From assembly GCF_001612555.1 (NCBI RefSeq), contig NZ_CP015110.1, positions 3,224,001 through 3,288,000 on the forward strand: a stretch of DNA of 64,000 bases, written 5' to 3'. The notes under the pieces are model-generated. The model was not told where the DNA came from, searched no databases, and worked only from the letters and a program-made list of their open reading frames with translations. The position numbers and the translations under genes are program-made. Positions 1 to 64,000 of the stretch are shown one piece after another. Every line of letters starts with the position of its first letter. Position 1 is the stretch's first letter. This stretch comes from Acinetobacter sp. TGL-Y2. Lineage in GTDB: Bacteria > Pseudomonadota > Gammaproteobacteria > Pseudomonadales > Moraxellaceae.

Positions 1-394
1 GTAGATTTTCCATCACGGTAAAATTTTCAAACACAGTCGGTTTTTGAAATTTACGCCCAATGCCTGCTTCAGCGATTTGCTCGGTGCTCATCTTGGCTAA
101 ATCATAGTTTTGACCAAAAAATGCCGTACCTTCCGTTGGACGTGTTTTACCTGTGATCACATCCATGAGTGTAGTTTTACCCGCACCATTAGGTCCAATA
201 ATGCAGCGTAATTCACCCTCTTCGATGTACAGTGATAAATCATTTAAAGCACGAAATGAGTCAAACCAAACACTGACTTTTTCTAAATACAGCGCAATAC
301 CATGACTAAAATCAGGGCCGGCTACTTTTAAACGACCATAACCTTCACCCATTTGACCGCCATGTTGTTGTGTGTTTAAAACGACATCTGACAT
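1..394 (-). CDS. urtD: Urea ABC transporter ATP-binding protein UrtD (partial, 3' end outside window)
   Basis: Cytoplasmic ATPase of a branched-chain-amino-acid-type importer for urea or short amides. The visible N-terminal part (about 131 residues) has a Walker A motif GPNGAGKTT followed by the family sequence MDVITGKTRPTEG and FQKPTVFENFTV. The start ATG lies directly against the stop codon of urtC, so the two are translationally coupled within the urtABCD order seen here. The assignment as urtD rather than another liv-type ATPase rests on the neighbouring UrtA, UrtB and UrtC and on the N-terminal extension before the ATPase core. The Walker B and signature regions lie outside the window. 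Confidence 0.88.
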   Translation of the reverse strand, partial: MSDVVLNTQQHGGQMGEGYGRLKVAGPDFSHGIALYLEKVSVWFDSFRALNDLSLYIEEGELRCIIGPNGAGKTTLMDVITGKTRPTEGTAFFGQNYDLAKMSTEQIAEAGIGRKFQKPTVFENFTVMENL

Positions 395-1465
395 TTAGTT
401 TTTCTCCTTTTTAAAGCGATCGAATAACCCAATCACCCCTTTTGGTAAGAAAATGGTCACCACAATAAACAATGCCCCTAGGATCAATAACCACACTTCT
501 GGATATGCCACCGTAAAGTAGGTTTTTACACCATTAATTAAACCTGCACCCAGAATCGGGCCAATGAGTGTGCCACGCCCCCCTGCTGCCACCCAAACCG
601 CCATTTCAATCGAGTTCACAGGGTTCATCTCGCTCGGGTTAATAATCCCAGCTTGTGGCACATAAAGTGCCCCTGCAATGCCTGCAATCACCGCAGATAA
701 CACCCATGCTGAGAGCTTGTACCACAGCGTGCGATAACCCAAATATTGCAAACGGTTTTCACTATCACGAATCGCACCGAGCACACGCCCATAGGGTTTA
801 TTCATTAAATGACGTAATCCAATAAAACAGGCAAGCAATGCCACAGCTGTAATAAAGCAAAGCGTTGCACGCATTGAGGCAGAGGTAATATCCATGCCTA
901 AAATGGTTTTAAAGCCTGTAAAACCATTGTTACCGCCAAAGCCTGTTTCATTACGGAAGAACAAAAGTGCTGCGGCAAAAGTCATGGCTTGGGTAATGAT
1001 CGAAAAATATACGCCTTTAATTTTTGAACGAAATGCAAAATATCCAAAGATAAATGCAATGATTCCGGGAACCAAAATCACTAATGCCATGGCCCATAAA
1101 ATATATTCGGTGCCGACCCAATACCACGGCAGTTCCGTCCAGCTTAAAAAGCGCATAAAGTCAGGTAGGGCATCGCCTGCTGATTCACGCATCAGGTACA
1201 TACCAAAGGCATAACCGCCTAAAGCAAAGTACAAGCCATGCCCTAGACTTAAAATCCCGGCATAACCCCAAACCAAATCCAGTGCTAAAGCCACCAGTGC
1301 CAAACACATGATCTTGCCAATTAAAGTCACCCAATACGCAGATAAATGCAGACTTGAATCACTTGGCAGTAAATGAAACCACGGTAAGATCAGCATGACG
1401 ACGAAACATGCCGCAATGGCAATCGCGCTAGAAGGCTTATCGGATAGTAATGATGTGATTTTCAT
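395..1465 (-). CDS. urtC: Urea ABC transporter permease UrtC
   Basis: Inner-membrane permease (356 aa from the chosen start) with about ten hydrophobic segments and the LivM-type family stretches GYAGILSLGHGLYFALGGYA and FGGNNGFTGF. It forms the channel heterodimer with UrtB. I chose ATG at 1465, preceded by GGAG at good spacing, because the longer upstream start at 1498 would overlap urtB by about 29 bases and adds a non-family leader. It sits 4 bases after urtB and abuts urtD, so it is part of one transcript. The reading is intact. Confidence 0.9.
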   Translation of the reverse strand: MKITSLLSDKPSSAIAIAACFVVMLILPWFHLLPSDSSLHLSAYWVTLIGKIMCLALVALALDLVWGYAGILSLGHGLYFALGGYAFGMYLMRESAGDALPDFMRFLSWTELPWYWVGTEYILWAMALVILVPGIIAFIFGYFAFRSKIKGVYFSIITQAMTFAAALLFFRNETGFGGNNGFTGFKTILGMDITSASMRATLCFITAVALLACFIGLRHLMNKPYGRVLGAIRDSENRLQYLGYRTLWYKLSAWVLSAVIAGIAGALYVPQAGIINPSEMNPVNSIEMAVWVAAGGRGTLIGPILGAGLINGVKTYFTVAYPEVWLLILGALFIVVTIFLPKGVIGLFDRFKKEKN

Positions 1466-1469
1466 AGTC

Positions 1470-3131
1470 TTACTCCACAAAACGGCCTTTGATGGCAAAC
1501 AAACCTTGTGGGCGTTTTTGAATAAACAAAATCACAAGAACCAACAGAATAATTTTGGCAAGGACTGCACCCATGCCAATTTCAAGCACTGTGCCACTAA
1601 TGCCTAAACCGAGTGCTGCAAGAACGGCACCCCACACTTGACCAACACCACCTACGACGACCACAAGGAATGCATCAATAATGTAGTTTTGACCCAAATC
1701 TGGTCCGACATTACCCACCTGCGCCAAAGCACAGCCTGCAAGACCGGCAAGACCAGAACCTAAGCCAAATGCCAGCATATCAATACGACTAGAACGGATG
1801 CCGACAGCACGCGCCATTTGACGGTTTTGCGTGACTGCACGGACAAACAAACCAAAACGGGTTTTATTCAGTAAATAAACCAGTAAAAGCAGAACAGCAA
1901 TGGTGAAGCCAATGATTGCAATTCGGTTATACGGCAGCATCAAGCTTGGGGTCAGTGAAATCCCACCCGACAACCAAGAGATATTCGATACTTCTACATT
2001 TTGTGCCCCAAACACCATGCGAACCAATTGCATCAAAATCAAACTGACACCAAATGTGGCTAAAAGCGTTTCAAGCTGACGACCATAAAGCGGGCGAATA
2101 ATAGTGCGTTCAATCAACATGCCAATTAAGGCACTGACCAAAAATGCTGCAGGAATGGCAATAATTAAGTACCAATCGACATAAGCTGCTAGATGCGTTT
2201 TAAATAAACTTTGAATGACGTAAGTGGTGTAAGCACCTATCATGATCAGTTCGCCATGCGCCATATTAATGACTCCCAGCAAACCATAGGTAATCGCAAG
2301 ACCCAGCGCAGCAAGCAGTAAAATACTCGCGGTACTGAATCCTGAAAACACATGCCCTGTCCATTCGCTGGCTTGAAGCTTGGTTTTAATGCTGCCTTTT
2401 GCTTCCACTAAAATGGCTTTTAATTCTGGATTTAAATTCGGCTGTGTCAGTTCTTGTTCCACCAAAGCCAATACTTCAGGACGATTGGATTCTTTTAAAA
2501 TCTGTGCAGCCTGAATTTTGGTTGCAAGGTCTGAGCTTTCGTAATCTAAACACGCTTTTAACTGTGCTAAACGTGCTTTCACTTTATTATGTGTTTCTTT
2601 GACATACAGTTGATTAACCATATTTACATCAATTTCGGTCAGATTATTTTCTAAAATATCAATCGCTTCTAAACGCTGCGAAGCTTCTTCAGATTTTAAT
2701 TTTATTTTTGCTTGACCAAAGCTGAGTGCCTTACGTAGCGTATTGACCAAGGTCACTTGAGACAAATCTGCTGGCCAAGTGGCAATGGCTTGCTCATTTG
2801 GATAGCTAAGCAATTGATCTTCGCCTTTTAAAATATACGTCTGGCCTGAGCCATCGGTATAGAGCTGGTTCTGATCGATATAAGCCACCAACTTGTCTAA
2901 GTCTTCAATGCTGGCTGGCCAGTTGTTTAGCATATCTCGACGCTGGGCAAAGTCTGCTCGAACGAATTGTTGAATCGCATCTCCTGAACCAACAGCAGAT
3001 GTGAGGGGTTGTTCATGAGCAACTGCCGATGGTGTTAAAGTATTTTCTGAAGACTGCGCTTGAGCAGCATTCACGAGAAAAAGTTGAGACAAGATCAAGA
3101 TAAAAACAGCAAATTGCGTTCGAAAAAGCAT
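1470..3131 (-). CDS. urtB: Urea ABC transporter permease UrtB
   Basis: Permease partner of UrtC, 553 aa. It has an N-terminal signal/anchor (about residues 1-25, ending AQAQS), a long helical periplasmic region (about 30-255) and a LivH-type membrane domain (about 260-550) with the typical GLLGVINMAHGELIMIGAY stretch. The large periplasmic extension is usual for UrtB and separates it from LivH. The start is supported by a strong GGGAGG site upstream of the ATG. It follows urtA after an 88-base gap that contains a hairpin likely to lower expression of the distal genes. Confidence 0.9.
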   Translation of the reverse strand: MLFRTQFAVFILILSQLFLVNAAQAQSSENTLTPSAVAHEQPLTSAVGSGDAIQQFVRADFAQRRDMLNNWPASIEDLDKLVAYIDQNQLYTDGSGQTYILKGEDQLLSYPNEQAIATWPADLSQVTLVNTLRKALSFGQAKIKLKSEEASQRLEAIDILENNLTEIDVNMVNQLYVKETHNKVKARLAQLKACLDYESSDLATKIQAAQILKESNRPEVLALVEQELTQPNLNPELKAILVEAKGSIKTKLQASEWTGHVFSGFSTASILLLAALGLAITYGLLGVINMAHGELIMIGAYTTYVIQSLFKTHLAAYVDWYLIIAIPAAFLVSALIGMLIERTIIRPLYGRQLETLLATFGVSLILMQLVRMVFGAQNVEVSNISWLSGGISLTPSLMLPYNRIAIIGFTIAVLLLLVYLLNKTRFGLFVRAVTQNRQMARAVGIRSSRIDMLAFGLGSGLAGLAGCALAQVGNVGPDLGQNYIIDAFLVVVVGGVGQVWGAVLAALGLGISGTVLEIGMGAVLAKIILLVLVILFIQKRPQGLFAIKGRFVE

Positions 3132-3169
3132 TACAAACCTCCCTGCGGAGAGTATTGAAAGAGAGTAGG

Positions 3170-3210
3170 AAAAATCAAAAAAGCCTGTTGCGATTCACCT
3201 AGCAACAGGC
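3170..3210 (-). terminator. Intercistronic hairpin/attenuator between urtA and urtB
   Basis: On the minus strand a perfect 9-bp stem (GCCTGTTGC paired with GCAACAGGC, 3183-3191 with 3202-3210) is followed by a T-rich run. It lies 10 bases after the urtA stop. The shape is that of a Rho-independent terminator. Partial read-through would make binding protein more abundant than permease, a common arrangement in ABC importers. Confidence 0.7.
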
Positions 3211-3219
3211 ACAGTATTA

Positions 3220-4506
3220 TTATTTCGGGATATACGGGCTCCACGGCTCCGCTTTAATCACATTTGGCGTTTTATAAACCACATCAAACTGACCATCAGC
3301 ACGGATTTCACCAATCATGACGGGCTTATGTAAATGATGATTGCTTTCATCCATTTTCAAGGTATAACCCGATGGTGCAGTGAAAGTTTGACCAGCCATC
3401 GCTGCACGTACTTTGTCGACATCCGTTGTGCCGGCTTTTTCAACGGCTTGCTTCCACATGTTAATGCCGACATAGGTCGCTTCCATTGGGTCATTGGTCA
3501 CAACTTTATCTGCATTTGGAAGTTTGTATTCCACGGCAAACTGTTTATATTTTTCGATAAATTTAGTGTTTGTCGGATTCTTCACTGACATGAAGTAGTT
3601 CCATGCCGCCAAATGTCCCACCAGTGGTTTGGTGTCAATGCCGCGTAGCTCTTCTTCACCCACAGAAAATGCCATGACTGGAAGATCAGCAGCTTTAATC
3701 CCTTGATTACCGAGTTCACGGTAGAACGGCACGTTTGAATCACCATTGATGGTCGAGATCACCGCAGTCTTTTTACCCGCAGAGAATTTCTTGATGTTGC
3801 CTACAATGGTTTGATAGTTGCTGTGCCCAAAGGGCGTGTACTCTTCCAAAATGTCTGCATCTGCAATGCCTTTCGACTTTAAAAAAGCACGCAAAATTTT
3901 ATTGGTAGTCCGCGGGTAAACGTAATCTGTTCCAAGGAGCACAAAGCGCTGTGCTTTACCGCCTTCTTCGCTCATTAAATATTCAACTGCAGGAATGGCT
4001 TGTTGGTTCGGTGCAGCACCTGTATAGAAAATATTTTTAGACTGTTCCTGACCTTCGTATTGCACAGGATAGAATAAGAGCCCATTAAGCTCTTCTACTA
4101 CAGGCAGCACAGATTTACGTGATACCGATGTCCATGCACCAAAAATCACCGCGACTTTTTCTTGGGTAATGAGTTGTCGTGCTTTTTCAGCAAATAAAGG
4201 CCAATCCGATGCGGGATCGACCACGACAGGTTCAAGTTTCTTACCCAAAACACCGCCATTGGCATTGATTTCATTGATCGTCATTAAAGCTGTATCTTTT
4301 AATGATGTTTCAGAAATGGCCATTGTTCCAGAAAGCGAATGCAGAATACCCACTTTAATGGTATCGCCATCATTCGCTGCCGCCTTAGTTTCAGATTGGG
4401 TTTCTGCTGTTTTTTCGGCTGGCTTTGAACAGCCTGTCAATACAAGGCTCCCCATCATTGCTGCTAAGAGTAATGTTTTTGAGAATAATTTTTGTTGAAA
4501 CATCAT
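3220..4506 (-). CDS. urtA: Urea ABC transporter substrate-binding lipoprotein UrtA
   Basis: Binding protein of the urea/short-chain amide importer, 428 aa from ATG at 4506. It has a lipoprotein signal with lipobox LVLTGC (Cys at about residue 26) and a type I periplasmic-binding fold characterised by IKVGILHSLSGTMAISE, GAWTSVSRKSVLPVVE and FYPVQYEGQE. These match the UrtA/FmdD/AmiC branch of the Leu/Ile/Val-binding family. The start was chosen for the GGAGAAATT site before a tandem ATGATG; an upstream in-frame start lacks such a site and would bury the signal peptide. It heads the urt operon. Confidence 0.9.
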   Translation of the reverse strand: MMFQQKLFSKTLLLAAMMGSLVLTGCSKPAEKTAETQSETKAAANDGDTIKVGILHSLSGTMAISETSLKDTALMTINEINANGGVLGKKLEPVVVDPASDWPLFAEKARQLITQEKVAVIFGAWTSVSRKSVLPVVEELNGLLFYPVQYEGQEQSKNIFYTGAAPNQQAIPAVEYLMSEEGGKAQRFVLLGTDYVYPRTTNKILRAFLKSKGIADADILEEYTPFGHSNYQTIVGNIKKFSAGKKTAVISTINGDSNVPFYRELGNQGIKAADLPVMAFSVGEEELRGIDTKPLVGHLAAWNYFMSVKNPTNTKFIEKYKQFAVEYKLPNADKVVTNDPMEATYVGINMWKQAVEKAGTTDVDKVRAAMAGQTFTAPSGYTLKMDESNHHLHKPVMIGEIRADGQFDVVYKTPNVIKAEPWSPYIPK

Positions 4507-4820
4507 AATTTCTCCAAACCTTTTGGTGTATGAAACATGCATGAGTGTTTTATGGATCTGGACTCGTTATTCAATTTCTGTGCCAATCATTTACAGGTTT
4601 AATTTTATACTGGGGAATTTTTTATTATTATCCAAATAAATCAATAATTTAATAATTTAAAATCAAATATTAAATCTGCAAATATATTTACAGTTCATAT
4701 ACGCCATTGATGCTTTACAGTGATGATTATGTGAACGATAAGTGAATACTTTTGATGCACAAAGTGCGGAAAAGATGCAGAAAATTTATACAAAAATGCA
4801 CAATCAAAACGCGAAAATAA
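4507..4820. promoter_or_regulatory. Upstream region of urtA, no gene seen
   Basis: This very AT-rich spacer between parE and urtA holds no credible ORF; the short minus-strand reading at its edge is a run-on into the parE terminator. The urtA promoter must lie here, but I could not pick a clear -35/-10 pair or a nitrogen-control operator with confidence. Confidence 0.4.
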
Positions 4821-4846
4821 AAAAAGCCCGCAAGAGCGGACTTTTT
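4821..4846 (-). terminator. Rho-independent terminator after parE
   Basis: AAAAAGCCCGC - AAGA - GCGGACTTTTT forms an 11-bp stem with one mismatch, flanked by A and T runs. It lies 27 bases beyond the parE stop and could work in both directions. Confidence 0.8.
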
Positions 4847-4872
4847 AAAAACGTGATGATTGAAGAAAAGAA

Positions 4873-6753
4873 TTAGACAATAATATCTGCCAAATTCCCT
4901 TTTTGTTCTAACCATTCTTTCCGGTCACCTGAACGTTTTTTGGCCAATAATTTATCCAATAGTCCCGCCGTAAAGTGGCTATCATCTAAATCCAATTGCA
5001 CTAAACGACGTGTATTCGGATCTAAGGTCGTTTCACGAAGTTGACTGGCGTTCATCTCACCCAAACCTTTAAATCGGGTAATTTGCGGAGATTTGCTTTT
5101 GACTTTCTTTAGAATTCCTTCAAGTTCGGCATCATCCAGCGCATAGTGCACATCTTTATTGTCATCGATACGATATAAAGGCGGCATCGCCACATACAAA
5201 TGTCCAGCCTCAACCAAGGTCGGGAAATGCTTAACGAACAGTGCACAGAGCAAAGTCGCAATATGTAGACCGTCAGAGTCCGCATCGGCAAGGATACAAA
5301 CCTTACCATAACGCAGTTCAGACAAGTCATCTGAACCTGGATCAACCCCAATCGCAATCGCGATGTTGTGTACTTCTTGAGAGGCCAAGACTTCGTCTGA
5401 CGACACCTCCCAGGTATTTAAAATTTTACCGCGAATTGGCATAATCGCTTGAAAGTTCTTATCACGCGCCTGTTTGGCTGAACCACCCGCAGAATCCCCT
5501 TCCACAATAAACAATTCAGACTGATCTAGGTCATGTCCGACGCAGTCTGACAATTTACCCGGCAAAGTCGGACCTGCCACAATCTTCTTACGTTCAACTT
5601 TTTTCGCAGCTTTTAAACGGCGACCTGCCTTAGCAATCACCAGTTCCGCAAGTTGCATCGCAGTTTCAGAGTTTTGGTTCAGCCACAGCGCAAAGGCATC
5701 TTTGGCAATATTGAGCACCACACCAGACGCTTCACGGCTCGAAAGTCGCTCTTTGGTTTGACCCGAAAACTGTGGCTCTTGGAACTTAAGCGACAGAATA
5801 TAGTTCACACCATCCCAAACATCTTCTGCTGCAAGCTTTAAGTTACGTGGCAACAGATTGCGCAGCTCACAAAACTCACGCATCGCATCGGTGACACCTG
5901 AACGTAAGCCGTTCACATGCGTACCGCCTTGCGCTGTTGGAATCAGGTTCACATAACTTTCCTGAATTTGTTCGCCGCCTTCCGCATTCCAACAAATCGC
6001 AAATTCAGCACTGGCACGCTCTGCATTTCCCGTTGCCACAAAAGCAGGCGCTGGAATAATCTCACGATCTTCCAGTTCATCCATCAAATAATCGACCAGA
6101 CCATTTTCAAACTGCCATACGATTTTTTCATCGTTAATTTGGTCAATATAATTGATTTGCAAGCCTGCTGCTAACACAGCTTTGGCTTTTAAATTATGTT
6201 TTAAGGCTTTTAAGGCAAATTTTGGAGAATCAAAATATTTTACATCGGGCCAAAAGTGAACCATTGTACCCGAAGCACGTTTTGGTGCTTTGCCTTCAAA
6301 CACTTCAAGTCCAGAAACCGCCTCACCATGCTCAAAAGCCATTTTGTACAGGTTGCCTTGACGCTGAACTTCAACCTCAACACGGTTCGACAGGGCGTTG
6401 ACCACCGAAATGCCCACACCATGCAAACCACCCGAAAATTGGTAGTTATCAGTGCTAAATTTACCACCGGCATGCAGTTTAGTCATAATGATTTCAATAC
6501 CACTCTGACCATATTCAGGGTGAATATCAACCGGCATACCACGACCATTGTCTTCCACAGACAATGAGCCATCTTTATAGACTGTCACGGTAATTTTGTT
6601 GGCGTGTCCAGCCAGTGCTTCATCGACCGAGTTATCAATAACCTCTTGCGCCAAATGGTTTGGGCGAGTGGTATCTGTATACATGCCGGGACGGCGACGT
6701 ACCGGATCTAAACCAGATAAAACTTCAAGTGATTGAGCCGTATATTGAGACAC
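4873..6753 (-). CDS. parE: DNA topoisomerase IV subunit B (ParE)
   Basis: ATPase subunit of the chromosome-decatenating type II topoisomerase, 626 aa. The order is GHKL ATPase domain (VIDNSVDEALAGH, VEDNGRGMPVD, GGLHGVGISVVNALS), transducer, then TOPRIM domain (FIVEGDSAGGSAKQARD, ILADADSDG) and the C-terminal RFKGLGEMNASQL region. The length fits ParE and not GyrB, which carries a large extra insertion in these bacteria. A YqiA-like esterase gene lies directly upstream on the same strand, 14 bases away, the yqiA-parE order also known from enterobacteria. Confidence 0.95.
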   Translation of the reverse strand: MSQYTAQSLEVLSGLDPVRRRPGMYTDTTRPNHLAQEVIDNSVDEALAGHANKITVTVYKDGSLSVEDNGRGMPVDIHPEYGQSGIEIIMTKLHAGGKFSTDNYQFSGGLHGVGISVVNALSNRVEVEVQRQGNLYKMAFEHGEAVSGLEVFEGKAPKRASGTMVHFWPDVKYFDSPKFALKALKHNLKAKAVLAAGLQINYIDQINDEKIVWQFENGLVDYLMDELEDREIIPAPAFVATGNAERASAEFAICWNAEGGEQIQESYVNLIPTAQGGTHVNGLRSGVTDAMREFCELRNLLPRNLKLAAEDVWDGVNYILSLKFQEPQFSGQTKERLSSREASGVVLNIAKDAFALWLNQNSETAMQLAELVIAKAGRRLKAAKKVERKKIVAGPTLPGKLSDCVGHDLDQSELFIVEGDSAGGSAKQARDKNFQAIMPIRGKILNTWEVSSDEVLASQEVHNIAIAIGVDPGSDDLSELRYGKVCILADADSDGLHIATLLCALFVKHFPTLVEAGHLYVAMPPLYRIDDNKDVHYALDDAELEGILKKVKSKSPQITRFKGLGEMNASQLRETTLDPNTRRLVQLDLDDSHFTAGLLDKLLAKKRSGDRKEWLEQKGNLADIIV

Positions 6754-6767
6754 GTTGTACTGTTTCC

Positions 6768-7352
6768 TTATTTTATGCAGTCCGATAAAAACCGAAATGA
6801 CATCGGTATTTTTTCCACGAAATTTTCCATCGCATGGTTGCCTTGTGAATCTGTGATCACCAAAGCCCGATGCAATCCAGCACTATAATAACGCTGCGCT
6901 TCACGATAATCTAAAACTTCGTCACCTTGTTGCAGTAGAACCAAAATTTTGTCTGCATCTTGCACAAATGGCAGCGCCATCTGCGCTAACTGATCAAGTT
7001 GTGTATCATCCAACGACCAATTTGGTGTCACTTGATACGGCATCTCGACTTCTGCAAACAACTGACGAAATAGCTGCCATGGTCGCATAGCTGGATTAAT
7101 TAAAACAGCAGGAACCCCATATTTCGCGACCAATTGCGTCGCGTAGAATCCACCTAAACTACTTCCCACCAACATGACGTCTTCAAGTGATTCAATCAAG
7201 CCTGACATTTGCTGCATCACTTGACTGGGTGCTTGATTTAAATCCGGTAGATGGACAGTGACCGCTGTATTTTCTGCGAAATATTGTTTTAGTTGTTGTC
7301 CTTTAATCGATAAAGCACTACTTTGAAAGCCATGTAGATAGATAATATTCAT
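6768..7352 (-). CDS. yqiA: YqiA-type alpha/beta-fold esterase
   Basis: Small alpha/beta hydrolase, 194 aa. It opens NIIYLHGFQSS, with the oxyanion-hole HGF, and has nucleophile elbow GSSLGG (Ser about residue 63), DADKILVLLQQGDEVLDY (acid) and GNHAMENF (His). That is the layout of the YqiA/UPF0227 esterases that sit next to parE. The natural substrate is not known. I chose ATG at 7352; a TTG one codon upstream is possible. It likely shares a transcript with parE. Confidence 0.82.
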   Translation of the reverse strand: MNIIYLHGFQSSALSIKGQQLKQYFAENTAVTVHLPDLNQAPSQVMQQMSGLIESLEDVMLVGSSLGGFYATQLVAKYGVPAVLINPAMRPWQLFRQLFAEVEMPYQVTPNWSLDDTQLDQLAQMALPFVQDADKILVLLQQGDEVLDYREAQRYYSAGLHRALVITDSQGNHAMENFVEKIPMSFRFLSDCIK

Positions 7353-7602
7353 CAATTTTTAATTGCAATTCCCAGTAAAGTGCTTTAACTTTTAATGCGA
7401 ACTTAATCACATATTTGTGGACGTTTTGTACTTAAACCGATCTTGTCCGACAAAAAAAAGAGACAGACTCACAATCATGGTTATCTTACTTAAAATGAGT
7501 TCGGGATGAACAACATAAGATAAATACAAGGGATTTTATACAATGATCAATGCCAAAAATAAAGTGTTTCGACATGATCATTCAGTATTAGGATAAAAAC
7601 GC

Positions 7603-8934
7603 ATGCCGAGTTTAACCCCTCTACACGAAACCTATTGTAAATGGGACCGATCGCCACCGAGCCAAGCTGATGTTTTGGAAGGGATGGCGCAGCTGGTGAG
7701 TACACCGCTCAGCAATGTTGTACAAAATTTAATTCAGTCTTTACAGCGTGAAATGTTACTCAGCCTTTTTGGTATGAGTAAGAAAAAATCGCAAGAAATT
7801 CAAAAAAAATCATATATGAAAAAGTTTTATCAATTTTCATATGACACGTTATTCAACTATGGCAGTTATTTTTTAGCACCGACTTTACGTAAAATTATCG
7901 ATCAATTTCCCAATTTGCATGATAAGCCCTTAACACCGAATATGATTTTTTTGGTCAGTGCATTAAACGGCATTATTGGGGATTATTTGCTTAAAAACCA
8001 TAATCCTTTGGCACTCTCAAGCATGCTTTACGACCATTATGGTGCAGTGCAAAATGGTGATTTGTCGGGTCGCGTGGTAGTGTTCTGTCATGGTCTCTGC
8101 ATGAATCATCTGGATTGGACCAATCATGGTTATGGTGGCATAGGTGAAAAATTGCTGGCACAACGGGATCACAACACCATGTTGTACTTGCACTACAACA
8201 CTGGTCGACGCATTTCTGCAAATGGGCGTAGCTTGTCCAATATGTTAGAAGACTTGGTCAAACGTAATCCACGCATTACCAGTATCGATTTGATTGGACA
8301 CAGCATGGGTGGGTTGGTCTCCAGAAGCGCGCTGTTTTATGGCAAACAAAACATGTACCAATGGTTTCATATGACTGAAAACTTGGTTTGTCTGGGTTCA
8401 CCGCATCATGGGGCTGTCCTCGAGCGTATGGGTTTTGCGATACAAGAAAAAGTTGGACGCTTTCCTTTGGTGCGACTTGCAGGGCATTTGGTCAATATTC
8501 GCAGTAACGGTATTTTAGATTTGCGTCATGGCAGTGTTCGAGATGATGACTGGGAACACAATGATGCGCGTATAGGCATGATTGACGACAACCGTAAACC
8601 TGCGCCATTGCCTTCACACATCAATACTTTTTTAGTGGCAGGAACCATTGAATTTGAGAACCGTAAAAACCGGACTTTAAAAGTGATTGGGGATTATTTG
8701 GTCAGTGTGAAAAGTGCTCTAGGTGAGCATCCTAACCCTCGTTTTCAACTGAAACTGCCTGAGTCACATAAGGCAGTATTTTTCGGTTTGAATCATATGG
8801 AAATTCAATATCATGCCAATGTGGCTGAACAAATTGCCAAATGGTTTTATCCGCACCATGATGATATTGCAGAGGCACAGATTCAAAAATATTTAAGTAA
8901 ATTGGAAACAATGCAGGATATTGTTGAAACTTGA
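7603..8934 (+). CDS. Lipase-like alpha/beta hydrolase (PGAP1-like)
   Basis: 443-aa protein with a helical N-terminal region (about 1-140) and a hydrolase domain: VVVFCHGLCMNHLDW (oxyanion region), IDLIGHSMGGLVSRS (nucleophile Ser in GHSMGG, about residue 236) and LGSPHHGAVLERMG, a pattern typical of PGAP1-like and triacylglycerol lipase-like enzymes. A candidate catalytic His is in FFGLNHMEIQ near the C-terminus. No signal peptide is evident. It stands alone between convergent and divergent neighbours. The substrate is unknown; membrane lipid or storage-lipid esters are possible. Confidence 0.78.
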   Translation: MPSLTPLHETYCKWDRSPPSQADVLEGMAQLVSTPLSNVVQNLIQSLQREMLLSLFGMSKKKSQEIQKKSYMKKFYQFSYDTLFNYGSYFLAPTLRKIIDQFPNLHDKPLTPNMIFLVSALNGIIGDYLLKNHNPLALSSMLYDHYGAVQNGDLSGRVVVFCHGLCMNHLDWTNHGYGGIGEKLLAQRDHNTMLYLHYNTGRRISANGRSLSNMLEDLVKRNPRITSIDLIGHSMGGLVSRSALFYGKQNMYQWFHMTENLVCLGSPHHGAVLERMGFAIQEKVGRFPLVRLAGHLVNIRSNGILDLRHGSVRDDDWEHNDARIGMIDDNRKPAPLPSHINTFLVAGTIEFENRKNRTLKVIGDYLVSVKSALGEHPNPRFQLKLPESHKAVFFGLNHMEIQYHANVAEQIAKWFYPHHDDIAEAQIQKYLSKLETMQDIVET

Positions 8935-9058
8935 GTTTTGTTGAGAGCCAATTTCATAAACTTGATGAGATTGGCTTCAATCTCATTCATGATTCGCCTA
9001 AACAAAATACCCAATAAATAAATCAGAGAATTGAAAAATTAAAGGACATCAAGTCAAA

Positions 9059-9556
9059 CTATTCTCGATCTTTCCAATACATCCAAATGGCGATTAAACC
9101 GATCAGCAATTCAACAACAAAAGACCAATGTAAAATAAAGTTTAACCACCAAGGTTGGTAACGTGAAGTCACCTCAAAAAAAACATAAGCTCTATCAATA
9201 AACGGTGCAAACAGCCAAACATCACCTACAAATGTATCGAGGCATATATGTAAAAGCGCTGCGCCAGAAAATAGCATTGTCATCAATGCAAACTGACTAG
9301 CGTAAACTGATCGTTTAAAACAAAAATAAGAAATTAAAAATATGGGAATCCAAAAAGAAAACCAATGTAAAAAGTATTTATGATGATGTACGGATCTATT
9401 GTCAAAAAGATAGAAATAGAACAGATCAATATCTGGGAATACTGCTCCCATCATCACAACGATGAAAAAGACTTTTTTACTGAGCAGGTTGTGTCTAAAT
9501 TTTTTTTCTAATAATTTCGCTAAAATATAGCCTGATGGTAAATGTGCAATAAACAT
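9059..9556 (-). CDS. Membrane-bound metal-dependent hydrolase-like protein (DUF457/YdjM type)
   Basis: 165-aa polytopic membrane protein with about four hydrophobic helices. It carries HLPSGYILAKLL at the N-terminus, FPDIDLFYFY after the first long helix, VHHHKYFLHW and HICLDTFVGDVWLFAPF. Regularly spaced His and Asp residues at membrane boundaries are the hallmark of the LexA-binding/YdjM-like putative hydrolases. The biochemical role of these proteins is not settled. A single gene, with no operon partner on its strand. Confidence 0.7.
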   Translation of the reverse strand: MFIAHLPSGYILAKLLEKKFRHNLLSKKVFFIVVMMGAVFPDIDLFYFYLFDNRSVHHHKYFLHWFSFWIPIFLISYFCFKRSVYASQFALMTMLFSGAALLHICLDTFVGDVWLFAPFIDRAYVFFEVTSRYQPWWLNFILHWSFVVELLIGLIAIWMYWKDRE

Positions 9557-9664
9557 TTTATTTTCTCTGCTCGCTTATTTTTATAGTTAAAGCGTAGTGA
9601 ATTTAAATTTTTCAAATCATTAACCTAGGCATTATAAATTGATTATATCCTCAAGTGTAAAACG

Positions 9665-9691
9665 ATATAAAAAACCAGCATCAATGCTGGT
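9665..9691 (-). terminator. Terminator after dsbB
   Basis: ACCAGCAT - CA - ATGCTGGT is a perfect 8-bp stem, and on the minus strand it is followed by a T run. It lies about 30 bases past the dsbB stop. Confidence 0.85.
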
Positions 9692-9718
9692 CCTTTTATC
9701 TTTAATTTCTGCGAAAGC

Positions 9719-10216
9719 TTAAGGATATTTACGCAACATTTGCCACAGGCTAATCACTGTTAACACAGCAAAGAAAGCCAATGACCAAACAGGAAGTGAT
9801 TGACCGAATAAAGTCCAATCTACGACTGCACACTCACCCGAACCTTTCAGCACTTGTTCAAATACAGATTTCATCGGCAAAGTATCGAGCCAATAATCCA
9901 AACCAGGACCACAACTCGGAACTTGATCTGGTGGCAAGTTCTGTAACCACACATGACGTGCGGCCACACCCACTGACCACAATATTGAAAGCGTACCTAA
10001 AAATGCATAGCCACGTTTAAAGCCATTGCCAATCGGATTATGTAAAAAGGCAATCAGTGAAATGATCCCCAGTCCCATCAATCCGACCCGTTGAAAAATA
10101 CACAATGGACAAGGATCTAAACCTTGCACATGTTCAAGATACAACGCAAACGCCATGCCAGTGACACTGGCTAAAAATAACAAACCACTGATCACGCGAT
10201 AATTATTCCAGTACAT
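9719..10216 (-). CDS. dsbB: Disulfide bond formation protein DsbB
   Basis: Inner-membrane quinone reductase that re-oxidises periplasmic DsbA, 165 aa. Four transmembrane segments are visible. The first periplasmic cysteine pair is CPLC at residues 36-39, and the second pair is in VPSCGPG and GSGECAVV in the long second periplasmic loop, exactly as in the family. It is 17 bases downstream of gshA on the same strand, so thiol metabolism and disulfide formation genes are probably co-transcribed. Confidence 0.94.
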   Translation of the reverse strand: MYWNNYRVISGLLFLASVTGMAFALYLEHVQGLDPCPLCIFQRVGLMGLGIISLIAFLHNPIGNGFKRGYAFLGTLSILWSVGVAARHVWLQNLPPDQVPSCGPGLDYWLDTLPMKSVFEQVLKGSGECAVVDWTLFGQSLPVWSLAFFAVLTVISLWQMLRKYP

Positions 10217-10233
10217 GGAATACCCTCTTCGTT

Positions 10234-11811
10234 TTATCTGTATGCAGTAAGATACGCATCAAAACTCTGCGTACATTCTTGCTCAAGTTGCTGTTGTTGT
10301 TCTAATGAACGCTTTGCGAGCTCATCAAAATAAGCTGATTTCTCTGGGCTTAAAATATGTTTTTCATAGCTTTGAGCATGTTGCTGCGCCATCATACTAC
10401 CAAAAGACCAAGTCCCATTGTGGGTCAGAGTATCTTGAATCACTTGTGCAGAGAGCGTCTCATCCACTTCATCAATGCGCTTTTGCATACGAAGCAATGC
10501 ATCTGTATAGAGTTGCGTTGCTAAGCCTTGATTCAGCGCTTCAGCCAGAGGTTGCATCTCTGCTAGATAATAATTTGCCCACGTCTCAATTTCAATTTGC
10601 TGATCATGTTCGAAAATCATGGCATTTGGCGCACGACCACGATTCACCACTTCGGCTTGGTTCTGTTCAATCACATCCACTTCCGCAGCATACAAAGCTG
10701 GGCTGTCTTGCAATAAACAGTACAAAGCCAGCACTTCAAGGAAGCCCGCTGTGTCTTCTGTAATGCCAATCGAGCTATATGGGTCAACATCAACTGCGCG
10801 CAGTTCAACATAGCCTACACCGCGATTTGCCAGCGCATCAGACGGGGTTTCCCCTGACTGTGGCACCTGTTTAGGACGTACCAAGCTGTAGTATTCATTT
10901 TCAATTTGCAAAACATGATCATTGATCTGAATCGGCTCGCCTTGTTCATCATTCAGCCCTAAACGGCTAAATGCGTTATAAGGTGTATGTACGGCCTTTT
11001 GTAGACCTTCTAAGTAACCGCTTAAATGGTTGTAGTGAATGCCCAATTCTTTTTGTGCTGAATTTTGATAACCGAAACGTCCCATACGTAGTGCAGTCGC
11101 ATACGGGAGGTGCAAAGTTCCACTGACTAAAGGCAACAAATGATGTTCACGACCAGTCATAAAGCATTTGCATACAGAAGGACTTGCGCCAATGAGGAAC
11201 ATCACCAAGGGCGTTAACCGAATAAAGTTACGGATTAAGCCAAAATAACGATGACTGCGATAGTCTTGTAAAGAGAGTGCTTTTAAAGCTTCATCGGTTT
11301 CGTGTTGTTGTAAAGCTTCAAACAATTCATCAGGGAAAGATACATTATAATGCACCCCTGAAATGGTCTGCATACGGCGACCATAACGCACACCTAAACC
11401 GTGGCGATACAGTGTTTTAAAGCGACCTACATTCGACGTACCATATTCTGCTAAACGAATGCTCTCTTCTTCGTCATCCAACATGCAAGGCATAGACAAG
11501 GGCCACAGTTTTTCACCGTCTTCTAAGTGTTGATGTGCCACTGCATGAATATCTTTTAAATAATTGAGTGCTTCTGGAATACTTGGCTGTGGCGGCGTAA
11601 TAAACTCCATCAAAGCTTCAGAATAATCTGTCGTAATATGTGGATGAGTCAGTGCCGAACCTAAAGCGCGAGGATGATCTTTCTGAGACAAAAAACCATT
11701 GCTTTGCATACGCAAACTTTCACGCTCAATGCCGCGCAACATACCTTTAAATAATGCAGAATCCACCCAACTTGGTAATACTGATGGTGCGTTCACTTCA
11801 GGTTGACTCAT
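10234..11811 (-). CDS. gshA: Glutamate-cysteine ligase GshA
   Basis: First enzyme of glutathione synthesis, joining Glu and Cys with ATP; 525 aa, the length of the enterobacterial-type enzyme. Family stretches seen are LRGIERESLRMQSNGFLSQKDHP near the N-terminus, TTDYSEALMEFITPP, SGVHYNVSFP and GVGYVELRAVDVDPYSSIGI. The ATG start sits about 8 bases from a weak GAGTAA site. It precedes dsbB and no other gene shares its upstream region, so the promoter lies in the 210 bases before it. Confidence 0.95.
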   Translation of the reverse strand: MSQPEVNAPSVLPSWVDSALFKGMLRGIERESLRMQSNGFLSQKDHPRALGSALTHPHITTDYSEALMEFITPPQPSIPEALNYLKDIHAVAHQHLEDGEKLWPLSMPCMLDDEEESIRLAEYGTSNVGRFKTLYRHGLGVRYGRRMQTISGVHYNVSFPDELFEALQQHETDEALKALSLQDYRSHRYFGLIRNFIRLTPLVMFLIGASPSVCKCFMTGREHHLLPLVSGTLHLPYATALRMGRFGYQNSAQKELGIHYNHLSGYLEGLQKAVHTPYNAFSRLGLNDEQGEPIQINDHVLQIENEYYSLVRPKQVPQSGETPSDALANRGVGYVELRAVDVDPYSSIGITEDTAGFLEVLALYCLLQDSPALYAAEVDVIEQNQAEVVNRGRAPNAMIFEHDQQIEIETWANYYLAEMQPLAEALNQGLATQLYTDALLRMQKRIDEVDETLSAQVIQDTLTHNGTWSFGSMMAQQHAQSYEKHILSPEKSAYFDELAKRSLEQQQQLEQECTQSFDAYLTAYR

Positions 11812-12021
11812 TACTTACTCGCTTATCTTAAAGAACGACTTAAATAAAATTGTTGATTTATATCAAGTATAACGTGATTTATTGGCGCAAATGCAGATTG
11901 CATCTGTATTTGAAACCAACAAAGCTTTTATTTTGGCAAATATTTATCACAAACTTAGACTTTAAGACATCGCTTATTTGTGATTTTATGACATCATGAC
12001 CTCTAATGAATTGTTAAGATT

Positions 12022-12561
12022 ATGAATTATCAGCAAGTACTCGACTTTTGGTTTGATGAAGAAAATAAAGAATTTTGGTTTGCCAAAAGCGATGATTTTG
12101 ACTTAGAAATTGAAGAAAAATTTGGTCATACAGTACAACAAGCCATGCAATGTGAACTTTGGACTTGGCGTGAAACAGCCGAAGGTCGTTTAGCTGAAAT
12201 TATTGTACTGGATCAATTTTCTCGTAATTTGTTTCGTGACCATCCTGCTGCATTTGCCCAAGATCCATTGGCACTGTCTTTGGCGCAAGAAGCGATTGGT
12301 TTGGGCTTAGATCTAAATTTAAGCCCTGAACAGCGCTCGTTCATGTATATGCCGTTTATGCATAGCGAATCTAAAATCATTCATCAGCAAGCTTTAAGTT
12401 TATTTGAAGCGTTGGCAAATCCTGTGAACTTAGATTTTGAAAAAAAACATAAAGTGATTATTGACCGTTTTGGGCGCTACCCACACCGCAATGTCATTTT
12501 AGAACGTGAATCTACCCTAGATGAAATCAGCTTTTTGAAGCAACCCAATAGCAGCTTCTAA
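12022..12561 (+). CDS. DUF924 family protein
   Basis: 179-aa soluble protein of the DUF924 family, recognised by QQVLDFWFDE at the start, KFGHTVQQAMQ, GRLAEIIVLDQFSRNLFRD in the middle and YMPFMHSES. The family folds as helical TPR-like repeats and has no established activity. It starts with ATG at 12022 and is followed 48 bases later by a lipoprotein gene and then by DUF445, all in the same direction, which suggests a small operon. Confidence 0.85.
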   Translation: MNYQQVLDFWFDEENKEFWFAKSDDFDLEIEEKFGHTVQQAMQCELWTWRETAEGRLAEIIVLDQFSRNLFRDHPAAFAQDPLALSLAQEAIGLGLDLNLSPEQRSFMYMPFMHSESKIIHQQALSLFEALANPVNLDFEKKHKVIIDRFGRYPHRNVILERESTLDEISFLKQPNSSF

Positions 12562-12609
12562 ACTGTTATGATCACGACAAACCATACTGCTGAGCCTTGG
12601 GAGAAAAAT

Positions 12610-13173
12610 ATGAAAAGGTCATTGATGAGTCTATCGCTACTGGCAGTATTGGTGCTGTCGGGTTGTGCGACAACGCCATCTAAACCACGTACTTTTGATC
12701 AGTTGGGAAATTTCAGTAGCACGCCTTTAAATACGCAGACCTACCGAATTGGCTTTCAAGGCTCATCCAATATGAACTTTGGCACTGCTGAAGAAATTAC
12801 CCTGCTCAAAGCGGCACAAACCTCGGTTCTAAATGACTTTTCATTCTTTAAAGTAATGGATGACCCAAGCAATCGTAATCAGCAACCGCCACGTCAGGCG
12901 GTGGTTTATTCGACGCCTATGTATGGGTACGGCTATGGTTATGGCTACCGCAGACATCCGGCCTATTATGATCCGTTTTATGACATGCCCCAGGTCGTCA
13001 ATATTGAGCCTGTTCAAGTGTCCTATACCATTCAATTTTTTAAAGACAAAAAATCTGCACCGAATGATGCCTTCGATGCGCGATTAATTTTACAGTCACT
13101 CGGGCAAAAGTACGGCTTAAGTCCAACAGGACAAGTGCTCGTACCACAACCTGAAACTGCTGTGCGTCCCTAA
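12610..13173 (+). CDS. Small lipoprotein, CC0125/CC1285-like
   Basis: 187-aa lipoprotein. The signal peptide ends in lipobox VLSGC (Cys about residue 20), so export and outer-membrane anchoring are expected. The mature part has YRIGFQGSSN and AEEITLLKAAQTSVLNDFSFFKV, resembling the CC0125/CC1285 lipoproteins, then a Tyr/Gly-rich low-complexity loop (MYGYGYGYGYRRHP) and a final beta-rich part. ATG at 12610 was chosen because GGGAG precedes it and it places the signal peptide at the N-terminus; the longer reading from 12568 is unlikely. Function unknown. Confidence 0.75.
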   Translation: MKRSLMSLSLLAVLVLSGCATTPSKPRTFDQLGNFSSTPLNTQTYRIGFQGSSNMNFGTAEEITLLKAAQTSVLNDFSFFKVMDDPSNRNQQPPRQAVVYSTPMYGYGYGYGYRRHPAYYDPFYDMPQVVNIEPVQVSYTIQFFKDKKSAPNDAFDARLILQSLGQKYGLSPTGQVLVPQPETAVRP

Positions 13174-13186
13174 TTTAGGATAAACC

Positions 13187-14494
13187 ATGATCCCTGCCGA
13201 AGAACATACCTCACCCAATCTAAACCGCAGTAAACGTTATGCCATGATTGCTTTAATGATGGCGGTTTTGGCGTGGTTGGCGTTAATGGTGGCAGCCAAG
13301 CTTTTACCTGAATATGTCTGGCTGATTCATATTTTAATGTTGTCGGCTGAAGCAGGTGTCGTGGGTGGTTTGGCAGATTGGTATGCAATTACGGTGTTGT
13401 TCCGTAACCCGTTTGGTAAAATTCCAATTCCGAAGTTTCTAAAAGATCATACGGAAATTATTCCGCGTAACAAAGCGCGTATCGCTGAATCGATGGGGCG
13501 TTTTGTTCAGGAAAACTTTTTCTCTCCGCAAGTGGTCGAGCGAACATTATCCAGTACTGACTTAAGCCTTGCTGTTGGTCAGTGGCTAGCAAATCCCACG
13601 AATAATTCACAAGTCACGCAAGTGATTCAACAAACCGTACCTAAAATTTTCGAGTTTGTGAGCCAAGAACAAGTGGGTCGCTTTATACAAGCCAACAGCG
13701 TGCAATGGGTCCGTAATACCCAAATCAATACCCTTGCCAGCGAGATGATTCGTGCTGTGTTGGACAATGATTTTCATCAAGATGTTTTACAGCGTGGACT
13801 GGATTTAGCCCATGACTGGATGACGCAGCATCCTGAGCAAACCCAAGCCCTGACCCAAACCTTATTTAAAGAATTGGGAGTGTGGAAACTGGCAAAAGGT
13901 GCAAGTTGGATTGGAATTGATGTACAAAAACGGACCATCGATTCACTGATTGAGCGGGTGGAATCGATGCTGGCAGATCCTGAACATCCGTGGCGCCAAA
14001 AAATTGAAAGCGTAGCTCATGACTTGATGCTACAACTGGCAGATGCGGACAGTGACGCCAGTGCACGCTTAAATTCTACCAAGGATGCACTGCTGGATAG
14101 CCCTCAGGTGTTAAATTTTATCAGTGGTGCGGTGGTGATTTTATGCAATGCAATTCGTGAGGATTTGCTCAAAACTGATTCTGGCATTGCGGAAAATTTA
14201 AGAGTTGCAATACAACAGCTGGGGCAAAATATTGTCTCGAACCAAGACATTCGTCGCTTGCTCAATGAAAAATTAAGTGGAATTGCGATTAATTTGAGTG
14301 ACCAATACAGTGAAAAAGTGATTCTGTTTATTAGCGAACGGATTCATGAGTGGGATTCACGTGAAATGATCGATAAAATTGAAAATGAAGTCGGTGGTGA
14401 CCTACACATGATTCGCGTCAATGGCGTGGTGGTAGGTGCATTTATTGGTTTGGTGTTGGGGATTATCCGCGCTTTGGTGGATGTGGCTTTTTAG
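13187..14494 (+). CDS. DUF445 family membrane protein
   Basis: 435-aa DUF445 (YjiN-like) protein. It has two N-terminal membrane helices around residues 19-60, then the family sequence GGLADWYAITVLFRNPFG and IPIPKFLKDHTEIIPRNKARIAESMGRF, a long helical middle and a C-terminal hydrophobic helix with HMIRVNGVVVGAFIGLVLG. It looks complete. Its stop codon is the last base of recognisable core sequence here: mobilisation-gene sequence begins at once. Function of the family is unknown. Confidence 0.85.
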   Translation: MIPAEEHTSPNLNRSKRYAMIALMMAVLAWLALMVAAKLLPEYVWLIHILMLSAEAGVVGGLADWYAITVLFRNPFGKIPIPKFLKDHTEIIPRNKARIAESMGRFVQENFFSPQVVERTLSSTDLSLAVGQWLANPTNNSQVTQVIQQTVPKIFEFVSQEQVGRFIQANSVQWVRNTQINTLASEMIRAVLDNDFHQDVLQRGLDLAHDWMTQHPEQTQALTQTLFKELGVWKLAKGASWIGIDVQKRTIDSLIERVESMLADPEHPWRQKIESVAHDLMLQLADADSDASARLNSTKDALLDSPQVLNFISGAVVILCNAIREDLLKTDSGIAENLRVAIQQLGQNIVSNQDIRRLLNEKLSGIAINLSDQYSEKVILFISERIHEWDSREMIDKIENEVGGDLHMIRVNGVVVGAFIGLVLGIIRALVDVAF

Positions 14495-15097
14495 TGGATT
14501 TTTTAGACCGTGGTGATCCTGAACAAATGGTTCAATTGATTGACAGTACCTACTTTGCACAAAAATATACGTCTGGTGCTTTATCCTTTGCTGAACGTGA
14601 TTTAGAGGAATTTCAAAAGCAACAGATCATGGATAGCTTTGAAAGAATCTTGCTCCCCGGTCTTGATAGAGATCAATACAGTATTCTTTGGGTGCAGCAC
14701 CAAGATAAAGATCGACTAGAGCTTAATTTCGTTGTGGCCAATGTTGAACTTCAAAGTGGTAAACGCCTACAGCCTTACTATGATCCAGCCGACCGCCCAC
14801 GATTAAACGCATGGAAAGATTTAATCAACGATCAGTACCAGTTGCATGATCCGAATGACCCAATCAACAAACGTGAGCTATGTACGCCGAACAGCCTACC
14901 CAAACAGAAAGAAGAAGCCTCAAAAGCCATTACTGATGGGCTATTAAAAGTCGCTGAAAACGGAAATATAAAAAGCCGTACTGATGTGATTAAAACCCTT
15001 GAGGGTGCAGGCTTTGAGATAGCGAGATCCACAGCAAAAAGTATCAGTATTAAAGATCCTGATGGCGGTCGGAATATACGATTAAAAGGCAAAATAT

Positions 15098-15556
15098 ATG
15101 AGCAAGATTTTAGATTTGGCAAAGAGCTTCGAGGAGAAATCGAGCGAGCAAGCGAAGGATACCGAGCAGATCGTAGCAACCGAGTTCAAGAAGCACGAAA
15201 AACGCTTGATCGCCTTGCTGAACGAAAACGAGAAAGCAATCAGCTCCGCTATCATCGAGCAGAACCAACGCATACGCCCGATTATATTAAAAACATGGAT
15301 AATCGTATCCATCGGTATAGTGACAGCGATCGCCCTAGCATGGGGTATTTTGATGTACCAAAGCCACAAAATCAGCAAGAACGCAGAGATTATCGCTCAA
15401 CAGAACCTAGCTATCCAAGAGTTAGCAAACAAGGGGGGCAACGTGAAATTACAGGACTGTATCGACACCAAGAACCGCAAGAGACTATGCGTTTTAGTGA
15501 ACAAGGACGCAGGGACTTGGAGCAATGGCAGTCTAATGGTTCCAATGGGGTATTAA
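15098..15556 (+). CDS. mobB: Mobilisation protein MobB/MbeB-like, nested in mobA
   Basis: 152 aa, read in a different frame inside mobA. It starts MSKILDLAKSFEEKSSEQAK, which resembles the MbeB N-terminal domain, has a helical region, one transmembrane helix (about residues 67-88, IVSIGIVTAIALAWGILMY) and a C-terminal tail. In ColE1-type plasmids mbeB overlaps mbeA in just this way, so the overlap supports the call. MbeB-type proteins help relaxosome docking at the membrane. With the relaxase truncated the gene is probably non-functional as part of a system, though its own frame is intact. Confidence 0.75.
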   Translation: MSKILDLAKSFEEKSSEQAKDTEQIVATEFKKHEKRLIALLNENEKAISSAIIEQNQRIRPIILKTWIIVSIGIVTAIALAWGILMYQSHKISKNAEIIAQQNLAIQELANKGGNVKLQDCIDTKNRKRLCVLVNKDAGTWSNGSLMVPMGY

Positions 15557-15559
15557 ACG

Positions 15560-15868
15560 ATGACAGAATTAGAAAGGCACTTGCTCGAAGCTTTGGAACA
15601 AGCACAGGCACAACAACAGCAGAAGGAAGCCGATTTACGCAAGATGTTCGAACATACACGGCAGGACAATCAGAGCGTCAAGGAAGCCTTCAAGAGCTTG
15701 TTAGAGAGCATCAGCGCAACAGACGAGACCCGAAACGCCAATTTGAACAAATTAGTACGGCATGTAAGCAACTTGAGCGATCAGTTACAGGACTTCAAGA
15801 CACAAAACGAAGCCTTGACCAAGCAATTACAGGCATTAGAAATGCAAGTCAGCAAGTTAAAGAAATGA
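15560..15868 (+). CDS. mobD: Mobilisation protein MobD/MbeD-like, nested in mobA
   Basis: 102 aa, starting MTELERHLLEALEQ, the characteristic opening of MbeD/MobD proteins, then a continuous heptad-like coiled coil (LSDQLQDFKTQNEALTKQLQ) to the end. It starts 3 bases after mobB and lies within mobA in the same frame relation as in ColE1. It is intact. It supports the reading of the whole block as a ColE1-type mob cassette rather than a chance similarity. Confidence 0.72.
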   Translation: MTELERHLLEALEQAQAQQQQKEADLRKMFEHTRQDNQSVKEAFKSLLESISATDETRNANLNKLVRHVSNLSDQLQDFKTQNEALTKQLQALEMQVSKLKK

Positions 15869-15941
15869 ACAAACCACGACAAAGTTATAGTCGTGGGTTT
15901 GGCGTGTAGTTGAGTTTTTTATAATATTAAAACAGATCCTA

Positions 15942-16583
15942 CTAACCTTTAAATTTAATCCACTTTTTTGTTGAGTCGTTATAAGTTATAAAAAGCCAAA
16001 GTGCATTATTTTCAAAGATATAATCTGATACTGTAACTTTATCTCCTTTAATTAAATAAGATTTTCTAATCAAAAAATGATTATTTTTTCTTTCATAGAG
16101 GAAGGTTTTTTTATCAAGTGTTATATATCCATTATCCATATTACATGTTTTTTTATAACTTTCTAGATTGTTAAGCAAGTAAGAAACTAGTTGCCTATTG
16201 TGTTCTTTTTTTAAAGGAATACATGACATTAGCAAGTAGGATAAATCTGTATTATCAGTAAAATTATTACCAATCTTCTCAATAGATCTTAAAAAAATAG
16301 CATTATTTCTAGGTGTAGGAGCTAACAACAATTCAGATATAAAATAATTTTTACTAGGAGTTTTTACCTCATATGTATCTTTAAAACTGAAACATGGAAA
16401 GAAAAAATACGTTTTTTCTTGCCCTCCTGCCAGCAAAATTTTTTGATTCCCTCTAGAAAAGATACATTCATTTTTTTTATCATCTACTGAATAAGAAAAA
16501 TCTGTATTTGCTACATTTTTATTTATAAAGAGGATATTTAAGCTAGCTAGAGCAACAACGAAGCACAATTTTAAAATATTCAT
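15942..16583 (-). CDS. Putative secreted protein, candidate immunity for the muramidase effector
   Basis: 213 aa from ATG at 16583, not recognised by sequence. Residues 1-24 (ILKLCFVVALASLNILFI) form a signal peptide or anchor, so the product is exported. Four cysteines in the mature part could form disulfides. It begins 12 bases after the stop of the muramidase effector gene on the same strand. T6SS muramidases act in the periplasm and their immunity proteins are usually exported and encoded directly downstream, so an immunity role is inferred from position and signal peptide only. The gene is AT-rich with no frame damage. Confidence 0.6.
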   Translation of the reverse strand: MNILKLCFVVALASLNILFINKNVANTDFSYSVDDKKNECIFSRGNQKILLAGGQEKTYFFFPCFSFKDTYEVKTPSKNYFISELLLAPTPRNNAIFLRSIEKIGNNFTDNTDLSYLLMSCIPLKKEHNRQLVSYLLNNLESYKKTCNMDNGYITLDKKTFLYERKNNHFLIRKSYLIKGDKVTVSDYIFENNALWLFITYNDSTKKWIKFKG

Positions 16584-16595
16584 ATAACTCAAAAC

Positions 16596-17158
16596 CTATG
16601 GCAGACTACCTGTATTGTTAACAAAAAAATCATACGCCTCTTTCATTTTTACATCATATTTATTATCAGCATACCTAGGGCCATTATAACCTCTAGCAAA
16701 ATTATCCCATTTTTTGCCTTGAATAGCACTAAGCAAATTTTTATCGTATATAACAAAGTTTACAAATTGTTTTAACTGTTCTTTTTCACTCGTAAATGCA
16801 TCCGTTATCATCTCTTTTACATTTGCATGACCACAATTTTTAAAATTTGCACCCATGATCTGAAATTTACCCCAAGAGCAACTTTTCAATCCTGCATCTT
16901 CATTCAACCCCATGGCTTCTAATAATTTTGGATATTGAGCACTATATTTTCCATATTTTGAAGGATCATATGGTCCAGATATTAACTGATGACTTTTATT
17001 ATATTTCCCACCAGTAAAATTTCGAAAATAGTGTCTTTCAAATAGGATTGTTGGTACTTTTTTTCCTAGATAATCTTGAAATGCACCACGAGTAGAACTT
17101 TCTACTTTAGCCACAGCTTTTATCGCAGCTACCTCACATTTTAGGCTTCTGGCTGCAT
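16596..17158 (-). pseudogene. T6SS muramidase effector, C-terminal catalytic part (cut off by IS630)
   Basis: N-acetylmuramidase domain (DUF3380-like) whose visible start is truncated by the IS at 17159-17160. The frame is open from the IS border: NAARSLKCEVAAIKAVAKVESS, then TILFERHYFRNFTGG, SWGKFQIMGANFKNCG and KKWDNFARGYNGPRYADN. The Glu of KVES is the expected catalytic acid by family comparison. A GTG 48 bases inside could start a 172-aa product, but it would begin only three codons before that Glu. Joined to the part at 18158-19104 after removal of the IS and one TA, the gene reads as one frame of 503 aa. Confidence 0.85.
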
Positions 17159-17160
17159 TA

Positions 17161-18155
17161 TAGCTGCAATCTTATTTTGGGATACAATGATAAAAAATTA
17201 ATTTGTTCAAGATCATGCCTAAAGTATATTCAGTGGATTTACGTGAAAAAGTCATGCAGTTTTATGAAGAAAATAATCACAAATCATATACATGTAAAAC
17301 CTTTAAAATATCTAGAACCACTTTGGATGATTGGATTCTTCTTCAAAACACCACTGGAGAATTGAAACAGCCTAAAATCAATGCAGGTCGACCCACTAAA
17401 ATCAAGGATATGGATGCTTTCAAACACTTTATTGAAACTACTGAATTTTCTCAAGTGAAAGATCTCATCCCTTTATTTGAACAAAAGTTTGGGTATCCAA
17501 TCCTTTACTCAACCCTGTTAAAAGCCATTCATAGACTTGGTTGGACACGTAAAAAAAGAGTTTTCTCTATAAGCAAGCCGACAAAATAACAAGGGCTGTA
17601 TTCAACTGGTTTCTTCCGCAATGGAAAGAGGAGTTTGGGGAAGATCAGATTCTTTATATTGATGAGTCTGGGATAAACACCACAGATACAGCGCAATATG
17701 GTTGGTCTAAACTAGGCAGTCGTTGCGCTGCTTTAAAATTGGGTGGTCATGGTAAAAGATTAAGTATCATCAGTGCTGTGAGGTCTAATTCAGCGTATCA
17801 GTTCCTTTACCCTTTGATTTTTCAAGGTTCATGCGATCGAGCAATGTTCACGGGATGGTTGAGATATCTACTTGAAAATTTAACCAAAGATAATCAAGAT
17901 AAGACCAAAAGACATCTGCTGATTCTAGATAACGCTTCGATTCATAAGAACGGAGATATCAAAAAACTAGCCAAAGACTTTAACTGTAGAATCATGTACT
18001 TGCCTGCTTACAGTCCAGATTTAAATCCAATTGAAAAAGCATGGTCAGTGCTAAAATCCAAAGTTAAAAGTATCGCTGTCCGTTTTGACAAAAACATAGA
18101 AGAAGCGCTCGATTTAGGCTTGAAGGCAATGTAGCTTAAAATTTAAATCCAGCTA
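17161..18155 (+). mobile_element. IS630-family insertion sequence, copy 1 (995 bp)
   Basis: Ends are TAGCTG... and ...CAGCTA, short inverted repeats that, with the flanking TA on each side (17159-17160 and 18156-18157), match the TA-target habit of the IS630/Tc1 group. The limits come from comparing this copy with the second at 61813-62807: sequence agreement stops just beyond the TA on both sides. The transposase is encoded in two overlapping frames. It is inserted in the muramidase effector gene, with transposase direction opposite to the interrupted gene. Confidence 0.92.
17215..18134 (+). CDS. IS630 transposase OrfAB, produced by -1 frameshift
   Basis: OrfA (17215-17589) starts MPKVYSVDLREKVMQFYEE and has the helix-turn-helix CKTFKISRTTLDDWI. 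OrfB lies in the -1 frame and carries the DDE domain: QILYIDESGI (first Asp), HLLILDNASIHKN (second Asp), YSPDLNPIEKAW (Glu). The run AAAAAAAG at 17551-17558 is a classical slip site. A shift there joins GWTRKK to SFLYKQADKITRAVF, the normal continuation in the family, giving about 306 aa. OrfB has no good start of its own, so the fusion is the likely active enzyme. Confidence 0.88.
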
Positions 18156-19104
18156 TAACATAGTCATCTTCTGTAAGTTTATTTCCTGTATATAGTGGAA
18201 TACATGAACTAATAAATTTATTTATGCCAGATGGTGCATTTTGAGTGCTCTGGGGTTTTTCTGTATTTGTTATTCCTTTTTTTAAGTCTACAGGTACTCT
18301 AATTTCAAAACCTGATTTTGGTTTCATTCTAGAAGCAACATAAGTTTTAGTTTGAAAAGGAGTATTATCAGGTTTATAGATGGTTAATTGAAGTGGATGA
18401 CCTATAAGTGTTTGTATATTTAGCTCTCCATTTTTTACAACTTTTGTCGCTGAGCTATTATTGTAAGTGATTTGAATTTTTGCATTTGGATAGATATGAC
18501 TTCCATCAATATCAAGTATTTTTGCAGTTGTCTTTGATAAGAATTGTGATTTTTTGTATTTATGTTTTACTATAATTAATCGACTTTCATTAGAGTTGGC
18601 ATAGCCAATTGGAATAAAATTATCATCTAAATTTAATGACTTAAACTCTACTGTTCTATTCTTGGATGATTGAAATTCAACTATTCCATGATCATCAGTT
18701 GTCCATTCTGCAAACTTTGATGAATTAGTATATCCAGTCCTTATAGGAAAATTCATTAGTATAGATCCATCAGAATCTACTAATTTTAGTTTTAACTTAT
18801 TTAAACCACTATCAGCTTTTTTTGAATATGCACTGATAGGGTATTTAATTGGGATTTTTTGTATTTGATTTCGTGCAGAAGTAGAATTCAATGTTTTATA
18901 GTATTCCATCTTCCCCAGAGGGCTTTCAACATGTATTTCAAAATCCCTATTCTCTGAAACGTTAACTATTCTATGACCAAAATTATTAGTCCTTTCTTCA
19001 TAAAAAGACGTTTGCTTAACGTAGTTTGTTCTAACATTAATATTCTTTATTGGTACATCTTTTGAATCTAATATTAAAAGATCAATTTTTATAAAATTAG
19101 ACAT
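18136..19104 (-). pseudogene. T6SS muramidase effector, N-terminal part (interrupted by IS630)
   Basis: First 315 codons of the effector; the last few codons and the stop of this reading (IAGFKF) are supplied by the IS end. The sequence shows three repeats of about 90-100 residues, each beginning with a strand such as IDLLILDSKDVPIKNINVRT, LKLKLVDSDGSILMNFPIRT or TAKILDIDGSHIYPNAKIQI, resembling transthyretin/carboxypeptidase-regulatory-like domains. A linker (KGITNTEKPQSTQNAPSG) follows, and the muramidase would follow it. It begins 8 bases after the orphan VgrG-tail gene. The beta repeats may dock the effector on that tail; this is inference. Confidence 0.8.
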
Positions 19105-19112
19105 ACTTTACC

Positions 19113-19589
19113 TTATTCTTTATCTGCTTCTGCGATATCAGATTCATTGTCATCTTCTAGAGATTCTAATTTTTCTTCATTATTCTCTAAGTTATTTTCA
19201 AAAAATAGGAATGGATTATCACTCATGCATAGAATTGAACGAACTTCTTCTGAGTCTTCTGTATAGAACCTTTGAGCATTTGAAAATGAATCATCATTTT
19301 TACTTTTTAATATAGATTTACTAATTAAACGATTATCTTTATTAGAAACAATAAATAGTTCTTTATTTAAAGATAAATCTATATTGTTGCTATCTTTTTG
19401 ATCCGGAAGATTGGACTTATATTTAAATTTCAAGCTGTAACTCGTTGGTAGATGAGGAAGTACTTTCTCTTCCGAAACAACATTCATCCCACCTTCAAAC
19501 TTATGTTGTCCAGCTTTATAAATAATTTTTCCGCCTGTAGAGATAGTAATCCCATCATCACTGATCACAATACGAGAACCACCTGCCAT
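19113..19589 (-). CDS. Orphan VgrG C-terminal (DUF2345-like) protein
   Basis: 158 aa that begins straight at MAGGSRIVISDDGITISTGG and KIIYKAGQHKFEGG, which corresponds to the end of the DUF2345 beta-helix of T6SS spike protein VgrG. The large gp27/gp5-like part is absent. Downstream of this motif comes an acidic, non-conserved tail ending in Glu/Asp repeats. It has its own ATG with a weak GAGAAAT site and is head-to-head with the Ntn-like gene at 19662, so it looks like a stand-alone gene rather than a cut end. Likely role: adaptor that carries the effector encoded 8 bases downstream, or a displaced VgrG tip. Its paralogue is at 63622. Confidence 0.7.
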   Translation of the reverse strand: MAGGSRIVISDDGITISTGGKIIYKAGQHKFEGGMNVVSEEKVLPHLPTSYSLKFKYKSNLPDQKDSNNIDLSLNKELFIVSNKDNRLISKSILKSKNDDSFSNAQRFYTEDSEEVRSILCMSDNPFLFFENNLENNEEKLESLEDDNESDIAEADKE

Positions 19590-19661
19590 TTTTATTATTT
19601 CTCTAATACTTAATTATGTGACTAAAATAACATAACTTTTTCAAATTAAGAAAATTCTTAC
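19590..19661. promoter_or_regulatory. Divergent promoter region between VgrG-tail and Ntn-like genes
   Basis: 72 bases, extremely AT-rich, must contain both starts of transcription for the head-to-head pair. I cannot assign individual -10/-35 boxes safely. The same arrangement recurs at 63527-63621. Confidence 0.45.
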
Positions 19662-20393
19662 ATGACGATGATCATTTCAGCTCATCTAGAAGGTTGCTTA
19701 CTAATTGCAGCAGATAATCGAGCAATGGTGTGTGATGTAGAGACAGGGGAAATGCTTCTATCTCATGATGATGAAGCTAAAATTAAGTTATGGAGTTTAG
19801 GTGCAATTGCAGGGACAGGCGAAACGGTCTTTTTAAATCGAATCATGGACTATTTTTCTCACTTTCAAGCAAAAGAACAGCAACTCAAACAAATGGATGT
19901 GATTTATGAAGAAATTGAAAAGCGTTTAATGGAAGGTGTCCCAAAAGAAATGCTGATCAATAATACATTGATATTTTCAATGTTTGATGGTGAGCAAAGC
20001 CATCTGTATTCCATTCCGATAGAACCGTTTTTTAAAGAGATTGAACGAAAAGATGGCGTTAAGGTTATTCATCCCTATGTCCATGAAATCTATCCTTGGA
20101 TAGTCGATGTCACCTGTTTTAACTTACCACCTGATATGAGTAGCCTACAAAACTTCCAACGGCACTTAAGAAGTCTATCGAGCTTTGATAATGAATCAAC
20201 TTTTCTTGAATATCACATCCAACAACTGAAAAAAGTTTTTGCGGTACAAGCCTCAATAGATCCTAGTATCACAACATCTTTTGATCTGTATATTCAAATA
20301 TGTGCTACAGGACATAGCATAGCACTGCACATTGAAAATCCTGTTTTAGCCTCACCATTCCCTAAAAAGTTAAATTATTGGGATCGAAAATGA
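19662..20393 (+). CDS. Ntn-hydrolase-like protein (proteasome beta fold), T6SS-island associated
   Basis: 243 aa, not a named family to me. After Met removal the chain would start with Thr1 (TMIISAHLEGCLLIAADNRAM), with Asp at 17 and Arg at 19, the spacing of proteasome beta and HslV subunits. A Lys follows (DDEAKIKLW, Lys39 or 41) and a Gly-rich turn (AIAGTGET), matching Lys33 and the Gly47 loop. A paralogue at 62897-63526 keeps all of these plus a C-terminal LKK(V/I)F and S(T/S)SFD pattern. Divergent from the VgrG-tail gene. Activity (peptidase, amidase, immunity or none) is unknown; fold and catalytic residues are inference from motif spacing. Confidence 0.6.
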   Translation: MTMIISAHLEGCLLIAADNRAMVCDVETGEMLLSHDDEAKIKLWSLGAIAGTGETVFLNRIMDYFSHFQAKEQQLKQMDVIYEEIEKRLMEGVPKEMLINNTLIFSMFDGEQSHLYSIPIEPFFKEIERKDGVKVIHPYVHEIYPWIVDVTCFNLPPDMSSLQNFQRHLRSLSSFDNESTFLEYHIQQLKKVFAVQASIDPSITTSFDLYIQICATGHSIALHIENPVLASPFPKKLNYWDRK

Positions 20394-20426
20394 TGTTTTT
20401 TCGTTAAAACACTTCTTAAATCAAAG

Positions 20427-20466
20427 AAAAACCCCTGTTAAGTCTTGCAACTTAGCAGGGGTTTTT
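20427..20466 (+). terminator. Strong terminator after Ntn-like gene
   Basis: AAAAACCCCTG pairs perfectly with CAGGGGTTTTT, and inner TTAAG/CTTAG bases extend the stem with a bulge, ending in a T run. It lies 34 bases after the stop of the 243-aa gene. Confidence 0.9.
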
Positions 20467-20685
20467 CTTTAAATTCAGTGGGTACAGTTATTTGATGTTA
20501 GAGCATCAATTAACGAATGATCGGCAGAGCTACCAACTCATACTGATATTCACCTTAAAGGCTAGTACCAGTTACTATTTTAAAGAAATAGAAAAGTTAC
20601 ACAAGCCCCTAATTTGAAACTCTTCGTTAATTCAGTTGTTTAAACCATCAAATAAACCCCTCTAGGTCGAGCTTTGTCTACTCCT

Positions 20686-21050
20686 GTGCGCCCGTTTTTA
20701 CGGCTAGACACGTATAACGTGTGGTAGGAATAAGTGTCACTGGCGTTATATGGCAATAGTCGGAAGGCTAAACCGCTTACAGGGGAACTTCACAAAGGCG
20801 GAGCGTTGGGAGTAGTTATATAGGACTGTTAAGATTGTATGTTGGGGAAACCCTCGAGAGATACAGCCATATAGCGACAAGGAGCGTGTGGAGCAAGGTA
20901 TAAGACTTTGAGTCCTTGTCTGCATAGTAATAAAGCTATGTGCGGATACGACCGATATACGTGGCTCCGAAGCCAAGATATATACGGAACATCGGCAATA
21001 CTTAAGGGATGTGTCATTTTTTGAAATGACCGCCCTTTATAGGCTTTTTA
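20686..21050 (+). ncRNA. Structured RNA region, possible group II intron 5' remnant
   Basis: The stretch begins GTGCGCCCG, the GUGYG-type 5' end of group II introns, and continues with a domain-I-like, purine-rich, highly paired sequence: GGAAGGCTAAACCGCTTAC, GGGGAAACCC, GACTTTGAGTC, GCATAG/CTATGTGC, TGGCTCCGAAGCCA, and GTCATTTTTTGAAATGAC near the end. I find no intron-encoded protein and no domain V hairpin, so if it is an intron only the 5' part survives. Minus-strand ORFs across it are low quality. The flanks 20467-20685 and 21051-21184 hold nothing I recognise. Confidence 0.42.
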
Positions 21051-21184
21051 ATTATAAAAAAAGCATCATTTAAGTTTTTTGTGCAACAAAATAGATAGGT
21101 AACATCAAAAAAATTCATTAATCAATTCAAGCACACATGCTATGTTGCATAGAGACCTCAAAAAATAATTGCGTAATCAAAACC

Positions 21185-22339
21185 ATGATCGAAATCCATT
21201 CCAAACTTCCTGCACAAGGCGTAACTATTTTTAGTGTCATGTCAGCCTTGGCGCAGCGCCTCGGTGCTTTAAATCTCTCGCAAGGATTTCCAGATTTTGA
21301 CGCACCCCCTGCTTTGCTTGAAGCACTGAGTCAAGCCACCTTAACTGGGCACAATCAATACGCTGCGGGCGATGGTTTAATGTCGCTTAGAGAACAAGTG
21401 GCGCAGCTTTTTTTAAAGCGTGATCAAATAAAAATAGATCCTACAACTGAAATCACCATTACCCCAGGTGCCACGATTGGCATTTTTAGTGCCATTCAAG
21501 CCCTCATTCACGCGGGTGATGAAGTGATTATTTTTGATCCTAGTTATGACAGTTATGCACCCAGCGTACAGTTGGTCGGTGGTAAAGCCATTCATATTCC
21601 ATTAGGTGGTCAAAATTTTTCAGTCGATTGGAATAGGGTGAAGCATGCCATTTCAGATCGTACCCGGATGATTATCGTCAATACGCCACATAATCCGACA
21701 GGAACAATTTGGTCTAGATCAGATTGGTTGTGTTTAATCGAGCTGATTCAAGATAAAAACATCGTGGTTCTTTCAGATGAAGTTTATGAACATCTGATTT
21801 TTGATGGACAACAGCACTATTCAGCACTTTCATTTCCCGAACTGCGAGAACGCAGCATTGTCGTCGGCTCTTTTGGTAAAACTTTTCACGTCACGGGTTG
21901 GAAAACGGGTTACTGCATTGCAACACCGAAGCTGATGAATGTGTTTCGTCAGGTATATCAATTTGCCAATTTCTGCGGTGTCACTCCTATTCAAGTGGCA
22001 TTTGCTCAATTTATGCAGCAACATCCTGAGCATATTCAGCAGTTAGCAAGCTTTTATCAGACTAAACGCGATCTGTTTAATCAAAGTATTCAGGGCTCAC
22101 GTTTTAAATTTACGCCCTCACAGGGCACGTATTTTCAAAATCTGGATTATAGTGACATACGATCTGATTTAAATGATCTCGACATGTGCCAATATTTGGC
22201 GGAAGAACATAAAATCGTGGCTATTCCAGTTTCGGTTTTTTATACAAATCCGCCAAAAGAGTTAAAACAAATCCGTTTTTGCTTCGCTAAAAAAGATGAA
22301 ACCCTAAGACAAGCTGGGCAGATTCTGTCGAAGGTATGA
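21185..22339 (+). CDS. ybdL: Pyridoxal-phosphate aminotransferase, methionine aminotransferase YbdL-like
   Basis: 384-aa class I/II aminotransferase. Seen: LNLSQGFPDFDAPP near the N-terminus, GHNQYAAGDG, TPGATIGIF, VNTPHNPTGTIW, VVLSDEVYEHLIFDG and SFGKTFHVTGWKTGYC, in which the Lys of GKTF binds pyridoxal phosphate. The pattern fits YbdL/KAT-type enzymes that use methionine and related amino acids with 2-oxo acids. ATG at 21185 (MIEIHSKLPAQG) matches the family N-terminus; the in-frame ATG at 21137 adds a non-family leader. No operon partner: the MATE gene begins 139 bases later. Confidence 0.82.
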   Translation: MIEIHSKLPAQGVTIFSVMSALAQRLGALNLSQGFPDFDAPPALLEALSQATLTGHNQYAAGDGLMSLREQVAQLFLKRDQIKIDPTTEITITPGATIGIFSAIQALIHAGDEVIIFDPSYDSYAPSVQLVGGKAIHIPLGGQNFSVDWNRVKHAISDRTRMIIVNTPHNPTGTIWSRSDWLCLIELIQDKNIVVLSDEVYEHLIFDGQQHYSALSFPELRERSIVVGSFGKTFHVTGWKTGYCIATPKLMNVFRQVYQFANFCGVTPIQVAFAQFMQQHPEHIQQLASFYQTKRDLFNQSIQGSRFKFTPSQGTYFQNLDYSDIRSDLNDLDMCQYLAEEHKIVAIPVSVFYTNPPKELKQIRFCFAKKDETLRQAGQILSKV

Positions 22340-22478
22340 TATTTTGCGTTAAGGTTCTCACTGAAATTGGGTAGCGTCAGTTTTATACATACGTTACTCG
22401 ATTACTAAAGTAATTCAAAAATGATAATGCTAAGGTCAATACACTGAAGTTTAAGATAATAATGGACACCAAAATAAA

Positions 22479-23846
22479 ATGCAGCCGCATCTCAGCCCGA
22501 TTGATGAACCCGATTTTTGGAAAGTCTTTTTAGTCTTTCTACTGCCACTGATTGCGACCAATATCTTACAAAATTTATCGGGCACGATTAACACGGTTTT
22601 TGTCGGTCAAATGATGGGCGTAGACGCCATAGCAGCGGTTGCCGTGTTCTTTCCTATCTTGTTTTGTCTGATGGCTTTTGTGATTGGTTTATCTGCGGGT
22701 TCTACCGTTCTGGTCGGTCAAGCGTGGGGCGCACAGAATATTGAAAAAGTCCGTGCTGTGGTCGGTTCAACCTTATTTATGACCCTGATTGGCGGCAGTA
22801 TTATTGCCATTTTTGGGGTATTGGCTGCTAAATCTATATTGCTGGCATTGGGCACAGATCCTGCTGTGATGCACTTATCATTGCCCTATGTACAGTGGAT
22901 GCTCGCCGGCAGCCCGCTATTATTTATCTATATTATTTATACCTCTATTTTACGTGGTGTGGGTGACAGTATTACCCCGCTGATTGCACTGGGCATGACC
23001 AGCTTGATTGGACTGTTTATTACCCCTGTGCTGATTGCCGGATATTTTGGCTTTCCTAAAATGGGTATTATCGCGCCTGCCATTGCCACCATTGTGGGTT
23101 ATTTGGCGGTGCTGATTTTCCTGTTTGTGTACTTAAATAAAAAGAATCATCCGTTAAAACCAGATCGTGCCCTGTGTAAATTTATTCGCTATGACCCTGA
23201 AATCAGCAAAGTGATTCTTCGCTTGGGTATTCCAACAGGCATTCAAATGGTCACCACATCTGTTGCAGGTTTGGTCATCGTAGGTCTGGTCAACCGTTAT
23301 GGCTCAGATGCTACCGCTGCCTATGGCGCAGTCAATCAGGTGCTCAATTATATTCAATTCCCTGCGCTTTCGATTGGTATTGCAGCCTCGATATTTGCGG
23401 CACAAGCCATTGGTGCGGGTAAAGCAGATTCACTGTCTAAAGTAACCAAAACCGCTTTGAGCATGAATATTTTGATTACGGGTAGCTTGGTCATCTTGGC
23501 GTATTTATTCTCTAAATATTTAATGGCACTGTTTATTACAGATCCAGCTGTGGTGGTTTTGGGTCAACAACTTTTGTTTATTGTGCTGTGGGCCATTCTC
23601 TTCTTTGGTGCGAGTGCCATATTTGCTTCTATTATGCGCGCCAGTGGTACAGTGACTGTACCCATGATTATCAACATTATTGCGATTCTTTTGATTGAAC
23701 TGCCATGTGCATATCTGTTTAGCGATTGGTGGGGCTTAGAAGGCATTTGGTATGCCTATGCGCTTGCCTTTGTGTGCTTATGCATGATGCAAGGACTGTA
23801 TTATCAGTTTGTGTGGAAGAAAAAAACCGTCGAAGTGTTGATTTAG
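22479..23846 (+). CDS. MATE family efflux transporter
   Basis: 455-aa inner-membrane transporter with about twelve hydrophobic helices in two homologous halves, carrying GQMMGVDAIAAVAVFFP and GSTVLVGQAWGAQNIEKVRAVVG in the first half and a matching AAYGAVNQVLNYIQFPALSIG / FAAQAIGAGKADSLSKVTK in the second. These repeats are diagnostic of the Na+ or H+ driven multidrug and toxin extrusion family. Substrates cannot be predicted. The second half shows the usual AVNQ motif. Gene stands alone. Confidence 0.85.
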   Translation: MQPHLSPIDEPDFWKVFLVFLLPLIATNILQNLSGTINTVFVGQMMGVDAIAAVAVFFPILFCLMAFVIGLSAGSTVLVGQAWGAQNIEKVRAVVGSTLFMTLIGGSIIAIFGVLAAKSILLALGTDPAVMHLSLPYVQWMLAGSPLLFIYIIYTSILRGVGDSITPLIALGMTSLIGLFITPVLIAGYFGFPKMGIIAPAIATIVGYLAVLIFLFVYLNKKNHPLKPDRALCKFIRYDPEISKVILRLGIPTGIQMVTTSVAGLVIVGLVNRYGSDATAAYGAVNQVLNYIQFPALSIGIAASIFAAQAIGAGKADSLSKVTKTALSMNILITGSLVILAYLFSKYLMALFITDPAVVVLGQQLLFIVLWAILFFGASAIFASIMRASGTVTVPMIINIIAILLIELPCAYLFSDWWGLEGIWYAYALAFVCLCMMQGLYYQFVWKKKTVEVLI

Positions 23847-24087
23847 TTTGTAAAAAAATCAGTCCATCTGAGCGTTTTATATCACGGCATGGAGCGTTTC
23901 TGATGAATTGAATCAAATCCCATTTAAGACTGTTGATTGTACAAAGTTCTTAAAAAAACCCACTTAGATAGTGTTATTCCATAACCTTTCCCACCCTCCT
24001 AATCAGGTTTGTTTTATCTTATTTTTTAGCCTGATTAGCTGTGTTGCGATTTATTTAAGCCTTTCAGAGTAAAAAAAATACAGCTAA

Positions 24088-24113
24088 AAAAAACCCGCAT
24101 GAGCGAGTTTTAA
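24088..24113 (-). terminator. Terminator after the SDR gene
   Basis: AAACCCGC - ATGA - GCGAGTTT (one mismatch) with an A8 run on the plus strand, which gives a T run in the minus-strand transcript. It is the only feature I can support in the 318-base convergent gap 23847-24164. Confidence 0.7.
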
Positions 24114-24164
24114 ATGTCAATTTTTTAAGGATGTGAGGTTCTGCGTAGACCTGTCTTGCCCGCC

Positions 24165-25010
24165 TTATTTAGGCTCGAAACGCTTGCTCAATTGGGTCGC
24201 AAATGCCGTCACTTTTTGATAACTTGCGGGCAAAATGCGTTGCATAATATCAATTGCTTTCGCATCATTACCAATCAGTAGACGACGTTTATTTTGTAAA
24301 ACAGCATCTAAAATTTCTTGTGCAGCATCTTCGGCTGGCATACGTAAAAATTTATTAAATGCCTGTGCTGACTTTTCAGGATTCATTCCTAAAGATCTTA
24401 AACTGTCATTCATACGTGCATCATTGGCAATGTTGGTACGAATACCACCCGGATGTACGCAAAGTGCGCTTACGCCTTTATTTTCAATATCTAATTCTTG
24501 ACGAAGTGACTCGGTAAAACCACGCACTGCAAATTTAGAAGAGTTATAAGCAGATTGTGTCGGCTGAGCGGTTAAACCAAACAAACTTGAGGTATTGATA
24601 ATATGCCCTTCGCCTGATTTTTTAATGAAGGGAAGAAACTCTTTGGTGCCATATACCACGCCCCAAAAGTTGATCCCCATAATCCATTCAAGGTCTTCAT
24701 AGCTTGCACCTTCAACCGTTGAACCTAAAGCTACGCCTGCGTTGTTGAAAATCATGTTCACTGACCCATGATTTTGCACAGTCTCTGCTGCCCAAGCTTT
24801 GACTTGATCTTGCTTTGACACATCAACTTTCTTGGTGGTAACACGCACGTCATAGGCTTTGAGCAATGCAGCAGTTTCAGCTAATCCTTTTTCATTTACG
24901 TCACTAATTGAGACATGGCATCCCGCCTTTGCTAACAATATAGCCAGCTGTTGTCCCATACCTGACCCTGCACCCGTAATGGCAGCCACTTTATTTTTAA
25001 AATTTTTCAT
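24165..25010 (-). CDS. Short-chain dehydrogenase/reductase
   Basis: 281-aa classical SDR. N-terminal nucleotide-binding TGAGSGMGQQLA, FNNAGVALGS (NAG motif), catalytic Ser in IINTSSLFGLT, YNSSKFAVRGF (Tyr-x-x-x-Lys) and a downstream HPGGIRTNI. These place it with acyl-type or steroid/alkanol SDRs, often found divergent from TetR regulators in Acinetobacter. ATG at 25010 was chosen for the AAAGGA site 6 bases upstream; the longer reading adds nine non-family residues. Probably repressed by the divergent TetR protein through the palindrome between them. Substrate unknown. Confidence 0.88.
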   Translation of the reverse strand: MKNFKNKVAAITGAGSGMGQQLAILLAKAGCHVSISDVNEKGLAETAALLKAYDVRVTTKKVDVSKQDQVKAWAAETVQNHGSVNMIFNNAGVALGSTVEGASYEDLEWIMGINFWGVVYGTKEFLPFIKKSGEGHIINTSSLFGLTAQPTQSAYNSSKFAVRGFTESLRQELDIENKGVSALCVHPGGIRTNIANDARMNDSLRSLGMNPEKSAQAFNKFLRMPAEDAAQEILDAVLQNKRRLLIGNDAKAIDIMQRILPASYQKVTAFATQLSKRFEPK

Positions 25011-25076
25011 TGTGTATCCTTTATGATTTTTCTGCACAACAGCGTGTTGGTGTGCCGCTCAATACCCACTATAAAT

Positions 25077-25096
25077 TTGACAATTAATATTGTCAA
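25077..25096. promoter_or_regulatory. Palindromic operator between SDR and TetR genes
   Basis: TTGACAAT - TAAT - ATTGTCAA: two perfect 8-base arms around a 4-base centre, in the 199-base divergent gap. Size and position are typical for a TetR-family operator controlling both genes. The left arm also supplies a TTGACA -35 element. Confidence 0.7.
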
Positions 25097-25209
25097 TATT
25101 GATCATCATCATTTGTAAGACAAAATGCTCAATCATCTCGACATAGGTTTATGTGCATTTTATTGTTAAGATGTTGAAAATTACACACACGACTAGACCC
25201 GTATTACTT

Positions 25210-25932
25210 ATGACTGATCCTGTAGAGCACGCGCAAACTCTAGAAAAAAAAGCCGTTAAAAACGTCGTGAAAGAGCGTCAGTTTAAAGGAATGTCACTGT
25301 CTGAACGTAAACTTGCACGCCGTGAAAAACTAATTCAGGCAGGCATAGAAACCTACGGCACACAGGGCTTTTTTTCGGTTACGGTCAAAGATGTCTGTAA
25401 TGAAGCCAAGCTAACTGAGCGTTATTTTTACGAATCCTTTAAAAAAAGCGAAAACCTGTTTCAAACCATCTTTTTAAAGTTAATTGAGCAGCTTCAGCAA
25501 ACCTTAATGCAAGCGATTCTGCAAGCCTCTCCTGACCCACTGAACATGATCGACTCAGGTCTAAATGCATTTTTTGCCATGCTTGAAGATGATCCAAGAA
25601 CGGCTCGAATTATTTATATTGATGCCATGTTGGTTCAAGAACTACATAACCATGCCACCATTCAAGAAACCATGGGGCGTTTTGACCGCATGATTCATGC
25701 TTTTGTGACCTTAATGATGCCGCAAACACATTGGACTGAAAAAGAAATTTCACTGATTGCCACTGGTTTAAATGGTTATGTCACACAAGTAGCGGTGCGC
25801 TGGGTGGTCGGTGGCTTCAAATTACCGCGTGCAGATGTGGTACATGCCTGTAAAACTGTGTTTTTAGCTTTATTAAGTGACATGACAAAAAATAATCCGA
25901 TATATTTTAAACACCATGCGAATGATGATTAA
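25210..25932 (+). CDS. TetR-family transcriptional regulator
   Basis: 240-aa repressor-type protein. A basic N-terminal extension (about residues 1-40) precedes the TetR helix-turn-helix: KLIQAGIETYGTQGFFSVTVKDVCNEAKLTERYFYESFKKSENLF, seen here only in part to name its key residues. A helical ligand-binding domain follows with ARIIYIDAMLVQELHNHA. ATG at 25210 was taken because the upstream in-frame start would run into the promoter region with its operator. Divergent from the SDR, which is its most likely target. Confidence 0.85.
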   Translation: MTDPVEHAQTLEKKAVKNVVKERQFKGMSLSERKLARREKLIQAGIETYGTQGFFSVTVKDVCNEAKLTERYFYESFKKSENLFQTIFLKLIEQLQQTLMQAILQASPDPLNMIDSGLNAFFAMLEDDPRTARIIYIDAMLVQELHNHATIQETMGRFDRMIHAFVTLMMPQTHWTEKEISLIATGLNGYVTQVAVRWVVGGFKLPRADVVHACKTVFLALLSDMTKNNPIYFKHHANDD

Positions 25933-26059
25933 TAATTTTTAATATATTGATTTTATTAACTTAATTAAAACAAAGAGGTCGTTAAATAATCATACAAGCA
26001 TCATCATTTTGTCACAAAACATTGCTCTCTTGAAGTTGTTCTGCCCTTCTGCAATGATA

Positions 26060-26093
26060 CTGTCATAATTAATCTTTGTAATAAGCCTGTCAT
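26060..26093 (+). promoter_or_regulatory. Candidate Pho-box half-sites upstream of phoB
   Basis: Two CTGTCAT copies, at 26060-26066 and 26087-26093, match the PhoB half-site; they are 27 bases apart and lie 42-75 bases before the phoB start. They suggest PhoB autoregulation, although the classical tandem spacing of 11 bases is seen only with a degenerate partner. Confidence 0.55.
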
Positions 26094-26134
26094 AAATATA
26101 AAACGGTTCACCGTTCATCATAGGATATTGCGTT

Positions 26135-26845
26135 GTGAAAGATGACTACATTTTAATTGTCGACGACGAGCTACCCATTCGCGAAATGATCCATACCTCA
26201 TTAGATATGGCAGGTTTTCAATGCTTAGAAGCGGAAGATGCTAAACAAGCACATCAAATGATTGTGGATCAACGGCCTATACTGGTCTTGCTCGATTGGA
26301 TGTTGCCGGGTGGCGTCAGTGGCGTAGATTTATGTCGCCGTCTTAAACGTGATGAAACGCTGTCTGAAATTCCAGTAATTATGTTGACCGCACGTGGTGA
26401 AGAAGATCATAAAGTTCAAGGTCTCGACGCGGGTGCCGATGACTATATGACCAAGCCATTTTCCACCCGTGAATTGGTTTCGCGCATCAAAGCGGTGCTC
26501 AGACGTGCCAATGCCTTGAACGGTGAAAAAACCATTGATGCAAATGGTCTTGTTTTAGACCCTGTCAGTCAGCGCGTCAGTTATAATCAAAGCATTTTGG
26601 AGATGGGCCCAACAGAATACCGTTTATTGGCATTCTTTATGACACATCCCGAACGCGCATATACACGTGCGCAGCTTCTTGACCAAGTCTGGGGTGGCAA
26701 CGTGTATATTGAAGATCGTACCATTGACGTACATATTCGACGTCTCCGTAAAGTCTTAGAACCTTATGGAGCTGACCGATATGTACAAACCGTTCGTGGA
26801 ACAGGTTATCGTTTCTCTACCCGTGCAGATGTCGCTCTAGGCTAA
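26135..26845 (+). CDS. phoB: Phosphate response regulator PhoB
   Basis: 236-aa OmpR/PhoB-type regulator. Receiver domain: [16 protein letters not shown] (acid pair), [10 protein letters not shown] with the phospho-acceptor Asp, [11 protein letters not shown] and [16 protein letters not shown] (conserved Lys). The C-terminal winged helix has [21 protein letters not shown] and [12 protein letters not shown]. It starts with GTG at 26135, after a TAGGA site. phoR follows 38 bases later, the usual phosphate-starvation two-component pair. Confidence 0.94.
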
Positions 26846-26883
26846 TCCTGTTTAGCCTATGTTTTTAGGTAAATTAAATCTTT

Positions 26884-28242
26884 ATGTATGAACCTTATCC
26901 CGTTCCTAAACTCGCCCGTGAACATAAAAAATTCCTCTATAGCAGTTTATGGACATTTGCCAAACAAGACTTACGAATTCTGGCATTCTTAATCATTATT
27001 GGCGGTTTAATTGGGTTAGGGATTGGTTATTTATGGATCTGTTTGGGCATTGCCAGTGCTATTTTTTTTGCCCTACAGCTCAGATCTCTGTATTTGGTCA
27101 ATGACTGGATCTCAAACCGTCCCTATGATGTTCCACCCAATTTGAATGGGATTTGGGGCGCATTGCTGTTCAATGTTTACCGTGCACAGCGCCAAGAACG
27201 TATTGTTCAATCCGAAATGGTGGGGCTTATCGACCGTACCCAATCCTCTCTGGTTGCACTCTCTGAAGCGATTATTTTAACGGATGACTTACATCAAATT
27301 GAATGGTGGAACCCAGCTGCGGAAGCACTTTTTGGGATTCAAACAGTGGATCGTGGGCGTAATGTATTGACCATTATTCGTCAGCCTGATTTTGTTGAGT
27401 ACTTTCATAATATTCATGCGGCACAAGATGGGATTAAGATCAAACTTACCGCAGATGAAAATAAATATGCACAGATTAAACTGACTCGTTTTGGCAATGA
27501 AAGTCGTCTCTTGGTCGCACATGACATCACACGGATGAAGAATTTAGAACAAATGCGTTCTGACTTTGTCGACAATATTTCGCATGAGTTACGTACACCG
27601 CTGACTGTACTCAGCGGTTATATAGAAACCTTTAAAGATCAAGAAGATATTAATCCACGTTGGAAACGCGCATTCGATCAAATGCAATCTCAAACCAAGC
27701 GTATGAATGCCTTGGTCAATGATTTACTGCTCCTTTCACGTTTGGAAAATGAAAAGCAAATTGCCAAAAATCAAATCATTGAAATGCCGAATTTAATGAA
27801 TCATTTATTTGATGATGCGCAGGCCTACAATATTGATTATGGTCATACCTTAAATTTGGATATTGACAGTCATTGTGACTTGATTGGCTCTGACATGGAG
27901 CTGGCAAGCGCGTTTAGCAACTTAATCACCAATGCCATTAAATACACCCCCAAAGGCGGTACGATTACTATAGGTTGGCATGATGACGGCGAACAAGGTT
28001 ATTTTTCAGTACAAGATACGGGGATTGGAATTGACCTTAAACATTTACCTCGTTTGACCGAACGTTTTTACCGTGTAGATAGTGCGCGAAGCCGTGCGAC
28101 AGGCGGGACGGGTTTAGGACTTGCGATTGTGAAGCATGTCTTGATGCAACACGGCGCACATATTGAAATTGATTCTAAAGAAAATCAAGGTTCAACCTTT
28201 ATTGCAGTCTTTCCAAAAGAACGTTTATATCGAATGCATTAA
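26884..28242 (+). CDS. phoR: Phosphate sensor histidine kinase PhoR
   Basis: 452 aa. Two close membrane helices (about residues 27-66) without a periplasmic domain, as in PhoR, then a PAS domain (AIILTDDLHQIEWWNPAAEALFG), HisKA with phospho-accepting His in DFVDNISHELRTPLTVLSGY, and HATPase_c with NLITNAIKYTPKGG and GTGLGLAIVKHV. It phosphorylates PhoB when phosphate is scarce. Directly downstream of phoB and followed by a terminator. Confidence 0.94.
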   Translation: MYEPYPVPKLAREHKKFLYSSLWTFAKQDLRILAFLIIIGGLIGLGIGYLWICLGIASAIFFALQLRSLYLVNDWISNRPYDVPPNLNGIWGALLFNVYRAQRQERIVQSEMVGLIDRTQSSLVALSEAIILTDDLHQIEWWNPAAEALFGIQTVDRGRNVLTIIRQPDFVEYFHNIHAAQDGIKIKLTADENKYAQIKLTRFGNESRLLVAHDITRMKNLEQMRSDFVDNISHELRTPLTVLSGYIETFKDQEDINPRWKRAFDQMQSQTKRMNALVNDLLLLSRLENEKQIAKNQIIEMPNLMNHLFDDAQAYNIDYGHTLNLDIDSHCDLIGSDMELASAFSNLITNAIKYTPKGGTITIGWHDDGEQGYFSVQDTGIGIDLKHLPRLTERFYRVDSARSRATGGTGLGLAIVKHVLMQHGAHIEIDSKENQGSTFIAVFPKERLYRMH

Positions 28243-28260
28243 ATATTCACATATTAATAA

Positions 28261-28283
28261 AGCGCCTGATGGCGCTTTTTTTA
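28261..28283 (+). terminator. Terminator after phoR
   Basis: AGCGCC - TGAT - GGCGCT is a perfect 6-bp GC-rich stem followed by seven T residues, 18 bases after the phoR stop. Confidence 0.88.
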
Positions 28284-28479
28284 ATTTTCTCTTTTTAACT
28301 ATCAACACTATTTTAAGAAGCAGTTTTAAGACGTAATTTCAAGAGTGAAGGCAAAGCGCACTTTAATCCCTCTTTACTTTAAAAACAGAGGCGCTTCTCA
28401 TGCTTAAAATACAGTCAATTTCGAAAAGGAGGAATTACCTTCTACCTTTAGGAGAAAGCGAGGATGAGGGAATCAGTCA

Positions 28480-29328
28480 TTAAATCGTTTGACCCAAAGC
28501 TTCGCCCATCACCACCAAAGAATTGGCTTTAAATGCGGTATCCCACTGCATTTTGTCTTTTTCAAATAAAACCACGGCGGTTGAACCCAGATAGAAACGA
28601 CCCAGTTCAGCGCCTTTTTCAATCTTCAAATCATGATGATTTAGCTCTAAACGTCCAGTCGGTTTTACTTTGCCTGTTGCAACCGTTTCAATTCCCGCCA
28701 CAATCATCGCACCCACAAGCACAACTGCCATACGACCAAGATCAGTATCAAATAAGCACACCATACGTTCATTGCGTGCAAACAAACCTGGAATATTTTC
28801 AGCCGTGATTTGATTCACAGAGAACAGTTCACCCGGAATATACAAAGTTTCAGTCAAAGTACCTGCATACGGCATATGCACACGGTGATAATCTTTAGGG
28901 GACAAATAAACCGTGGCAAATTCACCCTGTTTAAACGGTTCAGCCAACTGTGGGTCGCCAATGAGTTTTTCAACTGAGAAGCTTTGACCTTTGGCTTGGA
29001 AAATATCGCCGTCGTTAATTTTACCCAACTGCGAAATTGCCCCATCCGCAGGTGAAACGATACTGTTTGGGTTTGAATCAATGGCCCGTACCCCATCTTT
29101 GAGTGAGCGGGTAAAAAATTCGTTAAACGATTTAAATTTCAAGGCATTTTGTTGTTCGGCAATCGACATATCAATGCCATATTTAGCTTTGAATGCTTGA
29201 ATGACAATATTTTTTAAAAGTGGATTTTCACTGGCTGCAACTTTGCCCACCACACGGCTTAGTTTTTGTTGCGGCACGACACGTTGAGCTTGAATAAATA
29301 TTTTCTTTTTTAAATTTGTCAGACTCAC
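28480..29328 (-). CDS. psd: Phosphatidylserine decarboxylase
   Basis: Makes phosphatidylethanolamine at the inner membrane; 282 aa from GTG at 29328. Visible are [46 protein letters not shown] and the C-terminal self-cleavage site [14 protein letters not shown], in which the Ser of LGST becomes the pyruvoyl group. The start uses GTG after GGAGAATC and overlaps the stop of the rhodanese gene by four bases (GTGA), so the two are translationally coupled; a longer reading from 29385 would lie deep in that gene. Confidence 0.92.
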
Positions 29329-30182
29329 GAAGGTGATTCTCCAGTAATGATTGGACTGTCGAGGCGGTTGCCCCATTCGCTCCACGCACCATCATAAGCT
29401 TGGATATCCCAACCGAGTAACCGACCAATAATATAAGCAAGACCTGAACGATGATGCGATTGACAGTACACCACGACAGGTTGGTCGAATTGAAAGCCCA
29501 ATTGTTCTAAACGTTTTTGAGTGCGTTCTAAGGGATGTAATTTTAAATGATTTTGACGATTAAGTGCAGTACTCCACTCAAAATGGCGTGCTGCCGGAAT
29601 ATGACCACCGCGACGTGCCGCCAAGCGTTGCCCTGTATACTCTTCCGCCGTTCTACAGTCCCAAATTTGCACCTGATCTGCTTTGACTTGTTGCAAAAGT
29701 TTTGAATATTCAATCCGAGGTTGCTGAATATTTTCTGTTTCCACTGTTAAAAGATTCTCTACACGCACAATTTCTTCAACCTCAGATGAAGTGGGGAAAT
29801 TTGCCCCGAGCCAAGCATGAATCCCACCATTGAGTAAACTGGTGTTATAAAACCCTAAACAATGTAAATTCCAAATCAGACGCCCAGCCCATGCCCCACC
29901 TTCATCGTCATAGACCACCACGTGATGATCGGCAGAGATATTCAGTATCTCAATCAGTTGTTTTAAACCTGCTTCATCGGGCAATAGACCTGAAGCCTCT
30001 TCTTCCTGACGAACCAAGTACTTGGGTTTAACATGAATCGCATGTGGGATGTGCAACTGCTCATACACCGAACTACGGGTCAAGTCCACAATACGCAATT
30101 TGTCATTGCCCAAATGCGGTACAAGTTGCTCGGCCTCAATCAGTAAGTCAAGATTCAATCGATCTGTAGTCATCATTTTCAT
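29325..30182 (-). CDS. Rhodanese-family sulfurtransferase (two domains)
   Basis: 285 aa with tandem rhodanese domains. The first is inactive-looking ([38 protein letters not shown]), the second catalytic ([42 protein letters not shown]). The Cys of CQSHHRSG is the predicted sulfur carrier; the loop differs from the CGSGVTA of mercaptopyruvate enzymes, so thiosulfate or another donor is more likely. It is co-transcribed with psd, with a GTGA overlap, an association seen also in related gamma-proteobacteria. Start taken at 30182; two further ATGs follow within 12 bases. Confidence 0.85.
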
Positions 30183-30282
30183 GTTTTATTTTGAATATTG
30201 ACATTGATCTTAGCATAAGACTTTTTCAATATTATTCTGATTTTTTGCATGGTATTAGCAAAAAATCAGATAAGTCAATTGA

Positions 30283-31491
30283 TTAAGATTTTAGCTCTTC
30301 CACTTTAAACACCTGACGTAAATACGCCAAGTAAGTGTCATTGTCTGTCATGGTTTTACCCGGACTATCGGAGAGTTTTGCCACAGACTGACCATTGCAC
30401 TCGACTAATTTCAACACGATATTTAACGGCGTTTGTCCCATATCATTGGTTAAGTTGGTGCCTATACCAAAACTGACTTGGAACCGATCTTTAAAGTATT
30501 GATGTAGATCCCATGCTTTTTCCAAGTTCAAACCATCGCTAAAGGTCAACATTTTGGTTTTGCTGTCAATTTTCAGTTTTTTATAATGTGCATAAGCTTT
30601 GTCCCCCCACACATAGGGATCACCACTGTCATGACGTAAACCATCAAACAGCTTAGCAAAGTACAAGTCGAAATCACGCAAGAATGCATCCATGCCAACC
30701 ACATCGGTCAAGGCAATACCGAGGTCACCGCGGTACTCTTGAACCCATGTTTCTAGCGCAGACTTTTGGAAGTCACTTAAACGAACATCGAGTGCTTGGA
30801 AGGCTTGTAAAAATTCATGTGCCATCGTTCCAATAGGGGTAATCCCCAATTGTTTGGCAATCAGTACATTACTGGTTCCGCGGAAAATATGCGGCGCGGC
30901 TTTATGAAACTCTTGAATCACATGCTTTTGCCACGCAAAACTATAACGGCGACGTGTACCAAAATCAGAAACTAAAAATGGCGGATCATTTGGGTGTTGT
31001 TGTTGCTGGTATTTTTTCAGCAGTTCCACTTTGGCACTTAAACGGCGTTCACCTTCGACATACACTTCGTCACTACGAATACGGCGGAAGTACAGCTCAT
31101 TCACAATCGCAAGTACAAAGATTTCAAACATCATGGCTTGAACCATCGGACCTTCAATGCGAATGTCCAAACGACCTTGCTCATCAACGCTGGCTTTAAT
31201 AAAACGACGTTTGAGTTGAAATAACTCTAGATAATCAACAAAATCACTTTTGATAAAACGTAAGCTACGCAAATACTGCAGTTCGTCTTCTTTAAAGTTG
31301 AGCTGGCATAAATAGTCCAGCTGTTGATTTAAATCATCCAAGATCTCGACCAGTGGATAGACCGTGTCGTCTAAATTACGACAACGGAATTGATAAACAC
31401 TGTCGGTTTGAGGAAACTTATGCAATACGACCTGAAGCATCGTAAATTTGTACAGATCAGTATCTAATAAAGAATGAATGATGGCAGACAT
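30283..31491 (-). CDS. pncB: Nicotinate phosphoribosyltransferase
   Basis: 402-aa enzyme of NAD salvage, joining nicotinate and PRPP. Family sequences are [20 protein letters not shown] at the start, [40 protein letters not shown] (His of MAHE is phosphorylated in the family) and [17 protein letters not shown]. The full length is as expected for PncB. Monocistronic: the upstream 143 bases separate it from the ankB gene on the same strand. Confidence 0.93.
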
Positions 31492-31634
31492 ATTATTTTT
31501 CGGTTTTTAGTAACTTATTGCATTAAAGCATATTTTGTCACATTTCAAAGTCATGTTTTGGTAATTGCGTAGACTATTCGACTAATTCATCAAAAATGAC
31601 CATTTTTACTCAAATTCTCACGTCCGAGCCCGTA

Positions 31635-32147
31635 TCATTGCTTTTGAGCTTGCTCGATTAACATTTGATTAAACTTCTCATCTTGACCAATGATTTTGGC
31701 AAATTCTGCTGTGGTCTTTTGACCGGTATGTTTGGCATTGGCGTCACAATCTACTTTACGCAGTTGTTTGGCAATTGACCACTCCAATTTAAAGATTGCA
31801 CCCATGAGTGCCGTATTGCCTTTATTGTCACGTGCACAGCGATCTGCACCTTGTTCAAGTAAGGTGCTGACGACATTTTGATGACCATAATAAGTTGCCA
31901 TCATTAAGGGCGTAAAACCTGCATGGTTTTTAATATTGACTGGGAAACCATGTTTTAAAAATTCACGAATCACTTCATCATTGCCTGTACGTGCAGCCGC
32001 GAAAAACAAATCAGTCAGTTCTTTTTGCGCATCTTGTTGGGCATTTGAACTCTCTGCTTTAGTCATTTGCGCTGATGTCTGTGCATATACAGAGAATGAA
32101 CCCAGACTCATGACAGCAATCATCAAACTCTTTACTAAAATTTTCAT
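31635..32147 (-). CDS. ankB: Periplasmic ankyrin-repeat protein (AnkB-like)
   Basis: 170 aa with signal peptide ending VYAQ (about residue 23). Ankyrin repeats run from about 45 to 150: DLFFAAARTGNDEVIREFLKHG, GFTPLMMATYYGHQNVVSTLLEQGADR and DNKGNTALMGAIF. It lies 174 bases downstream of a catalase that also has a signal peptide. In Pseudomonas aeruginosa the equivalent pair is katB-ankB, where AnkB is needed for full KatB activity, so the same partnership is inferred here. Confidence 0.82.
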   Translation of the reverse strand: MKILVKSLMIAVMSLGSFSVYAQTSAQMTKAESSNAQQDAQKELTDLFFAAARTGNDEVIREFLKHGFPVNIKNHAGFTPLMMATYYGHQNVVSTLLEQGADRCARDNKGNTALMGAIFKLEWSIAKQLRKVDCDANAKHTGQKTTAEFAKIIGQDEKFNQMLIEQAQKQ

Positions 32148-32321
32148 CTTGCCGCTCCTGAATATGAACGCATTTAAAAAATGCCTGTAAAACTCGCCTA
32201 GGGTTGCAGGAAAGGAATTGAGTTTTACAGGACTTTTTTGAGGTGACTCCTGTTGCCCTAGCCACCCATTTCAGCAGATCAATCACAATTGATCCTACAA
32301 ACATCATCTCATCTAAAAGAA

Positions 32322-33839
32322 TTAGTCTTTTAACTGAGCAGCTTTTGCTTTCACAGTTGCGATGTTGCCATTTACCGCTTGCGTCATGCGTGTACCGTAA
32401 TCCGCATCTGCTTTATAGAAGTAAGACAACATGATGTGTTTGGTTTCTGAATCTTTCACGTTACCAAGATCAGCCGCCAAGTTCATGATTAAATCGTCTT
32501 TCTCTTTCGCAGAGTATGAACGGTAAAGTTCACCCGCTTGCTTGAAGTTTTGCTCTTTCACAGCACGTTGTTGAACTGTGCCAGAAAGTGGCGTTTCGAC
32601 CGCACGTGCTTTCGCAGTTGCTGGTTTTGGCTCCATACGACTTGGTTCGTAGTTCACATTAGATGACGTACCACCAACGTTCATATAACCATCTTGGTTG
32701 TTGTTATTCACAGCAACGAGTGGACGGTTTACTGGGATCTGTTGGTGGTTTGCACCCAAACGGTACATTTGCGTATCTGAGTAAGAGAAGATACGACCTT
32801 GTAATAGACGATCTTCTGATGGCTCGATCCCTGGGACTAAGTTACCTGGAGCCAATGCCACTTGTTCCGTTTCTTGGAAGAAGTTATTCGGCATACGGTT
32901 CAGTGTCAAAGTACCCACTTTGGTTTCTTTCACTAAATCTGTCGGCCAGATTTTCGTTGGATCAAGCGGGTCGAAATCGAAGCTGTTTAGATCTTTTGGA
33001 TCCAAGACTTGGATGTAAAGATCCCATTTAGGGAAGTTACCTGCATTGATGTTTTTGTAAAGATCATTGGTTAAGTGGTTGAAGTCTTTAGCCTGTTGCT
33101 CAGCTGCTTGTTTAACGTTAAGACCCTTCACACCTTGTTTAGAGCGGAAGTTAAATTTAACGTATTTGTATTCGCCTTTGTCGTTGTACAACTTGAATGC
33201 GTGTACACCGAAACCGTCTTGTTCGCGGTAGCTGGTTGGAACACCTTGGTTAGCATACACATAAGTCAACATATTGGTTGACCATGGTTGGCTAGACAAG
33301 AAATCAAATACACGATTCGCGTCTTGAACGTTGTCAATTGGGCTTGGCTTCATTGCATGAATGAAGTCAGGGAACTTAATCGCATCACGAATAAAGAATA
33401 CTGGTGTTTGGTTACCGACTAAATCCCAGTTCCCTTCTTGAGTATAGAACTTGATCGCGAAACCATGCGGGTCACGTAAAGTTTCTGGAGAATGTTTACC
33501 GTGAATGACAGTTGAAAAACGTAAGAATACTGGCGTTTTCGTCCCTGCTTTGAACATAGATGCAACAGTAAGATCAGATAAATCTTTCGTTGTTACGAAC
33601 TCACCATATGCCCCTGTACCACGCGCATGAACCACACGCTCAGGAATACGCTCACGACCGAAACGTTGTAATTTTTGTACCAACTGAACGTCTTGTAATA
33701 AAACTGAACCGTGCTCACCTGCTGTGATCGAGTTCTGGTTGTCACCTACAGGTGCACCATTGTCTTTTGTTAAAGCAGCAGCTTGAGTCGCTGCTGTGAC
33801 TGTTGCAAGCATTGCAACAAGTAATGAACGCTTAAACAT
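32322..33839 (-). CDS. katB: Periplasmic catalase (KatB-like, clade 3)
   Basis: 505-aa monofunctional haem catalase. An N-terminal signal peptide (MFKRSLLVAMLATVTAATQAAA) places it in the periplasm. Seen: RIPERVVHARGTGAYGEF (distal His), GNWDLVGNQTPVFFIRDAIKFPDF (catalytic Asn region), and RIFSYSDTQMYRLGANHQQIP with the haem-ligand Tyr. Length and motifs fit the small-subunit group. It is followed by ankB on the same strand. Regulation by peroxide sensors is likely, but no OxyR site was identified in the 230-base upstream gap. Confidence 0.92.
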   Translation of the reverse strand: MFKRSLLVAMLATVTAATQAAALTKDNGAPVGDNQNSITAGEHGSVLLQDVQLVQKLQRFGRERIPERVVHARGTGAYGEFVTTKDLSDLTVASMFKAGTKTPVFLRFSTVIHGKHSPETLRDPHGFAIKFYTQEGNWDLVGNQTPVFFIRDAIKFPDFIHAMKPSPIDNVQDANRVFDFLSSQPWSTNMLTYVYANQGVPTSYREQDGFGVHAFKLYNDKGEYKYVKFNFRSKQGVKGLNVKQAAEQQAKDFNHLTNDLYKNINAGNFPKWDLYIQVLDPKDLNSFDFDPLDPTKIWPTDLVKETKVGTLTLNRMPNNFFQETEQVALAPGNLVPGIEPSEDRLLQGRIFSYSDTQMYRLGANHQQIPVNRPLVAVNNNNQDGYMNVGGTSSNVNYEPSRMEPKPATAKARAVETPLSGTVQQRAVKEQNFKQAGELYRSYSAKEKDDLIMNLAADLGNVKDSETKHIMLSYFYKADADYGTRMTQAVNGNIATVKAKAAQLKD

Positions 33840-34069
33840 GATGATCTCTCTAATTTACCTTTCCTGCACGCGCTAAGATAACGGCTTTGACTTAATGGTT
33901 AAAACGGATAATTTTTATCATTTTAATCGTTTTATTGAATTAAAAGGTTGATTTAGACTTAATTATTTGAATTATAATAATTTAGTTTAATTGATCAAAA
34001 TTGAAATTTATCAATCTACATTTTTGTTACAATCTATTTGATTTAATAAACGACAAATTTGGTTGAGTT

Positions 34070-34510
34070 ATGCGTGCGTTGTTGCAACGGGTGTTAGAGG
34101 CAAAAGTGGTGGTAGATGGCGACATCGCCGGTGAGATTGGAACTGGTATTTTGGTTTTCATTGGCCTCGCTAAGGAAGACACCCTTGAAAAAGGCAAAAA
34201 GCTGATTGATAAAATTTTAAAATACCGTTTCTTTGATGATGAACAAGGCAAAATGGGCTGGAATATCCGTCAAGCAAACGGTGGAATTTTATTGGTTTCT
34301 CAGTTTACCCTGATGGCTCAAACACAAAAGGGTCTACGTCCAGATTTTGGACCTGCTATGCCGCCAAGTGAAGCAAAAGTACTGTATGAGCAATTGGTGG
34401 AGTATGCCAAATCCCAATTTGACCATGTGCAAACAGGCATTTTTGCAGCAGATATGAAAGTGCATTTGGTCAATGACGGTCCCGTGACCTTTAACTTAGA
34501 AATAGAATAA
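34070..34510 (+). CDS. dtd: D-aminoacyl-tRNA deacylase
   Basis: 146-aa proofreading enzyme that frees D-amino acids from tRNA. Opens MRALLQRVLEAKVVVDG, and has the two invariant motifs ILLVSQFTLMA (SQFTL) and VNDGPVTFNLEIE (GPVTF), which form the active pocket at the dimer interface. The start ATG at 34070 is clear from the family. It is divergent from katB and ends at a terminator. Confidence 0.93.
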   Translation: MRALLQRVLEAKVVVDGDIAGEIGTGILVFIGLAKEDTLEKGKKLIDKILKYRFFDDEQGKMGWNIRQANGGILLVSQFTLMAQTQKGLRPDFGPAMPPSEAKVLYEQLVEYAKSQFDHVQTGIFAADMKVHLVNDGPVTFNLEIE

Positions 34511-34529
34511 TCAGAAGTTGAGATCATAA

Positions 34530-34554
34530 AAAGCCCTGAGATCAGGGCTTTTTA
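34530..34554 (+). terminator. Bidirectional terminator between dtd and SCP2 gene
   Basis: AAAAGCCCTGA - GA - TCAGGGCTTTT is a near-perfect 11-bp stem with T runs on both strands; it serves the convergent genes on either side. Confidence 0.88.
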
Positions 34555-34577
34555 AACATACATTCATAACTTTTAAT

Positions 34578-35057
34578 TTACTTGCCTGTTTTATCTTTTA
34601 AAAACTGGCGTGCAATTTTAAATTTATCTTTGACCGATTTTGGCACTTTCGGTGGAATTAAACGCGCCACTTGGTTAAACCACACCAGCAGACTAAAATC
34701 ACCTTCCATTTTAATGGTGCCATTTTGCATACCCGTCATAAAAGCAGTGGGATCACCCTTTATTAAGGTTTTCACGCCTTGCTCGCTGTCTGCAAACTGC
34801 AAAATGAAGTCTGCTTTTTCAGCATCTCCAGACACGGTGTCGATTTGTCCATGATTAACAATAATCTGACGTGCCACACCCAAATCCGTACCAATTTGGA
34901 TACGGAATTCACGGTCATGAATCAGCTCAATAAATTTAGGACTGGTACGTGCAAGCTGCTTCATACGAAATGAAAGACCTAAAACAAGGAGATCTAGCGG
35001 ATCTGTACTAGCGTCGACAATCGGAAGTTTCACGACTGGAATTGAAGAAAATTTCAT
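34578..35057 (-). CDS. SCP2 sterol-transfer domain protein
   Basis: 159 aa. The SCP2-like fold is suggested by RIQIGTDLGVARQIIVNHGQI, EKADFILQFADSEQGVKTLIKGDPTAFMTGMQNGTIKMEGDFSLLVWF, read here by its key residues GDPTAFMTG and GTIKMEGDF. Such small proteins bind lipids or act with ubiquinone synthesis factors; the substrate here is unknown. Convergent to dtd. No signal peptide. Confidence 0.75.
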   Translation of the reverse strand: MKFSSIPVVKLPIVDASTDPLDLLVLGLSFRMKQLARTSPKFIELIHDREFRIQIGTDLGVARQIIVNHGQIDTVSGDAEKADFILQFADSEQGVKTLIKGDPTAFMTGMQNGTIKMEGDFSLLVWFNQVARLIPPKVPKSVKDKFKIARQFLKDKTGK

Positions 35058-35246
35058 GACATTTAAGCCTGTTGTTTTAATTTCAAAGAGAATTTGTTCA
35101 TCCTAGCATACCTTATTTCAAACAGAGGCGAGCTTTGTATAACAAAAGTATAAGATAAAAAAAAGGTATATCATTTTGATACACCTTTAAATATTTAAAT
35201 ATAACTGAGCAGTTTTCTGACGCCGTCGAACACATCTTACACAGGT

Positions 35247-35561
35247 TTATTCTTCTTCATAAACAGGCGTATGCTCAATATATTGACGATTTTCTAGTGC
35301 TTTTTGAGCACGATGATCTTCACGTAGTAAAAACCCAGTCAGCGCAACCATGGCTAAGCTGATCGCCGTTAAGTAACTGTAAGCCACAGACATATCAAAG
35401 ATGTTTTGTACACCAAAACGAAGGGTTTCTAACAATCCCCAAAAAGCCATACCCGCCAACATGAAACCTAACCAGTGACGGTAAGGGGAAAAGAAAACAG
35501 TCGCCAACGCTACAGCGATCAGAACAAATCCGATTATCGTTGCAAAAGTTGCTGTGACCAT
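35247..35561 (-). CDS. Small membrane protein of unknown function
   Basis: 104 aa from ATG at 35561, chosen because a very good GGAGG lies 5 bases upstream. Three or so hydrophobic helices (ATIIGFVLIAVALATVFF, GFMLAGMAFWGLLETL, YLTAISLAMVALTGFLL), then a polar C-terminus. Not recognised. It stands alone, separated from the SCP2 gene by 189 bases. Confidence 0.65.
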   Translation of the reverse strand: MVTATFATIIGFVLIAVALATVFFSPYRHWLGFMLAGMAFWGLLETLRFGVQNIFDMSVAYSYLTAISLAMVALTGFLLREDHRAQKALENRQYIEHTPVYEEE

Positions 35562-35931
35562 AAAAACCTCCGTCAAAATATGAATGTTTCAATTACCGCC
35601 CAAGGGTGTTTCCAGAACAAAAAAATAAGGCCCTCAAATTGTTTTCGAGTCATTTTATTGGAGCCTATGGATGCATTATGGTGTTTTTTTCTCAGAAAAA
35701 AAGACCATATGCTTTTCTAAGCGACACACATTGTCGCAACACTCTTTTGTCATTACAGCTTTTCTTTTATCCGTTCTTAGTGGAATCTAATCATGACCGA
35801 TCATGGCGTGTCATTACAAAAAAATACGTCGTGTTTTTTTGCAAATTTATCTTTTTTTCGATGCTGAGCATCTCTTTTTAAATCGATTTTCTTTATTGAA
35901 AAAACTGCTTAATTATGATTCATTTACAACT

Positions 35932-35962
35932 AAAAAAAGCGACCTCATGATCGCTTTTTTTG
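35932..35962 (-). terminator. Terminator after serB
   Basis: AAAAAAAGCGA - CCTCATGA - TCGCTTTTTTT lies just beyond the serB stop. The rest of the 418-base gap 35562-35979 is AT-rich; plus-strand readings in it have no family support and I see no other feature. Confidence 0.8.
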
Positions 35963-35979
35963 TCACATTTTTGACACAA

Positions 35980-37200
35980 TTAAGCGCGATTTAAATCCTT
36001 GTCGTGTACACCTAAAAGATACAACACACCATCTAAACCGACACTTGAAATCGCTTGATTTGCATTTTGACGAACTAACGGTTTGGCCCGAAATGCGACC
36101 CCTAAACCTGCTATAGAGAGCATAGGTAAGTCATTTGCACCATCCCCCACTGCAATGGCTTGTTCAAGCGAAATACCCATTTCATCGGCTATTTGCCCCA
36201 ACAACAAAGCTTTGCGAGCACCATCAACAATATGCCCTTTGACTTCACCTGTGACTAGGCCGTCTTGCACATCCAGAACATTGGCATGGACTTCATCAAT
36301 GCCGAGTTTTTCTTGTAGATATTCGGCAAAATACTGAAATCCACCCGATAGAATCGCTGTGCGATAGCCCAATGCTTTTAAAGTGGAGATTAAACGCTCC
36401 GCCCCTTCGGTGACTGTCAGACGTTCTGCAATTTTAGGCAGTACAGCGGCATCTAAACCTTTCAGTAATGCGACGCGCGCACGGAAACTTGCTTGAAAAT
36501 CGAGTTCACCTTGCATCGCACGTTCGGTAATTTCAGCCACTTGCTCGCCAACACCAGCTTCAATCGCAAGTTCATCAATCACTTCTTGTTCGATCAGGGT
36601 CGAGTCCATATCGAAACACACCAAACGGCGGTTACGTCGATAAGCATTGTCTTCTTGAACCGCAACATCGACATTCAGCTCACTAGAAAGCTTTAAGCAC
36701 GCTGCACGCATGGCAGCGGCATCAAGCATCTGACCTTTTAAACCAAACTCCACACAGGCGCGTTTCGGTTCATTTTTGTTCCCATCAAGCTGTGGGCGAC
36801 CCGACAGACGAGTCACGGTTTCAATATTAAAACCTTGATTTGAAACAATATGTGTCACTGCTTGCAAATGTGCAGGGGTCAACTCTGGGGCCAATGCCGT
36901 TACGATATAACGGGTACGCCCCCCTTCAGTCACCCACTGCTCATAATCACTTGCCGCGATGGGTTTAAAGCGCACAGTTAGTCCAATATCATGGGCTAAA
37001 ATCAAGATATCTTTCATGGCTAAAGCGGTTGCAGTTTGGTCATCTGACGCAACTACAATCCCCAAAGTCAACTGATTATGAATAACCGCTTGTCCTACAT
37101 CTAAAATTTGCAAAGAATGTACGGACAACACCTGCATCAATCGAGTAAACTGATTCGGTTGGTCAGGACCTAAAAATGAAATAAGAATGATTTCTCGCAT
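35980..37200 (-). CDS. serB: Phosphoserine phosphatase SerB
   Basis: Last step of serine synthesis; 406 aa. The C-terminal HAD domain has VCFDMDSTLIEQEVIDELA (nucleophile Asp), AILSGGFQYFAEYL and AIAVGDGANDLPML. The N-terminal 190 residues hold two ACT-like regulatory domains (IILISFLGPDQPNQFTRL, YIVTALAPELTPAHLQAV), a build seen in Pseudomonas and Acinetobacter SerB and longer than the E. coli enzyme. Divergent from the ytjB-like gene, an arrangement conserved in gamma-proteobacteria. Confidence 0.94.
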   Translation of the reverse strand: MREIILISFLGPDQPNQFTRLMQVLSVHSLQILDVGQAVIHNQLTLGIVVASDDQTATALAMKDILILAHDIGLTVRFKPIAASDYEQWVTEGGRTRYIVTALAPELTPAHLQAVTHIVSNQGFNIETVTRLSGRPQLDGNKNEPKRACVEFGLKGQMLDAAAMRAACLKLSSELNVDVAVQEDNAYRRNRRLVCFDMDSTLIEQEVIDELAIEAGVGEQVAEITERAMQGELDFQASFRARVALLKGLDAAVLPKIAERLTVTEGAERLISTLKALGYRTAILSGGFQYFAEYLQEKLGIDEVHANVLDVQDGLVTGEVKGHIVDGARKALLLGQIADEMGISLEQAIAVGDGANDLPMLSIAGLGVAFRAKPLVRQNANQAISSVGLDGVLYLLGVHDKDLNRA

Positions 37201-37277
37201 GAATTGACTCGGTTCTGAGCTACAACAATTGGAAGAATCATAATCGAAATTGAATATATTTTCTTTGGAAGTTTACG

Positions 37278-38549
37278 TTGAATGCGCCTAGACAAGGGCT
37301 ATTTGCTAGCCTACTTATAGTTAGTTTTGCCTTGCATACCTTTTTATTGGTAATTGCAACGACCCATCAACTCAATGAAAACCGTGCCAGCCAAGGTCAA
37401 CTGATGACCAGTCAATTGGTGGCAGACAGTTTGTCTGAACTTGAACCTGCGAATACGGTATCTCTTGCACTGTTGGCCAATCGTTATGCGACCAATCCAA
37501 GCGTGGCCTATATTCGAATTTTGAGTTCAAGCAATCAAGTCTTGGCAACTGCAGGGCTTTCTAAAACACGTCAAGGCGAAGTCTTTGTCCGTGATGCACT
37601 GCAAAATGAAAAGAAAGTCGGCAGTATTGAGATCACTTTGGTTAAACCCAGTATTGGTGAAATTTTAAGAACGCAGTGGTTAGCGACTCTAGTTTCTCTG
37701 ATCATCCACAGTTTATTGTGGTTGGCTTATCGCGCGATTGCCCGTCCAACACGCACCGAGTATTTGGCGCGCTTGAACAACGAATCGCGTTTAAAACATG
37801 AGATTCAGTTGCTGACTGACGCCTTAGAGCTTGAAAAAGCCAATGCTAAACTTGCTCAAGATCAAGCCAAGCAAGCGGCTAAGCCTGTCGAGACGACTAA
37901 GGTGAAACGTCCACTGACATTGAGTGACGATAGCTTGGCTCTCAATATCCAATTTTATGATCCAAAACAATTGATCAGTACGGTCAATCAGTCGGTATCC
38001 TTACCGTATTTTAATTTGTGTCAGATTTTTTTGAACAAAAGCATTCAGCTGTGTGCTCAGCATTATCAATTGGACACAGAAGATTTTGTGATCAATCGTG
38101 AGTTTGATCAGCAAGGCGCTGTGGTGAGTACCTCAGCGCTACAAAACAATGCCTCACAGTGTTTATTGATGATTGGTTCCGTGTTCCAGTTGCTGTCGGA
38201 CGTGCTGTATAAGCGTTATCGTGAAGACAAGCGTTTTGTATTGCAAACCCGCTGCTCGGTCAGCTCAGCTGTTGAAGCGATGCAACTTGATGCGCTACAA
38301 GCCGCTGAACGCTTGACGCATCACTTAATTGCCAAAGAAATGGCATTGTATTTGAACAATGAACAACTCAAACAGATTGGTGATTGTTACCAGCTGGTGC
38401 CGATGCCAAATCCAAGTAGTGTATTAACGCGTCATGCCTTTATGATTAATGGCATGAATGAAAGTTGTGCTGACTTGGCTCAGCGGATTCGTACTGAAAT
38501 TCTCAAAGGTAAAGTTAAAACAGCAGATCCAGTAGCGCCTGCGTCCTAA
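37278..38549 (+). CDS. AhpA/YtjB-family membrane protein
   Basis: 423 aa starting at TTG 37278 (MNAPRQGLFASLLIVS), with GGAAG 7 bases before; no in-frame ATG fits the N-terminal helix. It has a membrane helix at about 8-27, a periplasmic domain (YATNPSVAYIRILSSSNQVLATAG), a second helix at about 135-155, then a helical cytoplasmic part. The plan and the position divergent from serB fit the Smp/YtjB (AhpA) family. Function is poorly known. Confidence 0.68.
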   Translation: MNAPRQGLFASLLIVSFALHTFLLVIATTHQLNENRASQGQLMTSQLVADSLSELEPANTVSLALLANRYATNPSVAYIRILSSSNQVLATAGLSKTRQGEVFVRDALQNEKKVGSIEITLVKPSIGEILRTQWLATLVSLIIHSLLWLAYRAIARPTRTEYLARLNNESRLKHEIQLLTDALELEKANAKLAQDQAKQAAKPVETTKVKRPLTLSDDSLALNIQFYDPKQLISTVNQSVSLPYFNLCQIFLNKSIQLCAQHYQLDTEDFVINREFDQQGAVVSTSALQNNASQCLLMIGSVFQLLSDVLYKRYREDKRFVLQTRCSVSSAVEAMQLDALQAAERLTHHLIAKEMALYLNNEQLKQIGDCYQLVPMPNPSSVLTRHAFMINGMNESCADLAQRIRTEILKGKVKTADPVAPAS

Positions 38550-38570
38550 CTCGCATTTAACTGCTGAATC

Positions 38571-38606
38571 AAACCAGATTTAATTCACTATTAAGTCTGG
38601 TTTTTT
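38571..38606 (+). terminator. Terminator after the AhpA-like gene
   Basis: AAACCAGA and TCTGGTTT pair over 8 bases, extended by TTTAA/TTAAG, then T6. It lies 22 bases after the stop. I looked for an FMN riboswitch in the remaining bases up to ribB and did not see one. Confidence 0.8.
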
Positions 38607-38837
38607 ATGTTCGAGACTTTTTTTTGATTGATTATTTGAGGTAATTGATCACAACTTAATCTAAATTTGAATTTTTCAATTTTTGATGGCTTTTCAATAC
38701 CTTCATAAAGTGTGTATAACAGTCTAGGCAAAGGGAACGTGATAAGCATAGGCAAAACGCGTAAAAAAGCGTTAGACTATGCCACAAATGAATTCAATGA
38801 AAATGTCATCACTGACAGAACAAGAAGGTGAAGGTTG

Positions 38838-39959
38838 ATGCCGCTCAATACAGTTGAAGAGCTTGTAGCAGATATCCGTGCAGGTAAAATGGTTATCCTA
38901 ATGGATGATGAAGACCGCGAAAATGAAGGCGATTTAGTGATCGCTGCCACGCACGTGCGCCCTGAAGACATCAACTTTATGATTACCCATGCGCGCGGTT
39001 TGGTCTGCTTAACGTTGAGTCGTGAGCGTTGCCAACAGTTGAATTTACCGCTGATGGTCGATGCAAATGGTGCACAGCACGGCACAAATTTCACGCTTTC
39101 GATTGAAGCAACCAACGGTATTACCACAGGCATTTCACCTGCTGAACGTGCACACACGATTCAAACTGCGGTTGCAGCACATGCTAAACCTGCTGATATT
39201 GTTCAACCAGGTCATATTTTCCCATTGATGGCGCAGCCCGGTGGCGTATTGCACCGTGCCGGTCACACTGAAGCAGGCTGTGATTTATCCCGCCTGGCAG
39301 GTTTAGAACCTGCATCGGTGATCTGTGAAATCATTAACGAAGACGGCAGCATGGCACGTCGTCCAGACCTTGAAGTCTTTGCAGAAAAACATGGTTTGAA
39401 AATTGGCACCATTGCAGACCTGATTCATTACCGTATGACCAATGAACAAACCGTTGAACGTATTGATCAGCAAAGTATCGATACCGAATATGGTCGTTTC
39501 GATTTGTATCGCTACCGTGAACTGGGTAACCCAGATATTCATTTGGCCTTGGTCAAAGGTCAGCCGAAAGATGGCATTACGACTGTTCGCGTACATGGTT
39601 TTAATCCGACCCGTGATTTGCTCAAACTGAATAAAGTAGACGGCGAAGCGGCATGGAATTTGGACAAAGCACTTAAAACCATTGCCAACAGCGACCGTGG
39701 CGTTCTGGTTTGGATTGGTCAACGTCACTTAAATGACTTGGGTACTGCACTTGAAGCACTGACCACACCAAAACCAACCAAATCAAACTCGGCACTGTCA
39801 CAGCAATATCAAACGATTGGTGTAGGCGCACAGATCTTGCGTGATCTGGGTGTTGAAAAAATGAAGCTGTTAAGCTCTCCATTACGTTTTAATGCATTGT
39901 CTGGTTTTAACTTAGAAGTGGTGGAATATATCACTGCTGATCAAAGTTCTGTTCTATAA
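38838..39959 (+). CDS. ribB: 3,4-dihydroxy-2-butanone 4-phosphate synthase with degenerate cyclohydrolase II domain
   Basis: 373 aa, riboflavin synthesis from ribulose 5-phosphate. The N-terminal RibB domain (1-205) has MDDEDRENEGDLVIAATHV, GLVCLTLSRERC and HTEAGCDLSRLAGL. The C-terminal half aligns with GTP cyclohydrolase II but lacks the zinc cysteines: the expected cysteine-rich stretch reads VRVHGFNPTRDLLKLN. It should therefore act only as RibB, a situation also known in other gamma-proteobacteria. Start ATG 38838 after GAAGGTGAAGG. First gene of the ribB-ribH-nusB-thiL-pgpA run. Confidence 0.88.
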   Translation: MPLNTVEELVADIRAGKMVILMDDEDRENEGDLVIAATHVRPEDINFMITHARGLVCLTLSRERCQQLNLPLMVDANGAQHGTNFTLSIEATNGITTGISPAERAHTIQTAVAAHAKPADIVQPGHIFPLMAQPGGVLHRAGHTEAGCDLSRLAGLEPASVICEIINEDGSMARRPDLEVFAEKHGLKIGTIADLIHYRMTNEQTVERIDQQSIDTEYGRFDLYRYRELGNPDIHLALVKGQPKDGITTVRVHGFNPTRDLLKLNKVDGEAAWNLDKALKTIANSDRGVLVWIGQRHLNDLGTALEALTTPKPTKSNSALSQQYQTIGVGAQILRDLGVEKMKLLSSPLRFNALSGFNLEVVEYITADQSSVL

Positions 39960-39983
39960 CTCTTATTACATATTGAGGTTGCT

Positions 39984-40454
39984 ATGGCAATTCGCCGTAT
40001 TGAAGGTTTACTACATCTCGCGAGCGAAGATCGTTACGCGATTTTAGTTGGTCGTTTTAACAGCTTTGTTGTAGAACATTTATTAGAAGGTGCAATTGAT
40101 ACGTTGCATCGTCATGGTGTATCCGACGATAATATCACTGTCGTTCATGCACCAGGCGCATGGGAGCTTCCTGTAGTTGCAAAGAAACTCGCAAATTCAG
40201 GCAACTTCGATGCCGTCATCGCTCTAGGCGCAGTCATTCGTGGAAGCACTCCACACTTTGACTTCGTTGCAGGCGAATGTGCCAAAGGTTTAGGTGTAGT
40301 TGGTTTAGATACTGGCTTACCGGTAATCAATGGTGTATTGACTACGGACAGTATTGAACAGGCGATTGAACGCTCTGGTACAAAAGCAGGCAATAAAGGT
40401 GGTGAAGCTGCCCTTACTGCAATTGAAATGGTTAATTTGCTAAAGGCGATCTAA
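39984..40454 (+). CDS. ribH: 6,7-dimethyl-8-ribityllumazine synthase
   Basis: 156-aa lumazine synthase, penultimate step of riboflavin synthesis. Motifs: [53 protein letters not shown] and [27 protein letters not shown], ligand-binding regions of the family (quoted here by short key runs). It follows ribB by 24 bases and precedes nusB by 3, a conserved cluster. Confidence 0.94.
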
Positions 40455-40457
40455 AGC

Positions 40458-40907
40458 ATGTCGCAGACACTCCAAGCTACTTATGCAGCTAAACGCAAAG
40501 CACGTCGTTTTGCTGTACAAGGGATTTATGAATGGCAAATGAGCCACAACCCGATGCACGAAATCGAAGCCCGCACGCGTGCTGAAAATGCCATGCATAA
40601 AGTGGATCTAAGCTATTATCATGAATTGCTCACGCAAGTGATTGCAGATCATGAAGCATTGGATGCGTTATTAATGCCAGTACTTGATCGCGAGATCAGT
40701 GCACTGGACGGTGTTGAACTTGCAACCTTGCGCCTTGGCGCATACGAATTGAAAGAGCATCTTGAAATTCCGTATCGTGTTGTATTGGACGAAGCTATTG
40801 AATTAGCGAAACACTTTGGTGGAGCCGACAGTCACAAATACATCAATGGTGTATTAGACCGTTTAGCGCAAAGCCTACGTGAAGCAGAAAAGCAACAAGC
40901 GAAGTAA
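40458..40907 (+). CDS. nusB: Transcription antitermination factor NusB
   Basis: 149-aa all-helical protein that binds boxA RNA with NusE (S10) and promotes rRNA antitermination. Family features are [17 protein letters not shown] at the N-terminus, [21 protein letters not shown] and [17 protein letters not shown] with the closing [11 protein letters not shown]. Follows ribH after 3 bases, so expression is linked to riboflavin genes as in many bacteria. Confidence 0.94.
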
Positions 40908-40916
40908 GTTGCGAAT

Positions 40917-41834
40917 ATGGCTGAGTTTTCTATCATTGATTCCTATTTCAACCGACCGAGTTTAAATTCAGTCGATTTAGGTGTCGGTGATGACTCAGCC
41001 CTGCTCACCCCCCCTTCAAACCAACAATTGGTCATTTGTGCAGATACCCTTGTTGCAGGACGACATTTTCCGCTTGATACATCTCCCCATGCAATTGGTT
41101 GGAAATGTGTTGCCGTAAACTTATCTGATATTGCTGCTATGGGCGCAAAGCCACATAGTATTTTACTCGCCTTAAGCTTACCCCAAATTGATCATGACTG
41201 GCTAAAAGGCTTTAGTCAGGGTTTATATGATTGTTGCGATCAATTTGGCGTGAGTTTAATTGGTGGAGATACCACCCAAAGCCCGCATCTCACCTTGTCA
41301 GTCACCGCTTTAGGTTGGATTGAACACGGTAAAGCCATTCCACGCTCAGGTGCTCAAGTGGGTGACTTAGTGGTGGTCAGTGGCACAGTAGGTGATGCAG
41401 CTTTTGCTTTACAACATTTAGGGCATCCCTTACAGACACGTTTGGATTATCCCACACCGCGCTGTGAATTGGGTCAAGCGCTAAAAAATCTTGCCTCAAG
41501 TATGATTGATGTCTCTGACGGTTTAGCCCAAGATTTAGGGCATATTTTAAAAGCATCGAAAATAGGTGCCACACTCGAGCTGGATCAGCTACCTTTAAGT
41601 AAGACCTTGCAATCGCTACAAAATGAGCAAAAATGGCAATACGCTTTGGCAGGTGGTGATGACTACGAGTTATGTTTTACAATAAGTCCTCAAAACTACG
41701 CGACGTTGTTGCAGAATAATCCTCATACGCCAACTACAATCATCGGGCATATTCAACCAGAATTAGGTTTGCGTTTGCAAAAAGATGGCTTAGACCACGC
41801 CCTTCATTTCCATGGATACCAACACTTTGTCTAA
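40917..41834 (+). CDS. thiL: Thiamine-monophosphate kinase
   Basis: 305-aa enzyme that makes thiamine diphosphate. Seen: VDLGVGDDSALLTPP, ICADTLVAGRHFP, GWKCVAVNLSDIAAMGAKP, SLIGGDTTQSPHLTLS and MIDVSDGLAQDLGHIL with LAGGDDYELCFT, the metal and substrate motifs of the PurM/ThiL fold. Its 3' end overlaps pgpA by 23 bases. Confidence 0.94.
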   Translation: MAEFSIIDSYFNRPSLNSVDLGVGDDSALLTPPSNQQLVICADTLVAGRHFPLDTSPHAIGWKCVAVNLSDIAAMGAKPHSILLALSLPQIDHDWLKGFSQGLYDCCDQFGVSLIGGDTTQSPHLTLSVTALGWIEHGKAIPRSGAQVGDLVVVSGTVGDAAFALQHLGHPLQTRLDYPTPRCELGQALKNLASSMIDVSDGLAQDLGHILKASKIGATLELDQLPLSKTLQSLQNEQKWQYALAGGDDYELCFTISPQNYATLLQNNPHTPTTIIGHIQPELGLRLQKDGLDHALHFHGYQHFV

Positions 41835-42333
41835 ACCGCCTATTAATTTTAAAAACATGACAGTGTCAGAGCGCTGTATTGTGTTCTGTGGCGTGGGTTT
41901 TGGTTCTGGATTACTGCCTAAAGCGCCAGGTACTTTTGGTTCAGCCTTTGCACTTTTGTTTGTGCCTGTGTTTATGGCGATAGGTTTTAACGCAAGCGTG
42001 ATCGCAATCATGATTATGTCACTTATGGGTATTTATATTTGCGGTCGTACCGCCGATATTATGGGTGTGCATGACGATGGACGAATTGTCTGGGATGAAT
42101 TTGCAGGACAATCGATTACCTTCTTACCCCTCATTTATTTGGGACTCATGAATTGGGTCTGGTTATTGGTGGGTTTTGGTTTATTTCGTCTGTTTGATGT
42201 GTGGAAACCTTGGCCGATTCGTGTCATTGATCGTCAGGTTGATGGTGGCTTTGGGATTATGTTTGATGATTTAATTGCCGGCTTATGGGCAGCAATTTGC
42301 ATTATAATTTACTTATATATTGATATGGCTTAA
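41812..42333 (+). CDS. pgpA: Phosphatidylglycerophosphatase A
   Basis: 173-aa membrane enzyme of phosphatidylglycerol synthesis. Seen: [18 protein letters not shown] at about 27-44, [23 protein letters not shown] (acidic active-site cluster) and [31 protein letters not shown]. It starts inside thiL with a 23-base overlap; an internal ATG 45 bases on would still leave all conserved residues. Last gene of the rib-nusB-thiL-pgpA run, a common order in gamma-proteobacteria. Confidence 0.9.
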
Positions 42334-42353
42334 GCCAAGTTTCAGGGTGTTTT

Positions 42354-43718
42354 ATGTCAACCACTGTCGTCATTCTTGCTGCAGGCAAAGGAACGCGCAT
42401 GCGTTCAAAGCTACCGAAAGTGTTGCAGCCATTAGCAGGACGACCACTTCTTGGTCATGTAATTGAAACCGCAAAAAAAATACACGCTCAAAATATTATT
42501 ACCATTTTTGGTCACGGAGGCCATTTAGTTCAAAACGCCTTTTCTCATGAAGATATTCAATGGGTTGAACAAACTGAACAGCTCGGTACAGGTCATGCCG
42601 TTAAAGTAACGTTGCCTGTATTGCCCAAAGACGGTATGTCACTTATTTTGTCTGGCGACGTGCCTTGTGTTCAACAGAGTACCTTGCAACGTTTGGTTGA
42701 GGTTTCAACAGAAACAGGGATTGGAATCGTCACCTTAACTCTAGCTGATTCAACCGGCTATGGTCGTATTGTACGTAGCAACAATAAAATCCAAGCGATT
42801 GTTGAACACAAAGATGCAACCCCTGAACAACATCAAATTAAAGAAATCAATACTGGAATTTACTGTGTCAGTAATGCCAAATTGCATGAATGGCTACCTA
42901 AACTGAATAATAACAATGCACAAGGTGAATATTACCTGACTGACATCATTGCGATGGCGTTAGAAGATGGTTTAGAGATCGCGTCGATCCAACCTGAAAT
43001 GGCTTTTGAAGTAGAAGGCGTCAATGATCGCGTACAACTTGCAGCACTGGAACGTGAATTTCAAAGTTATCAAGCCAAAGAATTGATGAAACAAGGTGTA
43101 CACCTGATTGACCCTGCACGTTTTGATTTACGTGGTCAGCTTCAGGTCGGTCAAGATGTCCGTATCGATATCAATGTGATCATTGAAGGTGAATGTAGCT
43201 TCGGTGATAATGTCGACATTGGCGCAGGTTGTATCATTAAAAATACCCATATTGCGGCAGGAACCAAAGTTCAAGCCTATAGCATTTTTGACAATGCAGT
43301 GATTGGTGAAAATGTTCAGATTGGCCCTTTTGCGCGTTTGCGTCCAGGTGCAAACTTAGCGGCTGACGTTCATATTGGCAACTTTGTTGAAGTCAAAAAC
43401 TCAAGCATTGGACTCGGCTCTAAAGCCAATCACTTTAGTTATTTAGGTGATGCTGAAATCGGTGCTGGGTCAAATATTGGTGCAGGTACAATTACCTGTA
43501 ACTATGACGGCGCAAATAAGCATAAAACAGTGATTGGTGATAACGCCTTTATTGGCACCAACAACTCATTGGTTGCGCCAGTAAAAATTGGGCATGGTGC
43601 GACCACAGGTGCAGGTTCTGTCATTACCCATGATGTTGCAAACAACAGTCTAGCTGTTGAGCGTGCTAAACAAATTTCTAAAGAAAATTATCAACGTCCC
43701 CAAAAGACTAAGAATTAA
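42354..43718 (+). CDS. glmU: Bifunctional UDP-GlcNAc pyrophosphorylase/glucosamine-1-phosphate acetyltransferase
   Basis: 454 aa. The N-terminal uridyltransferase has [28 protein letters not shown] and ILSGDVPCV; the C-terminal left-handed beta helix shows hexapeptide repeats and the acetyltransferase site [24 protein letters not shown]. Makes UDP-GlcNAc for peptidoglycan and LPS. It precedes glmS by 12 bases, an operon that funnels fructose-6-phosphate to UDP-GlcNAc. Confidence 0.96.
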
Positions 43719-43730
43719 GAGGTTATTACT

Positions 43731-45569
43731 ATGTGCGGTATTGTTGGTGGCGTTGCTGAACGAAGCATTACAAATATTTTAATTGAAGGTCTAAAACGCC
43801 TTGAATATCGTGGTTATGACTCTGCAGGACTTGCCCTGATCAATCAAGGTCAAGTGTTACGTGAACGTCGTGTCGGTAAGGTTGTAAACCTTGAAGAAGC
43901 GGTGAATGGCGCAGAACTGATCGGTTCTTTGGGCATTGCACATACGCGCTGGGCAACACATGGCAAACCAACTGAAGACAATGCGCATCCGCATATTTCA
44001 GGTCAGGTGGCCGTGGTACATAACGGTATTATTGAAAACTACCAAGAGCTCAAAGATGACCTCGAAGCTTTGGGCTATGTCTTTACCTCGCAGACAGACA
44101 CTGAAGTGGTGGCGCATTTGGTCAATGATGCGCTGAAATCAAGCCCCGATTTGATGCACGCTGTTGAACAAGTGGTTCCTCAGCTTAAAGGTGCTTATGC
44201 TCTGGGTATCGTACATACTGATTATCCAAATGAGTTGATCACGGTGCGTGAAGGTTCGCCTTTGGTGATTGGGGTCGGTATTGGCGAGAACTTTATCAGT
44301 TCAGATCAATTGGCTTTACTGCCTATTACCAATCGCTTTATTTACCTTGAAGAAGGCGATATTGCACGTTTAACCCGTGATTCGATTGAAGTCTTTGTCG
44401 GTGGAAAAAGGGTTGATCGTCCTGTAAAAGAACTCGATGCAACGGTCAGCAATGCCTCAAAAGGTGAATATAAGCATTACATGCTCAAAGAAATCTATGA
44501 GCAACCTGAAGCGATTCAGCAAACAATTTCTCAAGCATTAAATGGCAATCAACTGCGCGATGACTTCTTAAAAAATGCCGATGCAGATTTCAGTCAAATC
44601 CAAAATGTGCAAATCATTGCCTGCGGTACCAGTTACCATGCCGGCATGATTGCAAAATATTGGTTTGAACAGCTGATCAATTTGCCTTGCCAAGTCGAAA
44701 TTGCGAGTGAATTCCGCTACCGTACCCCTGTAATTGTGAACAATACGCTTTATGTATGTATCTCTCAATCAGGTGAAACAGCGGACACTTTAGCGGCTTT
44801 ACGGGATACACAAAAACGTGCGCTTGCTAAAAACATTAATATTACAACATTGACCATTTGTAACGTTGCAACCTCGTCAATGGTCCGTGAAACCAACCAC
44901 AGTCTCTTGACATTGGCAGGTCCTGAAATTGGTGTAGCATCAACCAAAGCCTTTACCACGCAGCTTGCAGCACTGATGCTATTGGTCCTTAAAGTGGGTC
45001 AGGTCAAGCAAAGTATTTTTGAAACAACAGTTTCTGAAATTATTTCTGACTTGTGGCATCTCCCTAAGGTTATTTTAGATACATTGCAAAAAGACAAAGA
45101 AATTCTGCGTTTGTCTGAGTTATTTGTTGAAAAGAACCATTGCTTATTCTTAGGTCGTGGTACTGAGTTCCCAATCGCACTTGAAGGCGCATTGAAACTT
45201 AAAGAAATCTCATACATCCATGCTGAAGGTTATGCTGCGGGTGAACTTAAACATGGCCCATTGGCATTGGTGGATAACGATATGCCAGTGGTCATTCTTG
45301 CGCCAAAAGACGATATGCTCGATAAACTTAAATCGAACATGGAAGAAGTTCAAGCACGTGGCGGTGAACTGTTTGTCTTTGCAGATGAAACCAGTGGCAT
45401 TAAAGAAAAAGACCGCCAACACGTGGTATTAGTGCCGAATGTGGGTGCTCTGCTTGCGCCAATCGTGTACAGCATTCCAGTACAGCTGTTGTCTTACCAC
45501 GTGGCGGTGTTACGTGGTACGGATGTAGACCAACCAAGAAACCTCGCAAAATCGGTGACAGTTGAATAA
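43731..45569 (+). CDS. glmS: Glucosamine-fructose-6-phosphate aminotransferase
   Basis: 612-aa glutamine-dependent enzyme, first step of amino-sugar synthesis. It opens MCGIVGG with the catalytic Cys, has THGKPTEDNAHPH and HNGIIENYQEL in the glutaminase domain, and two SIS domains (CGTSYHAGM, SQSGETADTLAAL, EGALKLKEISYIHAE). The C-terminus QPRNLAKSVTVE is the DNA that TnsD-type proteins recognise as attTn7; a Tn7-like element starts 26 bases after the stop. The gene itself is intact. Confidence 0.97.
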   Translation: MCGIVGGVAERSITNILIEGLKRLEYRGYDSAGLALINQGQVLRERRVGKVVNLEEAVNGAELIGSLGIAHTRWATHGKPTEDNAHPHISGQVAVVHNGIIENYQELKDDLEALGYVFTSQTDTEVVAHLVNDALKSSPDLMHAVEQVVPQLKGAYALGIVHTDYPNELITVREGSPLVIGVGIGENFISSDQLALLPITNRFIYLEEGDIARLTRDSIEVFVGGKRVDRPVKELDATVSNASKGEYKHYMLKEIYEQPEAIQQTISQALNGNQLRDDFLKNADADFSQIQNVQIIACGTSYHAGMIAKYWFEQLINLPCQVEIASEFRYRTPVIVNNTLYVCISQSGETADTLAALRDTQKRALAKNINITTLTICNVATSSMVRETNHSLLTLAGPEIGVASTKAFTTQLAALMLLVLKVGQVKQSIFETTVSEIISDLWHLPKVILDTLQKDKEILRLSELFVEKNHCLFLGRGTEFPIALEGALKLKEISYIHAEGYAAGELKHGPLALVDNDMPVVILAPKDDMLDKLKSNMEEVQARGGELFVFADETSGIKEKDRQHVVLVPNVGALLAPIVYSIPVQLLSYHVAVLRGTDVDQPRNLAKSVTVE

Positions 45570-45589
45570 GTTATTGTTTTTATTAATTT

Positions 45590-45594
45590 ATTTT
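45590..45594. repeat. Predicted 5-bp target duplication of the Tn7-like element (ATTTT)
   Basis: The five bases +21 to +25 after the glmS stop lie directly before the element's TGT end, exactly where Tn7 duplicates its target. The partner copy at the left end is not in the window, so the duplication is predicted, not shown. Confidence 0.6.
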
Positions 45595-45662
45595 TGTATG
45601 AGAGTAATAAAGTTTCATACTAAGTAATAAAGTCTCATACTGAGTAATAAAGTGTAATACTG
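45595..45662 (+). repeat. Right end of Tn7-like element with three phased TnsB-type repeats
   Basis: The end starts TGTATGAG. Three directly repeated 20-base units follow head to tail at 45603-45622, 45623-45642 and 45643-45662, each AGTAATAAAGT with a TCATACT-like end; the third is slightly diverged. Closely packed TnsB sites are typical of the Tn7 right end, which is the end next to glmS and tnsA. Confidence 0.88.
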
Positions 45663-45721
45663 AATTGCTCAAAAAATCCACACAAGCTATGCTCTAAACA
45701 GCATGATGTGTGGATTTTTTT

Positions 45722-46555
45722 ATGGCTAACTTTAAGAACATACAAAATCATGAACTCAAAATTCAAAAGTGGATTAAAGAAGGACGAGGACAGGGTTTTG
45801 GAAATAACTATAAGCCTTGGATCACAATTCGAGATGTGAGTTCAGAAGGACGATCTCACCGAGTTTTTGGTCATAAGAGCCAAAGAACTCATCATCTGTT
45901 ATCTGATTTAGAACTTTCTGCTTTTTTATTACTAGAATGGCATTTCAGTACTATCGATATTAGGGAGCAGTATCCTTTAGACCTTGAACATACCTTAGAA
46001 ATTGCTGAATCAATTAGAATCCCCCATCCTAAACTTGGAAAACACTATCAAATAATGACTAGTGATTTCTTGGTAGATACAAATAATTCAAAATCTCCTA
46101 AATTTGCAGTCCAAGTAAAATATTCAAATGCTCTCAATGACCCACGCACAATCGAAAAAATAGAAATTGAACGACAGTATTGGAAACAACAAAATGTTCC
46201 CTTTTATATTTTCACTGAACATCAAGTCCCTTTAATTGTCAGTCAAAATATTCAATGGTTGTACAGTTCTCTAAGTACTTTAGAACTTAGTGGTCAAGAT
46301 ACATTACATAAACTTAACTTCTATTCTGATATTTTCAAAAATAATAAGTCTAAAAAAATTAATGAATTGGCAAGATTTATTGATCAAAAATATCAATTTG
46401 AAATGGGGCGATCTCTAAGAGAAATTAGAGATTTACTCGCTCAACGTTATTTCACATTTGATCTTAATATTTCTTTTAAAGATTTGAAAACTGATCACAT
46501 TCAATCAGGCCAGATCAATATTTGGAATGAGGTGCTTCATGCTGAAAATCAATGA
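45722..46555 (+). CDS. tnsA: Tn7-like transposase subunit TnsA (5'-strand nuclease)
   Basis: 277 aa (Tn7 TnsA: 273). It cuts the 5' ends of the element, complementing TnsB. The restriction-enzyme-like active site is visible: Glu of LLEWHFSTIDIREQYPL (about 72), Asp of MTSDFLVDT (115) and Lys of FAVQVKYSNAL (133), spaced as in Tn7. ATG at 45722 was chosen over 45710, since it matches the length of the family. It overlaps tnsB by 17 bases. Confidence 0.92.
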   Translation: MANFKNIQNHELKIQKWIKEGRGQGFGNNYKPWITIRDVSSEGRSHRVFGHKSQRTHHLLSDLELSAFLLLEWHFSTIDIREQYPLDLEHTLEIAESIRIPHPKLGKHYQIMTSDFLVDTNNSKSPKFAVQVKYSNALNDPRTIEKIEIERQYWKQQNVPFYIFTEHQVPLIVSQNIQWLYSSLSTLELSGQDTLHKLNFYSDIFKNNKSKKINELARFIDQKYQFEMGRSLREIRDLLAQRYFTFDLNISFKDLKTDHIQSGQINIWNEVLHAENQ

Positions 46556-48626
46556 AGTATTAAGCTTTGAGGAATCGTCATTTAGAGTTTTAACTATTCT
46601 ACCCCATTCTGTGATTTGGATTAATCTCGACCTAGAGAATGCTTTTCCTATCGAAGTAAGTAAAACTGAGATACTGAAAGGCTTAGAAGATTTAAGTATT
46701 CAAAGAGAATCTGACCCGCACCAATCAATTGCTTTTATTCAATCAGAGAAGGGATCAATACAAGAAACTAAACGTGACCAAAACTATGCTCTTATTCATC
46801 CTTTAATTTCTCATGAATTATTTTTTATCCCAGCTCAAAGAGGCAAAATAATTGATGAAATTATGTCTCAGCATCGAGTAACTAAACAAACAATTTATCG
46901 CTTAATTCGAAGATATTGGCAAAGAGGACAAACGCCTAATGCTCTGCTTCCAGACTATAGGAATAGTGGCGCTAAAGGGCAAAAAAGAACACCTAAAGAC
47001 AAAAAACTAGGACGACCACGTATCTATAATAATGAACAAGGCATTAATGTCACTGAAGATATTGAAAAGCTCTTTTATCGCACAATTAAATTATTCTTCT
47101 TGAAAGACAATCAGCATTCACTCCCCTTTGTTTATCGAAAATTTCAAACCACATATAAAAATCTGTATCCCGATACAATTGAGGCAGATATTCCTACCAT
47201 ATGGCAATTTAAATATTATTACGAAAAGGAATTTAAAAAAATTGAGAGCATTAAGGCTCGTATTAGCACTTCTAACTATCGTAAAGACCATCGTCCATTA
47301 CAATCGACATCAACTTCTCAGGCCTTAGGACCTGGTTCTCGTTATGAAATTGATGCAACGATCGCAGATATTTACCTCGTTTCTAATACCAATCCCAATA
47401 GTATTGTTGGAAGACCCACTATTTATTTTGTTATCGATGTATTTAGCCGCCTCGTTACTGGTTTTTACATTGGTTTTGAATCTCCATCTTACTTAGCAGC
47501 CATTCAAGCACTTAATCTGGCGATGACCGATAAAGTTAAATATTGTGCTGAATATGGTATCAACATTCAGTCAGAAGACTGGCCAGCAATTGGTTTACCT
47601 GATGCACTACTTGCTGATCGAGGTGAATTACTTGGCTATCAGGTTGAAGCTTTAGAAAAAACATTTGCTGTAAGGATTGAGAATGCACCTGCAAGACGAG
47701 GAGATGCAAAAGGCATCGTAGAACAAGCATTCAATACTTATCAGGCTTATTTTAAAAAAGAAGGTAAAGGAAAAGGTGTAGTCGAAGGTACTATCGTAAA
47801 AAAGACAGGTGGTAGAGATTACCGTCAAGATGCAACGCTAAACATCCATGAATTTACTGAAATTATTCTTGCCTGCATCATCTCGCATAATCAATTTCAT
47901 GTTTTAAAAACATATGATCGTGAAGCAGATATTCCAAATAGTGTACCAACTATTCCCTTACATTTATGGAATTGGGGCATTCAAAATAGAACTGGGAAAT
48001 TACGAAGTGTTTCTGAAGAAGCTCTCAAAATTGCATTGTTACCACGGACTAAAATTACAATATCTGATTTAGGTATCAAAGCATTTGGAGTTTTTTATCT
48101 AGCCAAAGAAATACTTGACCTTGGTTGGTTACATCGAAAAACAGAGCGTTCTCGTCCTCAAAACCTCGAAGCAGCATATGACCCTTACTCTATGAACAAA
48201 ATTTATATTTTTCCGCATAGCAATAGCCTTGAGTACTGGATAGGCAGTATTTCTTCTCGATCACGAGAATTTATAGATTGTTCTTTTTGGGAAATCAAAG
48301 AAAAACAAAAAGCTCAAAAAGAAAATCTAGTCGAATATGAGCTCGAAGCATCGAAAAAGCGAAGGGAACTTGAAACAGTTATAAGCACGAAACTTAAAAC
48401 CAAGACTGCGAAAAGTCCACTTAAACCTTCTCAACGTATTTCTGAAATATCTATAAATAAAGCAAAAGAAAAAAGTATTGAGCGTAAAGGTAAAGTACAA
48501 CAGCAAAAAATAATAAATACGAACATTATTCCAATGCCTAAAGCAAAAATATCTAGCATCCCACAAGACACTGAAGCTGTTCACTACCCCGATCTTACAG
48601 ATGAATTATTTGGTGAAGATGACTAA
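46539..48626 (+). CDS. tnsB: Tn7-like transposase TnsB (DDE)
   Basis: 695 aa (Tn7: 702). From ATG 46539, after AGGTG, it opens MLKINEVLSFEESSFRVL, matching the Tn7 start. Helix-turn-helix region RVTKQTIYRLIRRYWQRGQTPNA, then the integrase core with Asp272 (YEIDATIAD), Asp360 (LLADRGELLG) and Glu395 (GDAKGIVEQAF), within one residue of the Tn7 catalytic positions 273, 361 and 396. The basic C-terminus would contact TnsC. Binds the 20-base repeats and joins 3' ends. Confidence 0.95.
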   Translation: MLKINEVLSFEESSFRVLTILPHSVIWINLDLENAFPIEVSKTEILKGLEDLSIQRESDPHQSIAFIQSEKGSIQETKRDQNYALIHPLISHELFFIPAQRGKIIDEIMSQHRVTKQTIYRLIRRYWQRGQTPNALLPDYRNSGAKGQKRTPKDKKLGRPRIYNNEQGINVTEDIEKLFYRTIKLFFLKDNQHSLPFVYRKFQTTYKNLYPDTIEADIPTIWQFKYYYEKEFKKIESIKARISTSNYRKDHRPLQSTSTSQALGPGSRYEIDATIADIYLVSNTNPNSIVGRPTIYFVIDVFSRLVTGFYIGFESPSYLAAIQALNLAMTDKVKYCAEYGINIQSEDWPAIGLPDALLADRGELLGYQVEALEKTFAVRIENAPARRGDAKGIVEQAFNTYQAYFKKEGKGKGVVEGTIVKKTGGRDYRQDATLNIHEFTEIILACIISHNQFHVLKTYDREADIPNSVPTIPLHLWNWGIQNRTGKLRSVSEEALKIALLPRTKITISDLGIKAFGVFYLAKEILDLGWLHRKTERSRPQNLEAAYDPYSMNKIYIFPHSNSLEYWIGSISSRSREFIDCSFWEIKEKQKAQKENLVEYELEASKKRRELETVISTKLKTKTAKSPLKPSQRISEISINKAKEKSIERKGKVQQQKIINTNIIPMPKAKISSIPQDTEAVHYPDLTDELFGEDD

Positions 48627-50286
48627 AATGAATTTACCGTTGAATTTTATTAGAGCAACTTACACCCCTAGCTTTGGCGAATATGAGGGAAATCCATTTA
48701 TCGAAGCACTTCCACCAATTATGCAGGAAGTTTCAGATATCAAAGAAAATCTGATTGGAAAAGTGGATTATGATCCTGAAGATATTCTTAGATCTAAAAA
48801 TGAAAGGATTCATCTTACAGCCCAACTCCTTCATCAATTTTTTCAGCCAATAACACGACATATCTCTTTAGAATCAAAAATATCTATATTGATACGCAAG
48901 GGCTATATAGGACGTAACATTGCTGATGGGAAATTACATCAACATTTGCAAAACGGCTATGAACGTATCATGTCTGGTGAGATTAATGCTTTTCGCTTTG
49001 AAGCACCTCAGTCAACAGCTTTAAGTTACTCTCTCATTGGATGTTCTGGAAGTGGTAAAAGTACAACGCTACACCGCATTTTGAACCTTTACCCTCAAGT
49101 GATTTATCATGAAAAATATAATTTTACACAGCTCGTTTATCTCAAAATAGACTGCCCTCATGATGGTTCACTTAAAAATCTATGTTTACATTTCTTCAAA
49201 GCGATTGATGTTGCATTAGGAACAGATTTTGAAAGAAAAGTTGCTCTAAAAAGATTAGGAATCGAAGCTCTTTTAAATTATATGCGTCAAATTACAAATA
49301 CCTATGCGATTGGGGTACTCGTCATTGATGAAATCCAGCATTTAAGTGTCAAGAATTCGGGTGGTGCAGAGAAAATGCTTAATTTTTTTGTCACTTTAAT
49401 CAATGTAGTAGGTCTACCCGTAGTCATGGTGGGTACACCTAAAGCCAAATTTATCTTTGACGGTGATTTACGCTCAGCTCGTCGTGGAGCAGGATTTGGA
49501 GCTGATATATGGGAACCAATGAAGAATACCGTTCCTTCTTCAAATACTTCGAACAGAGCAGAATGGACAGCCTTTACCAATGCTCTTTGGAAATACCAAT
49601 GGCTGACCAACAAAGAACAGCATCTAAGTGATGAAATTAGAAACTGTTGGTATGAGCTATCTCAAGGTGTGCTTGATATTGTGGTCAAACTTTTTGTTTT
49701 AGCTCAAGGTCGAACGATCATGACACGATTGGAAAGAATTACCCCAAGTTTACTTAGACAAGTCTATGAGGATGAACTCAAATTTGTCCATCCTATGATT
49801 GAAGCACTTAAATCAGGAGATCCCAATCGAATTGCACTCTACTCAGATTTAACGATTCCTCATGTTGATAAAACCTTACTTTTATTACAGCAAAAAATAG
49901 AAGAAGAACAAGAAAAAATTGAAACATATAGCGGTAACCAGCAAGCGCAAAGGCTGCATCACTTGCTTGTTGCTACAGGTTATACAGAACAAAAAGTTAT
50001 TGCTTCAATCAAAAAAGCTTTTAATGATTTTCCTCATTTAAACATGCAAGAATTGATGCCGATTGTGTCTAATTGGCTTATGGAAATAAAATTAGATAAC
50101 AGCCTTAGCAATACCTCACCTGCAACAAACACTCGTAAGAGATTAAAACAAGATGAATGGATGAGCTTACCCTCAGATGACTTGAGGTTTAAATTTTCTC
50201 AAAAAGAAAAAGGACAAGATCTTTATGACATTCTGGAATCAAGCAATCTAATTTTTGATACTCAAACTTGGTTACAGTCAATGTAG
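48619..50286 (+). CDS. tnsC: Tn7-like AAA+ regulator TnsC
   Basis: 555 aa from ATG 48619 (Tn7: 555); ATG 48628 is an alternative and the start is not decisive. Opening region has NPFIEALPP; Walker A is GCSGSGKST at about 141-149, Walker B VLVIDEIQHLS, and the following GGAEKMLNFFVTLINV and DLRSARRGAGFGADIW match Tn7. Links target selection by TnsD or TnsE to the TnsAB transposase. Overlaps tnsB by 8 bases. Confidence 0.93.
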   Translation: MTKMNLPLNFIRATYTPSFGEYEGNPFIEALPPIMQEVSDIKENLIGKVDYDPEDILRSKNERIHLTAQLLHQFFQPITRHISLESKISILIRKGYIGRNIADGKLHQHLQNGYERIMSGEINAFRFEAPQSTALSYSLIGCSGSGKSTTLHRILNLYPQVIYHEKYNFTQLVYLKIDCPHDGSLKNLCLHFFKAIDVALGTDFERKVALKRLGIEALLNYMRQITNTYAIGVLVIDEIQHLSVKNSGGAEKMLNFFVTLINVVGLPVVMVGTPKAKFIFDGDLRSARRGAGFGADIWEPMKNTVPSSNTSNRAEWTAFTNALWKYQWLTNKEQHLSDEIRNCWYELSQGVLDIVVKLFVLAQGRTIMTRLERITPSLLRQVYEDELKFVHPMIEALKSGDPNRIALYSDLTIPHVDKTLLLLQQKIEEEQEKIETYSGNQQAQRLHHLLVATGYTEQKVIASIKKAFNDFPHLNMQELMPIVSNWLMEIKLDNSLSNTSPATNTRKRLKQDEWMSLPSDDLRFKFSQKEKGQDLYDILESSNLIFDTQTWLQSM

Positions 50287-50298
50287 TAGAAGACTTGC

Positions 50299-51822
50299 AT
50301 GTTGAACTTTCCTAATCCCTATCCGAATGAACTCATGTACAGCACCATTGCAAGAGCTGGAGTTCACCATGCCATTACAAGTCCTAAACAACTACTTGAT
50401 GAAGTATTTAATAATCGAAAAGTCATAGCCACGATCGATCTACCGAACCATCTTTTATGCATTTTGAAACATCTATCCCCTAGCTATACACTTGAAGAAC
50501 TAATTTACGAAAACACCCTTTTTCCAATATATGCACTGTTCTCTTCAGAAAGTACACGTCTGCGTTGCCTTAAATGGATGGGGAGCCAGTCAAAAGGTTC
50601 TATTCATTTAGCATTAGGAGTTGCGGCATCCAAAGTTAAGCAGATAACAACGCATCGATATTGTCGCCATTGCTTAGAAGAACAATATCACCAATATGGA
50701 GAATTTTTTTGGTCAAGACTTTGGTACATTCAAGGTGCAAATTGCTGTAGCAAACATAAAGTTAAATTGTCAGAATTTTTACAACCAGCCCATTTGAATG
50801 GACGACATCAATTTATTCCTGCAAGTTTTATCCTGGATCGCAAGCAACCTCATAACCCTGCTCATGAATTAGATCTAATCGTGAGTAGGCGTGTTGATGA
50901 GCTGTTAAAGCTTCCTCCCACAAAATCACCTACGTTCCATCAATGGAGTCAATTTTATCAACGTATTGCAAAGCGATTAGGTTTCAACAAAGGTTCTAAA
51001 CACATTGATTATTCAAAAATTGATGTAGTAGTTATAAAAAAATGGGATCTAAAATGGTTACAGCAACATCACCTAGATGAACTGAAATCTGAAACATGTT
51101 GGCTTAGAGCTATCTTTAGAAAGCATCGTAAGTCATTCAGTTATCTTGAACATATTATTGTCTTAGAGACGTTTTCCCCTAAAGGCTGGACATGGGTAGC
51201 CATTCTGGATGAAATTCATCAATTGCCTGCTAAGCCCACTAATACTGATACACCTATTCAAAGAACTAAGTACAAAGACATATTGATACTCAAAGAAAAA
51301 CGTAATGAATGGCTGTGTTTGATTCAAAATTTTGGAATAAAACCGTCTAGAGTCAAAAATGCTGCTTTATATGCATGGCTTTATCGCAATGATAAAACTT
51401 GGTTACTAACAAAAAATAGAAGCTTTCACGCTTTGCCCACAAGCATTTCCAAGAAAGTAGATTGGCCTCTGAGGGATTGGCTGATGGTGAGGCGATTATT
51501 CAAAATATTCTATCAATCATTAGACGATTTGAGTTTACCTAGGCAATCTAGAAACTGGTATCTAAGGCAACTACCGCAACACGCCACCGTAGAAAAAAAT
51601 CTATATCAGCTTCCCTTAACACATAAATTTCTGAGCACTTTTTCAGAAGATATTAGCAGTTATCAAATCCGTAGAATTACTCGAACGATTATTCAATTTG
51701 AAAAAAATAATCAATGCCAAGCTGGTTGGCAATTATTACGACATTCAGGATTAAGTGAAGAAAGACTAACAGATGAAGCACTCAAATTCCTAAATCAAAT
51801 TAAAAGGATTAATCATGGCTAA
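50299..51822 (+). CDS. tnsD: Tn7-like target selector TnsD (TniQ family)
   Basis: 507 aa (Tn7: 508). N-terminal FPNPYPNELMYSTIARAGVHH is the TniQ opening; a zinc-finger cluster follows (YCRHCLEEQYHQYG, NCCSKHK). This protein should bind the 3' part of glmS and steer insertion to attTn7, which fits the element's site here. Its stop overlaps the start of tnsE by 8 bases. Confidence 0.92.
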   Translation: MLNFPNPYPNELMYSTIARAGVHHAITSPKQLLDEVFNNRKVIATIDLPNHLLCILKHLSPSYTLEELIYENTLFPIYALFSSESTRLRCLKWMGSQSKGSIHLALGVAASKVKQITTHRYCRHCLEEQYHQYGEFFWSRLWYIQGANCCSKHKVKLSEFLQPAHLNGRHQFIPASFILDRKQPHNPAHELDLIVSRRVDELLKLPPTKSPTFHQWSQFYQRIAKRLGFNKGSKHIDYSKIDVVVIKKWDLKWLQQHHLDELKSETCWLRAIFRKHRKSFSYLEHIIVLETFSPKGWTWVAILDEIHQLPAKPTNTDTPIQRTKYKDILILKEKRNEWLCLIQNFGIKPSRVKNAALYAWLYRNDKTWLLTKNRSFHALPTSISKKVDWPLRDWLMVRRLFKIFYQSLDDLSLPRQSRNWYLRQLPQHATVEKNLYQLPLTHKFLSTFSEDISSYQIRRITRTIIQFEKNNQCQAGWQLLRHSGLSEERLTDEALKFLNQIKRINHG

Positions 51823-53430
51823 GATAAGTCACATCGCTAAGAATATGAAAATAAAAAAGATTGGCTCTTTGTTTAAAAAACATAACTCAGGCAGTTGGGC
51901 AATAAATCTAGCTTTGGAAGATGAAAATAAAGTACCTGAGACAACTTCCACTAACTTTTCTAATGCAAAGTTATTAAGAAAAAAAGTCACATCAACCCTA
52001 CCCAAGAATATCCTAAAGGCTACAATTTACGCTTTAAAATTAGTTCAATTCAAGATTGGCTATCCTCTGTCAATAATTCAAACTTACCCAAAGGAAAGTT
52101 TGTAGAACATTATTTCTTGTTTGATGCAGTTCGTGTGGATCAATTCGGTCAGCCTATGTCCGAAACCATCAAAATTAAACTTCCACAATTCGAACTTGCT
52201 CGATCTCTTTTTTTCTACACTCCATATTTAGCAAGATCAGCAATAATAGAGAATAGTTTGAGTATTGATTTCGATATCGTTTCAAATCGAGATCACTTCC
52301 TCATCAATATTTTGCCAGCCTGCTCATACCCAATTTCGCATTTCAACGATGCAGGCATACGACGGATCTTATCTTGGATTCTTCTTGATCCTGATATTCG
52401 ACAATCTTTTGAAAGTATTAGTCAGTTTTGTACGCAATATGGCTATGACGCTGACCAATACCGTATATGGAGTTTTTGTTTTAATCCGCCCCAACTCAAT
52501 GGAGTGATCTTTGATACATATGGCTATTACAAAGCTGAAACATCAGAATTTTTTGTAAATGAAATATCAGGTTTCAAAAGAATCTCAAGTCGTATTTCAA
52601 AAGAAGTCGAGTTCTATAGCGATAAATTAATTGAGTCTAAATCAGGTGGGAAAGGTCAAAACTCTTCAGGAACTAAAAATAATGGAAAGGAACCGACCAT
52701 CAAAGATGAGGAAGATGGCAATAGCGATGATGTTCAAATCATTGATGTTGTACCGACACACTTCGACTTCCTAGAAGCCATTGAAACAAGGAAAACATCT
52801 AAAAAAACTAGGCATAGAAACCATGGTACGAAAGATCAGGAATTACCATCTACCAAAGAACCGTCAGGTGTTAGCACTAATGAACCTATTTCTGAGGGCG
52901 CTGTCCCCTCGGCTGAATTTAATGGTGTTGAGGATGAAACTGAAGATCTTCATCTTTATCTTGATCGTTTCTCTGCATTTCAACAAATGATTGATTTGTT
53001 TTGCAAAGAAAACTCTATTAAAAATTTTAACTTTCAACTTCACAAATTACCTAACATTCAAGGCCACTCCAAACATATAAAGACTGATGGTAATCCTAGA
53101 TGTGTCGCAGAAGTCAGTTTTCAATTTAATGGTCAAAATATTGTGATCTTAGAAGTAGATACTTCTGACAATAAGAAACCTCTCTCAACTCGTGTTTTAT
53201 CGATTAAAGATACAAATCAATGGAATACCGTTGATCGAGCAAAAGTACTTGAGTTAGTAGTTACTCAATGTTTACGTTGGCCCAAAGGGATCTTTAAGCA
53301 TATTAGCTTTAAAAATAGCGCATTAAACCATCCTAGAATGGACATTAAAAACCAGCAAATTTCTAATCAAGAGTTGATTGGGTGGGCATCACGTTTATCT
53401 AGAACAATGTACCCAGATACAACCATTTAG
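51815..53430 (+). pseudogene. tnsE: Tn7-like TnsE with -1 frameshift at an A7 run
   Basis: TnsE directs Tn7 to replicating and conjugating DNA. The frame from 51815 (IKKIGSLFKKHNSGSWAINL) ends at 52105, while the -1 frame is open from 51964 and carries the rest: PKGYNLRFKISSIQDWL, PQFELARSLFFYTPYLARS, WSFCFNPPQLNG and the C-terminal EVDTSDNKKPLSTRVLS, all close to Tn7 TnsE. The run AAAAAAA at 51979-51985 is the likely point. Restoring one base gives exactly 538 aa, the Tn7 length. Either a true mutation, a programmed shift or a homopolymer sequencing error. Confidence 0.88.
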
Positions 53431-53442
53431 ACTCGATCCTAC

Positions 53443-54267
53443 TTAAACAGGAACATAAGCCTGAGCTAAACGCTTTTCTGTGGAAGCCTGTGTTGTGTAG
53501 AAACGCTCTTGGGTGGCATATACAAAATTCTTTAAAGATTCTTCGTCTGTAATCGTGTATTTACCATTTGCATCCATAGGTAAGCCCAAGGTTTGAATAT
53601 AGATATGTAAGTTTTTTTGAACTTGAGTACTATATGCATTGTAAGTATCTAATGCTTTAGCAATATTCTTCCGATTCGGAATGCCTACTTTATCTACGGT
53701 ATATGAAGGATCAACAGCTAGTAGACCACCTAACTGAAAGAACTGTGTTACTTCCGCTGTTGTAGCAGCTCTATAAAGCGTATTCAATCCTTTAAAAATA
53801 CTATTCATGGCACTTAAGCTTTTAAAATATAAATACCCTGTGCTTTTATCAAAGATTGCATCTGGAGAGTCTGCTAAAACTACAATAGGATTATCCAATA
53901 CTTCAGGCTGATTTGAAAAACTTAGAGTCTTTCTATAAATTTTTGCGCTAGGTAAAACTTTTTGGATATAGTAAAAATCATCGGTCTGACGCTTGAAAAT
54001 TAAATACTTAATATCTTTGTACTGAGTACCATTGATCGTAGGCAATGAAGTATTTACTTTTTTTTCTAATTCCAGAATAGGGTTTGTTATATCAGTCAAC
54101 GTGTTTAAGTCCACTTTAAACCAATCACCATTTTGAGCTATTGCTGTTGGTGTATAAGAAATAGTATTTAAAGTAGTCGGTAATAAACCAGCATAAAAAT
54201 CAGGACAATTCTGACCCGACAAAACGATATGAAACTTTGCATTATTTCGTGAATACAGAAAATTCAT
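53443..54267 (-). CDS. DUF4868-like protein, candidate Kiwa subunit KwaB
   Basis: 274 aa from ATG 54267 (AAGGGG nearby). No enzyme motif is seen. The central part, with IVVLADSPDAIFDKSTGYLYFKSLSAMNSIFKGL, has the layout of the DUF4868 proteins that form the DNA-binding subunit of the Kiwa anti-phage system. It follows a four-helix membrane protein of KwaA size by 9 bases and sits in a defence cargo beside a type I system. The assignment is from pattern and context. Confidence 0.5.
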   Translation of the reverse strand: MNFLYSRNNAKFHIVLSGQNCPDFYAGLLPTTLNTISYTPTAIAQNGDWFKVDLNTLTDITNPILELEKKVNTSLPTINGTQYKDIKYLIFKRQTDDFYYIQKVLPSAKIYRKTLSFSNQPEVLDNPIVVLADSPDAIFDKSTGYLYFKSLSAMNSIFKGLNTLYRAATTAEVTQFFQLGGLLAVDPSYTVDKVGIPNRKNIAKALDTYNAYSTQVQKNLHIYIQTLGLPMDANGKYTITDEESLKNFVYATQERFYTTQASTEKRLAQAYVPV

Positions 54268-54276
54268 TACCACCCC

Positions 54277-54903
54277 TTAGTCTAAAATTAAAAATGTATA
54301 TTCATTCACTTTTGTAAGAGCAATATAACTTCGCATATCACCATTACCATCTTCAAAAAGCTCATCAATAGTTTTTATTTCCCTCTTAGAAATCACCAAA
54401 AATTTTGAATCATCTATATTTTTTATAAAATAAAATCTATATCCCAATACTAAAAAGATTGGATTAAAGTAAAAAAATCGAGTCCTAGCTAGGACTATTA
54501 GCATTAATACAAAGAAAAGTAAGAATGACTTCAATGTAGGTAAACTAATGGCAACAAATGCATAACCTAAATAAATTGGAAGATAAAAGTCATTTGCCTG
54601 CTCAAATTCTTTTACTTTTTTTCTCTCTATAACATCCTGATCTAAATACTTTAAGCTAAATCTAATCGAAAAAAATGAAAGAAACAGCAAAGCTATAAAA
54701 TAAATCACATAAGCAACATACGTGACTGACTCAGTGATAAATTTTTCACTAAATCTAAAATTTTCAATGCTTATTAAAAGTGAGATTAGGTACTTGACCC
54801 ACTCCCACCTCAACCAAACTGTCTCTTCATGAGAAATAAGAAAAATTAATCCGGCTAAGGCGATGGAGATAGCAGTCAAAACTATATGTAATGCATGTTT
54901 CAT
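54277..54903 (-). CDS. Four-helix membrane protein, candidate Kiwa subunit KwaA
   Basis: 208 aa. Four hydrophobic segments (about 5-23, 35-50, 60-82 and 108-140), then a cytoplasmic tail ending TKVNEYTFLILD. Size, topology and position directly before a DUF4868-like gene fit KwaA, the membrane sensor of Kiwa. GGAG lies 7 bases before the ATG. Not recognisable by motif alone. Confidence 0.48.
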   Translation of the reverse strand: MKHALHIVLTAISIALAGLIFLISHEETVWLRWEWVKYLISLLISIENFRFSEKFITESVTYVAYVIYFIALLFLSFFSIRFSLKYLDQDVIERKKVKEFEQANDFYLPIYLGYAFVAISLPTLKSFLLFFVLMLIVLARTRFFYFNPIFLVLGYRFYFIKNIDDSKFLVISKREIKTIDELFEDGNGDMRSYIALTKVNEYTFLILD

Positions 54904-54998
54904 GCTAAATCTCCATCTGCAATCAAAGTCTATTGTGCTTAATTTTCATCCCATTTCATAGCATAAAGAGACACAACTTGACGCATAAAATTTTATTC

Positions 54999-56348
54999 TT
55001 ATTGCTCAAAAATTTTCGCTATCTGCTCTTCCGCATCTCGAATCGAAATCTGACCATTCATCAGCATAGGCAAGAGCCAATCACGCAGGCTCTGTAAATT
55101 TCTATTTTGAAGCATAATATTTTGCTTACTTCGGTTGAGAGGATGTATTTTTTTATAAAACTCTTGTACTACCACTTTGGGTGGAATAGCCACATAATAC
55201 TTCCCTATGAAAGCATCAAATAAAAAGTTTTTAATACCACTAGTTTTCCCTTCCCATCCAAAGAAAACATTATGTTTATATAATTTATTCCATAAACCAA
55301 TAAAATAGTAAAAATATGAATTATCCACTAAAGAAATTGCCTTACAAAAATTAGAGCAAATTAATGGATTACTAAATCTTTTAAACGATTCATCTATTAG
55401 AGAGGTTAAGCGCCCAGTTGATTGAATAGGACTACCACCTGAGATTTCAATAATAATATCAAAAGGTTTTAATATCTTATTTTTGTTTTTACTATTGATA
55501 AACCTTAATGGAGTTTCTACTTTTCCCTTTCCATTCAATCCGTTAATATCTGCACCTCTAATACAATTAACACCTAAATTATATTTATCTTGTTGAGTAT
55601 CTTTACCCCAATCACCTGTTTTTGTAGATTCAATTAGAGAAACTAAATTGCTAATTTTCCAACCTTCAGGAACATCTTTAGCAAGAATCTCATTATAGAC
55701 CATTACTCCACAGTTATTTTTATATGGTTTTCCATTTATATTAGGAAAATCATATTGAAGGAACCATCTATCAAAGAGAAGTCCTTCTATATCTTCGTAT
55801 TTATTAAGGATTTTATTATTAATATCTATTTTTTCATCTAAAGCTCTAAGAACTCTAGCAATACTCTTTTGTAAAGTTAAACTCGGTGTAGGTATTTCAA
55901 AATTCAAACAATCTGGCACTCGTATATGACTAACAATAGATCCAGAACTATCATACCTTCTAAATTGAGCTTGTAAGTCAGGAGAAAGAAAAGAATATAG
56001 TAAAAAATTACTATCTAATTTTTGAGGGTTTGGTCTGTACTGCATAATGCGTTGTCCAAGAAATACAGTATCTTTAAAATCTACAATACCTGCCTCACCT
56101 AGAGGAGCTTCTCGTGTTAATAACACATCATTTTTTTTAACTTTAGCCCTTTTAGTCCAAGCCTCAAAAGTCGCTTCTTCTACGTAACGACAACCAGACA
56201 GATTTACTCTCCCATTCTTAATGTTAGGAGTTCTAATCATCTTATAAGGAGTTTCATAATCAACATTCGGCGCTGTTTTATTAACACAATCCACAATGAG
56301 ATCACATAATTCTGAAATTTTTATCCGTTTCCAATCATTACTCTTCAA
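54999..56348 (-). CDS. hsdS: Type I restriction-modification specificity subunit HsdS
   Basis: 449 aa with two target-recognition domains: the first starts WKRIKISELCDLIVDCVNKT, the second VPEGWKISNLVSLIESTKTG, each followed by a conserved helix (QKSIARVLRALDEKIDINNK, and QNIMLQNRNLQSLRDWLLPM). It decides which sequence is methylated and cut. It overlaps hsdM by 11 bases and is the last gene of the operon. Intact. Confidence 0.92.
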   Translation of the reverse strand: MKSNDWKRIKISELCDLIVDCVNKTAPNVDYETPYKMIRTPNIKNGRVNLSGCRYVEEATFEAWTKRAKVKKNDVLLTREAPLGEAGIVDFKDTVFLGQRIMQYRPNPQKLDSNFLLYSFLSPDLQAQFRRYDSSGSIVSHIRVPDCLNFEIPTPSLTLQKSIARVLRALDEKIDINNKILNKYEDIEGLLFDRWFLQYDFPNINGKPYKNNCGVMVYNEILAKDVPEGWKISNLVSLIESTKTGDWGKDTQQDKYNLGVNCIRGADINGLNGKGKVETPLRFINSKNKNKILKPFDIIIEISGGSPIQSTGRLTSLIDESFKRFSNPLICSNFCKAISLVDNSYFYYFIGLWNKLYKHNVFFGWEGKTSGIKNFLFDAFIGKYYVAIPPKVVVQEFYKKIHPLNRSKQNIMLQNRNLQSLRDWLLPMLMNGQISIRDAEEQIAKIFEQ

Positions 56349-57975
56349 AATTTAATCCCCCTAATAAATTTTGAATTTCAGTTTCTAATTTCCTAGACTC
56401 AAGGAATAAATCAGATAAGCTATTAGTATAATCCAACATGATTGTTGTAAAGTCTTCGGTACTTAAATCAATATGCTCTATTTTTGATAAAAAATACTGC
56501 CCTGCATTAAAAGAATAATCCTTGTTAACAAGATCTTCATACTCTACAGCTATAGAAAATTTATTTTCTTCTCTCTTCTGGTTAAAGCATTCAATTATTC
56601 TTTGCTCATCTGAGTCACTTAAGATAGTTCTCTGATTTTTACCATCTTTAATTTTTTCTCCAAGTTCTGATGCATCGATTAGCATCACTTTATCTTTATT
56701 ATTAGCATCGACAAAAATAATTGAAACACTTGTTCCAGTCGTAGCAAAAATATTGGAAGGCATAGAAATTACGCCTGCTAAAATTTTATTATCCACTAAA
56801 TGTTGCCGAATTTTCTTATCAATACCTGATGCTGCTGATATAAAGCCAGTTGGGACAACTATCGCGGCTTTCCCATCCTCTTTTAAAGAAGAAATGATAT
56901 GTTGCAAGAACAATTGGTAAATTTCCATCTTGTCCTTTTCTTTTGGCTTAATTTTTGGAATACCGCCAAAGAAACGCTCTTTGTTCGCCTTTGTGTCCAA
57001 ATCATCTCTAAAATCACTAAAATCTAGTTTAAAGGGTGGGTTGGAAACAATATAGTCAAACTTTTTAAGCTCAGCCCCATCCTTATGGTATGGATGAAGC
57101 ATGGTATTGCCTTGTACTACATTCGGAATAGAGTGAACTAAGTTATTCAGAATTAAGTTCAAACGTAATAAATTTGATGACTTTTGAGAAATATCTTGTG
57201 TGTAGATAGCACAACGCTTTTCACCAATAACATGAGCCACATTCATTAACAGAGTTCCTGACCCCGCAGCAGGATCATAACAAGTTACATTCTTTACTTG
57301 TCCCTGTTGATCCTTGGGTACAAGGATCTCTGCCATAATACGTGCAACGGCATGTGGTGTATAATATTCTGCGTATTTACCTCCACTATTCGAATTATAG
57401 TCTTTAACTAAATATTCAAAGATAGAAGCATAAAAATCGAATTTCTGATCAAAAATTCGTTCAAAACTAAACTCTACTAATTCATTAATGATCGCTTTAC
57501 AAAATTCATCTCGCTTAGAAGGATCACTAATAAACTGGCTAAGCTCATCAAATAGCTTAATTTTTGCATGGCCATCAGTTTGAACCGCAAAAATCTCATT
57601 ATTCTGAATAGAAATATCTCTTAATGTATCATCAAAAAGTTTTGAAAAATCAGGTTCATTTTGCTGGCTGAATAGGTAACTAATAAAGTGCTGTGGTTTG
57701 AGAATTGCTGTATCTGCTGGCATCTGTAAAGCAAGCATCTCTAACTCATCATCCGACATTTTAGAGAGCACATCTTCCCATTTTTCAGCTTCAGCTAAAC
57801 TTGGTTCCACTTTTTTTGCTTCATAAGCAAATTTATCATTCAAAAATTTATATAAAAAAGCCTGCGTGATAATTTTAAATTCATTACCATCATTACCAAG
57901 TCCATAGTTAGCACAGATAGCTTTTAAACCATCAATAAGTTCTCTTACTTTTTGCTGAAACTGAATTTCTACCAT
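56338..57975 (-). CDS. hsdM: Type I restriction-modification methyltransferase HsdM
   Basis: 545-aa N6-adenine methyltransferase. N-terminal HsdM helical domain, then SAM motif I CYDPAAGSGTLLMNVA and catalytic motif IV YIVSNPPFKLDF, followed by GKAAIVVPTGFISA. Works as a 2:1 complex with HsdS. Overlaps both hsdR (7 bases) and hsdS (11 bases), so the three are tightly coupled. Confidence 0.95.
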   Translation of the reverse strand: MVEIQFQQKVRELIDGLKAICANYGLGNDGNEFKIITQAFLYKFLNDKFAYEAKKVEPSLAEAEKWEDVLSKMSDDELEMLALQMPADTAILKPQHFISYLFSQQNEPDFSKLFDDTLRDISIQNNEIFAVQTDGHAKIKLFDELSQFISDPSKRDEFCKAIINELVEFSFERIFDQKFDFYASIFEYLVKDYNSNSGGKYAEYYTPHAVARIMAEILVPKDQQGQVKNVTCYDPAAGSGTLLMNVAHVIGEKRCAIYTQDISQKSSNLLRLNLILNNLVHSIPNVVQGNTMLHPYHKDGAELKKFDYIVSNPPFKLDFSDFRDDLDTKANKERFFGGIPKIKPKEKDKMEIYQLFLQHIISSLKEDGKAAIVVPTGFISAASGIDKKIRQHLVDNKILAGVISMPSNIFATTGTSVSIIFVDANNKDKVMLIDASELGEKIKDGKNQRTILSDSDEQRIIECFNQKREENKFSIAVEYEDLVNKDYSFNAGQYFLSKIEHIDLSTEDFTTIMLDYTNSLSDLFLESRKLETEIQNLLGGLNFEE

Positions 57976-60900
57976 TGCCCTGAACCACCATTGAACTCTT
58001 TGAGGTACTCATTTACCACAAGCTGGTTAATATACCGTGTAGTCGTTGGATTTAATGCAATGTTCTGTTCATTTTTAAAGCGTTTGATAATATTCGGCAT
58101 CATCACTCGAGCAAAGTAAGCTTCGTTATCTAATACATTTTCACTGTCTAGCACACGCTCATCTGCATCCTGTTTGAGTCCGATCAAAGCTTCATAAATC
58201 TGTCTCTCAGATTTTGAAATATCTCCTTGCTCATGCAGTCTCTTATGCACACGCGTGAACTTAATATCCCCTTTATACTTATCACTGAGTTGCTTATTCG
58301 CACGATTCAATTCTTTTATCCGCTCATGAATTTGTTGCAAAGTACCAATATTAGCAACCATCTCTTGCTGACTAACTTCGCTCAATCTCTTCTTTTTGAA
58401 CAAACGTTCGAGCTCTTCTTTTAAGCTGATAAATTTCTCATCTTGCTGGTCAAAATTACTCGCTAGAGCCTCTCTCGTTTTACGTAATGTATCTTTGAGT
58501 TGATCAGCTAGAACTAATTCTTCTTCCGCAATTTTCTTAAATTTAAAAATTACATCTTCAAGAGCTAAATTAAGTAAATTTGTAGTGTCTTCACCACTTT
58601 CAATACTTTCCTTTAAATTCAGCATATCTAAATGATTGCTTATTTCTCGGAACATAATGTTGATCTTTACAAAATCTAAAGATCGAAGTTGCTCATAATC
58701 GCCCTGTAACCTCATGAGGTTATATAAGCTTTTTGCATCAGCTAAGCTTTTCTTCAATTCCAATACTTTTTTACGGTCAGCAATTTGTTGGATTTGCTCT
58801 GAGAAATGTTCCATGTTGTCCGTATCAAAACGGAATAACACATCTTTTAATTGAATAATTTCCTGATCAATTTCTTCTTTAGATTTGAAGAGATGAGAAT
58901 AGCTATCCATCTCATCGCCTAACTCTGCCTGCAATTCCTCAAAATAGGCTTTGTTTGTTGCATCAAATTCTTTTCGAATATCTGCAAAGTCAACAACGTA
59001 ACCATACCTAAAATCTTTATACGTGCGGTTCACACGAGTTAATGCCTGAAGCAAGTTATGCTCTCGAATCACACGGCCAATATAAAGCTTCTTTAACCGA
59101 GGAGCATCAAAACCAGTCAGCAACATGTTATAAACAAAGAGAAAATCAATTTTTCCTGCTTTAAAAGCATCAATCCAACCTTTACGCGCTTGTTTGTCAC
59201 CTACATCATGTAAAATGAGTGCAGCAGATTTAACTTTGTTTTTTTCTTTTAAATGCTCTATATAAGATGTATCTGTCTTAGTAACATCATTGTCTTTTTT
59301 ATATTTTGCATTAAAAATTTCAAACATCTGTTTCGCTTGCTCTGAGCTATCACAGATGACCATTCCACCTATAGTCGAATCATTGCAAGCACCACGACTA
59401 TTTTCAAAATCTTGAACAATGTAATCCAGCATTGGTTCTACAAAAGTTGGATGTGCATAAATAATTTTTTTATCGACATCTCCCTGCTTAACCTCTGCTT
59501 GTGCTAATGCCTCTTGTAAAGCAATTTTATAGTTGGTTTGAATATCTTCTCGAATCAAACGTAATGTATATCCATCAGCAATTGAAGCATTGTAGTAATA
59601 CTTATGAATGTAATCTCCAAACAGTGATCTTGAATTGTAGTCTGTTCCTAATAGCGGAGTTCCTGTCAGACCAATTTTGATTGCATTACGATCAGAAACA
59701 TCTAAATTTGCAAGAAAGCTACCTTTAGGATTATAGCTACGATGTACCTCATCTAAGAAGTAAACCCGCTGAATATCAACACTGTAATCCTTTGTTGAGA
59801 CAATGGTTGGATCATCTGCGAACTTCTGGATATTGATTACAGTAATCTCTGGTTTGCCACTGTTATTGTGGATGGCCTTAGTTGCCTTAATATCTTTAGT
59901 AAATTCATCTCTAGAGTTAATCGTATGTACAACTAGGCCACGGCTTGCAAATTCACTCTGTGCTTGCTGTAGTAAATCAAGTCGATCCACAATGAAATAA
60001 AACTTAGGAATTACACTATTTCGTTGATAATAATCCGTCAAAAATTTGACGTTATAGTACGTTAATGCTGTTTTACCACTACCTTGAGTATGCCAAATAA
60101 TTCCTTTACGGATGCCTTCATCTAACTTTCTTTCAATTGCCTTAGTTGCAAACAGTTGTGGATAGCGCATGATATGTTTTTGCACACCATCTTCTGTTTC
60201 CACATAAGCAATTGAATAACGTAACATAAATGCTAAACGCTCTCGGCTTAACAAAGAAGTACAAATTCGGTTAGTAGGTCTATTAGGATCTTTATTGGTA
60301 ATAAATTCAGGGCTATTTCTAATCACTTCAAAATTATTATCTTTAAGAATACGAATTTCTTCTGATTCAGCTAAAGGACTAAGTAAATAAGTTAGATTAA
60401 AAATTTCTTCTTCTCGGAAGTAATTAAAACTTGGCTTGTGATACGACGGAGTAGCATAAAAAGCGCCCATGATTGGCTGAATAGCCTCATCGTCGTATTC
60501 CATATTGTTTGAGAAGATCATGAACTGAGTAATGTTGATAAATCTTTTAAATTTAGAGTTTTGGAAACGCTTATTTATTCGGTCTCTTTCTGCTAAGACA
60601 CCATCTTTATTATTTGGTTTCTTCACCTCAATAAAAACTAAAGGCATACCATTGACTAGGATCGTAATATCAGGACGGAATTCATCATCTCCATTTTGAC
60701 AAGTAAGCTCCGTAACAACATTGAATGTATTGTTATTGATATTTTCAAAATCAATGAGTTTGATACCAGAACGATTGACTAACTTGCTGAAGAATACTTT
60801 CCCTAAATCATCATTGTCTAAAGTTAGCTTTAAATCTTGTAATTCTCTTTGAATATCATCTTTTTCAAATGAAGGATTAATTCGTCTTACTGATTCCAAG

Positions 60901-61028
60901 AATATTTCAGGGAAAATATTAGACTCCATATCCCATATATGTTCTTTTAAAGAAAGATACTTATAACCAAGCCTTGTTAAATGAAGAATTGTTGGAATTT
61001 TTACACGAGCATCTTCATTGAACTTCAT
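57969..61028 (-). CDS. hsdR: Type I restriction enzyme motor/nuclease HsdR
   Basis: 1019 aa. N-terminal PD-(D/E)xK nuclease (FRPDITILVNGMPLVFIEVKKPN), then the helicase motor: Walker A GIIWHTQGSGKTALTY, DEVH box YFLDEVHRSYNP, GLTGTPLLG and motif VI ALTRVNRTYKDFRYGYVVDF. A long helical C-terminus binds HsdM. Start ATG 61028 lies 36 bases after the XRE gene on the same strand. Complete. Confidence 0.95.
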   Translation of the reverse strand: MKFNEDARVKIPTILHLTRLGYKYLSLKEHIWDMESNIFPEIFLESVRRINPSFEKDDIQRELQDLKLTLDNDDLGKVFFSKLVNRSGIKLIDFENINNNTFNVVTELTCQNGDDEFRPDITILVNGMPLVFIEVKKPNNKDGVLAERDRINKRFQNSKFKRFINITQFMIFSNNMEYDDEAIQPIMGAFYATPSYHKPSFNYFREEEIFNLTYLLSPLAESEEIRILKDNNFEVIRNSPEFITNKDPNRPTNRICTSLLSRERLAFMLRYSIAYVETEDGVQKHIMRYPQLFATKAIERKLDEGIRKGIIWHTQGSGKTALTYYNVKFLTDYYQRNSVIPKFYFIVDRLDLLQQAQSEFASRGLVVHTINSRDEFTKDIKATKAIHNNSGKPEITVINIQKFADDPTIVSTKDYSVDIQRVYFLDEVHRSYNPKGSFLANLDVSDRNAIKIGLTGTPLLGTDYNSRSLFGDYIHKYYYNASIADGYTLRLIREDIQTNYKIALQEALAQAEVKQGDVDKKIIYAHPTFVEPMLDYIVQDFENSRGACNDSTIGGMVICDSSEQAKQMFEIFNAKYKKDNDVTKTDTSYIEHLKEKNKVKSAALILHDVGDKQARKGWIDAFKAGKIDFLFVYNMLLTGFDAPRLKKLYIGRVIREHNLLQALTRVNRTYKDFRYGYVVDFADIRKEFDATNKAYFEELQAELGDEMDSYSHLFKSKEEIDQEIIQLKDVLFRFDTDNMEHFSEQIQQIADRKKVLELKKSLADAKSLYNLMRLQGDYEQLRSLDFVKINIMFREISNHLDMLNLKESIESGEDTTNLLNLALEDVIFKFKKIAEEELVLADQLKDTLRKTREALASNFDQQDEKFISLKEELERLFKKKRLSEVSQQEMVANIGTLQQIHERIKELNRANKQLSDKYKGDIKFTRVHKRLHEQGDISKSERQIYEALIGLKQDADERVLDSENVLDNEAYFARVMMPNIIKRFKNEQNIALNPTTTRYINQLVVNEYLKEFNGGSGQW

Positions 61029-61063
61029 GGAACCCTCATAAAATTAATATAAATTTTTGTTTA

Positions 61064-61279
61064 TCATATATTATTAGGTAATAAATATTTTGCCGCTACA
61101 CCTAAAGCAGTAGCTAATTCATATATTTTTTCAAGTGTAGGATTCACCTCACCTCTTTCGATCCGTCCTAAATAACTCCGATCCATGTTACAGAGCAATG
61201 CCAATTGTTCTTGTGACATATTTCTTTCTTTTCTATATTTGCGAACCAATTGCCCAAATTGAATAGTAAGTTCTGACAT
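61064..61279 (-). CDS. XRE-family regulator (C-protein-like)
   Basis: 71 aa from ATG 61279 with a single helix-turn-helix: RKERNMSQEQLALLCNMDRSYLGRIERGEVNPTLEKI, seen by its SQEQLA and RSYLGRIE helices. Size and place directly before hsdR suggest a controller that delays restriction until methylation is established, though C proteins are better known from type II systems. Confidence 0.8.
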   Translation of the reverse strand: MSELTIQFGQLVRKYRKERNMSQEQLALLCNMDRSYLGRIERGEVNPTLEKIYELATALGVAAKYLLPNNI

Positions 61280-61374
61280 AAACATTCAAATGCTTAAAAA
61301 ACAGAACTATCACTATTTGAGGACTATATATCCACGGATTATAATCCTCTTTTTAAATTTTCTAGTCTTTCGTC

Positions 61375-61815
61375 ATGAAACAAATTGCTTCGCCTATCTT
61401 TCAATCTTTTCTAGTACTTCTCTCCCACAATCAAATTGATGGATGGACAACAAATAAAATTTGGAACAACTTGAATCTTTCTAAAGATGAAAGGCAACGT
61501 ATCAACCAACAGCAGCTTTATAGGATCCTTAGAAAACTTGTACAGCAAGGCTACTTGATTAAAAACATTCACTTAGACAATCGAAGACTTTCTACATTTG
61601 TTGAAACAAAAAGTATGGATTCTTTCAAAAAACAATTCGAAAATCATATCGTGACACATGATTCAGAAAAACTTGAATTAAAAACTAAAGAATTAAAAGA
61701 AAAGCAAAAGATTTACGAAAACCAAATCAAAGCTTCTGAACAAGCCCTTGAAGATTTTCCAGAATTGAAATCTGAAATTTTGCGTAAAAGAAAAGATTTA
61801 CAAAAAGATGTATAG
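61375..61815 (+). pseudogene. Winged-helix/coiled-coil protein, C-terminus cut by IS630
   Basis: The 146-aa reading ends on a TAG supplied by the IS end (KDV then stop). An N-terminal winged-helix-like domain (about 1-75: GWTTNKIWNNLNLSKDER, QQQLYRILRKLVQQGYLIK) is followed by a coiled coil (ELKTKELKEKQKIYENQIKASE). Removing the IS and one TA continues the frame with EQLEAYSSFINRLISNF and a stop, giving 163 aa. So only 17 residues are lost and activity may remain. Divergent from the XRE-hsd operon and possibly its regulator; function not recognised. Confidence 0.7.
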
Positions 61816-62807
61816 CTGCAATCTTATTTTGGGATACAATGATAAAAAATTAATTTGTTCAAGATCATGCCTAAAGTATATTCAGTGGATTTACGTGAAA
61901 AAGTCATGCAGTTTTATGAAGAAAATAATCACAAATCATATACATGTAAAACCTTTAAAATATCTAGAACCACTTTGGATGATTGGATTCTTCTTCAAAA
62001 CACCACTGGAGAATTGAAACAGCCTAAAATCAATGCAGGTCGACCCACTAAAATCAAGGATATGGATGCTTTCAAACACTTTATTGAAACTACTGAATTT
62101 TCTCAAGTGAAAGATCTCATCCCTTTATTTGAACAAAAGTTTGGGTATCCAATCCTTTACTCAACCCTGTTAAAAGCCATTCATAGACTTGGTTGGACAC
62201 GTAAAAAAAGAGTTTTCTCTATAAGCAAGCCGACAAAATAACAAGGGCTGTATTCAACTGGTTTCTTCCGCAATGGAAAGAGGAGTTTGGGGAAGATCAG
62301 ATTCTTTATATTGATGAGTCTGGGATAAACACCACAGATACAGCGCAATATGGTTGGTCTAAACTAGGCAGTCGTTGCGCTGCTTTAAAATTGGGTGGTC
62401 ATGGTAAAAGATTAAGTATCATCAGTGCTGTGAGGTCTAATTCAGCGTATCAGTTCCTTTACCCTTTGATTTTTCAAGGTTCATGCGATCGAGCAATGTT
62501 CACGGGATGGTTGAGATATCTACTTGAAAATTTAACCAAAGATAATCAAGATAAGACCAAAAGACATCTGCTGATTCTAGATAACGCTTCGATTCATAAG
62601 AACGGAGATATCAAAAAACTAGCCAAAGACTTTAACTGTAGAATCATGTACTTGCCTGCTTACAGTCCAGATTTAAATCCAATTGAAAAAGCATGGTCAG
62701 TGCTAAAATCCAAAGTTAAAAGTATCGCTGTCCGTTTTGACAAAAACATAGAAGAAGCGCTCGATTTAGGCTTGAAGGCAATGTAGCTTAAAATTTAAAT
62801 CCAGCTA
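61813..62807 (+). mobile_element. IS630-family insertion sequence, copy 2 (995 bp)
   Basis: Same length and same translated ORFs as copy 1, with a fixed offset of 44,652 bases, in the same direction. Flanked by TA at 61811-61812 and 62808-62809. Inserted near the 3' end of the winged-helix gene. The sharing of sequence stops right at the TA on both sides, confirming the boundaries. Confidence 0.92.
61867..62786 (+). CDS. IS630 transposase OrfAB, copy 2
   Basis: Identical arrangement to the first copy: OrfA with helix-turn-helix, OrfB with the DDE triad (YIDESGI, LILDNASIH, PIEKAW), joined by a -1 shift at AAAAAAAG 62203-62210 to give about 306 aa. Both copies being intact suggests recent transposition within this genome. 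Confidence 0.88.
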
Positions 62808-62896
62808 TAGAGCAATTAGAAGCTTACTCATCATTTATCAACCGACTGATTTCGAACTTTTAAAAGAAATATGCTCATACAGTTTTAGATTCTAAT

Positions 62897-63526
62897 TTAG
62901 TCACAGCATTCATAGAATATTCCAAAAGTTGTATGAGCACATATATCAAAAGAAGAGCTAACAGTTTCATCAAAACTATTACAAACATGAAAAATTTTTT
63001 TTAATTTTTTTATATAAAAATTCATCCATTCTTCTTTAGATTGGAACTGATCCATATTCTTCAAATTCGCATGAAGATCAATTAACAAGCTACTTAATTT
63101 ATTCATATTTTCAGATCTGATTGTCAATTGAATGGTCATAGGTTCCACGATATTTGAATAGATATTTCCGACTTGATCAGTTGAAAATATTTCTAAAATT
63201 AAACGATTGTTTTTCCTTGAAGAAAAAAACAACTTTGTTTTTCCAATTTGTTCATGTTCACCTATTTCTGTTTTTCTTCTTTGAATTTCTTTAAAAAAAC
63301 TGTTGGACAGCATCTCAGATGTAGTTTTGTCTAAAAGCTCTTCTTTCAATCTTCTGATAATTAAGGCATCTCCACTACCAGAGAAAACAATAGGCTCCAG
63401 ATAGGTGATTTTTTTATAAGAATCGGAAATTATTGAAAATTTTAAATCATCTGTCTCTTGGGTTAATCGCTGATCCGCAGCAATAATTACGCTATCTTTT
63501 AGTTGGATTCCAATAATTAAAGTCAT
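62897..63526 (-). CDS. Ntn-hydrolase-like protein, paralogue of the 19662 gene
   Basis: 209 aa. N-terminus TLIIGIQLKDSVIIAADQRL: Thr1 after Met removal, Asp17, Arg19 and Thr21 exactly as in proteasome beta subunits. Then YKKITYLEPIVFSGSGDA, with Lys37/38 and the Gly-rich loop where proteasomes have Lys33 and Gly47. The C-terminal FYIKKLKKIFHVCNSFDETVSSSFD aligns with the paralogue. Head-to-head with an orphan VgrG-tail gene, as at the first locus. Function unknown; enzymatic activity is inferred from residue spacing only. The 89-base stretch back to the IS holds the lost end of the winged-helix gene. Confidence 0.6.
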   Translation of the reverse strand: MTLIIGIQLKDSVIIAADQRLTQETDDLKFSIISDSYKKITYLEPIVFSGSGDALIIRRLKEELLDKTTSEMLSNSFFKEIQRRKTEIGEHEQIGKTKLFFSSRKNNRLILEIFSTDQVGNIYSNIVEPMTIQLTIRSENMNKLSSLLIDLHANLKNMDQFQSKEEWMNFYIKKLKKIFHVCNSFDETVSSSFDICAHTTFGIFYECCD

Positions 63527-63621
63527 GTTAAATTAGTAAAGAAACTTAAGTCTCAATGTTACATCACCTATCTTATTCTGTGATATATTTTGCAAAATAC
63601 TATTCATAATATTAATAAAAG
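63527..63621. promoter_or_regulatory. Divergent promoter region of the second Ntn/VgrG-tail pair
   Basis: 95 AT-rich bases between the two divergent ATGs, equivalent to 19590-19661. The short repeated elements TATTCATAATATTAATAAAAG near the right gene (seen by its AATATTAATAA core) could be part of a -10 region, but no box is assigned. Confidence 0.4.
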
Positions 63622-64000
63622 ATGAATTTAGAGCTCAATCCCAAAAATACTATTGCTAGTGCTGGTGGTTCTCAAGTAATCATCAATAAAAATGGGATCA
63701 CTATTATCACACCAGCGAAGTTTGAAGTTAAAGCTGGACAACATATATTTAAAAGTGGGGCAAAAATCCCAATGAATCTTCCTAGTCTTCCCACTTGGAT
63801 ACCTCATCAAGAATTTTTTGTGATTACTGATGAAAATGGCAAAGCCATTCACAATCAACACTATATTATGACTGATGAAGATGGTTCTAAAATTGAAGGC
63901 TATACTGATAAAAATGGTCATACAAAAACGTTTAAATCTATGAAACCTAAAGCTGTAAAGATCGAACTTCTAGAACGCAATGATCCTCAATATCATAACT
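63622..64000 (+). CDS. Orphan VgrG-tail protein with transthyretin-like domain (partial at window end)
   Basis: At least 126 codons, open at the window edge. It starts MNLELNPKNTIASAGGSQVI, then INKNGITIITPAKFEVKAGQHIFKSG, the end of the VgrG DUF2345 helix (key residues AGGS, GITI, KAGQH). A TTR-like unit follows: FFVITDENGKAIHNQHYIMTDEDGSKIEGYTDKNGHT, seen by its ITDENGK and GYTDKNG strands; it is common in tails that dock effectors. No gp27/gp5 part precedes it, so it is another stand-alone tail, paralogous to 19113-19589. Confidence 0.7.
   Translation, partial: MNLELNPKNTIASAGGSQVIINKNGITIITPAKFEVKAGQHIFKSGAKIPMNLPSLPTWIPHQEFFVITDENGKAIHNQHYIMTDEDGSKIEGYTDKNGHTKTFKSMKPKAVKIELLERNDPQYHN

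What the first reader, a model, noticed from the sequence alone, without database searches (positions are those of the whole stretch)
19113..20393. Head-to-head pair: orphan VgrG tail and Ntn-hydrolase-like protein, locus 1
A short DUF2345-only VgrG tail and a proteasome-fold-like protein are divergently transcribed from a 72-base spacer, next to a T6SS muramidase effector. The same pair recurs at 62.9-64.0 kb in mirror image. Two independent occurrences of the same arrangement in one genome argue for a functional unit not described to my knowledge. Possible roles: maturation or release of the effector, immunity, or regulation of the spike tail.
Basis: partly seen in the sequence, partly recalled or inferred. 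Interest (0 to 1): 0.82.

Follow-up and report, generated by a model that had tools for sequence, protein, structure and literature searches.

The report
Proteasome-like partner of toxin-loading tails
Acinetobacter bacteria carry small, swappable weapon cassettes in which a detached piece of the type VI secretion spike is followed by toxin-like genes and nearly always faces a gene for a proteasome-like enzyme, which gives a little-known enzyme family a first clue to what it may work on.

Summary
The pair is real and where stated. It is one of six in this genome: all six Ntn (proteasome-fold) genes face an orphan VgrG tail, one tail now split by insertion elements. Over all loci gathered (Acinetobacter, Alkanindiges, plasmids, one phage), 46 of 50 near-full Ntn genes face such a tail. 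Behind the tails lie varied genes, among them an N-acetylmuramidase, Ntox15, Tox-REase-5, VRR-NUC and LysM/M15 proteins; four cargo families also occur behind vgrG genes. I read the loci as T6SS cargo cassettes in which a detached VgrG C-terminus replaces VgrG.

The Ntn protein is predicted to fold like a proteasome beta subunit (pLDDT 89.5); 29 of 29 aligned members keep Thr/Ser after Met1, Asp18 and Lys40. Its sequence tracks the 30-residue tail head (r 0.71), hardly the cargo (0.13). Immunity is thus unlikely; an enzyme that processes or polices the tail head is likeliest, but that step is inferred. Stand-alone DUF2345 adaptors beside vgrG are known; the Ntn partner and vgrG-free cassettes were not seen in nine literature searches, and the 2021 survey of proteasome homologs reports no informative gene context.

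The parts
19113..19589 (-). orphan VgrG tail gene, 158 aa: head homologous to the end of DUF2345 plus a C-terminal domain of the muramidase-cargo type
19476..19589 (-). conserved tail head (M-AGGSRIV...KAGQH.F), the part that co-varies with Ntn
19590..19661 (.). 72-base spacer between the divergent start codons; promoter scan shows no excess
19662..20393 (+). Ntn-hydrolase (proteasome-fold) gene, 243 aa, Thr after Met1, Asp18, Lys40
20443..20460 (+). terminator-like stem-loop after Ntn (1 found, 0.5 expected)
18136..19104 (-). N-terminal piece of the cargo gene (322 aa; macroglobulin-like MG4 match); its last codons lie inside the IS630 copy
17159..18157 (+). IS630-type element interrupting the cargo gene
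16596..17114 (-). N-acetylmuramidase piece of the cargo gene; its frame stays open to 17171, inside the element
15942..16592 (-). 216-aa protein, immunity candidate by position only (no Pfam match)
62897..63526 (-). second Ntn gene, 209 aa
63622..64000 (+). second orphan tail gene (133 aa, ends 23 bases beyond the window); followed outside the window by a VRR-NUC protein and a 425-aa protein
61811..62814 (+). IS630 copy beside the second Ntn gene

Best explanation
The unit is a vgrG-free T6SS cargo cassette. One gene string encodes a detached VgrG C-terminus (a short head homologous to the end of DUF2345 plus a cargo-type domain), the toxin it carries, and a likely immunity protein. The divergent gene encodes a dedicated proteasome-fold hydrolase without an evident signal sequence. 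Shown by sequence: the near-strict pairing, conserved catalytic residues and predicted fold, exchange of cargo behind a constant Ntn+head part, and cargo families shared with vgrG loci. Inferred: the tail docks on a VgrG spike encoded elsewhere and brings the toxin to it; Ntn recognises the tail head and processes it before loading. I hold the cassette part at about 0.85 and the Ntn step at about 0.4.
For: 46 of 50 near-full Ntn genes face a tail. 22 of 24 cassette genomes have VipB against 47 of 95 others (p 1.3e-4). Toxin families above Pfam's cut-off in 6 of 20 cargo proteins scanned plus the window muramidase; annotated DUF4123, Tox-REase-5 and toxin-15 genes behind plasmid tails. Four cargo clusters mix orphan-tail and vgrG loci. 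Ntn tracks the head (r 0.71, 0 of 2000 shuffles), not the tail C-domain once the head is allowed for (0.02), and hardly the cargo (0.13); the C-domain tracks cargo (0.25, 0 of 2000). Cargo type is scattered on the Ntn tree. Fold and active-site residues; dN/dS 0.16-0.36. A stand-alone DUF2345 beside vgrG bridges VgrG and toxin by experiment (PMC10673891).
Against: No activity, binding or secretion was tested. 12 of 20 cargo proteins have no Pfam match at E 0.01. Two cassette genomes, one with three cassettes, lack VipB. Two tails in G093 lack a neighbouring Ntn and look intact. Adjacent sequences share history, so Ntn-head co-variation does not prove contact; Ntn-cargo correlation is small but 70 of 2000 shuffles reach it. 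The second gene behind the tail tracked nothing. The tail C-domain fold was not confirmed. In this window the cargo gene is interrupted.
Confidence: 0.5

Rival explanations
1. Ntn is a guard or quality-control protease: it uses the tail head as a degradation signal and clears tail-toxin complexes that no spike has taken up.
For: Same data: active-site residues, proteasome-type fold, co-variation with the head, separate transcription unit.
Against: Nothing separates it from processing here; no unfoldase gene was seen beside Ntn in the loci inspected, as a degrading proteasome-type enzyme might want.
Confidence: 0.25
2. Ntn and the tail head are kept together mainly as a recombination platform for cargo exchange; Ntn has some general cell function and no role in loading.
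For: In four own loci DNA similarity runs from the end of Ntn to about codon 43 of the tail and stops there; cargo is reshuffled; two tails do without a neighbouring Ntn.
Against: Proteins as different as 19-27% identity keep the same partner and layout, where DNA recombination would no longer work; Ntn is under purifying selection.
Confidence: 0.15
3. Ntn is the immunity protein or a toxin-specific maturation factor.
For: It sits next to a toxin operon.
Against: It does not follow the toxin: r 0.13 with cargo, 11 changes of cargo type on the Ntn tree against 12.0 for shuffled labels; other genes lie in the usual immunity position behind the toxin.
Confidence: 0.04
4. The tails are debris of vgrG genes and the pairing is hitch-hiking.
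For: Broken vgrG genes do occur (L119, L120, L122).
Against: 29 of 34 orphan heads start M-A-[GS]-G; the 24 best head hits in 40 genomes (66-94 bits) are all short frames and the best vgrG-frame hit has 62 bits; 23 of those 24 lie beside an Ntn.
Confidence: 0.02

Closest known systems
Stand-alone DUF2345 adaptors in vgrG loci (Wang et al. 2023, PMC10673891)
   Same: A DUF2345 segment as a separate gene before a toxin; DUF2345 types correlate with the toxin; by experiment it binds VgrG and toxin and is needed for the toxin to bind VgrG (section 8 read).
   Different: Those lie directly behind vgrG and were found by scanning genes downstream of vgrG; ours lie away from vgrG, hold only the end of DUF2345, and face an Ntn gene that the passages do not mention.
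VgrG C-terminal TTR-like domain with cargo effector (VgrG17-Tae17, PMC11796386)
   Same: A VgrG C-terminus recruits a cargo whose N-terminus has Ig-like and LysM domains (passages); several orphan tails and LysM cargos resemble a vgrG tail and LysM cargo of L119.
   Different: There the tail is part of VgrG. I did not compare with the VgrG17 or Tae17 sequences themselves.
Proteasome-like homologs of bacteria (HslV, Anbu, BPH, connectase and 22 new subfamilies, PMC8665760)
   Same: Predicted fold, N-terminal Thr/Ser, Asp and Lys at matching places.
   Different: Restricted to Moraxellaceae in the genomes searched, tied to T6SS cassettes; the paper states that it found no informative genomic context. 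Whether ours is their GPH or another subfamily could not be tested.
PAAR-2b proteins with a DUF2345 domain in Acinetobacter (PMC6838775)
   Same: A VgrG-tail segment outside VgrG; the authors suggest an adapter role (passages).
   Different: Fused to PAAR; no Ntn partner mentioned in the main text (0 occurrences of 'ntn' and 'proteasome').

Membership tests
Proteasome-like Ntn hydrolases | proteasome beta fold | tested here: met
   AlphaFold2 pLDDT 89.5, pTM 0.86; Foldseek top hits 20S beta subunits and Anbu, E 2.5e-8, probability 1.00, TM by query length 0.45-0.58 in the 50 rows shown
Proteasome-like Ntn hydrolases | N-terminal Thr/Ser nucleophile, Asp17 and Lys33 | tested here: met
   Thr (27) or Ser (2) after Met1, Asp18 and Lys40 in 29 of 29; residue names from PMC8665760; Lys40 matched by profile alignment. 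Removal of Met1 is assumed
Proteasome-like Ntn hydrolases | hydrolase activity and ring assembly | not testable with these tools
   no assay; single-chain models only
Connectase | match to the connectase family | tested here: inconclusive
   PF09894 in 3 of 29 members, best E 0.006; no connectase chain among the PDB sequence matches up to E 10
Stand-alone DUF2345 adaptor | DUF2345 domain | tested here: inconclusive
   only the end of the profile, 23.5 bits, under the cut-off 30.7
Stand-alone DUF2345 adaptor | encoded beside vgrG | tested here: not met
   no vgrG beside the six own cassettes
Stand-alone DUF2345 adaptor | correlates with the downstream toxin | tested here: met
   tail C-domain with cargo r 0.25, 0 of 2000 shuffles; the head itself hardly does
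Stand-alone DUF2345 adaptor | binds VgrG and toxin, needed for delivery | not testable with these tools
   experiment needed
T6SS cargo effector cassette | toxin domain behind the carrier | tested here: met
   6 of 20 cargo proteins above cut-off, window muramidase, plasmid annotation; 12 of 20 without a match
T6SS cargo effector cassette | T6SS present in the genome | tested here: met
   VipB in 22 of 24 cassette genomes, this one included
T6SS cargo effector cassette | cognate immunity gene | tested here: inconclusive
   downstream lipoprotein- or signal-peptide-like genes by eye; the second gene did not track the cargo
Effector immunity protein (for Ntn) | co-variation with the cognate toxin | tested here: not met
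   r 0.13, 70 of 2000 shuffles as high; cargo types scattered on the Ntn tree

The most novel reading that the evidence does not exclude
Ntn is a transpeptidase that swaps spike tips after translation: its N-terminal Thr cuts a VgrG before the AGGSQ-type (or [AG]GKFE-type) stretch and joins the detached tail, whose own N-terminus after Met removal starts with the matching residues. Orphan heads start M-A-[GS]-G in 29 of 34, where vgrG heads have Thr in 9 of 16 (one of the 16 is a chance match) before a like stretch; a second group starts M-[AGS]G[KR]F where own vgrG genes have T[GA]GKF. Against: five of the 34 heads, the second window tail among them, carry N-terminal extensions, the same starts are explained by simple truncation, and no joining motif was tested.
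Probability: 0.05. Interest if true: 0.93.

Novelty: new variant of a known kind. Interest (0 to 1): 0.72.

Why it matters
It ties a functionally blank branch of the proteasome superfamily to a candidate substrate, a 30-residue spike segment, and so makes its function directly testable. It also suggests that T6SS effectors can travel as small vgrG-free cassettes, on plasmids and beside prophages, which searches anchored on vgrG would miss, so effector inventories of Acinetobacter may be incomplete.

Tried and rejected
Recent block duplication of the two window loci: rejected, Ntn 24% identical. vgrG debris: rejected. Natural split of vgrG in L122: rejected, it is a vgrG with an in-frame stop. 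Immunity role of Ntn: disfavoured. Defence system: best PADLOC match E 0.0024, partial. Connectase: weak only. NCBIfam and PHROGs gave weak hits only (best E 0.001 archaeal proteasome beta, 18.7 against a cut-off of 224; best E 2e-4 HslV family). Promoter scan of the spacer region: 1 found, 3.7 expected. The tail model (pLDDT 69.6, pTM 0.46) had no PDB match with E under 0.1.

Rows left out: in the 50-locus count, fragments L103 and L104, contig-end copy L069 (tail present), plasmid fragment H4, phage record H6 (same phage as H5), contig L130 (looks like a copy of own locus L040) and the C3 fragment. Locus L053 (A. gerneri, tail present) was by oversight not carried into and later; it is in the 50. 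In one search, L066, L086 and near-duplicates L076 and L078 were dropped, and loci without a called cargo gene (such as L041, the second window locus) could not enter, leaving 33; in L037 the tail is fused to the toxin-like part, so its 'cargo' row is the next gene. Nine short-frame head hits at contig ends were not fetched. The pdb_via library was not available.

Full report
OBSERVATION. The window is G000:C1:3224001-3288000. The tail (19113-19589, -) and the Ntn gene (19662-20393, +) are divergent with 72 bases between start codons; the mirror-image pair is at 62897-63526 and 63622 onward. In the whole genome (3.69 Mb) each Ntn protein finds six full copies and one C-terminal fragment on contig C3. 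DUF2345 gives seven hits over the cut-off in long frames and five below it in shorter frames, the latter each next to an Ntn start. At the sixth Ntn (C1:1175007) tail pieces lie on either side of insertion elements, so I count all six as head-to-head. The genes behind the tails differ: an HExxH protein fused to the tail (90 kb), a 299-aa and a lipoprotein-like gene (941 kb), a 415-aa and a lipoprotein-like gene (1,172 kb), a LysM protein and a Sel1-like gene (2,752 kb), the muramidase locus, and a VRR-NUC protein (several labels by eye).

Four of the six own loci share DNA similarity from just past the Ntn stop to about codon 43 of the tail at most. The two window loci share with others only stretches of 83-110 bases in the head. 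Otherwise the loci share insertion elements, short repeats and, in one pair, a 473-base stretch. Three own Ntn copies are 72-82% identical to that of L037, with different cargo; the two window copies are 24% identical to each other. A single recent duplication is excluded.

SPREAD. A six-row profile matches 26 of 119 Acinetobacter genomes, this one included. A pattern-based scan of species genomes gave 20 loci: 16 Acinetobacter, 3 Alkanindiges, 1 Moraxellaceae MAG (a lower bound). In 293 genomes of the order the only other match was a weak one (36 positions), in 369 of the class likewise (E 0.004). Four Acinetobacter plasmids, one with a fragment, two records of one phage and one viral contig carry it. 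I fetched 35 loci by handle. Counting near-full Ntn genes once each, broken ones included (6 own, 33 by handle, 7 more, 3 plasmids, 1 phage: 50), 45 face an intact-looking tail and one an IS-split tail. The four without are L056 (transposase remnant, contig end), L085, and L100 and L101, which form a distant branch. Some of the 50 are close relatives, for instance L075-L078.

Converse test: the head profile was run on 40 genomes, 23 with Ntn and 17 without (the weak end of the list was cut). The 24 best hits are all in frames of 67-233 aa and score 66-94 bits; the best hit in a vgrG-length frame has 62.4. Of the 24, 23 lie beside an Ntn. Of 12 further or lone short-frame regions fetched, two are orphan tails without Ntn, both in G093 (L118, the one of the 24, with an integrase gene upstream; and L121); the others are broken vgrG genes or vgrG pieces at contig ends. 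G093 also holds the solitary Ntn L085.

T6SS LINK. VipB is present in 69 of 119 genomes: 22 of 24 with a cassette and 47 of 95 others (Fisher p 1.3e-4). G015 (Ntn fragment) and G024 (tail-less relative) were put among the others and lack VipB. G053 (three cassettes) and G094 lack VipB, against the reading unless their T6SS was lost. Plasmid records annotated by others show DUF2345, DUF4123 and Tox-REase-5 genes in a row, polymorphic toxin type 15 and 'Rhs'. That DUF4123 is a T6SS adaptor family is named in PMC10433429-type reviews only by listing and is otherwise from my own knowledge. Of 20 cargo proteins scanned, six have a family above the cut-off (LysM twice, once with M15; VRR-NUC; Ntox15; Tox-REase-5; DUF2515), two only sub-threshold hits and 12 none at E 0.01. 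Clustering of cargo proteins joins orphan-tail and vgrG loci in four clusters: LysM type (own VgrG L047, broken vgrG L122), muramidase type (broken vgrG L120), the cluster with the Ntox15 protein of L083 (own VgrG L048, and L123), and L094 with own VgrG L045. Tails with LysM cargo resemble a vgrG tail with LysM cargo (L119).

CONSTANT AND VARIABLE PARTS. For 33 modules, Ntn similarity tracks the head (Spearman-Mantel r 0.71, 0 of 2000 shuffles as high; 0.69 given the C-domain), weakly the tail C-domain (0.19, 37 of 2000; 0.02 given the head) and cargo (0.13, 70 of 2000). The C-domain tracks cargo (0.25, 0 of 2000). The second gene behind the tail tracked nothing. L093 and L102 share C-domain (0.60) and cargo (0.51) with Ntn at 0.09. 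On a maximum-likelihood Ntn tree five cargo types need 11 changes; shuffled labels average 12.0 and are as low in 67 of 200 (14 of 39 inner branches open). Head positions differ between orphan tails and vgrG: mostly I/V where vgrG has mostly K/E, T[IVLF]I where vgrG has mostly FPT. So Ntn plus head looks like the constant part, and C-domain, toxin and the rest are exchanged. Neighbouring sequences can share history without contact, so this supports but does not prove that Ntn acts on the head.

THE NTN PROTEIN. AlphaFold2 from 29 sequences gives pLDDT 89.5, pTM 0.86; Foldseek finds 20S beta subunits and Anbu over the full length, E from 2.5e-8, though TM-scores are moderate (0.45-0.58 by query length). 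Sequence matches are weak: best PDB E 0.019, 22 of 23 listed being proteasome beta chains; an HslV-family PHROG at E 2e-4 for the second window copy. Thr (27) or Ser (2) follows Met1, with Asp18 and Lys40 invariant, in 29 of 29, in line with the Thr1/Ser1, Asp17, Lys33 set named in PMC8665760 (Results and Discussion read). dN/dS is 0.16-0.36 in 12 pairs. All this speaks for an active enzyme; activity was not tested.

THE TAIL. A26-G-Q-H29, F31, G34 and P45 are invariant in 31 tails. The model (pLDDT 69.6, pTM 0.46) has three short head strands and a beta-rich stretch at 51-122 and matched nothing significantly. 'TTR-like' therefore rests on likeness to VgrG C-termini and on papers (PMC11796386, PMC6960284; passages).

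MECHANISM. Wang et al. 2023 (PMC10673891; abstract, passages and section 8) showed that a stand-alone DUF2345 protein beside vgrG binds VgrG and toxin and is needed for the toxin to bind VgrG. The simplest reading is that orphan tails do this for VgrGs encoded elsewhere, and that Ntn is an added factor that processes or polices the head. PMC8665760 reports no genomic context suggestive of a function for its new proteasome homologs, so this is a useful lead; which of them, if any, this family is could not be tested.

LITERATURE. Nine searches of the open PMC library (top listings seen) showed no paper whose listed title or abstract start links a proteasome-like or Ntn protein to T6SS cargo. PMC6838775 has no mention of 'ntn' or 'proteasome' in its main text. 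Preprints and most subscription journals are not covered.

INSERTION ELEMENTS. The IS630 element has 17 copies at 99% identity in this genome; four lie inside or within about 0.2 kb of the six cassettes. In the window it interrupts the cargo gene: the 322-aa frame ends inside the element and the muramidase frame stays open into its other edge. Uninterrupted relatives of the N-terminal piece exist elsewhere, such as a 536-aa protein in L074 whose C-terminus has only a sub-threshold GH19 hit. This cassette's toxin is thus probably not made as one protein here.

Noticed in passing
window 17159-18157 and 61811-62814; own C1 near 938 kb and 1,173 kb: Four of 17 near-identical IS630 copies lie inside or right beside the six cassettes, two of them interrupting a tail or a cargo gene.
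   Followed up: partly
L040 (own C1 near 2,753 kb) and L130: One cassette abuts portal- and terminase-like prophage genes, and a like stretch is held as a viral contig (labels by eye).
   Followed up: partly
L118, L121, L085 (all G093): The genome with the only two Ntn-less tails also has a tail-less Ntn; an integrase gene lies upstream of one of the tails.
   Followed up: partly
L100:6001-6588 and L101:5605-6192: Distant 196-aa relatives of Ntn without a tail, on a long branch, beside ATPase/HNH-like or tape-measure-like genes (labels by eye).
   Followed up: no
G000:C3:3607-3897 (8.7 kb contig): A C-terminal Ntn fragment on a small contig, perhaps a plasmid.
   Followed up: no
L079 (G047): Three tandem, similar lipoprotein-like genes behind a DUF2515 cargo look like an immunity array.
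   Followed up: no
window 57969-61285: A type I restriction HsdR-like gene and a small helix-turn-helix gene lie near the second cassette (names by eye).
   Followed up: no
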